A stretch of DNA of 64,000 nt from Paramarasmius palmivorus (taxonomy: Eukaryota; Basidiomycota; Agaricomycetes; Agaricales; Marasmiaceae). The position numbers and the translations under genes were made by a program. The notes under the pieces are model-generated. The model was given only the letters and a program-made list of their open reading frames with translations. It was not told the DNA's origin and made no database searches. The stretch spans positions 558,001-622,000 of the forward strand of contig JAYKXP010000023.1 in assembly GCA_037176845.1 (NCBI GenBank), read 5' to 3'. This document shows, piece by piece, positions 1 through 64,000 of this stretch; position 1 is the stretch's first letter, and each line of letters starts with the position of its first letter.

Positions 1-1
1 T

Positions 2-1258
2 CGACATTCTCCGCCAGGACGGTGAAAGCTTGAAGGCTGACTTAGCTCATCTTCAGTTAACCGAAGCCGATCTTGACAGGTACTTTGATGACGAAGCCAA
101 GCACATGAGAGAACTGGGCCGGGAGACTGATGAAGATCTGCATGCCATCGCGTATGTTGAGTTATTGATCAAACACCGGGACGTCAAGTAAGTGACCAGT
201 ATTTTTAGCTATCACGTCTAACTTCGATACAGCGCTGCTGTTGAGGCTGCCGATTCGAAGTTCCGGATGCAAATTCCAAAGGACTATCAATTCATTGCAC
301 CTGACAAGTCATACAGCCAGGAACTTTCGCAAACTCGCAAATTGGAAACTCAACGCAAGGTTCTAACCGAGGAACGCGCGCGCCTGTCATTTGAAATTGC
401 TAACATGGAAGATGCGATGAACATTCCGCAACGTTGGGAACCGTCATCCAAGGAATATCAAGCCACACTCAAGTACATGAAGGAGTGCCAATATCGTCGT
501 AAACTGGAGCACCTTCAGAAGCTTGTAGTTTGGCGACTGTTCGAGCTTCACAAGATGAACGTTTCGCAGACAGGTACGTACTGATAACACTGCAACGCAA
601 ATCAAATCTCACCCACGTGGCAGGGTATCGCATGCGATCACACATTGCCAAGGCCTTGCAACGTCGTTCGAAGGCAATTCGCAAAGCCGTTGCAGCGTAC
701 AACACCGCAGCAAAGGACATCGGTCGGCCTACACTTGACTGGAACCAGGTTACACACTACACGTTCCTCGACCAGTTCAACATTCTCCGTGACACCCGAC
801 ACGCAGTCTTCGATAAGGCGTGGGCCAAGCCTGTCATTCGGAATTTGATGAAGAGGTACCGCCGCGTTACCCGGGCTCAAGAGGAAGTTTTCCGCCTAAA
901 TGTTGAAGTTCGACGCCTTCACACAGCCGTCGTCGATGAGAATCAGCGATTCCCCACGATCTTGAAAGGCTGCGAAGGTACAGCAATATACGGCGCAGTG
1001 AATGAATATATTCAGCGGCGGAAAGCGGTGAATCGCATTTTGCTTGAGCGTGTTAATGACATCTACGAGTTGGACGGATTCACTGGCAATCGCGGTCCCG
1101 GACGCCGTAACGGAGCTTCTGATGCTCTTGATGAAGAGATGAGGGCACCGTTAGATCCGGACGTTACAGCGGTCCCAGAGCTTGATGATTCTGAGGGCGA
1201 TGATGACTTTGAAGATGAAGTTGGGCGTGTAGTAGATTTTATGTCTGCTGTACTATAG
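2..1258 (+). CDS. KDZ-family transposase, C-terminal part (5' truncated by window edge)
   Basis: The reading frame is open from the window edge, so the N-terminal part and catalytic core lie outside. Exons are 2-187, 233-573 and 624-1258; the introns (188-232, 574-623) have GTAAGT/GTACGT donors and CAG acceptors and keep the frame. The protein shows the helical, Arg/Lys-rich tail typical of mushroom KDZ (Kyakuja-Dileera-Zisupton) transposases, including a segment around LDWNQVTHYTFLDQFNILRD and a following RR-rich region, then an acidic end (DDSEGDDDFEDE). KDZ enzymes move large DNA transposons and are abundant in Agaricomycetes. The next genes (accessory, TET/JBP, two unknown) fit cargo of such an element. 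Family assignment rests on remembered features of the C-terminal region, so it is good but not proven; the DDE catalytic residues cannot be checked here. Confidence 0.75.
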
Positions 1259-1290
1259 TCAATGTAGTTGGGATACATATGACACTCAAT

Positions 1291-2096
1291 CTAAGATGTG
1301 TATTCAAATGCCTCAGGCCCTGTCACTCCGTCCACCCAAGCTCTCCATAACTGCTTCTGGCATCCCAATCTGTTGGTCATGTAAAATAGATGCATCGTCC
1401 CATTTCCTGCAACTTTTTGAAGCTCGTCAATGCCATCAGTGATTCGGTTCAAGCGAACGAGAAGTTTCAAGCCTTCCGTGTAGTCAGGGTGTCGTGGGTT
1501 GTACTCTCGACCGATGGTTTCCAAGAGGAGCTCCATCTTATTCCGCATAGCATGAAACTCGGCGAAGGGTTCCTTCAATGGAGAGACGGACTTCCGATCC
1601 CACACGAACAGTTTTCGGCAGATTGAATCAAAGTATTGGGACACGCAATTGTCGGTAAAGTTGTTCAGGTGGTTCTCGACATTACGGGCCATGATGACGG
1701 GGTCACTAATTGGTATGGTGAGGATAGATTAGAGATATCAGACAAGTATAGACGCACCTGCGGTGTTCCTGCCGCTTTGCTGCATGCAAGCTCGCAGCTC
1801 GACTCTCCTGTTGTTCTTCAATACGCTCCCGTCGTGCCTCTAGTCGATTTTGCTGCCTGTGATTGAAATATAAATGTCATTGATCAAGCCATTAGGTAGG
1901 CAGCGTACTGGTTTTCTTTTAATCGCACTCGATAAGCGCATTTTTTAGCTTTTATAGCTTCCCTGTTTCTAGTCCGATAGTCAAAATCAAGGATAGTTAT
2001 CAGACGTTTGACTCACTTTTGGTAGTATTTAGCAGCCTTGAGACGTGCAGCATCAAGTTGCTGCTGCTTGGTAGTGTAACGTTTTCGGCGAGGCAT
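1291..2096 (-). CDS. Small basic-region protein, probable KDZ-element accessory gene
   Basis: Four exons on the minus strand (2096-2017, 1968-1909, 1856-1758, 1705-1291) add up to exactly 218 codons including the stop. The protein begins MPRRKRYTTKQQQLDAARLK, and residues 1-80 are very rich in Arg, Lys and Gln with a strongly helical, bZIP-like basic look (KAKKCAYRVRLKENQ, then RRERIEEQQESR). Residues 80-217 form a globular helical segment (NVENHLNNFTDNCVSQYFDS; GREYNPRHPDYTEGL) that I do not recognise. The N-terminus suggests nucleic-acid binding, and the tail-to-tail position 32 bases from the KDZ transposase suggests an element-borne accessory factor; both are inferences. All introns are canonical and no internal stop is seen, so the gene appears intact. 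Confidence 0.65.
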
Positions 2097-2591
2097 AAGC
2101 GACAAATAGGCGCCGGTCGTGTCTGTGGTCGAAGGACGAGTATCAAGCAATGTTTCATTTTTGTCTTAACCTTCTCCTCCTATAACTCGATGAAAGCCGT
2201 TATTCCAATATTAGGTATGAGGAATATTGAATACAGAAGGTGTGGGTGCAACTCGGTTGTATATGAATCTCTGCTAGTGCTCTTGGGCCTTAACGTTGTA
2301 CGGAAATCGGTGGTCAAGGTGTTCTACCAAGTGTGCGTCCTCACCTTTTCAATTTTCACCATTCTTATATATGATGCTCTTATAGTATCTAAGGATATAC
2401 TGAACACGGGATTCTGCTTCATTTCGAATGGGAACGGAGATATTCAACATTTATTGTACCGCCGCGACCTGAGATGACTCTCAGGCTTGAATACAAGTTT
2501 ATATGTACACCACTTCATCCAGAATCATTACTACAAAACAACGGCGCAGTGTTCAACTGAGATTGTGATACAGTACAGTGCTTCAAGATAT
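2097..2591. other. Intergenic, no gene recognised
   Basis: This stretch lies between the start of the small basic-region gene and the stop of the TET/JBP gene. It is AT-rich and has one plus-strand open frame (2019-2477) that overlaps the neighbouring gene's first exon antisense and shows no protein-like composition. It presumably holds the upstream region of the 2096 gene and the 3' untranslated region of the 4089-2592 gene. I see no repeat or RNA. Confidence 0.4.
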
Positions 2592-4089
2592 TTACAACGA
2601 CAGTGCCCTTAGCTCTTCAATTGTAGATAACAGTCCGAGGCCCATTCTCCACCGTTTCAACCTCCTTGATTCATCGGCTAATGCCTGAGCCTTCGAACGT
2701 TTAGATTCATATTTTTTTTGAGTCGTAAATCGTTGATCTACCCATCGGAAAAGACCACCTGCAGTGAATTGCGTGAACGAGTAACGCTTTTCGTTCAGCT
2801 GGATTGGTGTATTACCATGGCAGCAAACGGCAGACGGAAGTGCAATCATCGAGCCTGAAGGGAATCGTATCACCTTCTTTTGATTGGGGAGTACAAGGTG
2901 CCCTCCACGGTCGGCGTCGAAGTCACCAAATGCAAAGATGAGACACAAGGAGAAGGGCAGGTTTCCGCTGTCGTAATGAGCCCTGCAAACGGTCTGTGGT
3001 CCGAAGTTGAACGCAGCAGCGGCCATGACACTATTTTTGAAAGGAAGTTGAAGCTTTCCGTATTTCCCGAGCAGTAGAGTGATATTATCATTGAGAAAAC
3101 GCCACAGTCGCGGAACCCAGGTCTTCATCCAACCTTCACAAAGATCAACGATCAATTAATTGATGAGGCACCGACGGACATACCTGTACCGAATCCCGAC
3201 ATATGATGAAACGCCGAGTGATTTGTTAGGCGGTGAAGTACTGCGGCATTAGCCGCGTTCGCCGAAAGATTCAGGGGTTTCTGGATAAGATGTCAATCAC
3301 TTTGCTGCAGGGCATAAGTATATACATACTTCTTGTCCACCACCAATAGATATACCTGTCGATAGCTGCCTAAATTTCTGTCCCATCGAGCGGCCGTTCG
3401 TATCTTCTACAGGAAAGGAACAGTTTCCGCGTTCTTTTTCTAAGGCCTCCGAAGCCGCATCCATCATCTGTCGCCAACGTTTGTCGCCGGGTGTCTTGAC
3501 TAGATAAACAAAAGCAATTCCATCTTCATCCACCAATGGAATAGTGCAACTACAGTGAAATAATTCAATGATAATAAGGAGGTGATATAAACGCCACTTA
3601 CTCGCCGCGCCAATCGACATACTCATACTTGTATTTACCGTTTGGATTGGTAAGCTCCTCTTTGGTACGAGGATGACCCTCTGTGTCAAGGCCGCTAACG
3701 TTGAGCCCTACCCAACCTGAGCGAGCAACGGGAGCGTTCCGCTGTAGGGAGAACGTGTCCGTGTGGATGGCTTCACCACGGGCGATTTGACTTGCTAGTG
3801 TTGCTGGCCGTGGTGGGATGTCTGAGGCGCTCTTGCATGCTTCGGCTTGGACTGTACCTTGCTTGGACAACCACTTCTCATGGCGTTTCCTGGAACGGTT
3901 TCGTTTACTGGAAACCTTGCAACGTGCTATTTGCTTGGCCCGTCGCGAGGTGGCACCGTCATCTGGAGAGATTTCGTCGATTGCGTCCAACTGACAGTCA
4001 ACATCATTTGATATTTGTGGCGAGGCCATAACCTTCCAAAGATCGCCGCCGAACCGAAAGCCAGGTGAATGCAGAGGGCTTGGCGCCAT
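2592..4089 (-). CDS. TET/JBP-family 2-oxoglutarate/Fe(II)-dependent dioxygenase
   Basis: Four exons (4089-3602, 3549-3330, 3280-3184, 3133-2592) give 448 residues with every phase matching. The double-stranded beta-helix carries the expected metal and co-substrate residues: His321 and Asp323 (CRAHYDSGN), distal His374 (AVCCHGNTPI) and Arg385 (EKRYSFTQF), with the GGHLVLPNQ strand between them. The segment before the core (GGGQE, PLNLSANAAN, then GFGTGW) matches the layout of fungal TET/JBP proteins. Residues 1-110 are basic and disordered. Members of this family oxidise 5-methylcytosine, or related bases, in DNA; fungal copies are expanded in mushrooms and associated with KDZ transposons, which fits the KDZ gene 1.3 kb away. 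The start was chosen at MAPSPLHSPG; an in-frame ATG at 4194 would add a hydrophobic stretch that looks non-coding. Substrate specificity is not readable from sequence. Confidence 0.85.
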
Positions 4090-4464
4090 GGTACCTACGT
4101 GTGGTAAGTTGCAAGCTTTAAAAAAATACGAGTAAAGCAGTAACACAAGCCAACCCACGACAACAAAACACGCGAGACCTTCATTCCATCGCATTCCCTA
4201 TGGCAGAGTATGCGAGGTCCAGCTTCGACTGCGTGTTTTAGTGTCGTGGGGGGAAGGAATCGTTGTATTATACGTGTAAAAGGGAAAATTACTCACCGCT
4301 CTGTAGTGTCGTTGTTGTGGTCGAAGACAAGAAATAAGCTCGCAAGCCTCACGAAGTCATGCCACTAGTTGACGTGACGTTAAGGAACGGCAAACGCCGT
4401 TCGGCAGGTGAGCGCCTTGATAAGATCGTGATATCAAACCACTGATTTTTCAAGTTCAACAATC

Positions 4465-5693
4465 ATGTCCGCTGCTCGCTCTCCTGCCCCCGGCTACTGT
4501 CCTCCCAAAAAATGGGTGAAGCTAGAGGGCTCCAGATTATCCGACGTGTTCGCGATGCCGTAGGGTTTTTGTCCGACCGTGGTTTACTCTCACTGATTCA
4601 TCTCTTACAGTCCGTGGCGCAAAGGTGGTATGCGGGCCAACCCGTTTCCGTTGGTGATACATTGCCAGACAGAGGACGACGCTCAATTCATCAAGGATCG
4701 ACTTGGACCATGGGTCGACAGCCTTGTAGAGCTCTATCCTGTGCTCTCGAACACGACGGCGCTACAAAGTCTACAGGAACATGAAGACTATCATACTATC
4801 TGCGAAAGATTGAACCGTCCCAACGGGTTCTTTTTCGATGTAAGGCTAGGTAAAAACTCTGGTGTGTTTTGTAGCAGGTACGTCGCATATCTACTCTTTC
4901 GTTATCTACTCTAACCAAAATTATAGCGTGCCTGCATTTCAATCGATCAACTCCTCGCGAAGCAATGCCTTTCGACGAGCTTTTATCTTTCGATCATTTG
5001 AAGACGCTCTCCTCTCGAACATTGGCTCCCTTCCCGACCCGGTTAATGTCTATCTCGACTACAACCCATTAGAAATGGGGGAGACCGTAGCTCGTGAACA
5101 TCAGAGACGTATAGTAAATGCCGAGCGTGGTCGACAATCGCAATCCACTCCGTCCACTCCATCTGTTAGTCGCACGTGTGCAGACTCTCGAGACGCCGAG
5201 GCGACACCACCTGCCTACAATCCAGCACCTCCCTCAGCAATAGAGCAGGCTGTTGCTCGTAGGACCGATCCTTCGGTTCGTCCATCAACTCCTTCACGTG
5301 GGTCGCGGGCCGACAGGTCACAAATTCAAGTGGAAAACCCTTCAGCCGGTGGTAACACCTTCAACATCAGGGTAGCAACAACGCAGGGTTTCCAAATGGT
5401 TCTAAGTAAGTGTTTTGATTAGTTACATACACGCGGCACTGTTTTCTGACGTGGAATTGTTAGCATCTCCAGCTACCCGCAGCCAGGATCGTGCCGATCG
5501 AGATGACGATGTAGCAATGATTTATCTCAGAGCTCATCGCAAGTGTGGCTGGTATCAAAAAAGCCAGATCCCTGACCTGCGTCGTCTACTCCTCGAGTCA
5601 TCCAAGGACGGTTGGGTTGAAGAAGCGGTCTTCTCCCGCTATGATTTTCCATATGACGCGGCATTGTACCTTTGGGATATTACTCATGCGTAG
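4465..5693 (+). CDS. Unknown mushroom-specific protein, possible RNase H1-N-like segment
   Basis: Four exons (4465-4559, 4611-4877, 4927-5405, 5464-5693) total 357 codons with the stop and all phases fit. The N-terminus (MSAARSPAPGYCPPKKWVKL) leads into a globular region with PWRKGGMRANPF and CQTEDDAQFIKDRLGPWV. The segment around residues 110-150 (FDVRLGKNSGVFCS, then RRAFIFRSFEDALL) vaguely recalls the small V..G...GVF...F.SFEDAL pattern of RNase H1 N-terminal hybrid-binding domains; this is a weak suggestion only. Residues 170-270 are disordered and Pro/Ser-rich, and the end is again globular (AMIYLRAHRKCGWYQKSQ, ALYLWDITHA). It is divergent from the TET/JBP gene, so the two could share a 375-base promoter region. 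I infer cargo of the KDZ element; function unknown. Confidence 0.6.
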
Positions 5694-5849
5694 ACGTTAC
5701 AATAATTTGATTTTGATTTCTTGTAAAATAAAATTATTATCCTATCAAATCAACATCATGGTGCAATCTACATAGTCCGAAAATTTCGGCAGCTGTGGCT
5801 GTCGGTATCGAGTCGGTATCCTTGCTTTTCCTCTGCCTCTCCCTCTGCC

Positions 5850-7390
5850 ATGGTGCGACTCAGGTCAAACAATGACCGACTTCTTAGCTCTACGCGTAGA
5901 GTCGGCACTACTACACGTAAACCATGGCGCCGACGTACTAAACGCGTGCGCCCCAAGTTAACGAAGGCACAGAAACGCGACAACAAGAAGAAACGGGAGG
6001 ACGACTTGGAAGAATACCAGGGAAAGATAGCTACTCTACGCAGTTCGATTGTCGAAAAGGCTCAAGAAATCAACGCCGAGGACAGTTCACGTTCCGTCGA
6101 CCGTATCATTGACGACGTCTACCAGACCCACCGGCTGAAGAACAAGAAAACTGCTAGCCAGTTCAATGCGTTCACGAAGATGGAGCTGAAGGCAATCAAT
6201 GACGGTCCGAGCTTTCTACCTGAGATGTTTAACTTGGTCTAATAATTGCCTTTTAGCTTTACCCGAGGGCGAGCCTAAGAAGAAGGCCAACGAGTGCATG
6301 AAGGAGATTTCGCTCAAATGGAATGCAATTCCGATTGAAGACCGTGAGGCGCTCACAGCGGGCACATTGAAGGAGATATTGGAGAATAGAAAAAATAGAG
6401 AGGTGGGGTCTCACAATTCTGCACTGAGCGCGTTTCACGACACGCGTACTTGCATTGACGACGTGAAAGACAAGGTGTGTTCTGAATAAATAATACTCTC
6501 AGCAGGCGCTAATGGAATCAACTTGAAGCTTACCCGTCTTAATGCTCGTACTGGAGACGAGAGTGTCCTTCTCGTGTCTCGTTCATCATCGTCCCACTAC
6601 AACAAACCTATGGTTTTTGGAACCAGCGAACGAGCCTTAGAGTTCTTCAATCTCGTCTTCGAGCTTCCGGTTGAGGAGCTTGCGCAACGGTATGAAGGCT
6701 ATACAATTGCAGGCGTGGGCCAGGTTGCTCGCACGGCTGGTCAGAAGCTTCTTGAGGCCAAAAGTAACTTGAAGAGGCTTATTTTCAGGAAACTCGGTGC
6801 GTACCCATCCACGTTAGAATGTTGAATACCTAATATTTTACTCCATAGAGGAAGCGGCGAGCCCGACGAAGGTGGGACGGATGTTTTACGTCAATTTTGA
6901 GGAACATATCACCCTCAAATATCGCGTCACGCTGCTGAACTGGCCCCTTCCGAAGTTCTGCTCTCCGAGCGTGATGACAACCACTGTTGAAGTCGAGACT
7001 GTGATGCAGTGCTTCACGACAGGGACGACGAAATTTTATAAGATGACTCTTGATGAGTTTACGAAGTGGAAAGAAGGTTATCTAGCCGGGAAGATCAATC
7101 AGCAGCTTGGAGACGCCAATCAATCACCTGTGCAGCCTCAGGAACAAGGTCCATCCGACGAAGCTCCGGACCCAACTCCTGGTCCAAGTCGTGTGGAAGA
7201 CAGCCTATCCAATCCATCCCCAGATCAAGCCCAACAGCCTTCATTGCAGTCGCCTGTTTGTACCCAGCCGCAGAGTCGCTTTGTGAATTCCATGGCAGTG
7301 ACTGGGTCTGATGGTTCTGTCCTCCGGATCGCGGCAAAGCCAAGACGTCAACGCAAGGACAAGGGTCAACCTCGCAAAAAAAGTAGGTGA
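5850..7390 (+). CDS. Unknown mushroom-expanded protein with HMG-box-like segment
   Basis: Exons 5850-6204, 6257-6474, 6529-6796 and 6849-7390 sum to 461 codons with the stop. The third exon's acceptor was set at 6528 because only that keeps the frame into LTRLNARTGDES, and CTAAT lies at branch-point distance. Residues 1-75 are basic then helical. Residues 105-170 (NAFTKMELKAINDALPEG, then KKKANECMKEISLKWNAI) look like a divergent HMG box. The middle (SAFHDTRTCIDDV; ARTGDESVLLVSR; FGTSERALEFFNLVFEL) and later part (VGRMFYVNFEEHI, NWPLPKFCSPS) match a family I know as uncharacterised and widely repeated in Agaricomycetes. The tail is Pro/Gln-rich and ends in a basic KPRRQRKDKGQPRKK cluster, plausibly a nuclear signal. 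A further intron near 7383 giving a slightly different C-terminus is possible. Confidence 0.65.
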
Positions 7391-8699
7391 CCCCTCACTC
7401 ATTCCCTCACCACATGTCTTACTGGCATTTAGATGTTCAGGTCGGCGGTACTGCTTAGTAGAACTAGAAAATAGGATAGTAATATGTCTATTCAATATAT
7501 TCAATGAGCTGGAATTACACTTGATTTATGATATGCCTACAAAACAGACGGTTCAAGACGGAACTTAGGGAATGAGGACGAGGGGCATCAATTGACAGGT
7601 CAGAGGGAAAGGAACAAGCAAAGTCCCACGCGAGATTTTTTTTTTTGGCCGTGACATTGAACCGATGTGTGACTAGACTCAGAGTGATGGCGGGGGGATG
7701 GTCTAGACGCCTTCCCAAAATGAAAACGGCGGCTAGCGCTGGGGCGGGATGGACGGGACGACTGCGTAATCGAATAATGTCAGATACGAAAAGGGAGGAG
7801 TGACTTTGATGGACGGACTCACAGATTTGGGTTGTTTTTGATGGGCTCAGGCTGTTTCCCGAAAAGTGAAAAGTTGAATTATTGAAGGATTTTTTCGCAG
7901 GTGTCGGCCAAACGAGTTTTAGGGCTCTAGCCCTGGTGCTACCCCGGGTGAGATCCAGGCTTCTACCCCGGAGAGTTCGTGATGTTGAGGTGCACCTCCC
8001 GACGCCTGAGTGCAACTGCGCTCGATGTTCAACAAGACGTGCTCATCGTTCCACTTCATGCCTCCCGAGCCGTGTTGGACCCGTGCTTAGACCCTGCTGC
8101 ATGATAATATGTAACCAATTTCATTGTATATGCTATTCAAGCTGCACTTTGTGCTTCTACTGACTATTTCTGTCGGTATCAACCTTCATGAAGACACCAA
8201 GGGGCGGGAAGGGTGCACGAGAAGGCGCATTCTGGAAAGGCTTAATAAGGCAATGCTCCGGGGTCTAGAGTCAAGACTCCGCAGGGCTCCGTCCACATCA
8301 TTGGTCATGTTTGGTTGATTACTATCTATGGTAGGTACAGCCACAAAATCCGGAATCGGATTTCGCTATCAAACAGAGCCTAACGCGTATGCATCAACTT
8401 CCTGCACAGGGTGTGTATAATCTGTGTACGGGCGCCTTACGTTCTCGATGAAAGCATTTATTATTGACATTCGTTTGAGAGATGTACGAACATCTAATGT
8501 GGGTTTTATCAATTCAAACCTATCCTACATCTGAATACGCTGGAGGCAAATGCAGTGGATGGTTAGAGTCTCCGAGAGACCCGGAAGTAACAGGGTCACT
8601 AATAATTAAGGCATATGAGAACGTTTAGTAGAAATCTTCCCAAACATAGTCATTCTAGCTGTCGTTACATCTGTCGAGAGTGTGAAAGGATGAGTAATA
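7391..8699. other. Gene-poor stretch right of the KDZ/TET island
   Basis: No gene is recognised. A 166-codon minus-strand open frame (7515-8015) has biased Ser/Arg composition and no domain resemblance. The stretch at 7900-8100 is GC-rich with short internal repeats of the type GCTACCCCGGG/TCTACCCCGGA, which might be part of an old element. The right boundary of the transposon should lie here if the island is a single element, but I could not identify a terminal inverted repeat by eye. Confidence 0.3.
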
Positions 8700-9795
8700 G
8701 CGAGTATGGTTTTCAAGTTATTTTTCCTGGTCCGGCGGGAGACAGCCACGAAAATGACGATTCCTAGTACAATAACAAAATGGCACCTCCCACTGCACCA
8801 CCAACTATTGCAGCCGTGGGTGGACCATGACCTGCTGAAGCAACTGAAATCGTTTCAGGAAGGGACATGGCTGCAAGCAACACCGCGCCAGCGGAAAGCT
8901 GATCATCGGTATCATAGGCCGACGATGGCGGTCCATTCCAATGTCCGTAGATGTTACTGCCGGATAAAGTTGCATTTTGTAAGATTGCATTGGCCTATCA
9001 TCGACCTGAACAGATATATAGCTCTCTATGTACCACTGAAAATCCGAAGGCGAGGTAATCCGATCACATGTCACACTCAAGGACCGAATTAAGTGCCCCT
9101 GAGAGTTTAAGTAAGATGAATATTCTTTGTCTAGTGACAAAGCCTTGAGCATACCAAGTAAAGTACAGACGAGTCTCTAAACACACCTAACGAACCGCCC
9201 TCACTTTTCCAGTCAGGATTTATACAGCTCTCCTGGCTATCGATGGTCTGAACTACACTTTGCGTGCCGAACATATTTTCGCGGATGAATTCCAACGAGT
9301 TCACAGCCGCATCAAAGTATGTTTGCTTGAAGGTTGCCTCCGCTAGCAATCCTGAAAGGCTGATATCGACATAATTTACCATACCTTCACCTGCCAAAGT
9401 AGAATTAAAACTAACAATGACCTCGCGTGAAGAGCGGCATTACACTCACCTCGCCAAAGGTCAACTCGGGGCCGAGCTTATCCTGACACAAGTCTAGTGC
9501 TGCCCTTGCGATGTCAATCCTGTTTCGAAGCGTCGTGTTTATAGTTGTGTTCGGCTGTCAGAGCTACAGTAAGTAGTTGGTGTTCGAGACAAAGGCACGT
9601 ACCATCCAACGTGGAGACGGAGTAAGAGATCGAGGCGCGCTGGCAATGGATTCCAGATAATATCCAAGGATACAGATGTGAGGTAGGCTGAGTAGAGGAT
9701 CCCGGGAAAAGAAAAATATACGCACATTGGTTAAGGGTTTGCAAGGCGGAGATGAGAGGTGGTATGCAATGTTTGTGATAGGTCATAGGGGCCAT
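8700..9795 (-). pseudogene. Decayed, internally deleted GH76-like (alpha-1,6-mannanase family) gene
   Basis: Read on the minus strand, pieces of a fungal GH76-like secreted or membrane-anchored protein occur in order. There is an N-terminal piece (NTTLRNRIDIARAALDLCQD), an exon with EGMVNYVDISLSGLLAEATF and SLEFIRENMFG ending near 9190, then a C-terminal piece (NATLSGSNIYGHWNGPPSSA, DTDDQLSAGAVLLAAMSLPE). A transmembrane stretch follows (TAAIVGGAVGGA) and a basic cytoplasmic end (SRRTRKNN). Only about 200 bases separate the second and third pieces, where a normal gene needs several hundred residues of catalytic domain. Stops fall in the joining sequence, and the membrane segment changes frame near 8764-8775, where TAG interrupts it. 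These breaks argue for a relic. Family assignment is by recalled motifs, so moderate. Confidence 0.5.
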
Positions 9796-10667
9796 GTATG
9801 AATATCATATAATGACCTATTGCGATGCTTGGTGCTTGTTCGCATCATCTCACAATTGATCTCACTTTGTAATACATGGTTTCTTTTCCAGGCTACGAAT
9901 GCTTTCGCATGATGTTGATTAGAACTAGTCAATGTCATAATCTCGTTGGTCTCGTCGACACAATATTATATGCCGCATCAAAGCTCATGGGTGAAAGACT
10001 ACTGCTGGACAGCTGAGTAACTTATGAATTATTACTGGCGGTGCAAATGTGCGCCAGTAAGGGTCATAGGGGTAGTTCACTTCAAGAATCACGTCCGGGG
10101 TCAGCTTTCACGAGTCATTTGTCAACCGCTGTTTGGCTTGGTATGTTAACGTGACCTGACACTTCGGAGCGCGAGTTTCAGAGCAGCATAGAGTACGCAG
10201 TCAGCCACCTTGATAATTAACGACACTGAATTGGTTCAAAAGGATGCTTCACGTTTGCGATTTGTCTCGCACTGGGTCCCTCATTCCAGCTCAGGCTCCG
10301 AGAGCAGCGTGCACATCATACGGTTCGTCTTCATGTATAGAACAGTTGTGTATACTGCTAGGTTTGCCAGTGGTGCTTCCTAGCGCCCGGGTATAGCTAC
10401 AGCTCTCTCCACTAGAACTCCATGTCAAAACCTGATAGTCCTGATCATGGTACCTTTCACGGATGAGCACGCTATTTGCAGTGCCTAGGAGTGACACGGT
10501 CCTCTCACCCTTTATGCAGGTCAATACGATTTATTTATCAACAAATATTGTACATCGGAGCGGTTCCATTCTGTGAGGAAAAATCCTACGAAAAATTAGC
10601 ACATGGGGTGTACGAGAACGATGGCTATATGTTGTTATATTGACTGGGCGATTGAAACCTCGACAAA
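9796..10667. other. Intergenic, no gene recognised
   Basis: There is no convincing coding frame. A 77-codon minus-strand frame at 10291-10524 has no recognisable features. The region probably contains the 3' flank of the chimerolectin-like gene and the 5' flank of the GH76-like relic. Confidence 0.3.
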
Positions 10668-12220
10668 TCAGAAGAATCCAAGGACAGGGTAATACTCAGT
10701 ACTCTCCTGGGAGAAGTTCAGTGACATGTAACATTTGATTTTATTATAATCGCACCTGGAAGGTGTTCTTCTGGGGACTATGATCAAGTCAATTCGGGTC
10801 GAAACTGCACAAGAGATAATCATAGACTTACTCGAAGAATAGAACCTTTCCGAAATCGTCACTAAGGGAGAAATTGTACGAGATCCCCGTTCCATCCGAT
10901 AACTTGCGGCCAAACACGACACCAGCCAAGATTGTCACGTTCTGAAGTGAGAGTGAGCCGGTCAGCGGAGGTGACAGCAATAACAAATAAAGAAGGTTAG
11001 CACTGACATCGGCACCAATCTGACCATAAGCCCAAGTAGAAAGAGCAGTCCTGTAGGCTGTCCCGCGATTTTGTCAAGGAATTTTCTAGGATAGAACGGA
11101 TACTTACCAACGGTAAAGGAATCCCAGTCGAAGATTTGTGCCCTCAAAGCACGTGCACCGAGCCCAGAATCTTTCCAGATAGTTTTCCAGACTCCTTGAG
11201 GAAGAATGATGTACCTGAACAATCGAGGGCGTCAAACCAGAAATGTGTGGTGTGCTCTGGGCCGACCTACTCTCCGTCCAACTGGTAGCTCTGGATACTC
11301 TGCGTAAAGAGAGGGTTACGCAAGAGAACATGCCTGATCTCCTCAGACGATTGGCTGACACGCTGGAAGACCCATTGTTGATGGGTATTGGTAGATGTCC
11401 AATCACCACTCCATCCATTGATTTCAGTACCATTGGCACTTCCACTACACTGGCATCATCAGTTTCACCTAGAACGATAACGTTGAGGCCCACTTACCCA
11501 TTGAGCAGATCCACAAATGCTATGCATGTGCAGTAGTAGTCAGCGAAAACGTACACAGAACAAAGCTATACGAACTCTTGGACGCCACATTTTGGATCCT
11601 TAGGGTTACTTGTAAGTGGAATACCGTATAGCGAGGAATAAGAATGACAAACTTGTATTTCCCCTGAGGATCGAGTTTGATAACCCATTTCTGGTTGTCC
11701 TTTCCGGTTCCTTTTCTACCCTGGATTGGGATATGATCGCCGCCTTTTCCTGAAGACAAATCGACATGTAGGCAGCACTTAGTGCGCGACAGAATAAATC
11801 TCACCATCCAACAAGTCGACATATGTCCCAGTCTTCAGGTTACGGATAGTGAAGGTATCAGAAGCGTTAGCGACAGGTTCAACAAGCCAAAGTTGGTTGG
11901 ACGCAATCAAGTCCGTGGAGGTGGGCCACTGACTTGGGTGCTTTGTGAATCCAATCACTGGAGTACCTGATTATTTTCGGCGCTCAGAGTTACGGAAATG
12001 GATTTCAATGGAAGAGCCACCGACCGTCGAGGGAGGAGCCTGTTCCCCGTTTCTTTCAGTATTGCACCACGGGTGTTCAATGGTAAAGGCAACTAACCTG
12101 TGCTGAGGTCAACAACGAGCGCCACTCCGGCATTCTGGATGAAGTCTTCGACGTATCCAAGTGAGAAAGACGGCATATACGAGAGAAAATACCCCTACAA
12201 ACACCACGAGAAAGAGTCAT
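10668..12220 (-). CDS. Ricin-B-type chimerolectin homologue (Marasmius oreades agglutinin-like)
   Basis: The minus strand encodes, over at least seven short exons, three beta-trefoil repeats with QxW motifs (SNQLWLVEP, DNQKWVIKLD, HQQWVFQRV). A C-terminal domain follows that resembles the cysteine-protease half of the Marasmius oreades agglutinin: ILPQGVWKTIWKDSG, then QIFDWDSFTV, ISYNFSL and FFDPQ before the stop at 10668. Known relatives bind galactose-type glycans and act as defence lectins. Here the position expected to hold the catalytic cysteine reads Trp, the expected His lies in an ISYNF context without His, and the acidic catalytic position is Asp, so protease activity looks lost. 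The 5' exon is unclear (12220 is the outermost plausible ATG) and several introns are placed only by frame. It may be a diverged functional lectin or an early pseudogene. Confidence 0.6.
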
Positions 12221-15200
12221 GATCAGCTGCTTTATGTTGAAGGTTGGTCAGTAGGATGGGGATTAGCGACCATATTAACGTTTTTATACCGTGTTGTCTC
12301 CTTCCTGAGTCTAGTTCCGCAATTTCAAACATACATAGATGCGAGAAACGATTGAGATGTAGTATGGGCGCGCATCGACAATAGGCCTTCTTTGCATTCG
12401 TTAGGACGGAATTTTGTAGCGGCGCAGCGCTTTTCATTGACGAAAGCTGGTGATACTTCGAGAAATAAAGTAGAAACCAAAGATTGTTAGCATCGGATAT
12501 TGAATAGAAGCACGGGCAGTGAATCGTCATCCTCAACAATCAATCAATCAATCATACGAAGATTGGTTCTTTTCGGTTGCGTAAATGAAAGGTATATGCC
12601 AAAAATAACCATGAGGCAAGGGCGGAGACTCTGGGACCTACTATGTCACCTACAACCACTGGTCCCTGGAAGCATCTATCACAGTTATGCCTACAATACG
12701 CAAGGCTGTGTTGAAGATATTTCAACTCGAAATCTACGTGATTTGCAAGATGAGACGTACGTTGATGATGTTCCATTTCCCCTCTGACTTCCACATAATA
12801 AACGGCGACCTTAATCCTTCGTGGAGATTGCAATACTAGTAGGACGATGATCTGGAATGATCCAATGCACGGAAGAAATGTTCAAGCTGTACTCATGACC
12901 TGTAACTCTATGAACAAGTCTGGTCTGGGTGTGATTGACTAGATCAAGCGCTCGAAAACAGCTGGGATGGAAGCACATGAACTTAGCTTTGAAACGCTAC
13001 ATACGCCACATGCAAGCTACACCTCATCGTTCCATCTTGAATGTTTTCTGCTTCGAGAGCTGAACCGAAGAGTTCTCGACAGCGTACCAGTCAAAACTGG
13101 AATGGTGTCCACGCTCCATCCGTACAAGCCATTGAAACACGAAGATCAATGCGCCTCTTTTTGATGCGAAGTAGATAGTTGACCATAATCCGAGGTGAAC
13201 TGAGTAATATATGTCAGTCCTCACAATCGGAAAGAGCAATTGAGAAGATCAAGAGATATTCGATCAGCGTCCCAAGTTCGGGGATACCATTTGGGCTCAT
13301 TGAACAAAGGGGTATGGAAATATAGGAGCTCCGATGCAAGTTGAAAATAAGAAGATTGTATGAATGCGGACGGTGGTTAGCGGGAAACCGGAGGTAAACA
13401 ATCTGCGTCACCAAAACGGCGAGGTAGTTGTCTTTCGGTGAATCCCGTCACTCGCGGATTCAACGTCTGATAACATGCGGCACTATCCGTGGCCTTGTGG
13501 TAGAGAACGAGGTAAATCTTCGAACGTGATATATACGGGAACAGCGAGCTGCGATAATGTGGAAGAAGCAAATAGATATTGGTACCTGGGAGTTCAAGCT
13601 ACAACACGGGCCAAGTCGAAGACGGATAACGAAATACGTACTCTTGCTTCCCAATAACAGTCAGATCGTCCTACATCTCTTTATCCACCAATAAATTTCG
13701 GCTTCATCGTAAACTCCTGCACTGCGAACGAGCGTATGTGCGCTTGAACGTGGACAAAATCCAGTTCAGTGTAGAAGGCGGTTCCGCAAAAGTAACAGAG
13801 GCGCGGGAAAAGATACGGGGGACCAAGGTCTCGAGAATGACGAAGAATGGAACGTCGAGAGAGATTGATGCGCTAGCATAGGAGCCGGCCAAGATGTTGA
13901 CATTGGAATGCTTCGCGGTGAGGGGTATGCGTGGATGCGCAATAAGGAACAATCTTGAGAGGGATATGCAAGATACCTGAGGGTTAGATATATTCTGCTG
14001 GCTTTAAAGTTAGTGAGCTCATCGAAGCAAAGAACGCTGAAACAAGGAAACGCACTGCTCTAGCCATCCTATTCACTTCCTGCATATCCGTCTCTGGACC
14101 GACGCAAATCATTCCCCGTTATTCGTTATCCGACCTAGGTGAAGTATCTCTCAGTCGAGGTCTTCGACCCTCGGTGTGGAGAGTTGCGATGTCGAGACTA
14201 TGGAATCACTAGATCATCAAGCGACATCCAGTTGACGGTTTGAGCAAAGAGGACAGATGACCTTGGTTTTTTTGCAGGAGAGCTTGTTTTTATGGGGGAT
14301 GATGAGTTAGAGCTCAACCGTAACGTTGAATATATTAGCCCCGAACATTGTGTGTATCGTTTTTATGGCAAAGCTCGAGTTCTGTATAGTTGAAGAACGA
14401 AAGCCGGCGAGTGAGTTGCCTTAATAGAAAGCTGAGACTTATCGGAGAATCCATACTAGGAAGGGGGGATATAGACAAGAAAAGACCGAAAACGGAGGGA
14501 AGGCCTCGTGTCAGGTTAAAGTAGCCGCTATTGGAGTGGGCTTGATTCTGGTATCGAATAGAAAACAATGGAACCGGCTTTCAGTCATAACCAAGTGGGG
14601 AAAGAGGTAGATGATACACACGAGGAGCGTATACATCTTATATATCAATTTTATTCTGACGGGGTAGTTGAGGAGGGATGTGCTACGGTCTGAGACAACG
14701 ATGGAAGAAGACGAACCAAGACCAGTGACATGGCCGGCTGCCGGTGCCTAATCCGACGGCAGTGTGTTACGTGAAGAGGATCCCTTTATTTAGTATGTAT
14801 AGGCCTTAGGGTTATCTAGGCATATTCAACCAGCGCGCCTGGGAGTGTTCAGAGTACAATGAACAGCCAAACAAGGGGAGAAATGTGAAGTTGAAGCTGC
14901 AAAATTTTGGTGCAAAACATGTTCCTTGGACCTTCGCAGCACGTACCAGGACGAATTCGCCAAGCCAGGTCCATGACGGCACCTAGTACAGTTCTTTTTC
15001 GCTGTCATGGTGTCGCCTCCGGTTTCGTGTCTCCCCGTCTGTGGTGCGGTGAGTATCTTTTGTCGCCATGATGATATTGCCCTTGAACTGAGCCGGCTAT
15101 ATGAGTAGGCCCGAAGACATCCATTGAAAGATTCACAATATTCTCGTTCACTTACTTTCTATGTCTCAATTCCATCATAGTCCATTTTCATTCAAGTGTT

Positions 15201-15835
15201 GTCTAGTAGCATCCCCTTCAGCTCTGCACATATGACTTGCTCAGTATTAGTCCTAGGTGATATAAAAAATGATGACTTTGAGGATTTAGTAGGCTGAATG
15301 CTCTCAGAGGCTCGGCAAATCTTTGAGGCCATCAATGATGCCAGCTCGTCTCGTAGTGTTTCTCTGCTTTGACATCAAATTCACACGATATTGAGCAGCA
15401 CTTTGAAGTGATGATCACGGGATTCGATCATGACGATATGATAGCCATCCCGCTCGTGTATCTGTCAAGTCACAGTATCTGTGTGCTATTCTCTCACCGA
15501 CGAAGCTGATTTTGAAGAGTCTCTTCTAGTAAAACATGTGTACATGAGTCGATCCTAACGAACAGCGTATTTTTACAGCGGCAGTCAGAGTTCTAGGCAG
15601 AGGTAAGCCGTACATTGCTTTTATTCAGAATCATAACGAGTCTGTCACAGCCTTCTCTCAGCACCAACTGAGTCAAACGCGGGTATCCAAACAAGCCTCG
15701 GTTCTAGCACTGCTATTCTCGTAGACAGGACTCGGAGGATCTCAAACATATTCGAAACTCCCGAGTTGCTGGGTATGCCGGACCTAGAACTTTTGCTTCG
15801 GGGACTTGTGTGCAATGCAGCTCTGACTGGTCAGA
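12221..15835. other. Long gene-poor stretch
   Basis: I find no gene that can be assembled with confidence. Minus-strand frames between 13024 and 13952, and at 14335-14568, are short, hydrophobic in places, and cannot be joined into a recognised protein. They could be relics of a membrane-protein or oxidase gene. No tRNA, tandem array or long inverted repeat was noticed. Coding density here is the lowest in the left half of the window. Confidence 0.3.
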
Positions 15836-16940
15836 ATGAGGCTTCGTAGTATAAAACGTTAGACATTGTAAGTCGTGATTCCTTGCCTGGTGCCCATAGC
15901 TCTGCTCTCGTGTCTTTATTCTTATTTTGGGTGCAGCTGGACTGCTACCACTGGCTTTGTCAAGTCCTCTTCCACTTCATGAGCTCGAAGCCCGTGCTCC
16001 TGCTGCAAAATGCAAGGATGGAAAGGCCGCCCCGTGTATATGTAACGGTGAATTCGGCATACGAAAGGATGTCAGCAACAAATGTCGGAATAGTGCAATC
16101 ATATTCAAGAACCCGACGAGTACTTCCGATTCAACGATGCATCGCGTTTCAGTACGCTCATTTCCATTCCCGCTGCCGTCCAAACTGATAACTTTAAAAC
16201 AGTTCAAAGACAAAAAAGCTAAACCTACCGGCGTTCAATGCGGTAGGCCTATTCATCAACTCCTGTGTAGTAAGACATGCTCAGTATTTTCTGTAGATCA
16301 CCTGGTCGAGCTGCAATTCATTGCAAACAAAATCAACGCAAAAGCAGCGACCTGCAATGAGTTGCAGAAACCATCGAATCGCAGGAAGCTACAAGGATTC
16401 ATAGATTTCATTAACGACCCAAACGGTCTGGCATTCGTGGATGGAGACGTAAATAATGCGAAGGGAAAGTTTATCAAAAGCTTGAGTACCAAGGTTAAGC
16501 CAGGGCGAGCACGGGTGAGTCCTCACGGCTTCCTATATTCGTGGCTATTTTGACAGTCTCAAGGATGGTGTGGCGAGCTATCTGAACCTGGTCAAAAAAG
16601 ATGCCTCTATAGTTGCTGGTCAAATCAACAAAGCCTTGAATGCTCTGGTTGGCGAGGACAACGGAATGACCAACTTTCAAAAAGCATACAACCAAAAAGT
16701 GAACGGTATCATCAATAAGTGGGTCACACTGCATACGCTACTTCCCTGATAGAAATTGAATCAATAATTAGGGTCAATCTCCTCAAGAAGAGCCAGCCTA
16801 AGCCAGTCGGTACTCAGCAGCCAGCGCAAGGGAAGAAAACGGCGGCATCGGCTAAACCAAAGGCACCCGCGCCAAAGAGGGTGCCGAAGAAGGGAGTCAA
16901 AGTCAGTAAGGCGGCGAAGACAAAGGCTAAGAAGCCATGA
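15836..16940 (+). CDS. Secreted HNH-nuclease-like protein with lysine-rich tail
   Basis: Exons 15937-16242, 16297-16514, 16564-16718 and 16772-16940 join in frame. A ten-base first exon (15836-15845) would give an ATG and a leader (MRLPGLLPLALSSPLPLHEL), making 285 residues, but a TATAAAA inside that first intron makes the 5' end uncertain. After a signal-peptide-like start and a Cys-containing region (AAKCKDGKAAPCICNGE), the core has CDHLVELQFIANKINAKA, then FIDFINDPNGLAFVDGDVNN and AKGKF. This DHxVE...N...NxxxxKG spacing recalls beta-beta-alpha-metal (HNH-like) nucleases in fungal secreted proteins of unknown role. The last 60 residues are Lys/Pro/Ala-rich (KKTAASAKPKAPAPK) and could bind nucleic acid or polyanions. 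Nuclease activity is inference. No internal stop is seen apart from the start problem. Confidence 0.6.
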
Positions 16941-17816
16941 GCTGCGAGATACCGGCGTGTGTAAATGGTTTGCAGGCTTAGATAGATCAAATCAATGTTG
17001 CAACATATAATGAACATCTCTGACTATCCTTGTGATCCCCGTATACTTTCCGATCGTGTAACACGTAATGGTGTTTTGCTTCCTGGATCCTTTCGTACCG
17101 TCATGATCTCACCTTGCTGCTTTCTCATTGTGAACGCTGCATCAAAAGTGTCGTCCTTTGGCCTGTGATTAACAAACTCTGAAATCCAACTTCTGTAGAA
17201 GAGCAATTGGTAAGTACTAGTATTAACGGTGACCAATATTTTAATTTCGCTATCCATCTAGCTGTAAAGCACAAGGGAACTTGAAGATTTCAAGTTGAAC
17301 GACGTTCATCGCTATCGTCACTGCGTGTTATTATAACTATCTTCATAATTTGATGTCCAGGTTTCCTCAACGTTCCCTTCGCTCAATGCCTAACCTGACA
17401 CAAGAATTAGCATTACATCCCTCGAATCGTTTCATGAATGCTCCCCTGTCTGAGAAGGCTGTTCAATGTACGCGTTGCGTTAAACCCTGATCGTTGGGCT
17501 AGCAGCTGACCGAAACCGAATTCGATTCTATAGTGTTAAACCGTACACGTAGCGATAACGCCACTCGACAAGATTTTGGGACGTGATACTGCGTCGGTAT
17601 CTCATTGAAAAGGCTGAGAATGAAACAATGGGGCGTGACATGGATAAAAGTTCCGACCAGCCTGGGTCCAAGCAACAATTTCCGGTGGCCCGTGCGTCGA
17701 TCAATTGATGGTGACCGTGATGGATCCTGCTTTAGGAAATTATGTGGCCTTCGTGTGTTCATAGGAAAGTATTTAAACAGTCGTAATGAGATGGTGGTCT
17801 ACACCCTCAACGACAT
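16941..17816. other. Intergenic, no gene recognised
   Basis: This holds the 3' flank of the HNH-like gene and the upstream region of the zinc-finger gene. A plus-strand frame at 17605-17928 overlaps the zinc-finger first exon in another phase and has no family resemblance. Confidence 0.35.
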
Positions 17817-18797
17817 ATGGTGCTTGTCCCTGAAAGTGAAATGTGAGTACTGGGTACTTGGCATTGTTGGCCATGAAGTGGTAGCTGATCTCAGACCAGA
17901 ATCAAAGCGGGAAGAAAGCATAGGATAGCCATTGAGTCGGACTCCGAATCCGAATCGGGGTCTTCTGATTCCTTTGTCGTATCCAGGTGAGCAACTTTCC
18001 TCTTGGTCGATGTGTTCAAAGAATAACGAGTTGTTGTCATTAGATGCAGTGTTCCGAGGCGTCGAAGTGTAGACGAAAACCGAGAATCCACTGTCAGGTA
18101 AGAAGAATCAATCGTTGCTTTCCCTTTAAGATGCTAATCGTTGTTTAGAGCTCCCAAGAGAACCGCTCCTTCTCCCGAGAAGCTGGCGAGCAAAGTTAGA
18201 CGGGTCGACTCCGGAGAAGCTGAATCCGAAAGTGACCATGACAAAGATGCACGTCTTGCTGGAGATGTTCCCTTGAAATGGATCCTTCTTGAACCAAAGC
18301 ACTTTCGAGCCAAAGCGACTCCCAGGAAGAATTCCGATTCCGAGTCTGAAGTTGACGAGCTACAGGACGATAGCCAGTCCGAATCCAATGAACATTCAGC
18401 TGAACATGGTCAAAGCGGCGAAACTTCAACAGAAGGAGACGGATCCGACGACTCTGACGCTGATGACACGGTCAAAAGATGCGAATGGAACATTGCACCG
18501 CCTGGAAAACCATATAAAGCGTGCGACTTCGAATACCTTAACATCCAGACCAAAAAGCGTCAGCGATATCCCCTTACACTACATATCAGCGAGGCGCATT
18601 ATGATGCGAAACAAGGAACGTTTGCATGTCGATGGAAGGGGTGTACCAGCCGAGCTACGGGATTGAAGGATCATTATAGGGGAGGACATGGACAGAAGGA
18701 GTATGGATGCGAGACGTGTAAAAAGAAATATTCGAGGGATGATGCATTGAAAAGGCATCAGAAGGAGGTAAAGCACGGGAAATTTGGAAGAGGTTAG
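17817..18797 (+). CDS. C2H2 zinc-finger protein with acidic N-terminus
   Basis: Exons 17817-17842, 17900-17986, 18044-18097 and 18149-18797 give 271 residues. The first exon was chosen because its ATG and phase fit (MVLVPESE...) and an intron with GTGAGT/CAG joins it; it is the least certain piece. Residues 15-150 are acidic and Ser-rich (ESDSESESGSSDS; DGSDDSDADD). The C-terminus has a classical C2H2 finger, CETCKKKYSRDDALKRHQ then KEVKH (C-x2-C-x12-H-x5-H), preceded by a degenerate finger CRWKGC...HYRGGH and another Cys/His-containing segment (CEWNI...CDFEY). The layout suggests a DNA-binding regulator with an acidic region that may activate transcription; target genes are unknown. Intact by inspection. 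Confidence 0.7.
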
Positions 18798-21486
18798 TGG
18801 GTAAGACGGGTGAACTTGCAAGGGTTTGGGACAATAGCTCTAGGACATGGTGTTTCTTGAAGCTTCCTGAGCGATGCATTTGTACAGGCTTTCCAACGTG
18901 TAGAGTCAGCTACAACTGATGAAATGGCTAACGTTATCGTCTCTCACTGTTTGATCCGCGATTATCGATAAGTAGTCCAGGGTCCGATATCTATCCACCC
19001 GAACCGTGAGAGTTCAATTCCCGTTTCGATTTTTTTGACATGGTACGATACGACTCACTTTCTTTTCAGCCCGCCATGATATTCCCAGTTCTCAACAGGA
19101 ATTTTATGGAAGCGATCTTACTGATGTTTGGGCCCGACTTGGAATTGTAGCCACCTTGAAGGAGTGGAGAAATGCAGCACCGTGAGTTTGCGAGCCTCAT
19201 CTTTCAGCTTTTGGATCTGACAATCTGCAAGGAAGATGTTTTGGAATTATCGACCCAACGCTCAGCCTATTCCTCCATCCATTGCCTTTTGTCTCCCCAA
19301 TGTGCTGACGCCAACCTCCGAAAACCTTGCTTGGTTTTGTTCGTGGGCGAAGGAGTCTCTTGTTATCTGGTGAAGGAACGATCTGGCTGTGGTATGTAAC
19401 AACTGTTCGTATAGCCTAGCCACTCCGAGCTCATCGACATCCCTTCTCGTTGTTCTTCAAGCATACAAGGGCAACCATGGCTGCAACTCGCCATTTCTGC
19501 TCCTACACACAACGCCTCCTTCCACGCCAACTTTTTACTTCCTCTAGGCACACACCTCCTGTACGCCTACGCCTAATGATTCGACAACCTCATCCTTTTG
19601 TCATCCCTGGCGTTTCATCCCATCAAGAGCACATTCATAATTCCCAAGGAATAGAAAGAGAAAGACGGGCTCGCTATCAATATCGTACCCATTCGAGACA
19701 GACGCAGAGGCGAACATGACGTTCGAGGTCGTTCCATCCGTTCTCCAATGTACCACATTTCATGCTCCTCCCTATTGTTATGCGCTACGCTAGCCTTTGG
19801 GCCACTGTAAACTACTATGGAGCTTGCATTGTCAGCAACACCCTGCGTCTTCTGTTATCTCTCTGCCTTCTTCTATCCCACTTCCTCTATACCCCACGAG
19901 GGTAGACACCTCTCAAAGCTCCTCTTCCGTCCTCTTCCGCTACGTCGTCACCTTTGTCATTGTATGCTCACGCGTACTTCTCTTCGAAAAGTCCTTTCAC
20001 GACATTCAACCAGGTTACGCTCGTGTTATTGCAGGGAGGTGGCCTAAAGCCTGGTAGTGTCGGATCGGTAGTTTGTGATAACAGAAGAGCTGGAGGTAGA
20101 AAGGGAGAACGAAAACGATGGGAGCCGACGACAACGTTGGCGTTCAATAATGTCCACCACTTCCGCACGTTCACACCCACGTATTCACCCCCTCGCTCCT
20201 GTTATACGCTCCATTTCTCTCTCGAGCAAGGCTGTGGCAGCGCCTCTGGGTGGTATTCCACGTCTCCCATGAGCACACCCCTCTATATTTGTATCCTACC
20301 TGCCTAATACGACCGTTCCCGGCCTCTGGCTCCATTCTCCCGCATCCCTTCAGTCTCTACCTCGACACTGATCCTCGGGTTGGGCTGCTGGTGTGGTGGT
20401 TATCTAGGCGTCGATAAGGAGTTGTTGAATGGGGGTACCGGTGGACAATGTTAGGTTTCGGCGTTTGTGAAGGTTACAGACTGACAGAGACACGTGCGTT
20501 GATTTGCCCTTCTCCCTTTTTGGCGACGTTAGCTCATTATCACCGGATTATTTTGTTATCTCTTACAGGATGTCACTCATTCTTCTCCGTTGACTTTGCC
20601 GTTCCTCACCTGTTTCCGTCTTTACCACGCTCAGGGGAAGACAGCGGTGAGTGATCACTCTTTGCACATTTTCGTTATACTGAAGTCGTTCTTCAAGGAT
20701 AATGGTATACTCGAAAGCTCAAACGCCTACCCAACTTGCCTGCCTACTTTATGTCACACTCACACGCTCGACAGAAGGTCTTGGAGCTCTGGTTCGAATG
20801 GCAGACGATGAATCACGAGGCGCACGGATACGAATCCCTGCCTCCGCTACACATCGTTACACCCACGTCCACGCCTATCCCTGTCTACATCCACTTTCAG
20901 ATGCTCGCAGGATCGCAGGCGTATGGAGCTACGTTGAAGATGAAGCACACAAACTCCAATTCCTTTCCCAACCGTCTTCTACTTCGTCTGTTATTCCCTA
21001 TAAAGCACGTTTTCGCAACTACACCTCCGCCCTGAATGCACCTTTCTCTTCGCGGGGTATCGCATGTCGGGGTGCGTGATCACGCCTACACGTCTCATGA
21101 TCTAGGAAGGTTTTGTTTGCTCCTAGGATAGATATGGGCGTCATTGGAGGTGTAAGGGACATCCGCAACTAGTTCCTACTTATGCTCGCGGAGAAGCGGA
21201 TGATGGTGCCCACAAAGCCGAAGACTTATATCTCCAAAGGTTAATAGTCAACACTTACTGCCGGTCTTCGTTGAAGGAGCTACGGGCATTGGACTTTGGG
21301 AAATGTGATCGAGAGGAAGGATGGCGTTGGAGTTGGCTCCTAAGAGATACAGGTGACGAACATTTGATTTCATTGACACGATTACGTATTGCCAAATTCC
21401 ATTGTCGTTGGCGTTGCACTATTATCGGAATGAACACGAGTTCAAGATTATTCCGTACGATATTCAAACCGTCGCCGGCCGTTGTG
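18798..21486. other. Long non-coding-looking, pyrimidine-rich stretch
   Basis: The plus strand is markedly C/T-rich between about 19430 and 21060. The open frames found there are Ser/Pro/Thr-biased and lack domain resemblance. At 18925-19030 a tRNA-like string (GGCTAACGTTATCGTCTCTC, later GAGAGTTCAATTCCCG before a T run) is present but does not fold into a proper cloverleaf. I see no convincing gene. Confidence 0.3.
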
Positions 21487-21576
21487 TCCGTTATGGTATA
21501 GTGGCTAACATCATCGCCTCTCATAGATTCACCTGAGTACTCGCGATAGGCCAGCGTCCGATTCCCTGTAATGGAA
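21487..21576 (+). tRNA. tRNA-Glu (anticodon CTC) with 18-base intron; T arm abnormal
   Basis: The acceptor stem TCCGTTA pairs with TAATGGA (discriminator A at 21576). The D region TATAGTGGCTAA follows, and the anticodon stem ATCGC/GCGAT encloses loop CTCTCA, an 18-base intron (TAGATTCACCTGAGTACT) and C, giving anticodon CTC for Glu. Removing the intron leaves 72 bases. The T arm is off: the stem CAGCG/CCCTG has one C-C mismatch, and the loop starts TCC instead of the conserved TTC. It may be a variant or decaying copy. Confidence 0.65.
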
Positions 21577-21793
21577 ATTGAGTTGAGCTATGGTTCCTTT
21601 CCGATTTTGCGTTTGGCTTTCACATTTGAGATTAACTTGAGATACTACTACCTAGATACAGCGATATAGGCAATGTACACATTATAGAGATCGAGGTTAG
21701 GAATAATTTATATGTTATATGAGACTAAATGAATGTCCTCGGAAGTGAATAAATATCCAGTTAGAAGATTAGTAAATGAATGGGTTTAAATGT

Positions 21794-23959
21794 TTAGTTC
21801 CGAACATCAGGAGCGGTACTGTTCCAAATTGGACAGAGTTTCGCCCAGTCAGCTGTCAGGAAATTTTCAGTACGTTGGCGCAGATCGCAGGTGATGAAAA
21901 CGTACGAGGGACAGGATTAGCAAATTTAGTATCTTGGGTGTCTTCTGCGAGGACTACAGCCAGACCACTAGTGTTCTGTTTTAGCGAAGGATCAGAACTC
22001 GGGAAAGAAAAGAAGCTTACTCGACGAGGTGGAAATCAATGTGGCTGTAATGAGTGCGATGTCAGGAAGCTGTGCTCATGATTTACCAGTGAAAGAAGCT
22101 CACCAATGTAGGACCCAAGGGCCCGGGTTATCCGTGACGAATCGAATAGTTGTCTGGTTGCTTCCCGAAACGGCTACGGTATCTCGGCGGACCTAAAGCT
22201 GTGTCAGTACTTGAGAATAAACAAGCGTGAGAGACGCACAGGGTCCTTGAAGTTGTAGTCTGGGCTATCAGCGCTCTTGACAACGTCGAATGTGTGCTAT
22301 ACGGAGGTGATGAGTGATAAACATCAATACACGCAAGAGATGATCACTTACACCGTGCAAATGCATGGGATGAGGTCCTCCAATGGTGTTATTTCCAAAC
22401 ATGTTGATCTCAATAACCTTGTTCTTCGGGAGATCGATCACGCTACCCTTAGGAAGTATATCCTGGGCCTTCTGAGCACCGCTGAGAATCTGCAGTAGCA
22501 CCGGTACATCTGGAACTTCGAATTTGACATCATTGATGAAGAAATCCGCAGGAGCAACAAATGCAAGCGTGAGATTCAACACTAGATCTGCACCACCAGG
22601 GAACGGTTTGCCTGGAACTTGCGATTTTCCGTACTGTGATGCCGAGAGGAAGTGCAGATCCGTCTCGCGGAGAATCATCTCGTTGGTTGCTTGGGTAGTG
22701 TTGGGCTCAACTTCTTTCGCGCCCTTGTATCGCAAAATGGCGGAATTGATGCCATTCTTGAAGCCTTGCTCAAAGGGACCGCTTTCGCTGGGAAGAGAGC
22801 GAATCCAGTAGTTCCCCACGGGTTGATTGGCATTCAAGACGAAAGAGTATCGTTGGGCCGCGAAGATTTGGAGTTTGTTGACCGTGTATGGTTTAACGTT
22901 TACACCGTCAGCTTCGATGATGGTCATGTTGTGGCCGTCGATAGAGAACGTAAAGTTGGGGTCGCAGGCCATAGATATCAGACGCATGCGGTAGCGCTTC
23001 CCTTTCTGAACATTAACGATGGCAAGTGGTGATTTAGGCTGTAGAAAGTGTGTTAGCGGTGGATGGATGGTCTGAAAAGAAAAGCATACATTTCCGTCTG
23101 GCGAACGGCCCAGTCCGTTTATCAAGGTAGCATTAGCTTTCGGTGCTCCTTGTGATGCTATAATAGCAGGGCCAGTGTCATTGTACCAGTCTGCAAGTGT
23201 TATGATGGTGTTTTCTGCAAGACATCATCAGAGTTTGCTACGGTGGTGTGAATGGCTATTATTCCTAACCGTCATCTACATCGTACAGGCCCTTTTGGGG
23301 ATCCTGTGGATCATAAATCACCAGAGGACCTCTCAATCCATCGCAGTACTGAGCACCGAAATGGGAATGATACCAGTACGTTCCTGCTTGGTCAGGAACA
23401 GAGAACCGATAGTTGAAGGAATTGCCGGGAATGATAGGACATTGAGTGACGAATTCAGGACCATCTGCCCAGTTCGTGCTTTTTTGAAAGAGACCGTGCC
23501 AGTGCTACGCAACCAAGAGTGAATAGTTAACCAGGTGGAAATTACTACAACGTACGATTGTGGTGGCTCGGTCCATGGTAGAGTCAGTCAGTTCATCAAT
23601 GACATTGATCTCAAACCGGTCGCCCTGAGGATGATGTGATTAAGTATGAATTTTGTGAGAATATGAATGTGAAGTACCTTGTTCGCCTTGATGAGTGGTC
23701 CTGGGAATGCTACGCTACGGCTCGTTTTCCCGGCCAGTACAGCACTATATGACATGATGATAAGAGGCTTTGCTATCGAACGAATCGAAGGCACGTACCT
23801 TCTTTCAAAACCATTAGGCGCTATCTTCTTGTTGGCGACATGTAGATCACCTTTACGCGTGATTATCTCGACTCCTTGTGTAACCGAGACGAGAGCAGAA
23901 ATAAATAGCAAGATACGGTACATGGCAAGAGAAGAAAAGAGTGAACCTCGAGAGACCAT
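21794..23959 (-). CDS. Laccase (multicopper oxidase, EC 1.10.3.2)
   Basis: A complete basidiomycete laccase on the minus strand is interrupted by at least ten short introns. All four copper-ligand segments are seen: [45 protein letters not shown] and HCHIDFHLVDGLAVV. The residue ten after the type-1 Cys is Leu, suggesting a medium-to-high-potential site by the usual Leu/Phe/Met scheme. A hydrophobic leader ([17 protein letters not shown]) marks it as secreted. The outer ATG at 23959 adds twelve residues; the inner one at 23923 begins right at the leader and is equally plausible. The C-terminus ends [18 protein letters not shown]. Laccases oxidise phenols with O2 and act in lignin or pigment chemistry. 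No break was found. A TATA element lies 44 bases upstream of the outer ATG. Confidence 0.92.
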
Positions 23960-24002
23960 CTCAAGAGAAAGTTTAATGAGGCATTAATGCTTGTAGACGT
24001 AG

Positions 24003-24010
24003 CTTTTATA
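24003..24010 (-). promoter_or_regulatory. TATA box of the laccase gene
   Basis: Read on the minus strand, TATAAAAG lies 44 bases before the ATG at 23959. That spacing is normal for highly regulated fungal genes and supports the chosen 5' end. Confidence 0.55.
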
Positions 24011-26354
24011 GACGGTTCTCTCATCCCTCTTTAGTCGGATTCGGGCCTGTGGGCATGTTCCTGGTCGCCGTTCAGGAACTGTTTTGTCGAATGAGTCGTT
24101 GAACCCGACACATAGGTGTCCTTGACGCTCATAGCCACACCCGCGATGACTTGCGCGATGCCCCGTTGAAAGAAACTACCTAGCATCATGTCAGCTAAAT
24201 TCTGCGCGTTGCATGGCATCTCAACGTACTAGTCGTATATTGGGCCTGCTGTCGTCGCTACAGTTCCTAAGGGCAAACCGAAACTCAATATAATCATATC
24301 CTGGTAGATGAAATGGTGTACCGCTTCCGCGGGTACGCTGACACTCGTGTCATTAAGTCTTTTGGTCGTTGATGACCTAGGACATCGGCGCGTCAATGGT
24401 GGTCATAATTCTCCGTGAGCCCAGATTCAGGAACAAATTATAGAGTATGAATCTGATAAACTCCGGTTCCCGCTCATTACTGTTGGACTATAATCCTGTG
24501 AAGGGCGGACTCGTTTCCGGAGCATACGTAGTACCCTAGAAAAGCCCAGGTAGTCTGAGTCTTTGTCTCGACTCTTGGGATTGATGCGCCGCACGGAAAG
24601 CGACATTTAGCGGGAGGTTGAGAAGGTTAGATGCGTTGGAGCAGAACCCGCATGGATACAAGTCCTCAGTATTCTCCGTGTCCCTATAGTCACATTCTGT
24701 TGACATGTGCCTTGTGAAATTCAGCAGGTAAGCCGAGGAAGACAGAAAAGGAAGAACTACAGCCTACGCCACAAATGTTTCCACACGACATAGTTTGACC
24801 AAAGGCGTGTAGTGGCTGTGCCATGGCGGCTTTGCAGGCGCCATATTGTCGAGATCCTTCAACGGGTTCTTGCGGCCGAGAGGGTTCTTCCTTCACACTT
24901 AATAATGAGGTTTTAATTGAATCGTTACTCACGCGTAGAAATGTCTAGCATGTTCAAACGTGCGGTAACCTTGAAACGGTGTCAGCCAATCCAGATGTGA
25001 ATCATACCGAACAGACAAGACATTAATACCAATCCATGAAACTGTGCGCTCATCCCCGTGCATATGAGTTTGGAAGGGACGCCATACGCCACTAACATTC
25101 TCCACAGCAGCCTGTGAGCTCCAGAGAGTCGGAGGTCTAATGTAGCAGGGCTGAGACTAGCACCAGCACTCTGAGCACACCTTGGAAAGTTACTCAAGGT
25201 TGATCTCATTCAGGAAAGAAGGGCAAGTTCTATTCGGACACAGTCATGTGGGCGTGGATGGCGTACTAGGATCGAGAGCTACGCGGTTAGTGTCCGTGAT
25301 GATGGCTTCTGCATTTGTGGGAATAAAACAATACCAAGCTTCCGTTCACGTCCGTTACAATCACGGCCGGCAGATCTGGCTTGATCGCCCACGGAGTTAT
25401 ACTGCTAGACCGGTCCAGGGCAGAGTGTTTCCATGGGGCGATCTCGAAGGGTAGCTTGCATATGGAAACGCTGGCCTAAGGAGTACCTCCCTATTGTCAT
25501 TGAACTCACCCGTGCCAGAAGGAATTCGCCAACATCTCAACATGAATTTTGATGCCCATTTCAGGAGCTCTAGTCGGAAAATCGAAGAGCAGAGCGAAAA
25601 CATTCGCTATAACTTCTCTATACGCTACAAAGAGATGCGTTACCTAGTCGTCGAGGCTCGAGGGCTGTACTGTCTCCTCTGCCTACTGATAAAGATAACT
25701 ATTCACGGCAAGAGTTAAGCAGTGCATACCGAGAGTCCGGGTGCCAGCGATAGCAAGGTGATAGCGGTAACTAACATGTCTCGGCGTTATCCGAGCGGAG
25801 TTTTGACTTTTGGAAACGTCATTATCACGTGGATGCTTCGTCACGCTGTCTCAACTTGACTCTCAATCAACCGCTTGTTCAAATTCACTACTTTCAGCGT
25901 CCAGCGTTCGTCGCCTATTCGACACGGCGGTTGTTGATTAAAATATTGAAAGATGGAAGGGAGCTGCAGGTGGCTATAGTATGTAGCTCGGTGGCTGCGT
26001 GCCGTCGCTGAACAGTGCGTCGTGTCGCCCTTTTGTTTCAAAACTCAAACTAATATCTCACCTTTGCGATTTGTCTGTTGTAAAACTATGATTGATGAGC
26101 AAACTTGAGCAACCCTTGTCTCATAGGTACCCAGTGCCCATCTCATGTCAGCAACTCACTAGCCTTCGCGCCTTCCGCACTCGCAAGCCGTGGTCTTACT
26201 AGGACCCCAACCAACACATACTAAGCCTATCAAGAATCCTTCAAGTACACTGAGTATGCATCATACGATTGTGTGGACAACGACTAACATTTCCTAGTAT
26301 CACGCAGAACATTGTACCACATCCGTTGTTTTCCAATGTCCAATACAACCCTAC
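24011..26354. other. Intergenic stretch, no gene recognised
   Basis: Short frames on both strands (for example 24690-24932 minus, 25182-25454 plus, 25494-25718 plus) have no recognisable features and cannot be linked through splice sites into a known protein. No RNA gene or repeat was noticed. The left part is presumably laccase upstream sequence. Confidence 0.3.
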
Positions 26355-27167
26355 TCAATAAACACCTGGAATCACCCTATAACGAACATTCTTCCTCCAC
26401 TCCTCCCACTTTGTACCAAACTGCTTCTTCATTAACGCATCCTCGTCCCCCATCCTCATCAACAGAACTGTAATCCCGCCCCCTACGCCCATGAGCCATG
26501 CGTAAGCCAATCCCCTCAATACATACGCAGAATCTGATCCGTCGCTGAAAATCCACGAGTGAACCATTGCGCTGCCCACAAAATTGAACCAGCTTCCCAA
26601 GTACGATGGGTGTCTTACGATCGAATATGGGCCATGGGTAACAAGCTTCGGCGACTTGACGAGTGAGGGATTGTTTGATAGCTTGCCGGCTGGAACGAGC
26701 TCAAACGTAAATCCTTCAGCAAGTGCGCGGTAGCAGAAGATGCGAAGGATACATCCCGCCGTGGAAAGGAGTGAACCGATGATAAGGACGTTGGAAAAAG
26801 AGTGGGGGGAGACGTGATAAGGGAAGTAAGGTCGGATTGGGAGAGATGGGATAGAGGAAGATATGACGTGCACAATCTCGTTGAATGAGATAAGGTAATA
26901 CATCCTCTACATTGAGCTTCAATGACGGGGAATGCAAATGAGGGATTAGAGAGCAACACGTACCACTTCAATGGGCAGGGCGTATTTGATGAGGAAGACC
27001 AGTACCCATTCACGCATCTCTTGGCTAAGAGCCTTCGTGATTGGTGGTCTGGGAGGAAGAGATTTTGGTCCACCATTTGGTGGAGTAAAGCTAACCCCAA
27101 AGGAGACGGCCGACGCAAGGATAAGAGAGGTCTTTGCCAATACTTCGAGGTTCTGGGTGATCATCAT
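26355..27167 (-). CDS. Isoprenylcysteine carboxyl methyltransferase-like membrane protein (copy A)
   Basis: Two exons, 27167-26964 and 26906-26355, give 251 residues joined at a GTACGT/TAG intron. The C-terminal half carries the ICMT signature (ELVPAGKLSNNPSLVKSPKL, then GPYSIVRHPSYLGSW) and the ending region DALMKKQFGTKWEEWRKNV. Several hydrophobic helices are visible before and after it. ICMT/Ste14 enzymes methylate the prenylated C-terminal cysteine of proteins in the endoplasmic reticulum with S-adenosylmethionine; the RHPSYLG loop is the cofactor/metal-associated part conserved in the wider NnrU/ICMT superfamily. Mushrooms have many diverged copies whose substrates are unknown, so I call the superfamily with confidence and the exact substrate not at all. 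It is tandem with a paralogue at 28184-27432. Confidence 0.8.
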
Positions 27168-27431
27168 GGTTATTCTACGGTGAGGTATCAGCGGGGGCTT
27201 ATTTATCGAATTTCTGTCGCCGACCCAATTCGGTAAATCACTTGGCTTCGCTTCTAACGGCTTTTTGCTTTTTGACAGGTTGAATGTTCACATACACGAG
27301 GAGCATGCATTATACTGTTTTCCTTCTGCCGACGATAATTCTCCGTCACCCCTGACTTCCTGGACACGCAACTTCCGGTTTAATCTCAGCGAAAGCTACA
27401 TGATTCTTTTGGCTGTGTACAACTAGACATC

Positions 27432-28184
27432 TCAGAAGACACCAGGTATCATTCTGTACTGTACCACTCGGCTCCATCTCGACCACTCCTTTCCAAACTG
27501 CTTTTTCATCAACTCATCTTCATCCCATACTCTCATGGTCACCAATATAGCCCCCGAGCCAACTGCAAAAATCCAGCTACCCACGCACAATCTGCCAATT
27601 AAGGTATCAAGAAACCCACTCTCCCGCATCCATGACCCGCGAACCATATGAACCATTGTGCTGCCGAAAAAGCACATCCAAAGTCCGAGATATGAAGGGT
27701 GTCGGACATAACTGTATGGCCCTGTAGTAATGAGTTTCGGGTTTTGAGCGACAGAAGGTGAGATGGCATTCTGCCCGGCGGGAACAAGTTCAAACGTAAA
27801 ACACTCTCCCAGTTCGCGATAGCACAAAAAGCGTATCAAGCCACCGAAAATCGAGAAAAATGCAGCGACGACGAATAGGGAGTTAAGAGACACGTTTGCA
27901 ATGTCTCTGTGTGCAACGATGTGAATGCATTCGTTTAAGGCAGCGGTGTAAAAGCCAATCTAAAAAAGACATTAAAACCAGAGCTTGTCATGACGCTTAG
28001 AATATACCTTCTGAAGAGGGAGCACGTATCTAATGCGAATGACTACGAACCACTCGCGCAGTCCGCTTGGAGTGGAGGCCATAGAGCCTTTTGGTGTCGG
28101 ATGTGGGGGAGTAGAGCAAATCCCATAGAAAATCGCAGAGAGGAAAAACAACACGATCCTGAGTGCAACCTGTAGAGTTGACAT
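27432..28184 (-). CDS. Isoprenylcysteine carboxyl methyltransferase-like membrane protein (copy B)
   Basis: Exons 28184-28008 and 27959-27432 give 234 residues. The single intron sits at the same place as in copy A, just after the N-terminal LPLQK/LPIEV helix end, so the two genes arose by tandem duplication. Signature segments are ELVPAGQNAISPSVAQNPKL, GPYSYVRHPSYLGLWM and DELMKKQFGKEWSRWSRVV. The start at MSTLQVALRIVLFFLSA was chosen because it aligns with copy A and begins a membrane helix; upstream in-frame ATGs (to 28343) add a non-hydrophobic, unlike stretch. The divergence between the copies is considerable, so the duplication is not recent. Confidence 0.8.
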
Positions 28185-29015
28185 TGCTGCTAAACTGGTT
28201 CCTACCTTCCGGTTAAATAACTCAGTCTGGGAGAAAAATGGAGATAATCTAGTACCGACGACAGCACGAATGCTTCTATGACAGGGTGGTAGCCACATTA
28301 CATGCTTTTTATCCGACGGTCCCTCGTTCATGACGGATGTCAAAGGCTATCACCGAACTATCAATAGCGAGGTCGAACCTGCATACCGAAGTACTATATC
28401 AAATCATATCTCGTTGATTATTCACTGCACAGCTGGTGGAATCACTCCTGTGGTAGAGCGGGTTGCACATCAGCAGGAAGAGGATGTTGGTAATGTGCGC
28501 CAAAAAGGAGAAACCTAACGGTAACGGGTGCCAACACGTTTACCATCAAAGATGCTTATCATTTGCTTATCATGGCATCGGTAAACCATCTCTTCTCCTG
28601 GACCTGTACCCTTCCTTCTGATAGGTTCTTGGCGATGGGTTAATCATGTCTTGTATTCGGCATGAAAATAGCAGCTCGGGCTGGGTGAGGAGTACTCTGG
28701 CCATGACTGGACATAGGTACCTAACGTTCGGCAGTGTTCGGCACGCGCCGGATATTGATCAGCGTCGGCATGGGGGCTTCACAACGGCAAAATCTCTCAT
28801 GACTATTCACTCCTCGGCTACACAATGGCACAGAGGATTCACCCAGAAAGTAAGAGCGAGAGCAAGGACTACCCACGGCCTGCCGCATACATCTGTGACG
28901 GCGACCCATCGCCAAGTTCTAACAGATTGAAGCCCACTGTTTTGCCTTGTACACATAGACTAACAATATCCAATGATATCCCATGTCCAAAAAACCTCTT
29001 GCAAGTGCCTTTTCG
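28185..29015. other. Intergenic, no gene recognised
   Basis: Upstream region of the methyltransferase copy B. Plus-strand frames at 28646-28930 and 28825-29139 are not protein-like, and the second overlaps a minus-strand candidate gene antisense. Confidence 0.3.
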
Positions 29016-29294
29016 CTACGCTCGAGTAGTGTATGGAGGAAGTACTTCATTGTTCGGATTTGAGTTCCTCTCGGATGCCGCCTCGGTCGCCTTGCCAACG
29101 TGGGTCACCTCCAGCTGCACACCCTCACTTCCACCATGACCATCCTCTATGCCAGCTTCCCGCTTCTTTATTCGCCGCCTACACATTAAGCCCAATTTGC
29201 ACAGGATGAGAAGGAACGCTATTCCAAAGCAAGTGGACAGCAGACCAATGAGCGTGTTTCTGGCCTTACGCTCAATTTTGGGTCCGTCAGTCAT
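29016..29294 (-). CDS. Possible small single-pass membrane protein (last exon of a gene)
   Basis: The frame begins MTDGPKIERKARN and contains one clear membrane helix (TLIGLLSTCFGIAFLLILCK) followed by a strongly basic stop-transfer CRRRIKKRE. A polar acidic tail ends NNEVLPPYTTRA, with a PPY-type motif that could recruit WW-domain ubiquitin ligases. A GTGAGT...CATAG intron ends exactly before the ATG, so this is likely the last exon of a larger gene with an extracellular part encoded at 29345-29535. I could not settle the upstream frame. Function unknown. Confidence 0.4.
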   Translation of the reverse strand: MTDGPKIERKARNTLIGLLSTCFGIAFLLILCKLGLMCRRRIKKREAGIEDGHGGSEGVQLEVTHVGKATEAASERNSNPNNEVLPPYTTRA

Positions 29295-29674
29295 CTATGA
29301 ACTTTCCAGCGAGAGAAAACCTTGAAAGATGGTGGGACTCACCAGAACTACGAAGGCGGGGAAGCAGAGCCGTGGATATCTGGGGACGGCTACTTATACC
29401 ATCGTTACCCTTGAGAACCGCATGGTTCCCACTTCGTGGAGCGAAGCAAATTCCGGGTTCGGGTTCGTACTTCCCGCCCATCAGGATTCGATGCCAACCA
29501 CATGCTACGGCGGCACCACACAAGTAATACATAGTGGTAATAATAGAACAACCACCGATCTAGCCTCCCTTGTGCATTCTTTCGACTCCTGCAGGTATGT
29601 AGCGGAATGGATTACATAGTAGCACTTGTTGAGACACCGAAAAGAAGGTCGAGAGCAGAAGCGTGACAAAAACT
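29295..29674. other. Probable upstream exon region of the membrane protein
   Basis: Open frames exist on both strands but none joins unambiguously to the 29294 exon. On the minus strand an intron with GTGAGT at about 29343 and acceptor at 29295 is visible. Otherwise nothing is recognised before the tRNA. Confidence 0.3.
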
Positions 29675-29765
29675 GGACGTTCAGGGGATTGAACCCTGGA
29701 CCTTATACATACTCGATGTCATCAACATCTGCAAAGCATACGCGCTACCACTGCGCTAAACGCCC
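29675..29765 (-). tRNA. tRNA-Ala (anticodon TGC) with 20-base intron
   Basis: On the minus strand the acceptor GGGCGTT pairs with AACGTCC, including the G3:U70 wobble pair that marks tRNA-Ala. The D arm is GCGCAGTGGTAGCGC. The anticodon stem TATGC/GTATA encloses TTTGCA, a 20-base intron beginning GATGTTGATGACATC, and T. The T arm is CAGGG TTCAATC CCCTG. All arms pair. The mature length is 71 before CCA addition. Confidence 0.9.
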
Positions 29766-30469
29766 ATGTTAAGCGCAGATACTGGGGTTTTTTATACGGG
29801 ACAAACTCGCAGAAGGAACAGCCTTACCCAAAAGAACTGCGTATCTTCCCCTAATCTACTTTGTGGAAGGCAGTCCATACTAAATTCCAATGCCCAAGAT
29901 AATCTAAGCTATCGACGGAGTCCGGCGAGCTAGATTTTGCTAAACCAATTGTGGTTTTTTTTGACGTATAACAACGGAAATCCCGATGCAAATGTGAGCT
30001 GAAGAGGATCCATAAGAGTCGATGCATATTACTAGACGTCCCTAGCCCAAGCTCACCGACCACCGATAATATAAGGGTGCAGAAGTACTGTAGAGTTAGA
30101 AGTTGGAAGGAACTGTGTTGGATAAAGGAAACCAGGAATGCTGACCATCCAAAGCGCTTAGTAACCATCGTGTCACTCATTCCACGACATCCATCAACGA
30201 TGCCGTTCCGCACTAGCCTGCTCACACCTGAGTTCGGGTGTTGAAACCATTAGATTCCTTTACCTGGCGTCTGTAGGCGCGTCCTGCTTGTCGATCTCGA
30301 CGTTAAATCCTCACAGTTCAAATGAATCACTCATCCATTCCCCCGTACGGTATCAACGATCTAGTCATCTCCCTTGCATCTCCTTTCGAAGCTGCGTAGT
30401 GTCGCCGTCTCATGAGGCAAAACAAAGGATATTTTTTTCCAGATGACCTGAATGGGGGTCAAATTGGGT
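29766..30469. other. Intergenic, no gene recognised
   Basis: A minus-strand frame at 29851-30225 (124 codons) has no domain resemblance and low protein-like character. The region includes the 5' flank of the tRNA-Ala and the 3' flank of the first glutathione transferase. Confidence 0.3.
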
Positions 30470-31273
30470 TCAAGCCAGACGTGGCCTCTCGTAGGATTCT
30501 AAATCTTTTGCTAGCCTAGCCCATCTTCCACCATGCCACTTGCATACTCGCTTGTACTCCTCACTATCTTCCCCCCACAGACTCCCAATCCAAACAACAC
30601 TCCCTGCAGCCCAGAAATCCGCGAAGCTAACCTGCTCTCCCATCACATATCGGGCGTCCTTCAGCCAACTATCAACCACACCATATCCATCCTCGGCCTT
30701 TTTCCACGACTTTACACACTCTTCTCCTTTAGGCTCTATGTCGTCGAAAGGTACACCGTAGTTCTGTTCCGTTTCTTTTCGATGATGTTCCGCGCTGGCC
30801 GGATTCATGAGATTGACGATTCTGGAGTGTGCAAGCGGAATCAATGGGAGTATCGCTTTCTCCAAAAAAGCATCCAAGAACGCTTGTTGAAGAGCCTCAG
30901 TGCCTGGTGGTATGACCGTCTTATCTGGCATAGGATATGTCTTATCGAGATATTGCGCGATAGAGAAAGATTCGGAGACTGATGCGCCAGTGTTGGGATC
31001 GTGGATGACGGGTACAGTGTACTTTGGGCTACCATCGCGCTTCTTGCGAGTCGGAGGTGCGCCAATCGATTTACAGAGAGCTTCGATGTCCGGGAGCTCG
31101 ACGTGGATAATTTCGTATGGAATTCCCTTGTAATTGAGCGTGTACCTGGGCTTGACAGTGAGTGCTCTGCAAATTGTGGAGCGAAAGGGAACTCACAATG
31201 TCTTCAACAGGTTTGGTGACCATATCCTGTCTAGTTTCGAGGGGAAATCGTAAAAGCGTATTGGCTTGGACAT
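30470..31273 (-). CDS. Glutathione S-transferase, etherase-related type (copy 1)
   Basis: Exons 31273-31197 (77 bases) and 31145-30470 encode 250 residues. The N-terminal thioredoxin-fold half has RFYDFPSKLDRIWSPN, then KYTVPVIHDPNTGASVSESF, where the VPVIHDP and E-S motif form the glutathione site. The helical C-terminal half has KDARYVMGEQVSFADFWAAG, the usual aspartate-containing GST core. The WSPN-type start, rather than a Ser/Cys-containing one, and overall form match the basidiomycete GTE (LigE/etherase-like) clade, which is linked to breakdown of wood-derived or toxic aromatics; this class assignment is inference. It is tandem with copy 2 upstream. No defects seen. Confidence 0.85.
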
Positions 31274-31777
31274 TATGGAGCTGATTCTCAGATGTGAATG
31301 TATTGGAGTTCTTTTAACGTGAAGTCGCTTGTATGTTCCGGTTCCCTCGGTATTTCTAAGCTGCTGACTGAAGCGTTGCACTCAGTCAGCGACGACGACT
31401 AGCCTCGTTGCAGGCCTTTTTCGATCCGTATCAGGGACCAAGGAGCTCCGCTCGGTAATAATCTATTAAAAAAGTATCCATCCGAGCTTTCCTCAATACA
31501 ATCGACAGGTGTCGATCGGCTGCCAAGGATTCACTCAGTCCCAAATGCTAATGATTGTTTGGAGGATCAAGGTTGGCCATGTACATACCTAACGGCCGGT
31601 CAGGTCTACCTTAGAGGTACGTCGCCGAAACCCACTCAAAGTTGGAGTCTGAATGTTTGTACTCATACAGCGTTTTCGGAAACCAGCGAGGTTGCTGCGG
31701 TGGTGTACAGTGAGGAAATTCTTCGTGTAGTGATAGTAGAGCAGATTACATTTAGCTGCACTGGTACATCACGCCTC
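31274..31777. other. Intergenic between tandem transferases
   Basis: Promoter side of copy 1 and 3' flank of copy 2. A long plus-strand frame here (31559-32197) is an antisense shadow of copy 2. Confidence 0.4.
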
Positions 31778-32579
31778 TTAGGAAAGTCTCTCGTACTGCT
31801 CAAAGTCCTTGACCAGCCTTGCCCATCTTCCGTCGTGCCAACTGGTCGCCTTCTTCCATTCCTCGCTATCCTCTCCCCACAGGATCCTTATCCAGAGGAT
31901 GCTTCCCGCGAGCACAAAGTCGACGAAGCTGACCTTGTCGCCCATTACGTACCTATCTTCCTTCTTCAACCAACCATCGATCGCTCCATAGCCTGCTTCC
32001 ACTTGCTTCCACGCCTCGGCCCTCTTATCATCCTTCGGTTCCAACTCGGTCAATGGTTTCCCAAACAGAACTGCCCTGGTACTCCTGAAATATTCCTCGC
32101 TAGGTGGATTCAAGACGTCCGCTGTCCTAGGAAGTGCGAGCGGAGCCAACGAAGGGAATACTTTGCCCCTGTATGCCTCGATGAATGCCTTTTGTAGCGC
32201 TCGGGTACCGGCAGGGATCAAGGTCTTTTCTGGATTGGGGTACGTGTTCTCGAGATATTCGACGATCGCGAAGGATTCAGAAATCGATGCACCGGTGTTG
32301 GGGTCATGGATGACGGGGAGAGTGTAATGTGGTCGACCGTCGGCCTTCTTGTCGGTTGGGGGCGCTCCAATAGATTTGCAGGTGCTCTCGATGTCTGGGT
32401 ACTCGGTCCAGACGATCTCATATGGAAGCCCCTTAAATGTAAGCGTGTACCTAATAAATCGTGAGTCGAGTTCGCCAAGGTCAAGAAATCTGGTATGCTG
32501 ACATGGTTTTCAGTGTGTTTGGGGACCATGCCTTGTTGAGCTTGCTCGGAATGTCGTAGAATTTAATTGGCTTCGACAT
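31778..32579 (-). CDS. Glutathione S-transferase, etherase-related type (copy 2)
   Basis: Exons 32579-32503 (77 bases) and 32450-31778 encode 249 residues. The intron is at exactly the same position and phase as in copies 1 and 3, although its donor is the less usual GTCAGC. Key segments are KFYDIPSKLNKAWSPN, HYTLPVIHDPNTGASISESF and EDRYVMGDKVSFVDFVLAGS. Expected role: glutathione conjugation or ether cleavage in the cytosol. It is adjacent and same-strand to copy 1, so a tandem duplication is likely; copy 3 at 46766 is about 14 kb away on the other strand. Confidence 0.85.
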
Positions 32580-34343
32580 GGTGGAAGGGAAGTACAAAGA
32601 TATCGGTAGGATCGTGGTTGTCTGTAACGTTCTTAGAACACTTCCGGCTTACTCAGGATTTTTTGTCGCTGACTCAGATGATGGCCCTGATGTCATTAAT
32701 GGTTCTAGAAGTTTCACATGATATAGCGATAGCGTACTGCTAATAATACTACATTCTCGTTCTGCACCAGAAATACCTGCCTCAGGCCACTTTGCTCAAT
32801 CCACAATGAGAAATCATGGACATTATGACATACCAGCAACAAAAGAATTGACCGCGACGAGTTTCCGAAAAAAACAAGGGAATTGACGGGCCGTGGAAAG
32901 CCGACTCTTAGCCGAGGCATCGCCAGTACGGCAGAGCGTGACCGTCGCGACTTGGTTCGCTACCATGATGATGTCGCATCCCAGCAAAAAGCCTGGTCAG
33001 TATGAGCGGTCTTGAATTTTCCCAAGGGCACCGCTCGGTTACAGTACATCGGCGTCATTCTGAGCTATTGTTTTCGGATCCCACTCTCTTCGACACTTCG
33101 ACAATTATGCCATCTACTTGGAGCGAATTCAAGGGTATTCATGTGAAGACTTGTCTTCATTGTTCGGGAGCATGACTGCTTGATGTTTTGTACGTAACTT
33201 TTGCTTCAACTTCCGAGTCCACGGATATGTCGCTGACGTAGAGTTTTCTATGAGTGTCAGAGTTATTGCTTTCCGGGTTGTTTCAGTACACCGACGAGAC
33301 TTTACCGGTGCATCGCCATCCATCATATCACAGCATATCACCCCTCGCTTGTACTTCGCAGAACGCAGAACGGGTTTCGGAGACTTCGACATTGATGGCA
33401 TTGATACCGGCAAATGTCGTTGGCTGATGGCTAACTTTTCGCAAACTCGCATATCTGGACTTAGTGAATCCCCAAGAAGGCGATAGCTCCCAACGAGAAA
33501 CTCTCAGAAAAGGATTGATCAGTTCAGCACATTATCGGCAGCGTGCACAGTCCGCTCTACCCCCTACCGTCTTCATCGCATCATGCTTTGAATTACCGTA
33601 GATCGCTATCATAGAGGGTCGGAGTCTTTTACGGTCTCTCAATCTCTCAAGTCCAATCTTAGCCAATCTTTCATTCTGGTTGTCGCTGACGTGATAAAAA
33701 TACCCAAAGGTGTGTTCTCTTCGGTCTTTTCCTTGGTCCCTGATGGCAATTTCCTGACAATGAATGATCGCCGGAGCGAGGATGCTTGTTCGGCACCTAG
33801 GCCATCATGGAATTCTACTCGCTATCGCGTATGGAAATGACCTCCTTCTCAGCTCGGCACCTTGATAACGAGTGTTCTCATATACGAGAAGCCCTTTTCT
33901 CTTCGCACGTCGACGCATAGCTTAGTTATTGATACTAGGTTTAATCTCGTTATCTATTGCCAGCTAACAAGCCTGCTGTCATCTACCCTTAATGCGGCGA
34001 GCGCCAGACTACAACATTCCTGATGTCAACTGGTCAATTGCAAAACTGATGGATCGCTTGGCGCTTTATCGAGATCTTCCGACATACAAACTCTCCGCTT
34101 TATTGGTCTGGGGGAAGCTTCTTAGACCTCATGACCCCGACCTCCAAACAATTATGGCAATCGAAGGCGGTTCTAACAACTGGAATCACAACCCCAGCCG
34201 TCTTGACAGGCTCAAGCATTCTGGACGTCTTCTCTTCGGTACCCAAGTATATCGAAACCGGGTAGACGGTTTATAAAGCTGCGCTCAAAGAACCCGAAGC
34301 GAATCATCCTTTCTCCCAATCTTCTCGCCGCCCAGTCTGCACA
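32580..34343. other. Gene-poor stretch
   Basis: Frames on both strands (32714-32920 minus, 33129-33452 minus, 33250-33486 plus, 33992-34276 plus) show no family resemblance. The right end is the upstream region of the DUF2235 gene. No repeat or RNA was noticed. Confidence 0.3.
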
Positions 34344-36612
34344 ATGCCTGAACCTATCATCAACGGTACTCACGAGAGAACTGAGACTGGCGCAACTCTT
34401 ATCGACGGCAGCCCTATCGAGGTCGAATCCCCCACTTCGTCGCCAACCACTTCGTACTTCAAGAAGAATGGCACGGTGCACCCACCTGCACGGGAAGATA
34501 CTCTGATGTTGCACCTTCCTTCGGCAAAGGACGCAAATGTCATTCCTCCGGAACATGGTGGCCGTACACTGGTTCTCTGCTTCGATGGGACAGGCGATCA
34601 GTGAGTTTTATAGTTCTATATCCTTTTCTCCATTCTTACTCATTGTTATATTTAGATTCGATTCGGATGTAAGTCGTTATTCATATCTCGGGCGGTTTCT
34701 TATGCTGAACTTTCCCTAGAACTCCAATATCGTCGAATTCTTCCAGCTCCTGAAGAAAGACGATCGTTCAAAGCAGATGGTGTACTACCAGGTACATTAA
34801 ACGTTTAGCCTTGAGCTCATGTGCTGAACTATCCTTCTCAGGCTGGAATTGGCACTTATACGACTCCAGAAATAGCTACACCCATGATGGCCCGATTCTC
34901 AAAGGTGATGTACTCTATTATCAGTCCGCCGTCGTAACTCCAACTGACAACATCCCGCTAGGCACTTGACGAAGCTGTTGCATGGAACCTTAACGCACAT
35001 GTCATGGGTATGTATTCGACCTCTTGATTGGGAGATCTGGTCTAATGAACCTCACAGGCGGATATGAATTCCTGATGCAGAACTGTAGGTCTGCTGTGGC
35101 CTTTTTTGTGCCAAATCTAATGGCATGCTTTCATGTAGACACCGAGGGCGATCGTATTTGTCTCTTCGGCTTCTCTCGAGGAGCTTACACGGCCCGAAGG
35201 TCAGTTTGAAGGTCTCATATTCGCAGCAAGCATTTGCTGATCTGTTCTCATCTCAGTCTTGCCGGCATGATTCACAAGGTCGGGATTCTCCCGGCGTGCA
35301 ACCACCAACAGGTTCCATTCGCATACAAGATGTTCACACGTGAAGACGAACTGGGATGGAAGCAATCTAATGCTTTCAAGAAGGCGTTCTCTATTGATGC
35401 TGACATTGAATTCATTGGCGTGTGGTAAGCAGCAACTTTGTTCGCTTCCCCAGATGGACGTGCGACGTTTACCCGTGATATTGAATCCCAGGGACACTGT
35501 TAACTCCGTCGGTCTTCTTCCCAGGCGCTTGCCTTTCACCACTTCCAACACTATCGTCCGTACCTTCCGGCATGCCGTTGCCCTCGACGAGCGACGAGCG
35601 AAGTTCAAGGCTAACCATTGGAATCGTCCCCAAGCTCACGAAGAAAAGCTCGGTGTCGAGTGCAAGCACCAGCACAAACATCATGATGGGGCACACGATC
35701 ACGAACATGATGACCACGACCACGACCACGGTTCAAAGAAAGGGAATGGCGTCTCCGACAGGAACAAGACTCTTCGTGCGCTCGAGAAGAAGTACGGCAA
35801 AGACAGGAATATGAATACCGATATCGAAGAGGTGAGATCCTGGCAAGATCCTGGGCCACTCAAATAACGCTGATGAACAATAACTATCAGGTATGGTTCG
35901 CTGGCTGTCACTGCGGTAAGTACATCAATTATGTCATTCTGCACTCGGACATCTGACTTTGGCGTGCCCGCTTTTCTTCCACTCTTTCGTAGACATCGGC
36001 GGTGGATCGGTCGACAATGACACCAAGCCTAATTTGGCTCGTATTCCGCTCAGGTGGATGATTCGCGAGTGCTTCAAGACGAACACTGGCATCATGTTCC
36101 ATACTGATCTCCTTAAGGAGTTTGGGATGAACCCTGACGCACTCTATCCGGAGGTCTTGCCGAGACCGCCTGCACTTCCCATTGTGCGCGGCAAGCATCA
36201 CATCCAACATATACCAAGCAAATCGGTTTTAGCTCGTCTCACGCAGAACCAGCAGGAGATTCACCTCCCTAACTTCTCCGGATCAGAATCGACTTTGGAG
36301 AGACCGCGTACCGAGGAAGAGCTCGAATTGGCTGATGCGCTCTCGCCCATCTACGATCAGCTCTCGTTGAAGTGGTTCTGGTGGCTCCTCGAGTTTTGGC
36401 CTATCAAGGTTAGGTACCAAAAGTCGGATAATAGCTGGGCCAACTATTTGGGATGGAACTTGGGTCGTGGAAGGATCGTCCCCAAGCAGAGAAAACAGGG
36501 CGTAAAGGTTCACAGGAGTGTGAAGATGAGGCTGGAGGCGGAGTATCCAGACGGCTCGAAGTACGTCCCGAAAGCGACATTCGACCACAAGTACGTCACT
36601 TGGGTGGATTAG
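34344..36612 (+). CDS. DUF2235 (Tle1-like) alpha/beta hydrolase with His-rich insert
   Basis: Eleven exons: 34344-34600, 34656-34668, 34720-34791, 34842-34904, 34962-35007, 35058-35084, 35139-35199, 35257-35424, 35492-35831, 35891-35915 and 35993-36612. They sum to 564 codons with the stop, all phases matching, and include a 13-base micro-exon. The hydrolase core shows LVLCFDGTGDQ at residues 77-87, the nucleophile elbow CLFGFSRGAYTAR with Ser172, GVWDTVNSVG, and WFAGCHCDIGGG carrying the likely acid/His residues. DUF2235 includes bacterial type VI phospholipase effectors (Tle1), and fungal members are of unknown substrate. Residues about 290-320 form a low-complexity His/Asp run (HDHEHDDHDHDHG) placed inside the core, a possible metal-binding loop. 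The C-terminus is basic and aromatic (LSLKWFWWLLEFWPIK), perhaps membrane-touching. Confidence 0.88.
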
Positions 36613-36800
36613 GTGTCAGAGTCTCTATCTATGCTTTCCTCGTCTTCTATCATGTATGTAACAGAGTCCGTTAACCCAGGAATACGCACTTAATTTCAAA
36701 TGAATGATAAACCACCGAGATGAGTATAGTCCAACGTTCACCGATTAAACGACCGGTTACAGAGCCCTAGGTGTTTAATACGTATTCTACCTCTAAACTT

Positions 36801-38183
36801 CTATTGCTTCTCAGCGGCAGTATCGACTGCTCTTATGTACGATCTGAGAAGTAGGCCTGGATGAGCGAAGTTAAATGTGTACATGGCTAGAAGCACCATC
36901 ATGCCGTCCAAGACATCTGCTTCCAAGTTGAGTACTCGTAAAAAACGAGAGGATAGTCTTATCTCACTGAAGTAAATCTGAGTAGTAATCACCTCTCCAG
37001 TAAAGCCATCGACGAGCTCGATGGTTCGATATACAGCCCTAGACAAGACATGCTCCGTCAATCCGCGGACACCCCTCGAATGCTTAAACGTACCTGATCC
37101 AAAGAAGTAAACTAGTCGAGAGTACTGCCGCCGTCATGATTTTCAGTCTTGCGTCGACGCCACGTCTCTTTTGGACTTGGTGACTATTGCGAAGAGGTGC
37201 ATTCCGGTGCCATCTAACGAAAAACTCGACCGCACATGCGACATAGAGTGTTATGACAGCTTGGAGTCTGGTTCAGTACAGTTTTGGAAACGTCGAAGTG
37301 GTAAGGATTACCCAATTGAAAGATGATACCGCCGAGCATAATGTGGCCACCCTAGGTTACAGTTAGTGCTTAGCGAATGTTTTGAGGAAGAATATCACCG
37401 TTTCGGGGTTCTTGCCTTTGGCAACGGCTGCTGAGGCGACGCCTCCGCCGATACCTTGCACAAAGAGAGCAATCACATCCTGTGCCGTGTTCAGACCATT
37501 GAAACCGTTGGTAATCTGTGCAGCTACGGATACGTACGCATGTACAAAAGATAATGGCATCTATAACAGTGGTGAACGATACCATCACCAACTATGAATG
37601 AATCAGACTTACACCACTTAGGAGCGATCCTACTGAATTCTGTCCCAAGGCTCTTGATTATGGTGCCCAAAATGACGAAATTTGCTGCGACGAGCGGTGT
37701 AGGTCCAATAATGGTGCATGTCAATCTGAGAGCAAACATTATTATAACGTATCATCAAGATATTGCTAGTACTCACTGCATTTCATAAGGTGTGGATAGT
37801 CTGGGGGACCAAGAAGACCATAGCCTAGCTGACCATCCCGCCACTTCCAGTATACCACAAACGACAACAGTTAAGAGAAGCCACCAGGTACGGAAGTATA
37901 CAGCTTGTCCAACATGTGCGCCTGCAAAAAAGAGTGAGAATGACATCCAGTCCAGAAGAGATTATGAGCGCTCACATGTCGATAAAGAAAAAAGAACGAG
38001 AAAAACAATGCAAACCCATCGAGTAGGTATATATCCGTATAAACTACTTGCAAGCTTCGGATCTAAGGGACGAGTGAGAGGTGGCACAATGTCAGAAGAT
38101 TGGCAGCTTACTCCGTAAATGTGTTTCCATGAAAGAGAGTGCTCTGAGAAAGAGGGGAGAGAAAAGATAGCTGTCGGAATCAT
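36801..38183 (-). CDS. RTA1-like seven-helix membrane protein
   Basis: Read on the minus strand through about seven exons, the protein has the features of the fungal RTA1 (lipid-translocating exporter-like) family. These include YGYIPTRWVCIVFLVLFSLS, WSARLWSSWSPRLSTPYEMQ, LTCTIIGPTPLVAANFVILG, FCTCDVIALFVQGIGGGVAS, then GGHIMLGGIIFQL, and a last helix pair with GMMVLLAMYTFNFAHPGLLL. The GGHIMLGG motif and the Asp-containing VQGIGGG helix are hallmarks. Members are induced by toxic compounds and give resistance (yeast RTA1, RSB1); the exact transported lipid is unknown. Helices are split by very short introns and one segment (near 37400-37540) needs an intron ending just before GATGTGATTGC. 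The start at 38183 is the outermost reasonable ATG. Intact by inspection. Confidence 0.8.
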
Positions 38184-38259
38184 CAGCTTTGGCTATATAG
38201 TGCTTCTAGCCGCAGGCACCTTGCATCCGACGGGACAACTGTGCCGGCGGATTGTACCA

Positions 38260-38520
38260 TACTGTTCCGAACTGTATGGTAGCGACGGTAACGCGTAACG
38301 GGCCTCATTTTCGTCGCCTATTTAGGACCTTGTAACGCGTAACGCTGGGCCTGTCGCAAGCTGATAGACTTTAGGTTGCGGTTCTTCACCATATTGAAGC
38401 TTCGGGGGTGGCAATTTGTTGCCTAAAATTGCGACGGTAACGTGTAACGCTAGTCCCGTCGCCCATGGTCCTGGTGTAACGCTTCGACCCCCCGTCGCTA
38501 CCATACAGTTGGGAACAGTA
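38260..38520. mobile_element. MITE-like element, about 257 bases, TA target duplication, 29-base TIRs
   Basis: Positions 38260-38288 and 38492-38520 are inverted repeats matching at 28 of 29 bases (core AACTGTATGGTAGCGACGG). Both ends are bounded by TA, as expected of Tc1/mariner-type insertion. The interior codes for nothing and carries repeated GTAACG units, including GTAACGCGTAACG at 38288 and 38332 and GTAACGTGTAACG at 38437. The left end itself is also palindromic (TACCATAC...GTATGGTA). I read it as a non-autonomous transposon between the RTA1 and RCC1-PHD genes. Confidence 0.75.
38288..38449. repeat. Dispersed GTAACG(C/T)GTAACG units inside the MITE
   Basis: Three copies of a 13-base unit start at 38288, 38332 and 38437; two are followed or preceded by GCGACG. 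A shorter GTGTAACG follows at 38474. The ACGCGT core equals the MluI cell-cycle box, though that may be chance. Confidence 0.6.
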
Positions 38521-38905
38521 AGTGGCAATGCCGACGCTGTTGATGCTGTAATTATAAACCACTCTTTCATTTGATTCAACACAACTACAATAGCGCGATG
38601 ACGAGATAAGCAGATAACAAATGACAGCGAGATAAAGATGCAATAAGAATTGAACGATACTTTATACAAAATGAAAGTGCAATGCAAGTCCAATCCAATA
38701 TTTTTGAGATACACTCTGATGACCAGAGTTCGGGTTCCCAGCAACGGCAACCACCACGGAGAACACAGAGAAGATGAGACAACAGGTTGAACGTACAGTG
38801 ACCATTCATCACTGGTTCTGGAATTCTGAGCATCGATAGCTGCACTATTCATGGCCACGGCGGCCGTTGGTGGTAAAACCATGCGAAATAGACCTTCTCG
38901 GTTCT
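38521..38905. other. 3' flank of the RCC1-PHD gene
   Basis: Non-coding, AT-rich sequence between the MITE and the stop at 38906. A minus-strand frame continues through it but has no protein-like features and is separated from the PHD gene by the stop. Confidence 0.4.
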
Positions 38906-41596
38906 TCACTGTTTTTTCTTCTTGGAGCCTACAACACTGCCGTTCAGCATCCACGATTAGAAAACGGAAGATTGGCGTACCTTTCCCAGCCTCCGAGCTT
39001 GCCTTTCGTTTGCCCCTACCGCCCTTCTTCGTACCATCTTCCTCATCTTCGTCCATTGCACTCGAGTCAGGAGCACCACTACCACTCGCAGATTTGGCAT
39101 ACGAAGGTGCTGTGTATCCTCTCAAAGCCGCTCCGGGAGTTTTCTCGCACTTGGGGCAAAACCATTCTCCGTCTGGAATAGCTTTAAGTGGCGGATTTAG
39201 GCAGCCTAGATGATACGGATTGTCGCACTGTAAAGAAGGAAACTAAGCAACTGGAAGACACGATCTAATACTTGCTTCGTACCTTCTCGCATTCCAGAGG
39301 TGAGTCATCATCTCCGTTATCCCTTCCACAAACGAGACACAATTCTGGTGTATCAACAACTTCTTCAGGGTGTCGAGGCAAGTCCGACCACTTGTCACCT
39401 TCTTCTTCCTCGTTTGCACCACCGTTCGTCTGCGTAGGTCCAGGCTTGCTTTCTGGAGGGGGAGGTCGAGCAAGGAAGAGAGTGGTGTTTTGGCCAGCGG
39501 CGATTCTAAGTCATGACGTCAGCAGCAGGGTTAGGGTTACATGTTGGTTGACAATAGAGACGGGGTTGTGGATGTGGATAGATGTGGGGAGAAGCCTAAA
39601 AGTACAAGAACGGCTGAAGAACTTACTGAATTACATCTATTCCTTCCAAGGGTACGTGCCTCGTAGGTTTGGTGGCACTCTTTGGTTCATCTACTCCCAG
39701 TCCAAGTTCACCTAATGAAGGATTATCACAAGTCCGAAGTAAGGTAGAGCAAGAAAACGATTACCATTCGACGCGTTCTGTCCCCATGCGACAGTCATAA
39801 CGCCCGCCGTGCCACTAGCGCCAGGCTTTTCGTCCGAGTCGTCGGGGGTGAGAACCCAGTGGGTGACACCACCACATGCGGCATGTGTTACCTTGCATGC
39901 CCTTTGTGAAAACATGAGGTTCTTCAACACTGTGAGCAGCGGGGAACGCACATAATATCCTGTAGGTACCTGAAGGTGGTATATGGTGAACCCGAAGAGC
40001 CGTCGCCGCTGTTCTTCCACTTTGAACATTCATTAGTGATGACCTCAAGGTGATCACGGTACACATACCTTGCCAGCTAACCAATACATGCCCTGTTTGT
40101 CAATCACGACCGAGTTGGTTGGACCAGCCGTGATGAACTTCGCAGTCCCGACTTCTTTCTTCTCCTTTTCGTTTCCTTCTCCCTTGGGAACAGTAATCTC
40201 GGTGATGAATTGCGGAACTACTTTGGGTCTGAGCTGGTCGACTTGGTTGCCTAGGCCTAGACGACAGTAGCCGTTATAGCCCCATACGTAAACGAATCTA
40301 ACGACGGCAATGAGCTAGAGTTAAAAGGTTGACTGGAAATGCTCACCCTTCGTCGTCGAGAGCTACGCTGTGTTGCTGCCCCGAAGCTATCTGCACGATC
40401 GTCTTTTCTGCAAGAGATCTGATGAGGACTGAGGAGACTGTTAGGTCATGGGCGGGAGGAAGACAAACAAAATTGACTCACGGGGTTGATCCACGATATC
40501 GAACGCGGTCTTATTTCCAGTGGTGATGCGTTCTCCAGTGGTACCATTGCCAAGTTGGCCCTTTTCGCCGCTACCGAAAGCGAAGACTTCAACCACGTCA
40601 AATTCTGGGAGGACTAGTATAGCTAACTAGAGATAACCCACCTTTGCCGCTCTGAGTTAATACCAAGCTGAATGATATACCCGCGGAAGCCATGATTACA
40701 TGTTCCCTCTGCCCGTCAACGGTCAGCCCTTCCACCTTCTTGAATCCTCCGACCTGTGCGGATGGAGGCTGACCACACTGACCCAAGCTGTTTGCGCCCG
40801 CTGTCCATACGTTGCCGTCACTTCCAACCAATAGTGTATGGTTTCGTCCACAGGCAGCGTGGATGAACTTGGTATTGGATGAAGCACCAAGTTCAGTGGG
40901 TGATAGTTTCATGGGAGCATTTTCGGAGATGTATTCGAACTCGGATGGATCAAGGCCAAGGGAGCTGAAATTATTGCGACCAAAGAGGTAAGCAGCACCA
41001 TCGGTGTCCAAGACGACAAAATGACACCCACTACACGAAGTGTGGATGGATTTGGCCTTGACATTGCCGAGCGAGCGTAAGATGTGGGGTTCAGGAAGAT
41101 CCGGATGTCTGGATGAAAAGTCAGATGATGGATAGCCGGAAATAAGTTGACCAGGCGTACTCTTCCTCGTCAGCTTTAGCGTTAGCCCCAGGTTTGTCTC
41201 TTCTTCCAAGTCTCAACCTATAGCAGAAGTATTTTAACAAATACCATCGGAGCTGTTTGCGTGAAGACCGACCAGTCTGTGCCGCCGCAAATTAAAACTA
41301 TGCACCCAATTAGTCTGGAACCTGACTTGGAACTTCTAGTCACATACCTCGTCCCCATATACTATCCTCAGATCCATTCTCTGCAGCCATAGTTCTCTCT
41401 TGTACACTTCAGGGCAGCACAATGTAAAGTCCGAGGCTTTTCGTCCTAAAATAGACCCCCCGACACGAAGGAAAAGCTTAGGATGGGCTTGAAGACTGGG
41501 CCAAATAGTGAGGTCGAAGTTGTTTTTGGACGGGAGCTTGTCGTATTGAATGGTGAGCAGAGGGTCTTGGTCGTCGTCGTGGTTGAAAAGAGACAA
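38906..41596 (-). CDS. RCC1-repeat protein with C-terminal PHD finger
   Basis: The gene starts at 41596 (MSLFNHDDDQDPLLTIQYDK) and runs through many short introns to the stop at 38906. After about 110 residues of unrecognised N-terminus come RCC1-type beta-propeller repeats: FVVLDTDGAAYLFGRNNFSS, NHTLLVGSDGNVWTAGANSL, FAFGSGEKGQLGNGTTGE, HSVALDDEGFVYVWGYNGYC and a later VAWGQNASNGELG copy. A PHD finger follows (CLVCGRDNGDDSPLECEKCD then NPYHLGCLNPPL and WFCPKCE; C4-H-C3 pattern complete). The tail is Ser/acid-rich with a basic end (GKRKASS, GSKKKKQ) that looks like a nuclear signal. PHD fingers read histone H3 tails and RCC1 propellers bind chromatin or Ran, so a chromatin-associated factor is likely; the combination is known in fungi to my recollection but uncharacterised. 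Exon joins in the middle are by homology of repeats. Confidence 0.8.
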
Positions 41597-44500
41597 GAAA
41601 GGGCGAGACCATTTGCTCGCCTCCGGTCACCTCGCCCATCAAAACCCTCTCACGTAATAGACAGCATCAATCAACGGTCTCGTGATTTCCTTGAGCCTTG
41701 TTTCCCGACTTCCACCATCCCTTTTTCGAGACTACCGTACGTTGCATGCCCTCATTCCATCATCTTCTTGTTATATATTGATTTTCGGATTGGTATGTTC
41801 CTCGATTAGAGATTTTAGACTTTCTCTGGTCGCTTCTTCGGCCGGGAACCTTACATCGCTCCCACGTCAATCCGGAGAATTCAATCAGATCACCGCTATT
41901 CCCCATTCATCAAGCAAACCATGCCGCATTCATTACGTGGCAAGCACTGCAATGCATCTTTTGACTCCTTACTACTGTAACACCAACTTGCGCGTCGGTC
42001 CTTAAGCCATATCCCTGGTATCTACTGTGGACTACGTCCCCAAGTATGAATTGAAATGATATGTGAACTCTTAAACTAGACACCGGACACAATAGCTGAG
42101 CCTTGATCGATCCAACACAAATACTTACTCATTAATCATAGATTGAGTTGGATGATAAACTATGGGCTTGAACTTTGAACGTGATGCATTTTGTCGAGTC
42201 GATTGATTTCTCATGCAAGCGCATCATGCGTGAGTCGCTTTGTTATCGTCATCGTCCGCGTCTTGACTACTAAATCTAGGGTAATGACCTCAATCCTTAA
42301 AAAGTCGTATATTGGTCGTATATACGAGTCAATGGACAAAAGCAAGACGTGATTCGGTTGCTATCGGGGCAAGACGAGGCCGATCATCCAACTACTGTGA
42401 TAACCCATCTTGCGTACGTCTCTTTGATACCTTCTACAGCGCATAGCTTATCGCTGATATCTGGTGCCCCGGAGTGGTAGTATTATTGAAAGGTAACCGG
42501 ATATTCCGCATTCGCCGAGCTACGAAGGATGGCGGTGTCATGTTACATTTTTCTGCTAATATATCGACGCTCAGAGCATCGGAAATGCCTTGACTGGCTC
42601 ATACCTGCACCTAATCTAGGTTAATCCTTCGTCAATGAGACGCCAGAGATGGCCGTGCAGAACTGTACCGCCGATATGGCAAAGATCCATGGGTGACCGA
42701 TTACCTGTGAGGGAATCTACATCGGTCTGTGAACAATATTGTGCGCATTGAGTACCTTTTCGCGGAGTCCGTATGTATTGTAACAGAAAACGTCTGGGGA
42801 TTAGCTCGATCAAGGAACATAGGATCGGCATGGTCACCTGCCAAATCCCCGGCCTATAATCGTGGAGGTTAGCCAGAGTCTGGGAATGTGATATAGTATT
42901 CGAAGATCCTCGTATACGGTGCGATGTCGTTAGGGTTAAGACGCAGAGAGTTCGAGAATGATGCGCAGAATTCCGGTACTGCACAGTGGACAAGAACGAT
43001 CAGAGCGTGGCCAGATGTAAACTCAACGGGAACATGTACATACACTGATACTTAGCATTTTATTCCTTACCATATATCGGAACTAGAGATGTCCAGTGGT
43101 TCAACATTCAAGTTGATCTTAGGAGCTATAGCGAGCTATATGCAACAACACAAGGTGGCTACACTTACTGAACATCGTCATAGAACCTGCTGTGGCTCGA
43201 GCGATACATATAAAATAGCTTGAACAAAGCTATCTGACTTGACTGATGATGCTATTTGACCAGGTACTACCTCTGGGTTTGGACGCCGACTGGTTGCCTC
43301 TTTGCTCAAATGAGGAGAGCTTGTGATCGCTACTGCGCGTTCCGAAGCTCGAACGATCAAGACCAAGATTGATGAAGCTCTCTTGTTCCGCGAGAATCTC
43401 GAAGGGGAGTTGAGTGATTGATGAACTCGACCCCGGGGAATCTAGTACGCGTATTAGTGAATGCTCATGATGTTATGACCGTGTTCTTACTTTTTCTACG
43501 CGTGACGATGGAACCAGGGTCTTCGAGCATGTCAATGTCAGGACTCAGAAGACGCCATTGTTCCTATTTTTTCGCTGTGTGACTCCAATCAGAAGACGAC
43601 GGCATTTAAATGGGCGAGAAATTTACGGAATAATCCTTCATAAAGCTCTTTGCGCAAAAGAGCAAGGGAATCAAGAGCGATAGTGGTGGTACGGAAGGAA
43701 GAGTTCGCTGATGACATAAATCTTTTGATCGGGTGCGCACGGGCCAGAAGAGTTGAGACAAGTCATATTGCCCATAGTGTTGGTATATTACATTGGTAAT
43801 CGAGGTCATTACTGTACGCAACACGCCTTTATGAATATCATCTTTTGCCCAACTCCGACTTACCCAAGGAGTTCCTACCAAGAAACGATCAAATTGCGGC
43901 ATGTCCTAGGTGTAGTCGGGTGAGAGGTAATTCTCCATGGGGGCTGGAATACAAGCTCACCAAACACTCTTCTATGGGTTATGCGTCGAAATGCCAGGGA
44001 GCACCCAATCATAGATATAGCGCCTCGAAAACCTGTGGCATACCCGAGAACGAACATAAGCTTGTGAGCCTCGGTCAGACAGCATGAATCTTCGTGTATT
44101 CTTCGGTTTCGTGTAAAGCACCCCGGGACTGGTAAGCCCTTGGATAAAGCCCTGAATCTTGAGAGGGTATGTAGACACGATGCTGCTGGGGTATGACGGG
44201 GGTATTCGGTGGGCGTGTGATTGTGCTCTGGAAACGTATCCCCATAAATAAACATCCAGCTCAATGCATTGACCTCCGCTGGGGATCCTAGTAAGCACGC
44301 GAACGTCGTTCTCATCTGGCGAAAGGGGTGCCGGAAGGACGCTCAAGTCAAGGGAGCCCCGGAATGAGAATACCTCAAACTGGCAACAGATGCACGGTGG
44401 CCTCTATCCTGGACGTTTCAGTGCTTTCAGATAGGGTAGCTGATTATCTGGGGCTAGACGAGAGGTATTCAGTCGACTGGATGACTACTGAACGAGCGGA

Positions 44501-46765
44501 CATACAGAGCGGCGAGTACGACACCGAGTCTTGAGAGAGGCCGCGAGTTGACTAGGTGTTGGTATTTTCCACCCGGAGGAATGGGGGTGTCGTTTGAACC
44601 TTGCTCAGGTCGATACCTGCTACAACTAGCCCTCGAGGTGTGGTCTGGATGCGATAGAGTAAAGAGCGACATGAACCACTCCAGACCTCAACCGCGGCTT
44701 GAAAAGATCAAGAAACACTCTAGTATGCACCTCCTCATGTTTCGTAACACAGGGTGCAGAGGTGGACTTGCTACGTCGACGTGAAGGATGCGGACCTTGT
44801 AGAAAACAGCCCGTGTTGACGGGATACACACGACGATTCGGCGGACGGGATGGAAGAAGTAGCAGGTTTGGGATATGTAGTTTCAGTTTCACGCTCCTTT
44901 GAGCAACTGCCATGGTGGACGAAGGTACAGAGACGACGTTGAGGAATGAGCCAAAATGATGACTAAGCAAAAAAAAAAAAAAAAAAAAAAGGTTCGGACT
45001 TAGTCGGCCGAGCTTTGAAGAGGTTTCTGAACGAGCTCACCTATGCCAGATCCATAACGCCTGCGAAGGCTGCACCCCCAATGATACCCGCACCTATGCC
45101 CTTTCTTCCCCCTGGTTTGGGAGGGATGAGGGTTGTTGCAGGGTGTCTGATGTTACGACCAAGAAGACGGGGTATGTTGTCTGTACTCTGAATGACTGAC
45201 CCCCGTGAGTGAGGTTCGAGACACGGCTTCGGCGGAGATGTTCTGTATGATTTCGGGGGTGAGGTCGAGCCAACTGGGGCTTTCAGCATCGAGGTGGACA
45301 ATGGAGAAAACGTCAGAGTCTTAGACTGTGACACTACAACGGGAAAGTCAGCTTTAGGAGGGGAGCAATGTGCTTGCTGGGCTGCTTACGAGTGATGCAG
45401 GAACGACGTATAGACAGTAATCAGTCGAGCGAAGCTGACGTGTTGAGGGAGACTGCTGCTATTGGGGGTGTAGGCGTGTGGTCGGTTGTTGTGGATTTCG
45501 CGACTTTTACGAATATGTGAAAGGTTCCGGTCGGGAATGGTGTAAAATGTTTGGCTTGGTGGAAAGCGAGAGTCGGATGAGCCGTTGGGCATGCGAAGTC
45601 GTCGCGCTCCGAGAGTTTCAGGTAGTTATACGCGTCGAATGTCGGCATGACGGGAAGACTGAGGAAAGCTTTGGTTTGAGGGGATGAGACTGGAAGACAG
45701 AGATAGCTGTACTCACAGGGTCCATAGAAATCCAACTAGCTAAGCTCTGGTGACTCGGATGATACAGCGACGACTTGTTGACATTGTGTTGCAGGTGTAA
45801 GGGCCCCAACATCATTGAGATGTGAAATTTGATGCGTGTACCTCATGGAGAAAGTGTCTTGTCTAGTTTGGAGCTTGTGGCCAAAAGAGTCTTGAGCATT
45901 TGTGGGAGGAAGAAAGATAGTGGTGGTAAGAGAAAAAGTGCTGTCACAGCGTGACACACCGTTCTCGCGTCTCATCACTCTCTCATCGTGTAGTCCACTC
46001 TCTCTTCCTCCTACAACAACACCGGCAATACCAAACGTGCGCGCTCTCACTGATCTCTCGCGAAATCGCTAATATCACTCTCGGCTTTGGATTTTTGGAC
46101 CGGAAACCCATTGGCAACTTCTCGTTCTTCATGGCCATAGATCTGAAGATTTCCGAGGCATGTTGGACTTCTTGTCACTGTAAAGGCTCCAGACGGGCGA
46201 AGAGTACGACGACCAGGGAGGCTGTGGGTCAAATGATCAGGTCGATTGGACTCTTTGGGACGCGATTCCAGTTTGTACCTTCAGCTCGGTGAGTAACTCA
46301 GAGCTCCACGTTACTCGTTGACTAATCCACCGATGATCCTCAGCGGAATGTGATATCGTCGCCGTTTATGTCTCTCCGAAAGCTTTCGATTACATATTAT
46401 ATCCAGTCACTGTGAAGGCAATTCAAACGACCACGTTGTACATCAGCTTGGAAGTTAGCAGCTTCTCCGGACCACCACTTCTCGACACTCCGTTTATCAT
46501 CAACCGTTCGTGTATCGAATCGAGCGATTGGTTTCCGGTTGTAGTGCAGCTGGATATTCTTCCAGTAGAAAGCGTATGGTTACAGAGAAGTCCGTAGGCA
46601 TACAAAGGCCGAATCGACACAGAGTAGATGTTACATCTCTCTCCTTTCAGATTCTGACATCACCCCCTGGAATTCGATGAATAAGCTCATAGTACAGCTG
46701 AAGGATATAAGAAGGCGACCTTTATGCTTCATGCTTATACGATTTCGTCCACTCCTCCTCCTGCG
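41597..46765. other. Longest gene-poor stretch in the window
   Basis: I cannot assemble a recognised gene. Minus-strand frames between 45041 and 46050 contain Pro/Ser/Thr-rich protein-like pieces (for example PTFDAYNYLKLSERDDFACP and a Gly-rich GIGAGIIGGAAFAGVMDLA) and may be exons of a hypothetical gene, but splice phases did not resolve. Frames at 42616-42993, 43606-44346 and 46412-46597 look like chance. A 22-base A run is at 44969. No tRNA or long repeat was noticed. Confidence 0.3.
44969..44990 (+). repeat. 22-base poly-A tract
   Basis: An uninterrupted run of 22 A residues on the plus strand, the longest mononucleotide run noticed in the window. It could be a retro-inserted tail or simple slippage; no target duplication or upstream element was identified. 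Confidence 0.8.
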
Positions 46766-47549
46766 ATGCTAATCCCAATCCGTCTCTACGATATTCCGAA
46801 CAAGCATGGCAAAGCATGGTCTCCCAACGTTCTAAAAGCCATGTACGTGAACCCATCACCATCAAAGTAGTCGACGAAACGTACTAAACATCCACAGGTA
46901 TACTCTCAACTACAAACAAATCCCATACGAGCGTATCTGGACCGAATACCCCGACATCGAAGACACCTCTAAATCCATCAACGCGCTTCCCACCACTATA
47001 AAGAACGGCAAACCATTATACACCCTTCCCGCTATTCACGACCCAAACACCGGTATAACCATCGCCGACTCGATTCAAATCGCCGAGTACCTCGATAAGA
47101 CGTATCCCGACCCAGAACGGATGGTAGTGCCACCAGGAACTGGAGCGTTGCAGAGAGCCTTCTTGGAAGTGTTCTCTGCAAAGGTTATCCCTCCGGTATT
47201 GCAGTTGTTGATGTCTCCGACGGCGGGTAGCTTGAATCCTCGTAGTGAGGAGTATTTTCGTAGGAATAAGCCGTATACGGAGGTAGAGTTGATTGGAGAG
47301 AAGAGGACGGAGGTATGGAGCCAGGTTGAAGAGGCGTATGGGGTTTTGGATTCGTGGTTGGGGAAGGAAGATCGGTATTTTATGAAGGAGAAGGTTAGCT
47401 TTGCGGATTTGCAGGTTGCGGGGAGTCTTGTGTGGATGAGAGAGATGTTGGGAGAGGAGAGTGATGAGTGGAAGAGTGTAACTGCGTGGCATGATGGGAG
47501 ATGGGGGCGGTTAGTGAAGGATCTGGAAGTATACGAGCGACTCACGTAG
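46766..47549 (+). CDS. Glutathione S-transferase, etherase-related type (copy 3)
   Basis: Exons 46766-46842 (77 bases) and 46898-47549 give 242 residues. The first exon length and intron phase equal those of copies 1 and 2, showing common descent. Segments include RLYDIPNKHGKAWSPN, LYTLPAIHDPNTGITIADSI (the usual E-S pair in the glutathione site reads A-D-S) and EDRYFMKEKVSFADLQVAGS. Copies 1 and 2 carry SESF here, so glutathione binding may differ slightly. It is isolated from the tandem pair by about 14 kb. The protein appears intact and cytosolic. Confidence 0.85.
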
Positions 47550-48085
47550 CACCAGTGTTTGTTACTTCGAAACTTGGAGTAGCCATGATAGACGCGCGAA
47601 AAAGTTTGACGGCGCTGATAAGCTTCCCGCTTGAGACTGATTGTCGATGAGGAAGATTTAAAGAGGGACGCTGCGACTAGTTAGATTGCATTGATGGGGT
47701 TACCTGGGTTGTCGCTTGATGCCATGACGCAGAATTGGTCACCTCGACCCGGCGTTCATTTTGCCATCTCCAAGGCCGTGAGAATGTTGGGGTTCTGCTC
47801 TCTTTTCGTCGTTCCATGTCGAGTGCACACTGTCCGTCGCCGATGGTGAGTCATCTAGTCGAGCTCCGAGTCAAGATCAATTTTACCAACACCGTACAGC
47901 TCCGAGTCTAGCTCTGTTGAGCCACTCGTGAACACAGGATCATTCCAATTTGAATGCATCAGAAGAGCGTACACAGCCCTTGAGAGCTTCTCACCCTCAT
48001 GAAGTTCACTGCACGACATGGGAACGATGCTGTCCTTTTTCATCGCTTCTAGCGACTGGCTCAACCAGGGTTCCACAACCCTCTC
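47550..48085. other. Intergenic, no gene recognised
   Basis: Between the third glutathione transferase and the kinase gene. Contains short repeated CTCCGAGTC/CTCTGTTG-like strings near 47860-47920. A minus-strand 73-codon frame there is acidic and repetitive, not family-like. Confidence 0.3.
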
Positions 48086-50533
48086 ATGTCGTCTCGCCTC
48101 CCGTCATCTCGTCTTGCAAGTCAATGGAACAACCCAGAATGTATTGCCAGCTTGAGGGCTTTGAAAAGGCACCTGAATGGTGGAGCCGAATGCGATGGGT
48201 ATCAGTTGGCTGATCTGTTGGACGTGTTGAAGGAGTTTTGGGCAGCGGGGTGCGTGTTCCATGTTTTTCTCTACGCTCGGCGCAAGCTAAAGGTCCCGCA
48301 GAGGAAAGAATCCCATACGTTTGGGCACAGAATGTGGAAAGATCGTCAGAAAAGCCCCACACCTTGTTCAGAAAATCAATATTTTACTTTCTGTTGGGGA
48401 TGGAACAACACGACTTGTTCACGCATGCAGCCAAAGCCAGAATGAAGTGGACAATGTTCTACTGGTTATTCATTGCGGAAGGGGCTATATATCCTGTTCA
48501 GAGGAAGATGGCGACGGCGAAAGGCCACCTTTCATGACCTCGACGGAGCTTTCTGCCTACCTCTCGACCCATACTGTCTTCCACGTCACGGAACTCCTGA
48601 GAGGATTAGAGAGTCGATGGGCACCGTGTGTTATGGAGTTGCTCCAATTGGTGAGCATTATTCTCAGGTACTTCATGATATTTAATACTTACGACTCTTC
48701 AGGAATTGGATAACCCGCAGTCAACGATACCGAGAGCAGACTGTATCACATATATCCGCTATCTCAGTTGGCTGCACGCAGTGCTTCCACCTTCATATTA
48801 CCTTTCAAAGGTCTCTCCGGTTGGACGGTACCCGACGAACTGCGGTGGCTTCTCCGTAAGCTGTTCGCGTTGTGATACCACCTGTCTTGGTTAACTGGCT
48901 TTGGACAGGATGTATGGAAAGGCCATATAGGCGACAGAATAGTCTGCGTGAAGGTTTTACGCGTGTTCACCGAGACATATCGACGAAGAACGGCTATGAA
49001 TGTATGTCTACTCTCAGTCTCGATTATCGCGGGCTAATGGTACACCCTTTCTCCAGGATCTCAGTAGCGAAGTTTTACTCTGGCGACAACTCCAGCATCC
49101 CAATATCCTTCAGTTTCTTGGCGTCAACGACGAGGACTTTGTTCCTAGTTTCGCGATAGTTACACCTTGGATGGAGAATGGTAGCTTATCGAGCTTTTTG
49201 GACCGGCGGCCTTTCTATTCAATATCACGAAAGCTGGGACTTGTATGTTTCATGCCATATCTCTACGAGACTTATGCTAACTTTGGATTTAACAGGCTCG
49301 TCAGGTAGTAGAAGGTCTACGCTACCTACATCGACATTCACCCCCAATAGTGCATTGCGATATCAAAGCTGTATGTGAAGGTTTACTCTAATGAACGGCA
49401 AACTCACCATGTCCATATTTACAGGGCAACATCCTCGTATCAAACGATGAAACCTGCTGTATCGGAGACTTTGGTCTATCCGTCGTCGAAAGAAGCTCTC
49501 CCTTTTCAGACTTTACCGATTCCTTCGAAGTTCGGGGCTCATTGCGTTGGCTAGCACCCGAACTCATCACACCGGGTGTCTCTGATGCGGATAATGATCT
49601 GGGTAATGCGTGCGGTCGAATAACAAGGGATATTTATGCTTTGGGGTGTACGATACTTGAGGTATAGCATTGCTTTCCTCGTGTGTGCATCGTGGCTTAT
49701 GATGCTTACATGTCGACCTCCAGATCATCACCGGGAACGCACCCTTCTATGAACAGAAATCTGATATGAAAATCATGATCGATGTTCTTAACGGTGTGCG
49801 GCCGGCTCATCCGAAGCGATGTCCAGATTCTATATGGGAGTTGTTAGAGATGTGCTGGGACGAGGATATGGAGTTAAGGCCAGCGGCAGATGAGGTGCTG
49901 GCGTTGTTGGATGAGTGGTTGGGCGAGAACGAGGAAGATGATGGGAAGGAGTTAATTGAGGCGTTGGATTTGGTGGATGTGGATCTTGAGCTTGAGGAGG
50001 AAGAAGAGCGGTCACCTGCACCCGAACGCGCGAGACCTGATTCGCCGTTACTCGGTGTTCCGCTCGACGATGATGTTCAGGAGGAGGAGGTGCCCCAGGT
50101 TACGGAAACTTTGCAAAACTTCTTCCAGTCCCTTCTAGTACGCGTCAGGACAACCCCGCATACCATTCCTTCGCCCAGTACCTCGCCCACACTCGATTCA
50201 GTTTCTTCTGAAGACTCGGAAACTGGTTCCCTTTCAGAAGCGAGTTCGCTATCACCGGCTACGCCTACTTCGGGTGAACTCGTCGTGTCGACGTCCTTTG
50301 AAGGTACTCCTTGGATCGAAACTATACCGGCTCATTGGGAACAGTCGAAATCCGATTCGGAGCTGTTGTTGACCCCTTACAAAGAGGACTTTGGCAGAGA
50401 GGAGAGACATGGGCAGTCTGAGCCGCTGTTCCCGTCCAGGCTACCTGCGGAGAGTATCTGGAATGATATGGAGCTTCGGGGTGCGTGGAAGTGGTTCAGG
50501 GAACGAAGGGGTAGACGCCGAAAGGGCTCGTGA
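48086..50533 (+). CDS. TKL-type protein kinase with acidic C-terminal extension
   Basis: The kinase domain is clear from about 48840: glycine loop NCGGFSDVWKGHIGDR, the VAIK lysine in VCVKVLRVFTE, QLQHPNILQFLGV, hinge VTPWMENGSLSSFL, catalytic loop VHCDIKAGNILVSN, GDFGLSVVE, the APE region RWLAPELITPG and the late RPAADE motif. The HRD arginine is replaced by Cys (HCD), common in mushroom tyrosine-kinase-like families. Introns fall inside conserved motifs and join cleanly. The last 230 residues are disordered, Glu/Asp/Ser-rich and end in a basic RERRGRRRKGS. The first exons are unsettled: 48086 (MSSRLPSSRLASQWNNPECI) is a good-looking start, but the link to 48534-48700 (TELLRGLESRWAPCVMELLQ) is not resolved. 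This family is heavily expanded in Agaricomycetes; substrates unknown. Confidence 0.8.
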
Positions 50534-50924
50534 TTGCCTTTGGGGCAGCATGAAGTTGAATGTGGACTACTTGTTGCTGGCTATCACGCAGCATAGTGAG
50601 GACGGCGTTCCTCGGTCTATGATACCTCTGGTTCTCTGGACACTTGGGCAATAGGCACGGAGTAAATTTCGTTTTGATGGACGAACAGTTTGTACATACT
50701 TAAACATGGACACTCAAGGGTCAACGGGTAGTGATAGCTTCGTATAGTCTCTGTGCTATTGTATCATTGCTCTGCGTGTATCGTATCGTTGTGCGCTGTT
50801 GCGGCAACCTCGGTGATGATGAATAAGAGTTGGAGTTCGGCGTGTTGACGGATCAGCACAAGACGCGTTCTGGCTATCGATATAAAGTGCGTCGTTTTCG
50901 CTCTTTTCTTCAACACTCTCCATC
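50534..50924. other. Intergenic with SDR promoter
   Basis: No gene is seen. TATAAAG at 50881-50887 lies 38-44 bases before the SDR start codon and is a plausible TATA box. Confidence 0.45.
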
Positions 50925-51840
50925 ATGTCTGACCCATTCCCAAAGATTATCCTCGTCACTGGTGCTAACGACGGTCTTGGTTTCGAAATTGCAAAGCAGC
51001 TGGCAGAGAAAGGTCACAAGGTATACGTCGGAGCGAGAAGAGAAGAAGCGGGAGAAGAAGCGACGTATGTGAAATGTGAAATATATCAGTTGTTTGATAT
51101 TTAGTAACCTTTTCCGCAGTTCCAGGTTGACAGAGAACGGACTGGATGCACATTATATTCGGATAGATGTGACAGACCCGGAATCAGTGATAGCTGCGAA
51201 AGAAGTGATTGAGAAGGAGAACAATAGGTTAGATGTTCTGGTGAATAACGCGGGTACGTGACAGGGTAGGTTGATCTTGTCTCCGGAAATAGTTGACCCA
51301 GTTCTATCTAGGAATCCTTTGCACTTTCGCAAACCCAAGTGAAGGTGACTACAAAGAATACCGACGAGTCATGGATACCAACCTATTCGGCGTCATCAGT
51401 GTCACGACGACCTTCATGCCACTCATCAAGAAAGCAAAGCCAGGATACGGTGCTATAGTTAATGTTACCTCGGGATTGGGATCGAATCACCACAACACCA
51501 CGGATGAAGAAGGGCGGAAATATCTGACGGCGAATGCCTACTCGGTCTCGAAAGCTGCACTCAACGCTTATACAATTGGTCTGGCGAATGAGTTGAGAGA
51601 CCAGAAGATCAGGGTCAATTGTATATGTCCTGGCATCGTGAAGACAAAATTCAACGGGTACATGAAGGAAGGGAGGTCTCCAGAAGATGCAGCAAAATAC
51701 ATATTGCCTTGGGCATTGCTGGGTCCGGAGGATGACGATAAGACATGTATGTGCCCCGTATTTGATTGTTAGCGGAACAGCTGACCATTCATGCAATACC
51801 AGGCAAATTCTATGTCAGTGGGAAAGTGAGAGCATGGTGA
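50925..51840 (+). CDS. Classical short-chain dehydrogenase/reductase
   Basis: Exons 50925-51064, 51120-51253, 51312-51746 and 51803-51840 give 248 residues with matching phases. The Rossmann nucleotide-binding motif VTGANDGLGFEIA is at residues 11-23, NNAG follows strand beta-4, the catalytic serine lies in VNVTSGLGSN, and the YSVSK tetrad gives Tyr and Lys. PGIVKTKFNGY follows. The loop after beta-2 reads GARREEAG, and Arg there favours NADPH. The C-terminus FYVSGKVRAW is the usual short SDR end. The protein is close in form to carbonyl-reductase-like fungal SDRs, but the substrate is not predictable. It converges with the DAO-family gene, with 49 bases between the stops. Confidence 0.9.
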
Positions 51841-51889
51841 TCTGGGTCATTTTACATTAAAGAGGCGCAACGTCATACATGTAACACGT

Positions 51890-53674
51890 TCATATAGCAA
51901 AAGTAGTGTTTGATCTTTCGTTCCACGTCAGCCAGCGATCCGGAACCCAGTCAGGCACGATCCACTTCTTTCCTGTATGTCAGTCGAGGCAGCATCGAGG
52001 CTATGAGTTCGGCACTACGAGGTCGATTAGAAGTATGCGTAACTGCTAACAGAAGACTAACCACCCAAAAGCTCTCGGCATCCCATGTCCTGTATAACAC
52101 ACCGCCATATATATTGACCTTCGTAATCGTTTGAAGAGCTGGAGTGATCCACGACTGGACCAACCTGCGCAATTGTATGAGTTCAAGGAAAGTAGAGCAG
52201 TAGTTAGGTGACGTACAAAAGGATCGCCTGTCCTAGTATAGCCCATGATACCAGTCTGTCATATCTAATTAGCCATGGATCATAGGTAGAAGAACCTATA
52301 CTCACCCATTCACGTTCAACTGCGCCTGCGCCCTCTTGTTCTCCTTCATACAAGCTCCCTAGGAAACCTCTCAACGCTTGCCCGACAACCGCATTACACA
52401 CGGAGTCGTCAGAAACATAGACTTCGTATCCTGTGTCTTTCGCCGCTTCGCGCCCACCACCGAGAATGACCAGTGGTAAATCTTCATGGGCAGCTCGGGG
52501 AGGTCGAGGAAACCAGTATTCAAAGCCTTCATTTGCGTCCCAAGACGCCTTTCTGAGCACATCCCGCTCTCTACCTTGCGGTGGCGAGTGCCGAATAGCA
52601 ACCACCTGCCCACGAGTAGGTATAATGCCTTTCGGACCATGCATGTGCGGAAGAAGATAAGCCGCGTAAGCATTTGTAGCGTGGATGATGAAATCCGCGT
52701 GTATAGAGCCACGAGGTGTCTTGAGGGTGTAGCGTCGGTTGCCGGCTTGGCTTTTCGAAATCGACGTGACTGGGGTAGATGTATGCAGGTGGAGGTCGAG
52801 AGAATCCTTCGAGATGTGGTAGAGGCGTGTTACGAGCTTCAGAGGCCATAGGTTATGCGCAGGAAAACGAACGCCTGGATAGCTTGCACCGTATCGCTAA
52901 TTATTTTTGAAATGGGGTTACTGTTAACGCTAACGAATACTGGAAAGAGCTAACCTGGAGCATAACATCTTTTTCTATCCACTCAACATCGTCAAGTACC
53001 AATCCTGCATCAACAGCCGCAGTATAGTCTCGTCGAGCACTCTTTTCTTCTTCCTCTGTGACGAACAAGGCAATATGGCCACCTTCGACGAGGTCAATGT
53101 CGTGCGCTATGCTAGCCTCCTCGATAAACCTCAGGACAGTTTTGACACATCTTCGTTCGAATTCGAAGGTTTTGACGGCTTCTGCTGTGTTGTATGTCTT
53201 CTGAAGTGTGTGAAACTCGAGGAATGGGTTTGGCGTAAGGTGACCGCCATTTCTACCTTAAGGAAACCTCATAATCAGAAAGGGCGAGAAAAGCGTCGGG
53301 TTAGTACTCACCGGTTGCCCCAGAACCTGTACCAGGTCTGCCGTCAAATTAAATCAGATAAGCCGGAATGAAGACCGACAAAAGTCTCTGGCCTCCAGAA
53401 TTATGATTTTCTTCCCAAAGGCGCCAATTCCGGTCCTGGCAAGCTGATAAGCACAGGATATTCCTGTGATACCGGAACCTATGATGCAGATGTCGGCGTC
53501 GTTGCTGCTTAGCGGCCCAGTGCTACCCTCTTTCGCCAAAGGGTTCTCGTCAAGCCAGAAAGATCTTGTTGGTTTTAATACGGGTAATGAAGGAGGAGGA
53601 GCACATTGAATTTCTAGTTCAAGAGCTGCGAGGGAATGCGAGAGCTGGTGCGTTGGTACAGAGAGCTGAGGCAT
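51890..53674 (-). CDS. FAD-dependent amine/amino-acid oxidase (DAO family), 3' frameshift suspected
   Basis: The start at 53674 leads to the FAD dinucleotide-binding motif DADICIIGSGITGISCAYQL, then SGATGRNGGHLTPNPF, the GxGxxG/ATG and GGHL segments typical of DAO flavoproteins. Later parts are HATNAYAAYLLPHMHG, PTRGQVVAIRHSP and the C-terminal FAD-contact segment YTGHGMPRAFG. These enzymes oxidise amines or amino acids to imines using O2. About six introns are needed. After GAELIASMLPRLTY the frame runs to TGA at 51951, but the expected family ending (KKWIVPDWVPDRW, then LTWNERSNTTF to a stop at 51890) is present in the next frame, so a one- or two-base indel near 51975 or an undetected splice is likely. 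Otherwise the gene looks complete. Confidence 0.75.
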
Positions 53675-53944
53675 TGCTGGTGGTTACTGATCAAGAGGAA
53701 CACGCGAAAATTTTCCACGGCACGTGGCTCGTTTATCACTTGCACAGAACCATCATGGATCATGTTTCTTCCTCCTCGACGGCTTGTAAGTGATCGTTCT
53801 ATTGTATCATAACATGCTAATTATGATGCATTCAATTAGAAATTATCTTAATTCAAGAGACGGTAGAGGGAAGTTACATGGATAGCTGAAGCTACGATAA
53901 AAAATGTAATGAGTTCTCTGTGGAAGGCAATTCTCGAGATATAT

Positions 53945-54880
53945 TCATGAGCGAAGCCGAATCATAGGTAAGGCTTCTCCCATTTCGTCGTCATCATCCT
54001 CTTCAGTCATCATGTAGACAGAAGAGTGGATCTCCTCTGAACCATCCTCGCTCCACAGTGAACTCCTTTGTGACCATACCAGCTCATCGTACGCCACAGA
54101 CTCTTCGTTCGCGTATAAAGGAGTCCCGCGGGGACTAGCTGGTCGAGGGTTGGCAGGTGGAGTTCTGTCTAGAGGAAGAAAAAACTCCTTCATATCCCCA
54201 CTGTCATCATCAGGGTATCCGTTTACGCTCTGTTCGTTCCCTTCCGTCGAATCCGTCTGTACGCTTTGCGAGCATCTTTCTGAATCATTTTCAGGATCCA
54301 CATCAACCCCTGACTGTGTCTGGCTACCCTGCGAAGAGCTGAGCTCTTCGACCTCGTAGACAGTCATTTGCGAAGACCTCGGGTTGGTTTCGAGAGCTAC
54401 TTCAAGCTCTTCGGCAAAGTTGTCCAAACTCGGAGTAAGATGGACTGAAGGGCGGCACGTCGTAGGAACCTCGTCGTGAACATCCGTCTCATAGCCGTCA
54501 TCAGCGAGCTCTTCGTCGTAGACTTCTGCCCCATAGATGCGAGATTCAATTGCAGGGGGTGCAAAACTAGTGCCGGGTATTGTTGGGGCATTTCGCGGAA
54601 TGGAACCACCATGAGGCCGACCAATTATTTCAGAGAAGTCGAGACCGACTGCATGCGAGTACAAGCCTCTCGGAGGCAAACTCGGCGGAGAACCTGGGTC
54701 TTGCGAGTCTATGGAGAAGAGTGACGATTGCGACTCCTGCGAGCTACACGGCTCGTCTTCAAGAACGTCATTGGCAGAGGGAAGTGAAGACTGGATGTCT
54801 TGAGAGGACTCGAGGCCAGCTCTGTACTCTGCGTGCTCGGATCTTGGATCAGAGAAGTGATGTTCGATATCATGAACCAT
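53945..54880 (-). CDS. Acidic, Ser-rich intrinsically disordered protein
   Basis: A single uninterrupted frame of 311 residues starts at MVHDIEHHFSDPRSEHAEYR. It is very rich in Ser, Glu, Asp and Pro with no membrane segment, no signal peptide and no recognised domain. Blocks such as SQESQSSLFSIDSQDPGSPP, VYEVEELSSSQGSQTQSG and TEEDDDDEMGEALPM stand out. Its length without any intron is unusual beside its neighbours, which supports real coding because chance frames here are shorter. It may be a phosphorylated regulatory protein; that is inference only. Confidence 0.55.
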   Translation of the reverse strand: MVHDIEHHFSDPRSEHAEYRAGLESSQDIQSSLPSANDVLEDEPCSSQESQSSLFSIDSQDPGSPPSLPPRGLYSHAVGLDFSEIIGRPHGGSIPRNAPTIPGTSFAPPAIESRIYGAEVYDEELADDGYETDVHDEVPTTCRPSVHLTPSLDNFAEELEVALETNPRSSQMTVYEVEELSSSQGSQTQSGVDVDPENDSERCSQSVQTDSTEGNEQSVNGYPDDDSGDMKEFFLPLDRTPPANPRPASPRGTPLYANEESVAYDELVWSQRSSLWSEDGSEEIHSSVYMMTEEDDDDEMGEALPMIRLRS

Positions 54881-55543
54881 GGCTGGCTATGTGATTCTGA
54901 AGTTTTGTGGAGGTCTAGATAAGTAAAGTAAGTACGGGAAGGTTTCTGTGGCGAAAACTGAGAGGCTTACCGGGTTATAGGAAAATGCTAGGGTATGAAA
55001 AGATGCCTACCGTTCCATTATATATCCGAGCCATTATCGTGTGAAGCTATGGCCTCTGTGACGACCAAGAACACGTGTAGTACAATGAGGATCAGGACAA
55101 TGAAAGGGTGGCTATGGCTGTAATGTTCTTTCTATTTGGACAAAAGGAAGCAGCCGAACAACCATAAAGGTTTTTGTTGAGAGTTGTAAACCTTCCTTTC
55201 GTGGGACCTTTGTGGCAGATATTGGGAAGATGCTGTGGAATATGTCGGCCTGGTCTAGCGTGGCGTTGTCAGTCATACCTTTGTCCAAGCGAGCGACTTA
55301 AGATCGACATAGAGCTAAAGACAGCCCATTCGTGTTAAAACTCGATGGTGAATGGCGGCATGTATTAGAAAGGTAACACGACAAGGTAGCAATAAGATGG
55401 CAGTCACTTAGCAATATTAATGAATAACAGTAACAGGAATCATATTCGTAGATAGGTAGCTGAATTCATCACAGAGGTATCATCATGACGGAAGGTATAC
55501 AAATGGCTGACTGTCCGGATCCACGATAAACTGCACCTGCACT
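54881..55543. other. Intergenic, no gene recognised
   Basis: Lies between the acidic protein's start and the stop of the HMG-box gene. No convincing frame, RNA or repeat. Confidence 0.35.
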
Positions 55544-56517
55544 TCAAAGTCCATTGCCGAAGTTCATATCCCAGGAATATGGCTGCGGAATCTCTAAACT
55601 ATGTTCTGCATTGGAGCACTCGCCCGGAAAACCATAGATCGAGGAAGCGTAGATCAATGGGCCGCTTTGATCGAAAGTGAGAAGCCGAGGGTCAATGCAA
55701 GTGACACCCAATCTCTGGGAGTTATGTGAAGGCCCTGCATAGTTGTCGTAGTGGTTGAAGGAAGGCACATAGGCTGATGAGGGTTTTGGGACGTGAAACG
55801 CCTGTAACAACAAAGATAAACTATGGATACAAGAACCAGGCAAATGAGACTCACTTCCGCTGTCTGTCCACTGAAAGTATCGTATTGTTGAGGGTCGAAC
55901 AACGCTGCAGCGGCCGAGTCGTACCGGTTGTCCAGAATATATGACGGGGGTCCAAGAGGCTGCTGTGACGACAAATGGGGGAAGGAGAAGTAGTCTACAG
56001 GTTCTCCTTGAGTATTGAAGGCGGGGAAGTCGGTAATAGGGTTGGAAACGGGAGTACTGGAAGCGCTGATAGAAGGGTACAGGTTTTCGCCGGGATGAGG
56101 TGCCGTGTAAAATGGCTTTTCGACGTGTGGCATGAGATCTGTTGTTGCTACTGGCAACCTCGTCGTTCTCTCCCTCTGCTTCTTCTCTTTCCTCTGAGGC
56201 CGGAACTTGTAATTAGGGTACTTCTCGCGATGCTTACGCTTCGCCTCCTCCTGCATCCTGAACCAATGTACCTTGTCCGCTGATTTCATCTGTTCCCAAA
56301 TCCTCGAGGCCTGTTTGGAGATGTTGGTCTGAACATGAGTGTTGTCCCGATCGGATTCCGGCACCATAGCGAGGTGTAGAAAGGGTTGGACCTCCGGCTG
56401 CCCATGAAGAAAGTCCTTTCGGAAGAATATAAACGCGTTTGGCGGCCGTGGAATATGACCTGGGGGTTTGGTGGTCTTTTTGCGGGGAGCTTTCGTAGCT
56501 TGGGTGATGGCCATCAT
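55544..56517 (-). CDS. HMG-box (MATA/Ste11-type) transcription factor
   Basis: Exons 56517-55855 and 55801-55544 encode 306 residues. The HMG box spans about residues 20-105: IPRPPNAFIFFRKDF, then TNISKQASRIWEQMKSADKV, HWFRMQEEAKRKHREKYPNY and KFRPQRKEKKQRE. The PRPPNAF/YKFRP frame is that of sequence-specific MATA_HMG-type factors rather than chromatin HMGB proteins. The remainder is Pro/Ser/Tyr-rich and disordered. Such factors control mating, fruiting or nutrient responses in mushrooms; which one this is cannot be told. A second ATG one codon in (56514) is possible. The first exon is long and the gene has only one intron, in line with similar genes. Confidence 0.85.
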
Positions 56518-58876
56518 GAAAAATGAGAAGATGCTCCGAGAAGGACGTGAAAGGCGGCGATATGCTACGAAAGGAGGAGAAAGCAGAGGATAAGATCAAC
56601 GAGCGCCGCGTCAGTTTTTAAAGTAGCTCAGCCTACGCGTGGTGAAGGAAATCGGCCACACGATACAGCAATGCACGGGCCTTCAGAGCTTGGACATTTC
56701 CATATTCGGCAAAAATATTGTGGCTCAACTGTCCAAGCTGCACTGTCACCGGCGGGCATTTTGATCTACCAGACGCTGCATGACTCAGTCACGGCTTTAC
56801 AATAAAGCATCAGGAGTGAAAAATCCAGGCGGAGGCTCAGGCTCTTGAGAACGGGAAGAGATCTTAGCCAAGACATCTTGCTTTCGGAGACCCTGCATTC
56901 TCGAGCGTCGTCAGAACATTTAACTTGCATGCCACGTTGACTTCGTTGTTCGATCTCAAGCCTGAGCCACATCCAAAAGTATGATAATAAAGAGGTCAAG
57001 AGAAAGAAGGGGATGAGATAGGATACAGGAAACGGCAGTATCAGGCAGCAGCTCCGTCTTACGGATGAGGAGTTTGTAAGAATGGTAAAGGGAAAAGGTA
57101 AACGAGAATTTGCACTGTAAATGGGCATGAACAAGATGATATTAATAGTCATAAGATGCGGGGGAGTCCTTGGCTAGTATCCATCCATGCCTTGTCTTTA
57201 TTCCAATGGGATTGTGGGCTGTCGAATTCCTGTTCGCAACCTGGATGAGAGGTATCGCTAGATTGTGGTAGCAGGTATCCGCATCGACTCCGCAGCAATC
57301 AAAGCACCTGAATAGTTAAGGAGAGAATCCCTGAGAATCCCAGCCATAAGATGATCGAGAATAATGGCACGTAGTCTTTCACAGGATGTGCGATCCAGTG
57401 AAGGACAGAGGTGTGGAAGGTCCATCAGACTGGACGTTTCGAGTGTTACATGAAGCCTGAGTGATAGAACCATGTGGTTCGAGTCATTGAGAGCATCTTG
57501 TTCTGTCGTGTTGATATGAGATTAGCTGAGAAGTTCCTTGCACGAGAACATTGAACTAACACTCATGTTAACTTCACTTGGTGTTATCTTCCTAGACGTC
57601 CGAGGACGTATCAGTGCTATCACTACAGGCGAAATGATCCTTGCTTAAGTGCTCAGACACTATTCAACGACCACAGTCTCCGTGTATCTGGCAGAGAGGA
57701 GTAACACAAAATCACAAAGAATAGAATGACTCACCACTGCAAAGTACCAACAAATATCTTCTATGCCATTCTCCAAGTTTGAGATTGAGATTTAGTTGCC
57801 TCTTACTCTGACCAGATTGAAGATAAGGGCGTGAGCCTCCGGTATACTGCATAGGACGCACGATGCGGAAATATCATTTCCGAAGGCTCAGGGCTCATAC
57901 TGCCGCAGTGGAACTGTGTTAACCATCTACTTGGGATAGAAAGTAATCCAGGGGATACAGAACAGGATCACCCACAAGAATAGTTGTAAGCCATGGTCCG
58001 TCACGGTGGATCATTCCCCGTATCCTTGGTGTCCACCTCTGGTCTTCCTCAGACTAGGTTCCATCTACTGAAGCAACGTGCCAGTGGTATATCTGGAGAT
58101 TTGGGGGCTGAGCGCTGAAATACAAAAGGAATGAAATGAGCATGGTTGACGATTGTGTTCAGGAAGGAAAGTTACCACGTGGCAGATTTTGTACAAGGTC
58201 CTGCCCTAAAGCGATCCCGAATTTGAACCAAAGGTTTTTTTTAGCTTATCCTTACGGACTCTGGTACATATGCATCTTTGAGAACAAAAAATTATTCCTC
58301 AGGGCAAGGATCTTCGCGTCTGCTACCTTTCAAGTTTTTTTTTTAAAGAGAAGTACGTACAAAAAATCATCGAGGAAAAGCAATGCACTTGGAACGATTT
58401 CGGATCATCGGTCCCGAATGCTTACTCCAAGTCCGTTACCGGTGTCACCCGGGCCGCTCTTGTGGTGGCGTTGCAAAAAAGTTGAAAAACGCAGGCCGCT
58501 GGCGTGGACTATGCAACCTTCCTTGACATTTGACTCTGTTGTAGTTGCTTCGAAAGCTAGGATAGAGGAAACAAACACAGGGACCTAGTAGATTTCGGTA
58601 GCATTCAGATAGTGGTCAGAGACCTACTGACTTAGGAGATGGACAGGGTACAGTCTATATTCCTCCATCATACGAAGAGGCGAGATGATTGCAAGATGTG
58701 CGAGCATATTGTATAGTATATATTCAATATTCTGGACTTCAACTGCAGTCGTATTACCCGTAACCACGAGCTGGAACATATGGCAACGGAATTATTCCGG
58801 CAGGCACGTGTCTCGGACGGTCTAAGAAAATTTGCCGAGGCCTTTCTTTGTCCTGAACCGTCACCTTGTTTAAACC
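56518..58876. other. Gene-poor stretch
   Basis: Upstream of the HMG-box gene. Minus-strand frames at 56766-57152 and 57258-57473 (VLSLRLHVTLETSSLMDLPH, later RLRAIILDHLMAG) have some protein-like character but no family match and no workable splice connection. Several T/A runs occur near 58230-58360. No repeat or RNA was recognised. Confidence 0.3.
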
Positions 58877-60102
58877 ATGGAGGGCCTCGCGTCAGCTTTC
58901 TCGGGTTTCCCTGGGTCAGTACTCGATTTGGTTGCTATAATCTTTCTTAGCTTGTGTTAATCTGCATTTACAGCTTCAGCCCGATGATGATGATGAATCG
59001 CTCCGAAACCTGCGCAACACGTCGTCTCAGTCAATGTACGGGATTTGGAATCTCCATGAACGATATCACCCAAAAGTTTCATCGAGACCCTGAAGATGCA
59101 TCGGACCTCACTCGGATGGACTTCTTTGCGCGGAAGGCAGTGATCGAACAGGTCGAAGAGTGGTGCGATGAGATGGAGGAGAAGCCTGAGCTCATTCATG
59201 AAAACAAATGGACGCCGATCTTGTATCTCTATGAAGTGCGTTTTTCACCATGGGGTTGGTCACAGATAGTATTCATATCCAACGCTATAGATAGTCAAAA
59301 GCTCGGCTAAACGCGAGGTGAAGCCTCAGCTACCCTGTCATAAAAATTGCTCATACGACTTTATCCTCTAGCGAGACTGGGGCCATTTGGTGTTTACAGA
59401 CAATACTTTGTCCCATTTCCTCATCGTCATGATATTCCCCCCAGAATGCAACTGCGGAAACCTCTCACACCACGACTATGACGCGCTCACCCGATATCAT
59501 GCCGACCGCTTCATGTCGTTGGTGACATACTTACACTTGGAGTGGGACCAAGGGAACGCACCATCTTGGCGAGTCTCCGTCAAACTCTAGATCGTTGATA
59601 TATTCATGTCCTTTACAGGGTTCGAGCAACTTACACAACTATGGCCGACAACTTCAAACTGAATCCGGATTTCCTCGGTAAATTTCACGAACCTGAGGCG
59701 ACTACAATGGCAACGGGTCGCCCCATCTTTCACGTCCCCGCGGATAAATTCATCCCAACTCTTCTCGAAAGCGAATTGGAGAAGATCGACAACGTCGTTT
59801 CCCAGTCCAGGTACAGCAAACGTTCCCCTACAAGCGCTCGGGATAAAGTCTTAGGCACCAAGGAAGGAAGGCCCGCAGTCTCCGGTGCTTGGAAGGGAAG
59901 GAACCCCAGACAATGCTCGTTTTGTGAGAAGGTTAGCCGGGACAAGGACCTGCAAAAGTGTTCGAGGTGCAAATTAGTATTCTACTGTGGAAAGGAATGG
60001 TAAGTGTTACCTACACATGCTAAGGATAGTACCCTAATGTGTCAATATCATAGTCAACGTATGGCTTGGCCTTCACACAAGCTATTCTGCAAGACAGTGT
60101 GA
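58877..60102 (+). CDS. MYND-type zinc-finger protein
   Basis: Exons 58877-58914, 58974-59235, 59372-59572, about 59619-59999 and 60054-60102. The C-terminal MYND finger is complete: CSFCEKVSRDKDLQKCSRCK, then VFYCGKECQRMAWPSHKLFC, with the expected CxxC/CxxC/YC..EC/H..C ligands. The preceding 280 residues are helical and of unknown fold, with segments such as EQVEEWCDEMEEKPELI and YLYERDWGHLVFTDNTL. MYND fingers mediate protein contacts, often with Pro-rich partners; mushroom genomes hold many such proteins of unknown role. The join between exon 3 (phase 0 at 59572) and exon 4 does not keep the MADNFKLNPDFLGKF frame, so either a splice site is misread or an indel is present. Confidence 0.7.
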
Positions 60103-60753
60103 GTCTTGGATGGCAGAGACGAGGCCCTAGGAGCGGTTATTGCACATCTTGTCTCTTTGTACATAATTCTTCGCAGCGTCAGTCTTTTAAATAGAGTTCA
60201 GCCCTGTCTCAAACTCCACAGTCGATAGGTTTGTTTAGCAACGAATCATACGATCCAGCGGTCTTGTATATATACATTCGGTAACTTCAATAGATTCGAC
60301 AGAAATCTGTGTGGAAGCAACAGCTGAGTAGCCATTCAGTAATAAAGCTGGCTTCATTCGTGTTGGACAAGAAGGACGGCGGAGACGTCATGTTCACTAA
60401 GATGTTCTTTCGCCACATTATAGGTGTTATAGATATGCTTGACAGGTCGCTCTTACGGCAGATAAGCCATTCTAACTTACACTTACTCGCTGTAATGCTT
60501 GTCACGCCAAATATCAAATACTGTTCGTCCTGTATCTCCTCCATAACCTTTCGCAGTACAGGTCGCCATAGCTCGGGAAACCATGGTCTGGGGAGGCGCA
60601 TTTTGCTACCATTGGGCTTGAATTCTTAGAACGATACGTACTGTTTATTACGTGTGGCAAAATGCAATACATAATTTGTATAGGTTTTATTGTGCCGGCA
60701 AAACACGACTGGAACACGAGTTACCCTGTACTGTATCTTATCCTCTGACCACA
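60103..60753. other. Intergenic, no gene recognised
   Basis: Frames on both strands at 60287-60629 overlap each other and show no family-like features. Confidence 0.35.
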
Positions 60754-62434
60754 ATGAACCAATCCATCCTCCCAAGTATTGTCAATCTGTGAGTATTCGC
60801 AACATCCATATTCTCTAGTTCTGCCAATGATTATCCCTCAGCCCTCCGACAACACATGATCATTTATTTCGCGACCTCTCCGTAAAAGAATTGTTCAATT
60901 ATTCCAAGGTCAACAGAGCCGCGAACACCGCTGTCAGGGAGTTCTACAGGCGCGCCTTTCGGGTTGAGAATATCCTATACCCTTACTTCGACCGAGATGA
61001 CATACGGAATTTCCGAATTCTGCAGTATAGCTTTGGTATTCTCATCGGTGGCTCAACAGCATTGGCATTTTTTCAACGGTTTGCGTATGCCGGCTCCGAT
61101 CTCGACCTTTATATCGAAATTCGCTTCTGTGCTATTCTCGGACAATTCCTCGAAGAGGCAGGGTATCAGTACACTCCGGCTCAATTCGATGATTCCACGC
61201 AAGCAACGGACCTAGCAGATGCCATTGATATAGCATATACCCGAGCAACAGGGAGAAGAGAAGGAGCAAGGACACGTGCAGAACGGTACGATCTCAAGGG
61301 CATGGCAGGGGTGTTCACATTCATCCGAGACGACGGGAAGAAGATTGAGGTTATAGGGACAAGAGCAAATCCGCTAGAGGTTATCCTTGGTTATCACTCA
61401 AGTACGTCTTAATTACTTCACAAACAGTCGCGTGTCCCAACGTCTGTAATCCTCAGCCGTTGTGATGAATCTCATCGGATACTCCAATGCCATATCGTTG
61501 TATCCTCGATCCACGTTTATGGATCTCGTCTCCCTCAAACTCCATGTGCATACAAGGAAGGCTGAAGCTGCATGTAGCAAATACCAGAAAAGGGGATGGA
61601 ACATGGTATCTTTTGTGGATGCCGCCACAGCAGTCAGTCACGATTCTAATCTGCACATGTTCCCGAGATTCCTGAATGATGCGCACTGCTGGCGAGTACC
61701 TCTACTGCCACTCGACAACTTCACACCTGGGCCAGAGCATCCACATCTAGGAGATGATGACCTCTTCATGCTGCAATCATGGATGATTCACTACGAGGAG
61801 GTTGGTATCAACCGCATACTTCACAGCGAGATAGCAGGTGGGCCGTTGATACAGCCTTACTGTCTATGTTATCGTGCAGTGGAGATGGTGGAGAGCGTAG
61901 GATGCTTAAGGTGCACTAAGGATGAATGGACAAGGTATGTCAATCGTTTTGACAGGCTTACAATCATAATTGAAGCTTCCTGTATCTAGTGAAGAACCTT
62001 TCCTCGTATCGCTTTTATTGGATTGGTACCGTACCTCGAACGATGAACAGTCTTATCCTACATTGAAGAGGACTAGGGATGGATTGATCCAGGCTTACGG
62101 CAAGATCAAAACACTCTACCCTACATTTCCGTCAGAGGCCTTACCCAGTGCAACATCAGCATTTCGCCTCCACGAATTCCTTTTTGGTCTTTACGAAGAT
62201 GTACCTGGTTGTCGGGTTACAGTAAGTATCCATCGTAATTCATTGTTTTCCACCTGGCGTATTAATCTTACTGTAATCCAGATACAGTTCAATTCTGACC
62301 CGGGATATGTTGTGACGGAAGTAATAATCGACTATCCAGTTCGTCATGGTGGGATTGTGATCCAACACATTACTAGTGAAAGTCTCGCCGAACTGAAGGA
62401 TCAAAATATCACTCTCGCGTTGTGCCCGTATTAG
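60754..62434 (+). CDS. F-box-like protein with nucleotidyltransferase-type domain
   Basis: Exons 60754-60788, 60842-61401, 61457-61934, 61990-62221 and 62282-62434 sum to 485 residues, all phases matching. The N-terminus (PPTTHDHLFRDLSVKELFNY then SKVNRAANTAVREFY) resembles a short F-box. The next region has ILIGGSTALAFFQRF followed by AGSDLDLYIE, the G-S...D-x-D pattern of the nucleotidyltransferase fold. The rest contains YSNAISLYPRSTFMDLVSLK and a Cys/His-containing CLCYRAVEMVESVGCLRC and is otherwise unrecognised. Proteins of this plan are repeated in Agaricomycetes, with function unknown to me. It could be a ubiquitin-ligase adaptor carrying an inactive or active nucleotidyl-transfer domain. 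Intact. Confidence 0.7.
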
Positions 62435-64000
62435 CTGAGATACTATAGCAGCCACCGGGCTCGGTATTTCTTGGTTTATTGTCTTATAATGTAGATATAG
62501 GTAGTCTGTAACATAGACTCGGAAAAGGCCTCGTGCACGGGCTGACTGCACTTGTCCTCACCGGCATGGAATGCACGACACCATGGCCTTGGCCATGCTG
62601 TTGTCGTTATCGAAAGAACCGCATCATCTACCCGACGGTCTGCGCAGTGCGGCCCTGGTGAAGCTTAGCCAGGACATCTCAGTTTCAATAAGAAAGTACT
62701 TGATTGGTGAATGTGAACAGTGGCTAAATCCGACACTGAAAGAAACACATACAACATTCATTCAAAGTATATGCCATCTTCGATTTAATCCCCTGTATCT
62801 CCTTTTACCATCACAACGATTCCATAGTTTGCTAGCTTTATCGATTGATTTACATCCAAACATTCAATCTTCTTAGTCTGCAGGTACGTGCTTTTGGACT
62901 TACTCGTTTCCACCATTGCCTAACCCATCGATGGCCATCCAATAGAAACGTACGTGCTCCAACCGAGAGAAAAGATCAGTACGCATCAAGCAAGATCAAG
63001 CGGTGCAAGAATTCCACGATCACAATCGGATTCCTCGGCTTGCCGATAGTGAGCCTCTGATCCAATCAACTTCATGAAGTATGAGGGTCTTCATGTTTGG
63101 TATCTCTCGAAGGAGATCGAGTAACTCAAAACAAATCACAGGAAAGCCATCAAGGTCAAGCATCTTGATGTCCTTGGTGGCATCATGAGTGGTTGAAGAT
63201 ACTCGATGAACGACCAGTCGGACTCGGCTTCGTCTCTTCGAAAGACTGTACGAAGGTAGAGGTGTTTGAATGCAGGAAAATGGATAGCGCCGAGACACGT
63301 CGAAGGCAGAAAGTGGCTTTCAAACTCTGTACTGGGACCTTTGAATGACAGGATCAGGGTATGTCAATCTGGACAGGAAATAAGAAATTTCGGCACTTGT
63401 GAAGAAGATGCCATACAGCGTCGATGTTGATGCTCCGGATCGATAGATTTATGAGCTGCGCAAAGGGAACGTTTAATGCTGCAAAGCGTGTGAGGAAGAA
63501 CCGATGGTTCAGGAATACGAAGCCGCAAGCTCAATGTGGGATGATATTGAAGAGTGATGTCAAAACGTCCCTAATGAGACTATCCAGGATATCGAAGGAA
63601 AATCTGACAGATACGAGTCTCCTTCAAAAGCACCAGGAGTACAAAGGTAGCATATATGCCAAGATGTGGGGACGTACAACAAATGACGCGGATTGGTCGA
63701 GAACAAGTTGGAGGAATGAGAGTGACGAATCTGCAATCTCATCTGATAGCGAATCCTGATCTCGGATGAGTCCCCGTACAATATCCGCTATGAAGCTTGC
63801 CGTCCAAATCAAATCAATGCCGATTGCGGGCGGCACGCGAGCCGAACGGGAAAGGATATTTCTTGCATCCTTGGACGCGACTCTGCTTTCGCTTTTGAGC
63901 CTACGAATGAGTTTCGTTAGAAGCCCAAAGGGACGGAGTAGCAAGCGAGACGATGCGCCGGCATGAACAGGGATAGAATGGATTTGATCGAATTGGAGTT
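62435..64000. other. Right end, no settled gene
   Basis: Minus-strand frames hold Leu-rich pieces (DGFPVICFELLDLLREIPNM at about 63100-63170) and plus-strand frames a Ser-rich end (63424-63759). The Leu-rich piece recalls the F-box/LRR-like proteins frequent in mushrooms, but stops and unresolved splices prevent a model; it might be a pseudogene or the 3' part of a gene starting beyond the window. Confidence 0.3.

Follow-up and report, generated by a model that had tools for sequence, protein, structure and literature searches.

A Single, Complete 11,328-bp KDZ DNA Transposon Carries a TET-like Dioxygenase Gene and Accessory Genes in Paramarasmius palmivorus

Introduction

KDZ elements that carry TET genes together with accessory genes are already known. 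Iyer et al. (PNAS, 2014) reportedly found that several KDZ-TET/JBP elements encode additional proteins, including one with a divergent HMG domain. Fungal transposons with demethylase-like enzymes have so far been described as transposase-TET associations and consensus reconstructions, as presented in the main text of Kojima 2025 (PMC12730594). In that text, the TET+ KDZ elements reported most broadly among Agaricomycetes are TET+ Kyakuja, which have duplications of 7 bp and lack inverted repeats; Zisupton in general has an 8-bp duplication and inverted repeats, and is listed among the carriers of AG- and PE-type enzymes both. TET+ Zisupton is given there for Auriculariales and Agaricus bisporus, the latter being the only host within Agaricales. 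For Marasmius oreades, a supplementary figure is said to show the inverted-repeat motifs of its KDZ and Plavaka elements (PMC8290104), and the word dioxygenase is absent from the main text on these elements.

Here we analyze a 64,000-nucleotide stretch of the Paramarasmius palmivorus genome (the window; contig JAYKXP010000023.1, positions 558,001 to 622,000). The gene group at its start makes up most of one complete KDZ DNA transposon, 11,328 bp in length.

Results

Extent, Ends, and Insertion Site of the Element

The element begins 3,336 bp ahead of the window's first base and extends to position 7992 (C23:554665-565992, where C23 is the contig of the window and C23:554665-558000 corresponds to L009:6665-10000) and has CA..TG termini (Table 1). 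Its 376-bp terminal inverted repeats are identical in 374 of 376 alignment columns, and the 8-bp target duplication CACCTCCC is perfect on both flanks. The sequence that it interrupts is a Tourist/Harbinger-type MITE, of which seven uninterrupted copies (~561 bp, about 90-97% alike) are found elsewhere in the genome and provide empty sites with one copy of the 8 bp. When the element and one duplication copy are excised in silico, the joined sequence aligns end to end with all seven of these copies, and the identical 8 bp is present at the empty site in six. The insertion into the Tourist-type MITE happened as one unit.

Table 1. Features of the element and its insertion site. Positions are those of the window.
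Feature	Position	Strand	Details	Basis
KDZ transposon, window part	1..7992	+	7,992 of 11,328 bp	TIRs, 8-bp duplication, seven empty sites
KDZ transposase gene, 3' part	1..1258	+	last three of eight exons: ..-187, 233-573, 624-1258	splice model, Pfam
gA, basic N-terminal region	1291..2096	-	217 aa; exons 2096-2017, 1968-1909, 1856-1758, 1705-1291	splice model
TET-like 2OG-Fe(II) dioxygenase	2592..4089	-	448 aa; exons 4089-3602, 3549-3330, 3280-3184, 3133-2592	splice model, motif
gC	4465..5693	+	356 aa; exons 4465-4559, 4611-4877, 4927-5405, 5464-5693	splice model
gD	5850..7390	+	460 aa; exons 5850-6204, 6257-6474, 6529-6796, 6849-7390	splice model
Right terminal inverted repeat	7617..7992	-	376 bp; mate is left repeat L009:6665-7039, upstream of window	
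Target duplication CACCTCCC, right copy	7993..8000	+	8 bp; left copy L009:6657-6664	
Tourist/Harbinger-type MITE, right part	7993..8382	+	interrupted by transposon; left part L009:6495-6664	

The outer arms (GGCTCTGTTTGATAGC..) were considered as element ends and rejected because the seven genomic MITE copies have the same arms and no insert. The related proposal that the mobile unit is bounded by these Tourist/Harbinger arms, with the gene group forming a composite Harbinger element, can point to the arms themselves being inverted repeats with TAA at both sides. It is nonetheless very improbable: the 8-bp duplication directly abuts the inner ends, C14, C167, and C178 have the inner termini again with no MITE match at these places, and the genome search showed no further instance of an entire 11.9-kb unit framed by MITE arms and a 3-bp duplication. 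The copy at C14 is a 78-bp mini-element formed by these termini, and its flanking 8-bp duplications agree in 7 of 8 letters.

Six genes lie within the element: g1, the KDZ transposase gene, gA, the TET-like dioxygenase gene, gC, and gD. The original prediction had described a KDZ island of five gene pieces at 1..7390. All five pieces are present, and the island is indeed one element that terminal repeats and a target duplication bracket, but it is larger than predicted and includes g1 as a sixth gene. Three of the window's gene models can be compared with annotated proteins: gC equals its counterpart over the full length, gA is identical to VNI00_007302 over its whole length, and gD is the same except for the last residues, the annotated protein having 466 aa by way of another 3' splice. 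That a KDZ remnant merely lies beside unrelated host genes would agree with the exact five-gene order occurring at this locus only. The grouping is beyond chance, however, because a single element with TIRs, a duplication, and seven empty sites encloses all of the genes, and related genes recur by KDZ or TET genes; the empty sites already refute a chance association, to which we give virtually no weight.

KDZ Transposase and g1

The KDZ domain, mostly upstream of the window, matches PF18758 over profile positions 1-217 of 217 (E 1.5e-72, Pfam search). The transposase model contains one in-frame stop codon, upstream of both the window and the KDZ domain. The predicted intactness of all frames therefore holds inside the window and fails for the transposase upstream of it. 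The five non-transposase genes all have open frames; gA, the dioxygenase gene, gC, and gD are free of internal stops, and every intron of the gene models in the window is GT-AG. The product of g1, encoded upstream of the window, is acidic. Transposase for this copy would probably be supplied by re-initiation downstream of the in-frame stop or be provided in trans.

The Dioxygenase

The active site of the dioxygenase is intact, with H321-Y-D323 (HxD), H372, the 2-oxoglutarate-binding R385, and Asn at H+5. These residues, including the Asn, are kept in all eight aligned members, the query counted among them. The position H+5 is Asn1387 in human TET2 and Gly331 in CcTet, according to PMC11040006. 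By an ungapped offset from HxD, as distinct from a structural alignment, the equivalents of CcTet 331 and 337 are Asn and Cys. Relatives of the gene occupy 93 loci in the genome (100 TET rows, of which 7 were dropped by merging), and 65 of the 93 lie within 10 kb of a KDZ locus among the KDZ matches listed.

Pfam gives a weak match to PF13640 (E 0.01; 0.0027 in a second search). No Pfam TET model (e.g. PF20515) was found for the dioxygenase at E<=1 or for eight family members at E<=10, and the solved structures of CcTet, TET2, NgTet, and CMD1 yielded no matches by sequence (E<=0.001) or profile (E<=10). A genome search with PF20515, the Pfam Tet-like model, returned four rows, all at loci other than those of this dioxygenase family. 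The predicted TET/JBP oxygenase keeps its HxD...H...R motif and KDZ context, on which the TET/JBP label rests; as an HxD enzyme, it falls outside the TET models of Pfam.

These search results would also suit a different 2OG-Fe(II) enzyme, one acting on RNA, protein, or 6mA rather than as a DNA 5mC oxidase and merely traveling with KDZ. We consider this rather unlikely, as the catalytic site is intact, the Asn at H+5 is shared by the whole aligned family and by human TET2 (PMC11040006), and the proximity of most family loci to KDZ genes reproduces the known TET-KDZ association.

Accessory Genes gA, gC, and gD

At about residues 102-154, gC has a predicted fold similar to that of the RNase H1 hybrid-binding domain, which is modest evidence for a hybrid-binding-like protein, as had been hinted in the original prediction. 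At E<=10, neither gC nor two homologues gave a PF01693 match, and the gC profile matches local RNase H1-N domains weakly (E 0.073). At the gC relatives of C145 and C89, the same strand carries a PF01693 domain ~0.3 kb farther upstream (E 5.6e-10 and 3.2e-8), the match being pieced together over an intron; a genome search with PF01693 gave two rows, both on C5, and none at the gC relatives, where an intron splits the domain. A palindrome in the promoter region at 4154-4250 recurs neither in the element nor in its near flanks, even when as many as 5 mismatches are allowed.

A comparably modest case can be made for the HMG-like character that had been suggested for gD, which models as an HMG-box fold at about 95-175 and, by fold only, as GTF2I-repeat-like at about 252-350. 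Against Pfam, a gD piece scores 14.5 bits with HMG_box (curated cut-off 25.4) and the best homologue piece 21.3 bits with HMG_box_2 (cut-off 22.4), both below threshold. The GTF2I repeat PF02946 was detected neither in the gD Pfam pieces nor in the genome search. Foldseek alone gave no match for gC or gD at E<=0.001.

Outside Paramarasmius palmivorus, protein searches of limited sensitivity returned seven matches for gD in six other Agaricomycete species (31-43% identity, five with coverage of at least 97%), only two for gC, and none for gA, for which VNI00_007302 was the sole match; diverged relatives of gA are present in the same genome. In Arthromyces matolae P0006, a gC-like end may be fused to gD. 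The comparison is weak (E 0.003-0.025) and therefore does not prove adjacency of gC and gD.

Recurrence and Decayed Relatives

Relatives of the element's genes often recur by KDZ or TET genes, with the combination and order varying between loci. The share of other loci that have a listed KDZ locus, a listed TET locus, or a different gene of the element no more than 10 kb away is 2 of 2 for g1, 5 of 5 for gC, 4 of 4 for gD, and 8 of 16 for gA; these loci overlap, such that the counts are not independent. Rows were merged from 10 to 6 loci for gC and from 9 to 5 for gD, and 11 of 28 gA rows were dropped (3 window duplicates and 8 with only the N-terminal ~47 residues matched). The stretches no farther than 10 kb from any of the 145 KDZ loci listed (178 matches in all; five second-exon rows dropped) make up no more than 4.4% of the genome.

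The predicted five-gene order is found nowhere else in the genome in its exact form, and what recurs is related genes near KDZ or TET. A strictly conserved order is ruled out by loci at which gC and gA are convergent (C89, C145), gA and TET are convergent (C318, C332), or KDZ and TET share a strand (C39, C147). In the C167 remnant, the KDZ end, gC, gD, and the repeat end still stand in order, and C178 retains the repeat end, g1, and KDZ. The relatives at C78, C36, and C31 show no likeness to the element's repeat in the DNA compared.

The accessory genes could also be captured passengers without a role in transposition or silencing, with only the inverted repeats and transposase mattering. The narrow distribution of gA and gC in the protein searches and the variation of gene subsets among related loci agree with this idea. 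It is unlikely, though, given the spread of gD among other Agaricomycetes, the location of relatives of gC, gD, g1, and, in half of the cases, gA near KDZ, TET, or each other, and the retention of five open non-transposase frames while the transposase frame is not open.

The observed/expected CpG ratio is 1.02 in the element, 0.29 in the decayed relative C167, and 0.34-0.59 in C178. L004 (0.86) was excluded from this comparison on account of the 10.0-kb distance to its TET match; also outside it are the loci where gD or gA lies next to TET (L060 0.91, L061 0.85, L063 0.95, L069 0.92, L071 0.95), among which L061 is within the range of TET-less loci. The retention of CpG in the element and its loss in C167 and C178 is the only hint that the sequence offers of the DNA-modification-aware transposition system raised as a possibility in the original prediction, and age alone may account for it.

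Discussion

We favor, with a probability of about 70%, an account in which a complete cut-and-paste KDZ transposon inserted as a unit in a Tourist-type MITE and its genes have the following roles, given in order of decreasing confidence. The KDZ transposase would act on the inverted repeats. HMGB proteins bend or bridge ends for other DDE recombinases, and by analogy the HMG-box-like gD may bend or bridge the element's ends at synapsis. The TET-like dioxygenase would oxidize 5-methylcytosine on the element, lifting the silencing of its genes. Finally, gC could bind RNA:DNA hybrid or double-stranded RNA and thereby keep transcription of the element open or direct the dioxygenase there. The steps of this account involve neither the acidic g1 protein nor the basic gA protein. 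We infer that the element may bring its own anti-silencing kit.

A more elaborate version is doubtful. It casts the dioxygenase as an Asn-type, TET2-like 5mC oxidase steered by gC, with the HMG/GTF2I-like gD coupling demethylation to transposition and TET cassettes being swapped between KDZ lineages. Here gC would be the RNA:DNA-hybrid-binding partner of the oxidase, the target would be the element's own transcribed DNA, and TET cassettes would be replaceable parts.

On our preferred account of a complete transposon with a possible anti-silencing kit, the element offers a system for testing what the TET-like enzyme and the individual accessory genes contribute to transposition and to methylation escape, as the boundaries of one copy are placed here with single-base precision and empty sites are at hand for comparison. 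If gC does bind RNA:DNA hybrids, this would suggest a route for a transposon to aim demethylation at itself.

Like TET+ Kyakuja, as characterized in the main text of Kojima 2025 (PMC12730594), the element combines a KDZ-group transposase, CA..TG termini, and a TET/JBP-type dioxygenase in a mushroom host. Unlike Kyakuja, it has an 8-bp duplication and 376-bp inverted repeats. These features of the ends resemble those of Zisupton (PMC12730594). At CcTet positions 331/337, the AG-type enzymes of Kyakuja have Gly or Ser/Asp, compared with Asn/Cys by simple offset in the element's enzyme, and PE-type enzymes are HxE, whereas this dioxygenase is HxD (PMC12730594). The words HMG, RNase H, and accessory are absent from that main text. 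With the KDZ and Plavaka elements of Marasmius oreades, the element shares a marasmioid host (PMC8290104). Apart from Agaricus bisporus, we found no species of Agaricales with a KDZ element that combines TET and ends of this kind in the portions of the literature consulted, and neither this oxygenase type nor gC appears there. With the KDZ elements ascribed to Iyer et al. 2014, the element has in common the joint presence of a KDZ transposase, a TET/JBP enzyme, and an HMG-domain protein, and gD is probably of the same kind as the divergent HMG protein of those KDZ-TET/JBP elements.

Structure and insertion site of the element

To locate its ends, the 10 kb upstream of the window (L009) were added and the sequence was compared with itself. 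The KDZ transposase, dioxygenase and accessory genes of the original prediction lie within one element, bounded by inverted repeats that agree at 374 of 376 columns and flanked on either side by CACCTCCC, so that the search for inverted repeats and a target duplication outside the gene group succeeded. An outer pair of inverted repeats surrounds the element (95% over 138 bp in the same self-comparison), and these are the arms of a separate MITE. A genome search with window 7600-8382 returned seven further MITE copies without insert (L074-L080), or at least eight including the interrupted one, and, in addition, shorter incomplete matches at C147 and C16. When the element and one CACCTCCC were excised in silico, the remaining sequence aligned end to end with all seven copies at about 90-97% identity, and the identical 8 bp are present once in six of the seven. 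Because empty MITE copies align in this manner, the KDZ element entered the MITE as a single unit. The MITE is bordered by TAA at this locus and by TTA, TAA or TCA on both sides (3-bp duplications) in six of the seven other copies; such flanks are typical of Tourist/Harbinger MITEs.

Coordinates of the element and related features (window, C23:558001-622000; assembly, 68.3 Mb in 393 contigs)
Feature	Location	Length	Remark
KDZ element	L009:6665 to window 7992	11,328 bp	start CACCTCAACATC, end GATGTTGAGGTG
Inverted repeats	L009:6665-7039; window 7992-7617		
Interrupted MITE, Tourist/Harbinger type	left L009:6495-6664; right window 7993-8382	~561 bp	arms (139 bp) GGCTCTGTTTGATAGC
g1	upstream of window	174 aa	splice model
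KDZ transposase	ATG at L009:7857	1,014 codons	splice model itself begins one codon later
gA		217 aa	splice model
Dioxygenase		448 aa	splice model
gC		356 aa	splice model
gD		460 aa	splice model
Inverted repeat, dioxygenase/gC interval	window 4154-4250	20 bp	imperfect, 18/20 matched
C14 mini-element	L034:1501-1578 (C14:51915-51992)	78 bp	
C178 inverted copies (L082 and L028 region)	2677-3620 and 6301-7244 of reversed 14.4-kb stretch	944 bp	97% alike
PF20515 matches	C10:711787, C16:62375, C157:93041, C156:3768		L085-L087

Gene content

Splice modelling of the element gave g1 (acidic protein), the transposase, gA (basic protein), a TET-like dioxygenase, gC with a putative RNase H1 hybrid-binding-like fold, and the putatively HMG-box-like gD. 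In Paramarasmius palmivorus, a marasmioid mushroom, the annotated proteins VNI00_007302, 007304 and 007305 match gA and gC exactly and gD almost exactly. Intact frames had been predicted throughout; g1, gA, the dioxygenase, gC and gD indeed have no internal stops, but the transposase frame is broken once, by a stop at codon 62, and an in-frame ATG follows two codons later. The KDZ gene at C178 is open at the corresponding place. KDZ and gA are convergent, 32 bp apart, and a 375-bp promoter interval separates the divergent dioxygenase and gC; an inverted repeat within it may be a binding site.

The putative TET/JBP dioxygenase

The genome holds at least 100 matches to the dioxygenase, which merge into 93 loci (94 of 170 candidates scored). 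For 65 of these, the nearest listed KDZ locus (of at least 145) is no more than 10 kb away, although at most 4.4% of the genome is that close to the 145; probabilities for this proximity are rough, as repeats cluster and the KDZ count is a lower bound. The dioxygenase, first proposed as a complete TET/JBP oxygenase, has an open frame and the site residues H321-Y-D323, H372 and R385; its TET/JBP identity is likely rather than proven, because neither Pfam TET models (searched also with eight family members) nor PDB chains (by sequence or profile) match it and its residues fit neither of two described types. Pfam gave a weak PF13640 match alone (E 0.01 and 0.0027), found in three of the eight members. 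The genome gave only four matches to the Tet-like PF20515, far fewer than the 93 loci, and all lie away from loci of this type. An Asn stands five residues after the first His in all eight aligned members, where PMC11040006 gives Gly331 in CcTet, Asn1387 in human TET2, Asp234 in NgTet1 and Asp350 in CMD1. The AG type of Kojima (Gly/Ser, Asp) and the PE type (HxE, against HxD here) do not fit by the residues that PMC12730594 lists for them; of the AG, PE and PU types this comparison covers AG and PE, with position 337 placed by offset only.

Relatives elsewhere in the genome

At the DNA level, the inner repeat is near-identical only at the element's own locus, with diverged matches at C178 (73%), C167 (76%), C1 (81%) and C14 (82%). 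The terminal 22-base pattern, with at most one mismatch, occurs five times, twice at the element, and its reversed control not at all. C14 carries a mini-element of almost nothing but the two ends, flanked by TTATAAAC/TTATAAGC, an 8-bp duplication with one mismatch. C178 retains a repeat end together with g1 (37%) and KDZ (49-66% in stretches no shorter than 45 residues) and is interrupted where another repeat starts, and C167 retains a KDZ end, gC, gD and a repeat end within about 1.5 kb. Two inverted copies of a further sequence flank the C178 KDZ gene, one starting where the KDZ match breaks off.

The notion of a gene set that travels together holds in part. All other loci of gC (5/5), gD (4/4) and g1 (2/2), and 8 of 16 of gA, have a listed KDZ, a listed TET or another gene of the set no more than 10 kb away; for listed KDZ alone the counts are 3/5 for gC, 2/4 for gD and 6/16 for gA. 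KDZ(+), TET(-) and gD(+) share order and orientation in the element, C78 and C36, and TET and gD at C31 are related as in the element, but other loci are reordered: gC and gA run towards each other at C145 and C89, and so do gA and TET at C332 and C318. After C178, the closest listed KDZ relatives are about 30-50% identical to the element's; those among them at C3, C36, C78, C39, C92 and C147 each lie no more than 5 kb from a listed TET gene, which shares only 34-38% identity with the dioxygenase. The eight closest listed TET relatives (47-52%) are at C332, C318, C182, C295, C244, C41, C33 and C348. A listed KDZ lies no more than 10 kb from six of them, and none of these six KDZ is among the 56 matches listed when the genome was searched with the KDZ protein (48 of 102 candidates scored); gA adjoins TET in the best two, C332 and C318. 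This pattern suggests separate histories of the gA-TET pair and the transposase, judged by pairwise identity among the matches listed and not by a tree.

CpG content

The element has an observed/expected CpG ratio of 1.02. The ratio stands at 0.34-0.59 in the C178 stretches with its remnant (0.85 in the adjoining L084) and at 0.29 in the C167 remnant, where TpG is 1.44 and CpA 1.42. It is higher at ten TET-linked loci (0.92-0.99) than at five KDZ loci without a listed TET within 10 kb (0.57-0.88; one-sided Mann-Whitney P 0.0012). This contrast fits cytosine-methylation decay in the genome, from which copies linked to TET would be spared or than which they would be younger, but it serves as a lead rather than as a test, because the KDZ group of the five is more distant, two of the TET-linked loci (L007 and L008) look like mutual copies, all loci are best hits, and a TET-linked gD locus outside the comparison (L061) stands at 0.85. 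L029 (C167), L068 (C178:63730-67296) and the flanks of the MITE copies L077 and L078 are strongly depleted in CpG (0.16-0.29) and enriched in TpG and CpA, a signature resembling methylation decay in such parts of this mushroom genome.

Proposed mechanism and comparison with known elements

The sequence shows that an element with KDZ-type ends, carrying the genes described above, inserted as a unit. We propose that the KDZ transposase would drive cut and paste, that the HMG-box-like gD may assist synapsis of the ends, and that the dioxygenase could lift silencing; hybrid binding by gC might provide a targeting or transcript-protecting step. The abstract of Iyer et al. 2014 reportedly already mentions further proteins, among them a divergent HMG domain, and gD is therefore probably of a known kind. 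Apart from Agaricus bisporus, the literature searched yielded no KDZ element of Agaricales that combines a TET gene with long inverted repeats and 8-bp duplications; nor did it yield a hybrid-binding-like cargo gene, gA or g1. The supplements of Kojima 2025 may contain such elements. TET-bearing KDZ transposons as a class are already established (PMC12730594).
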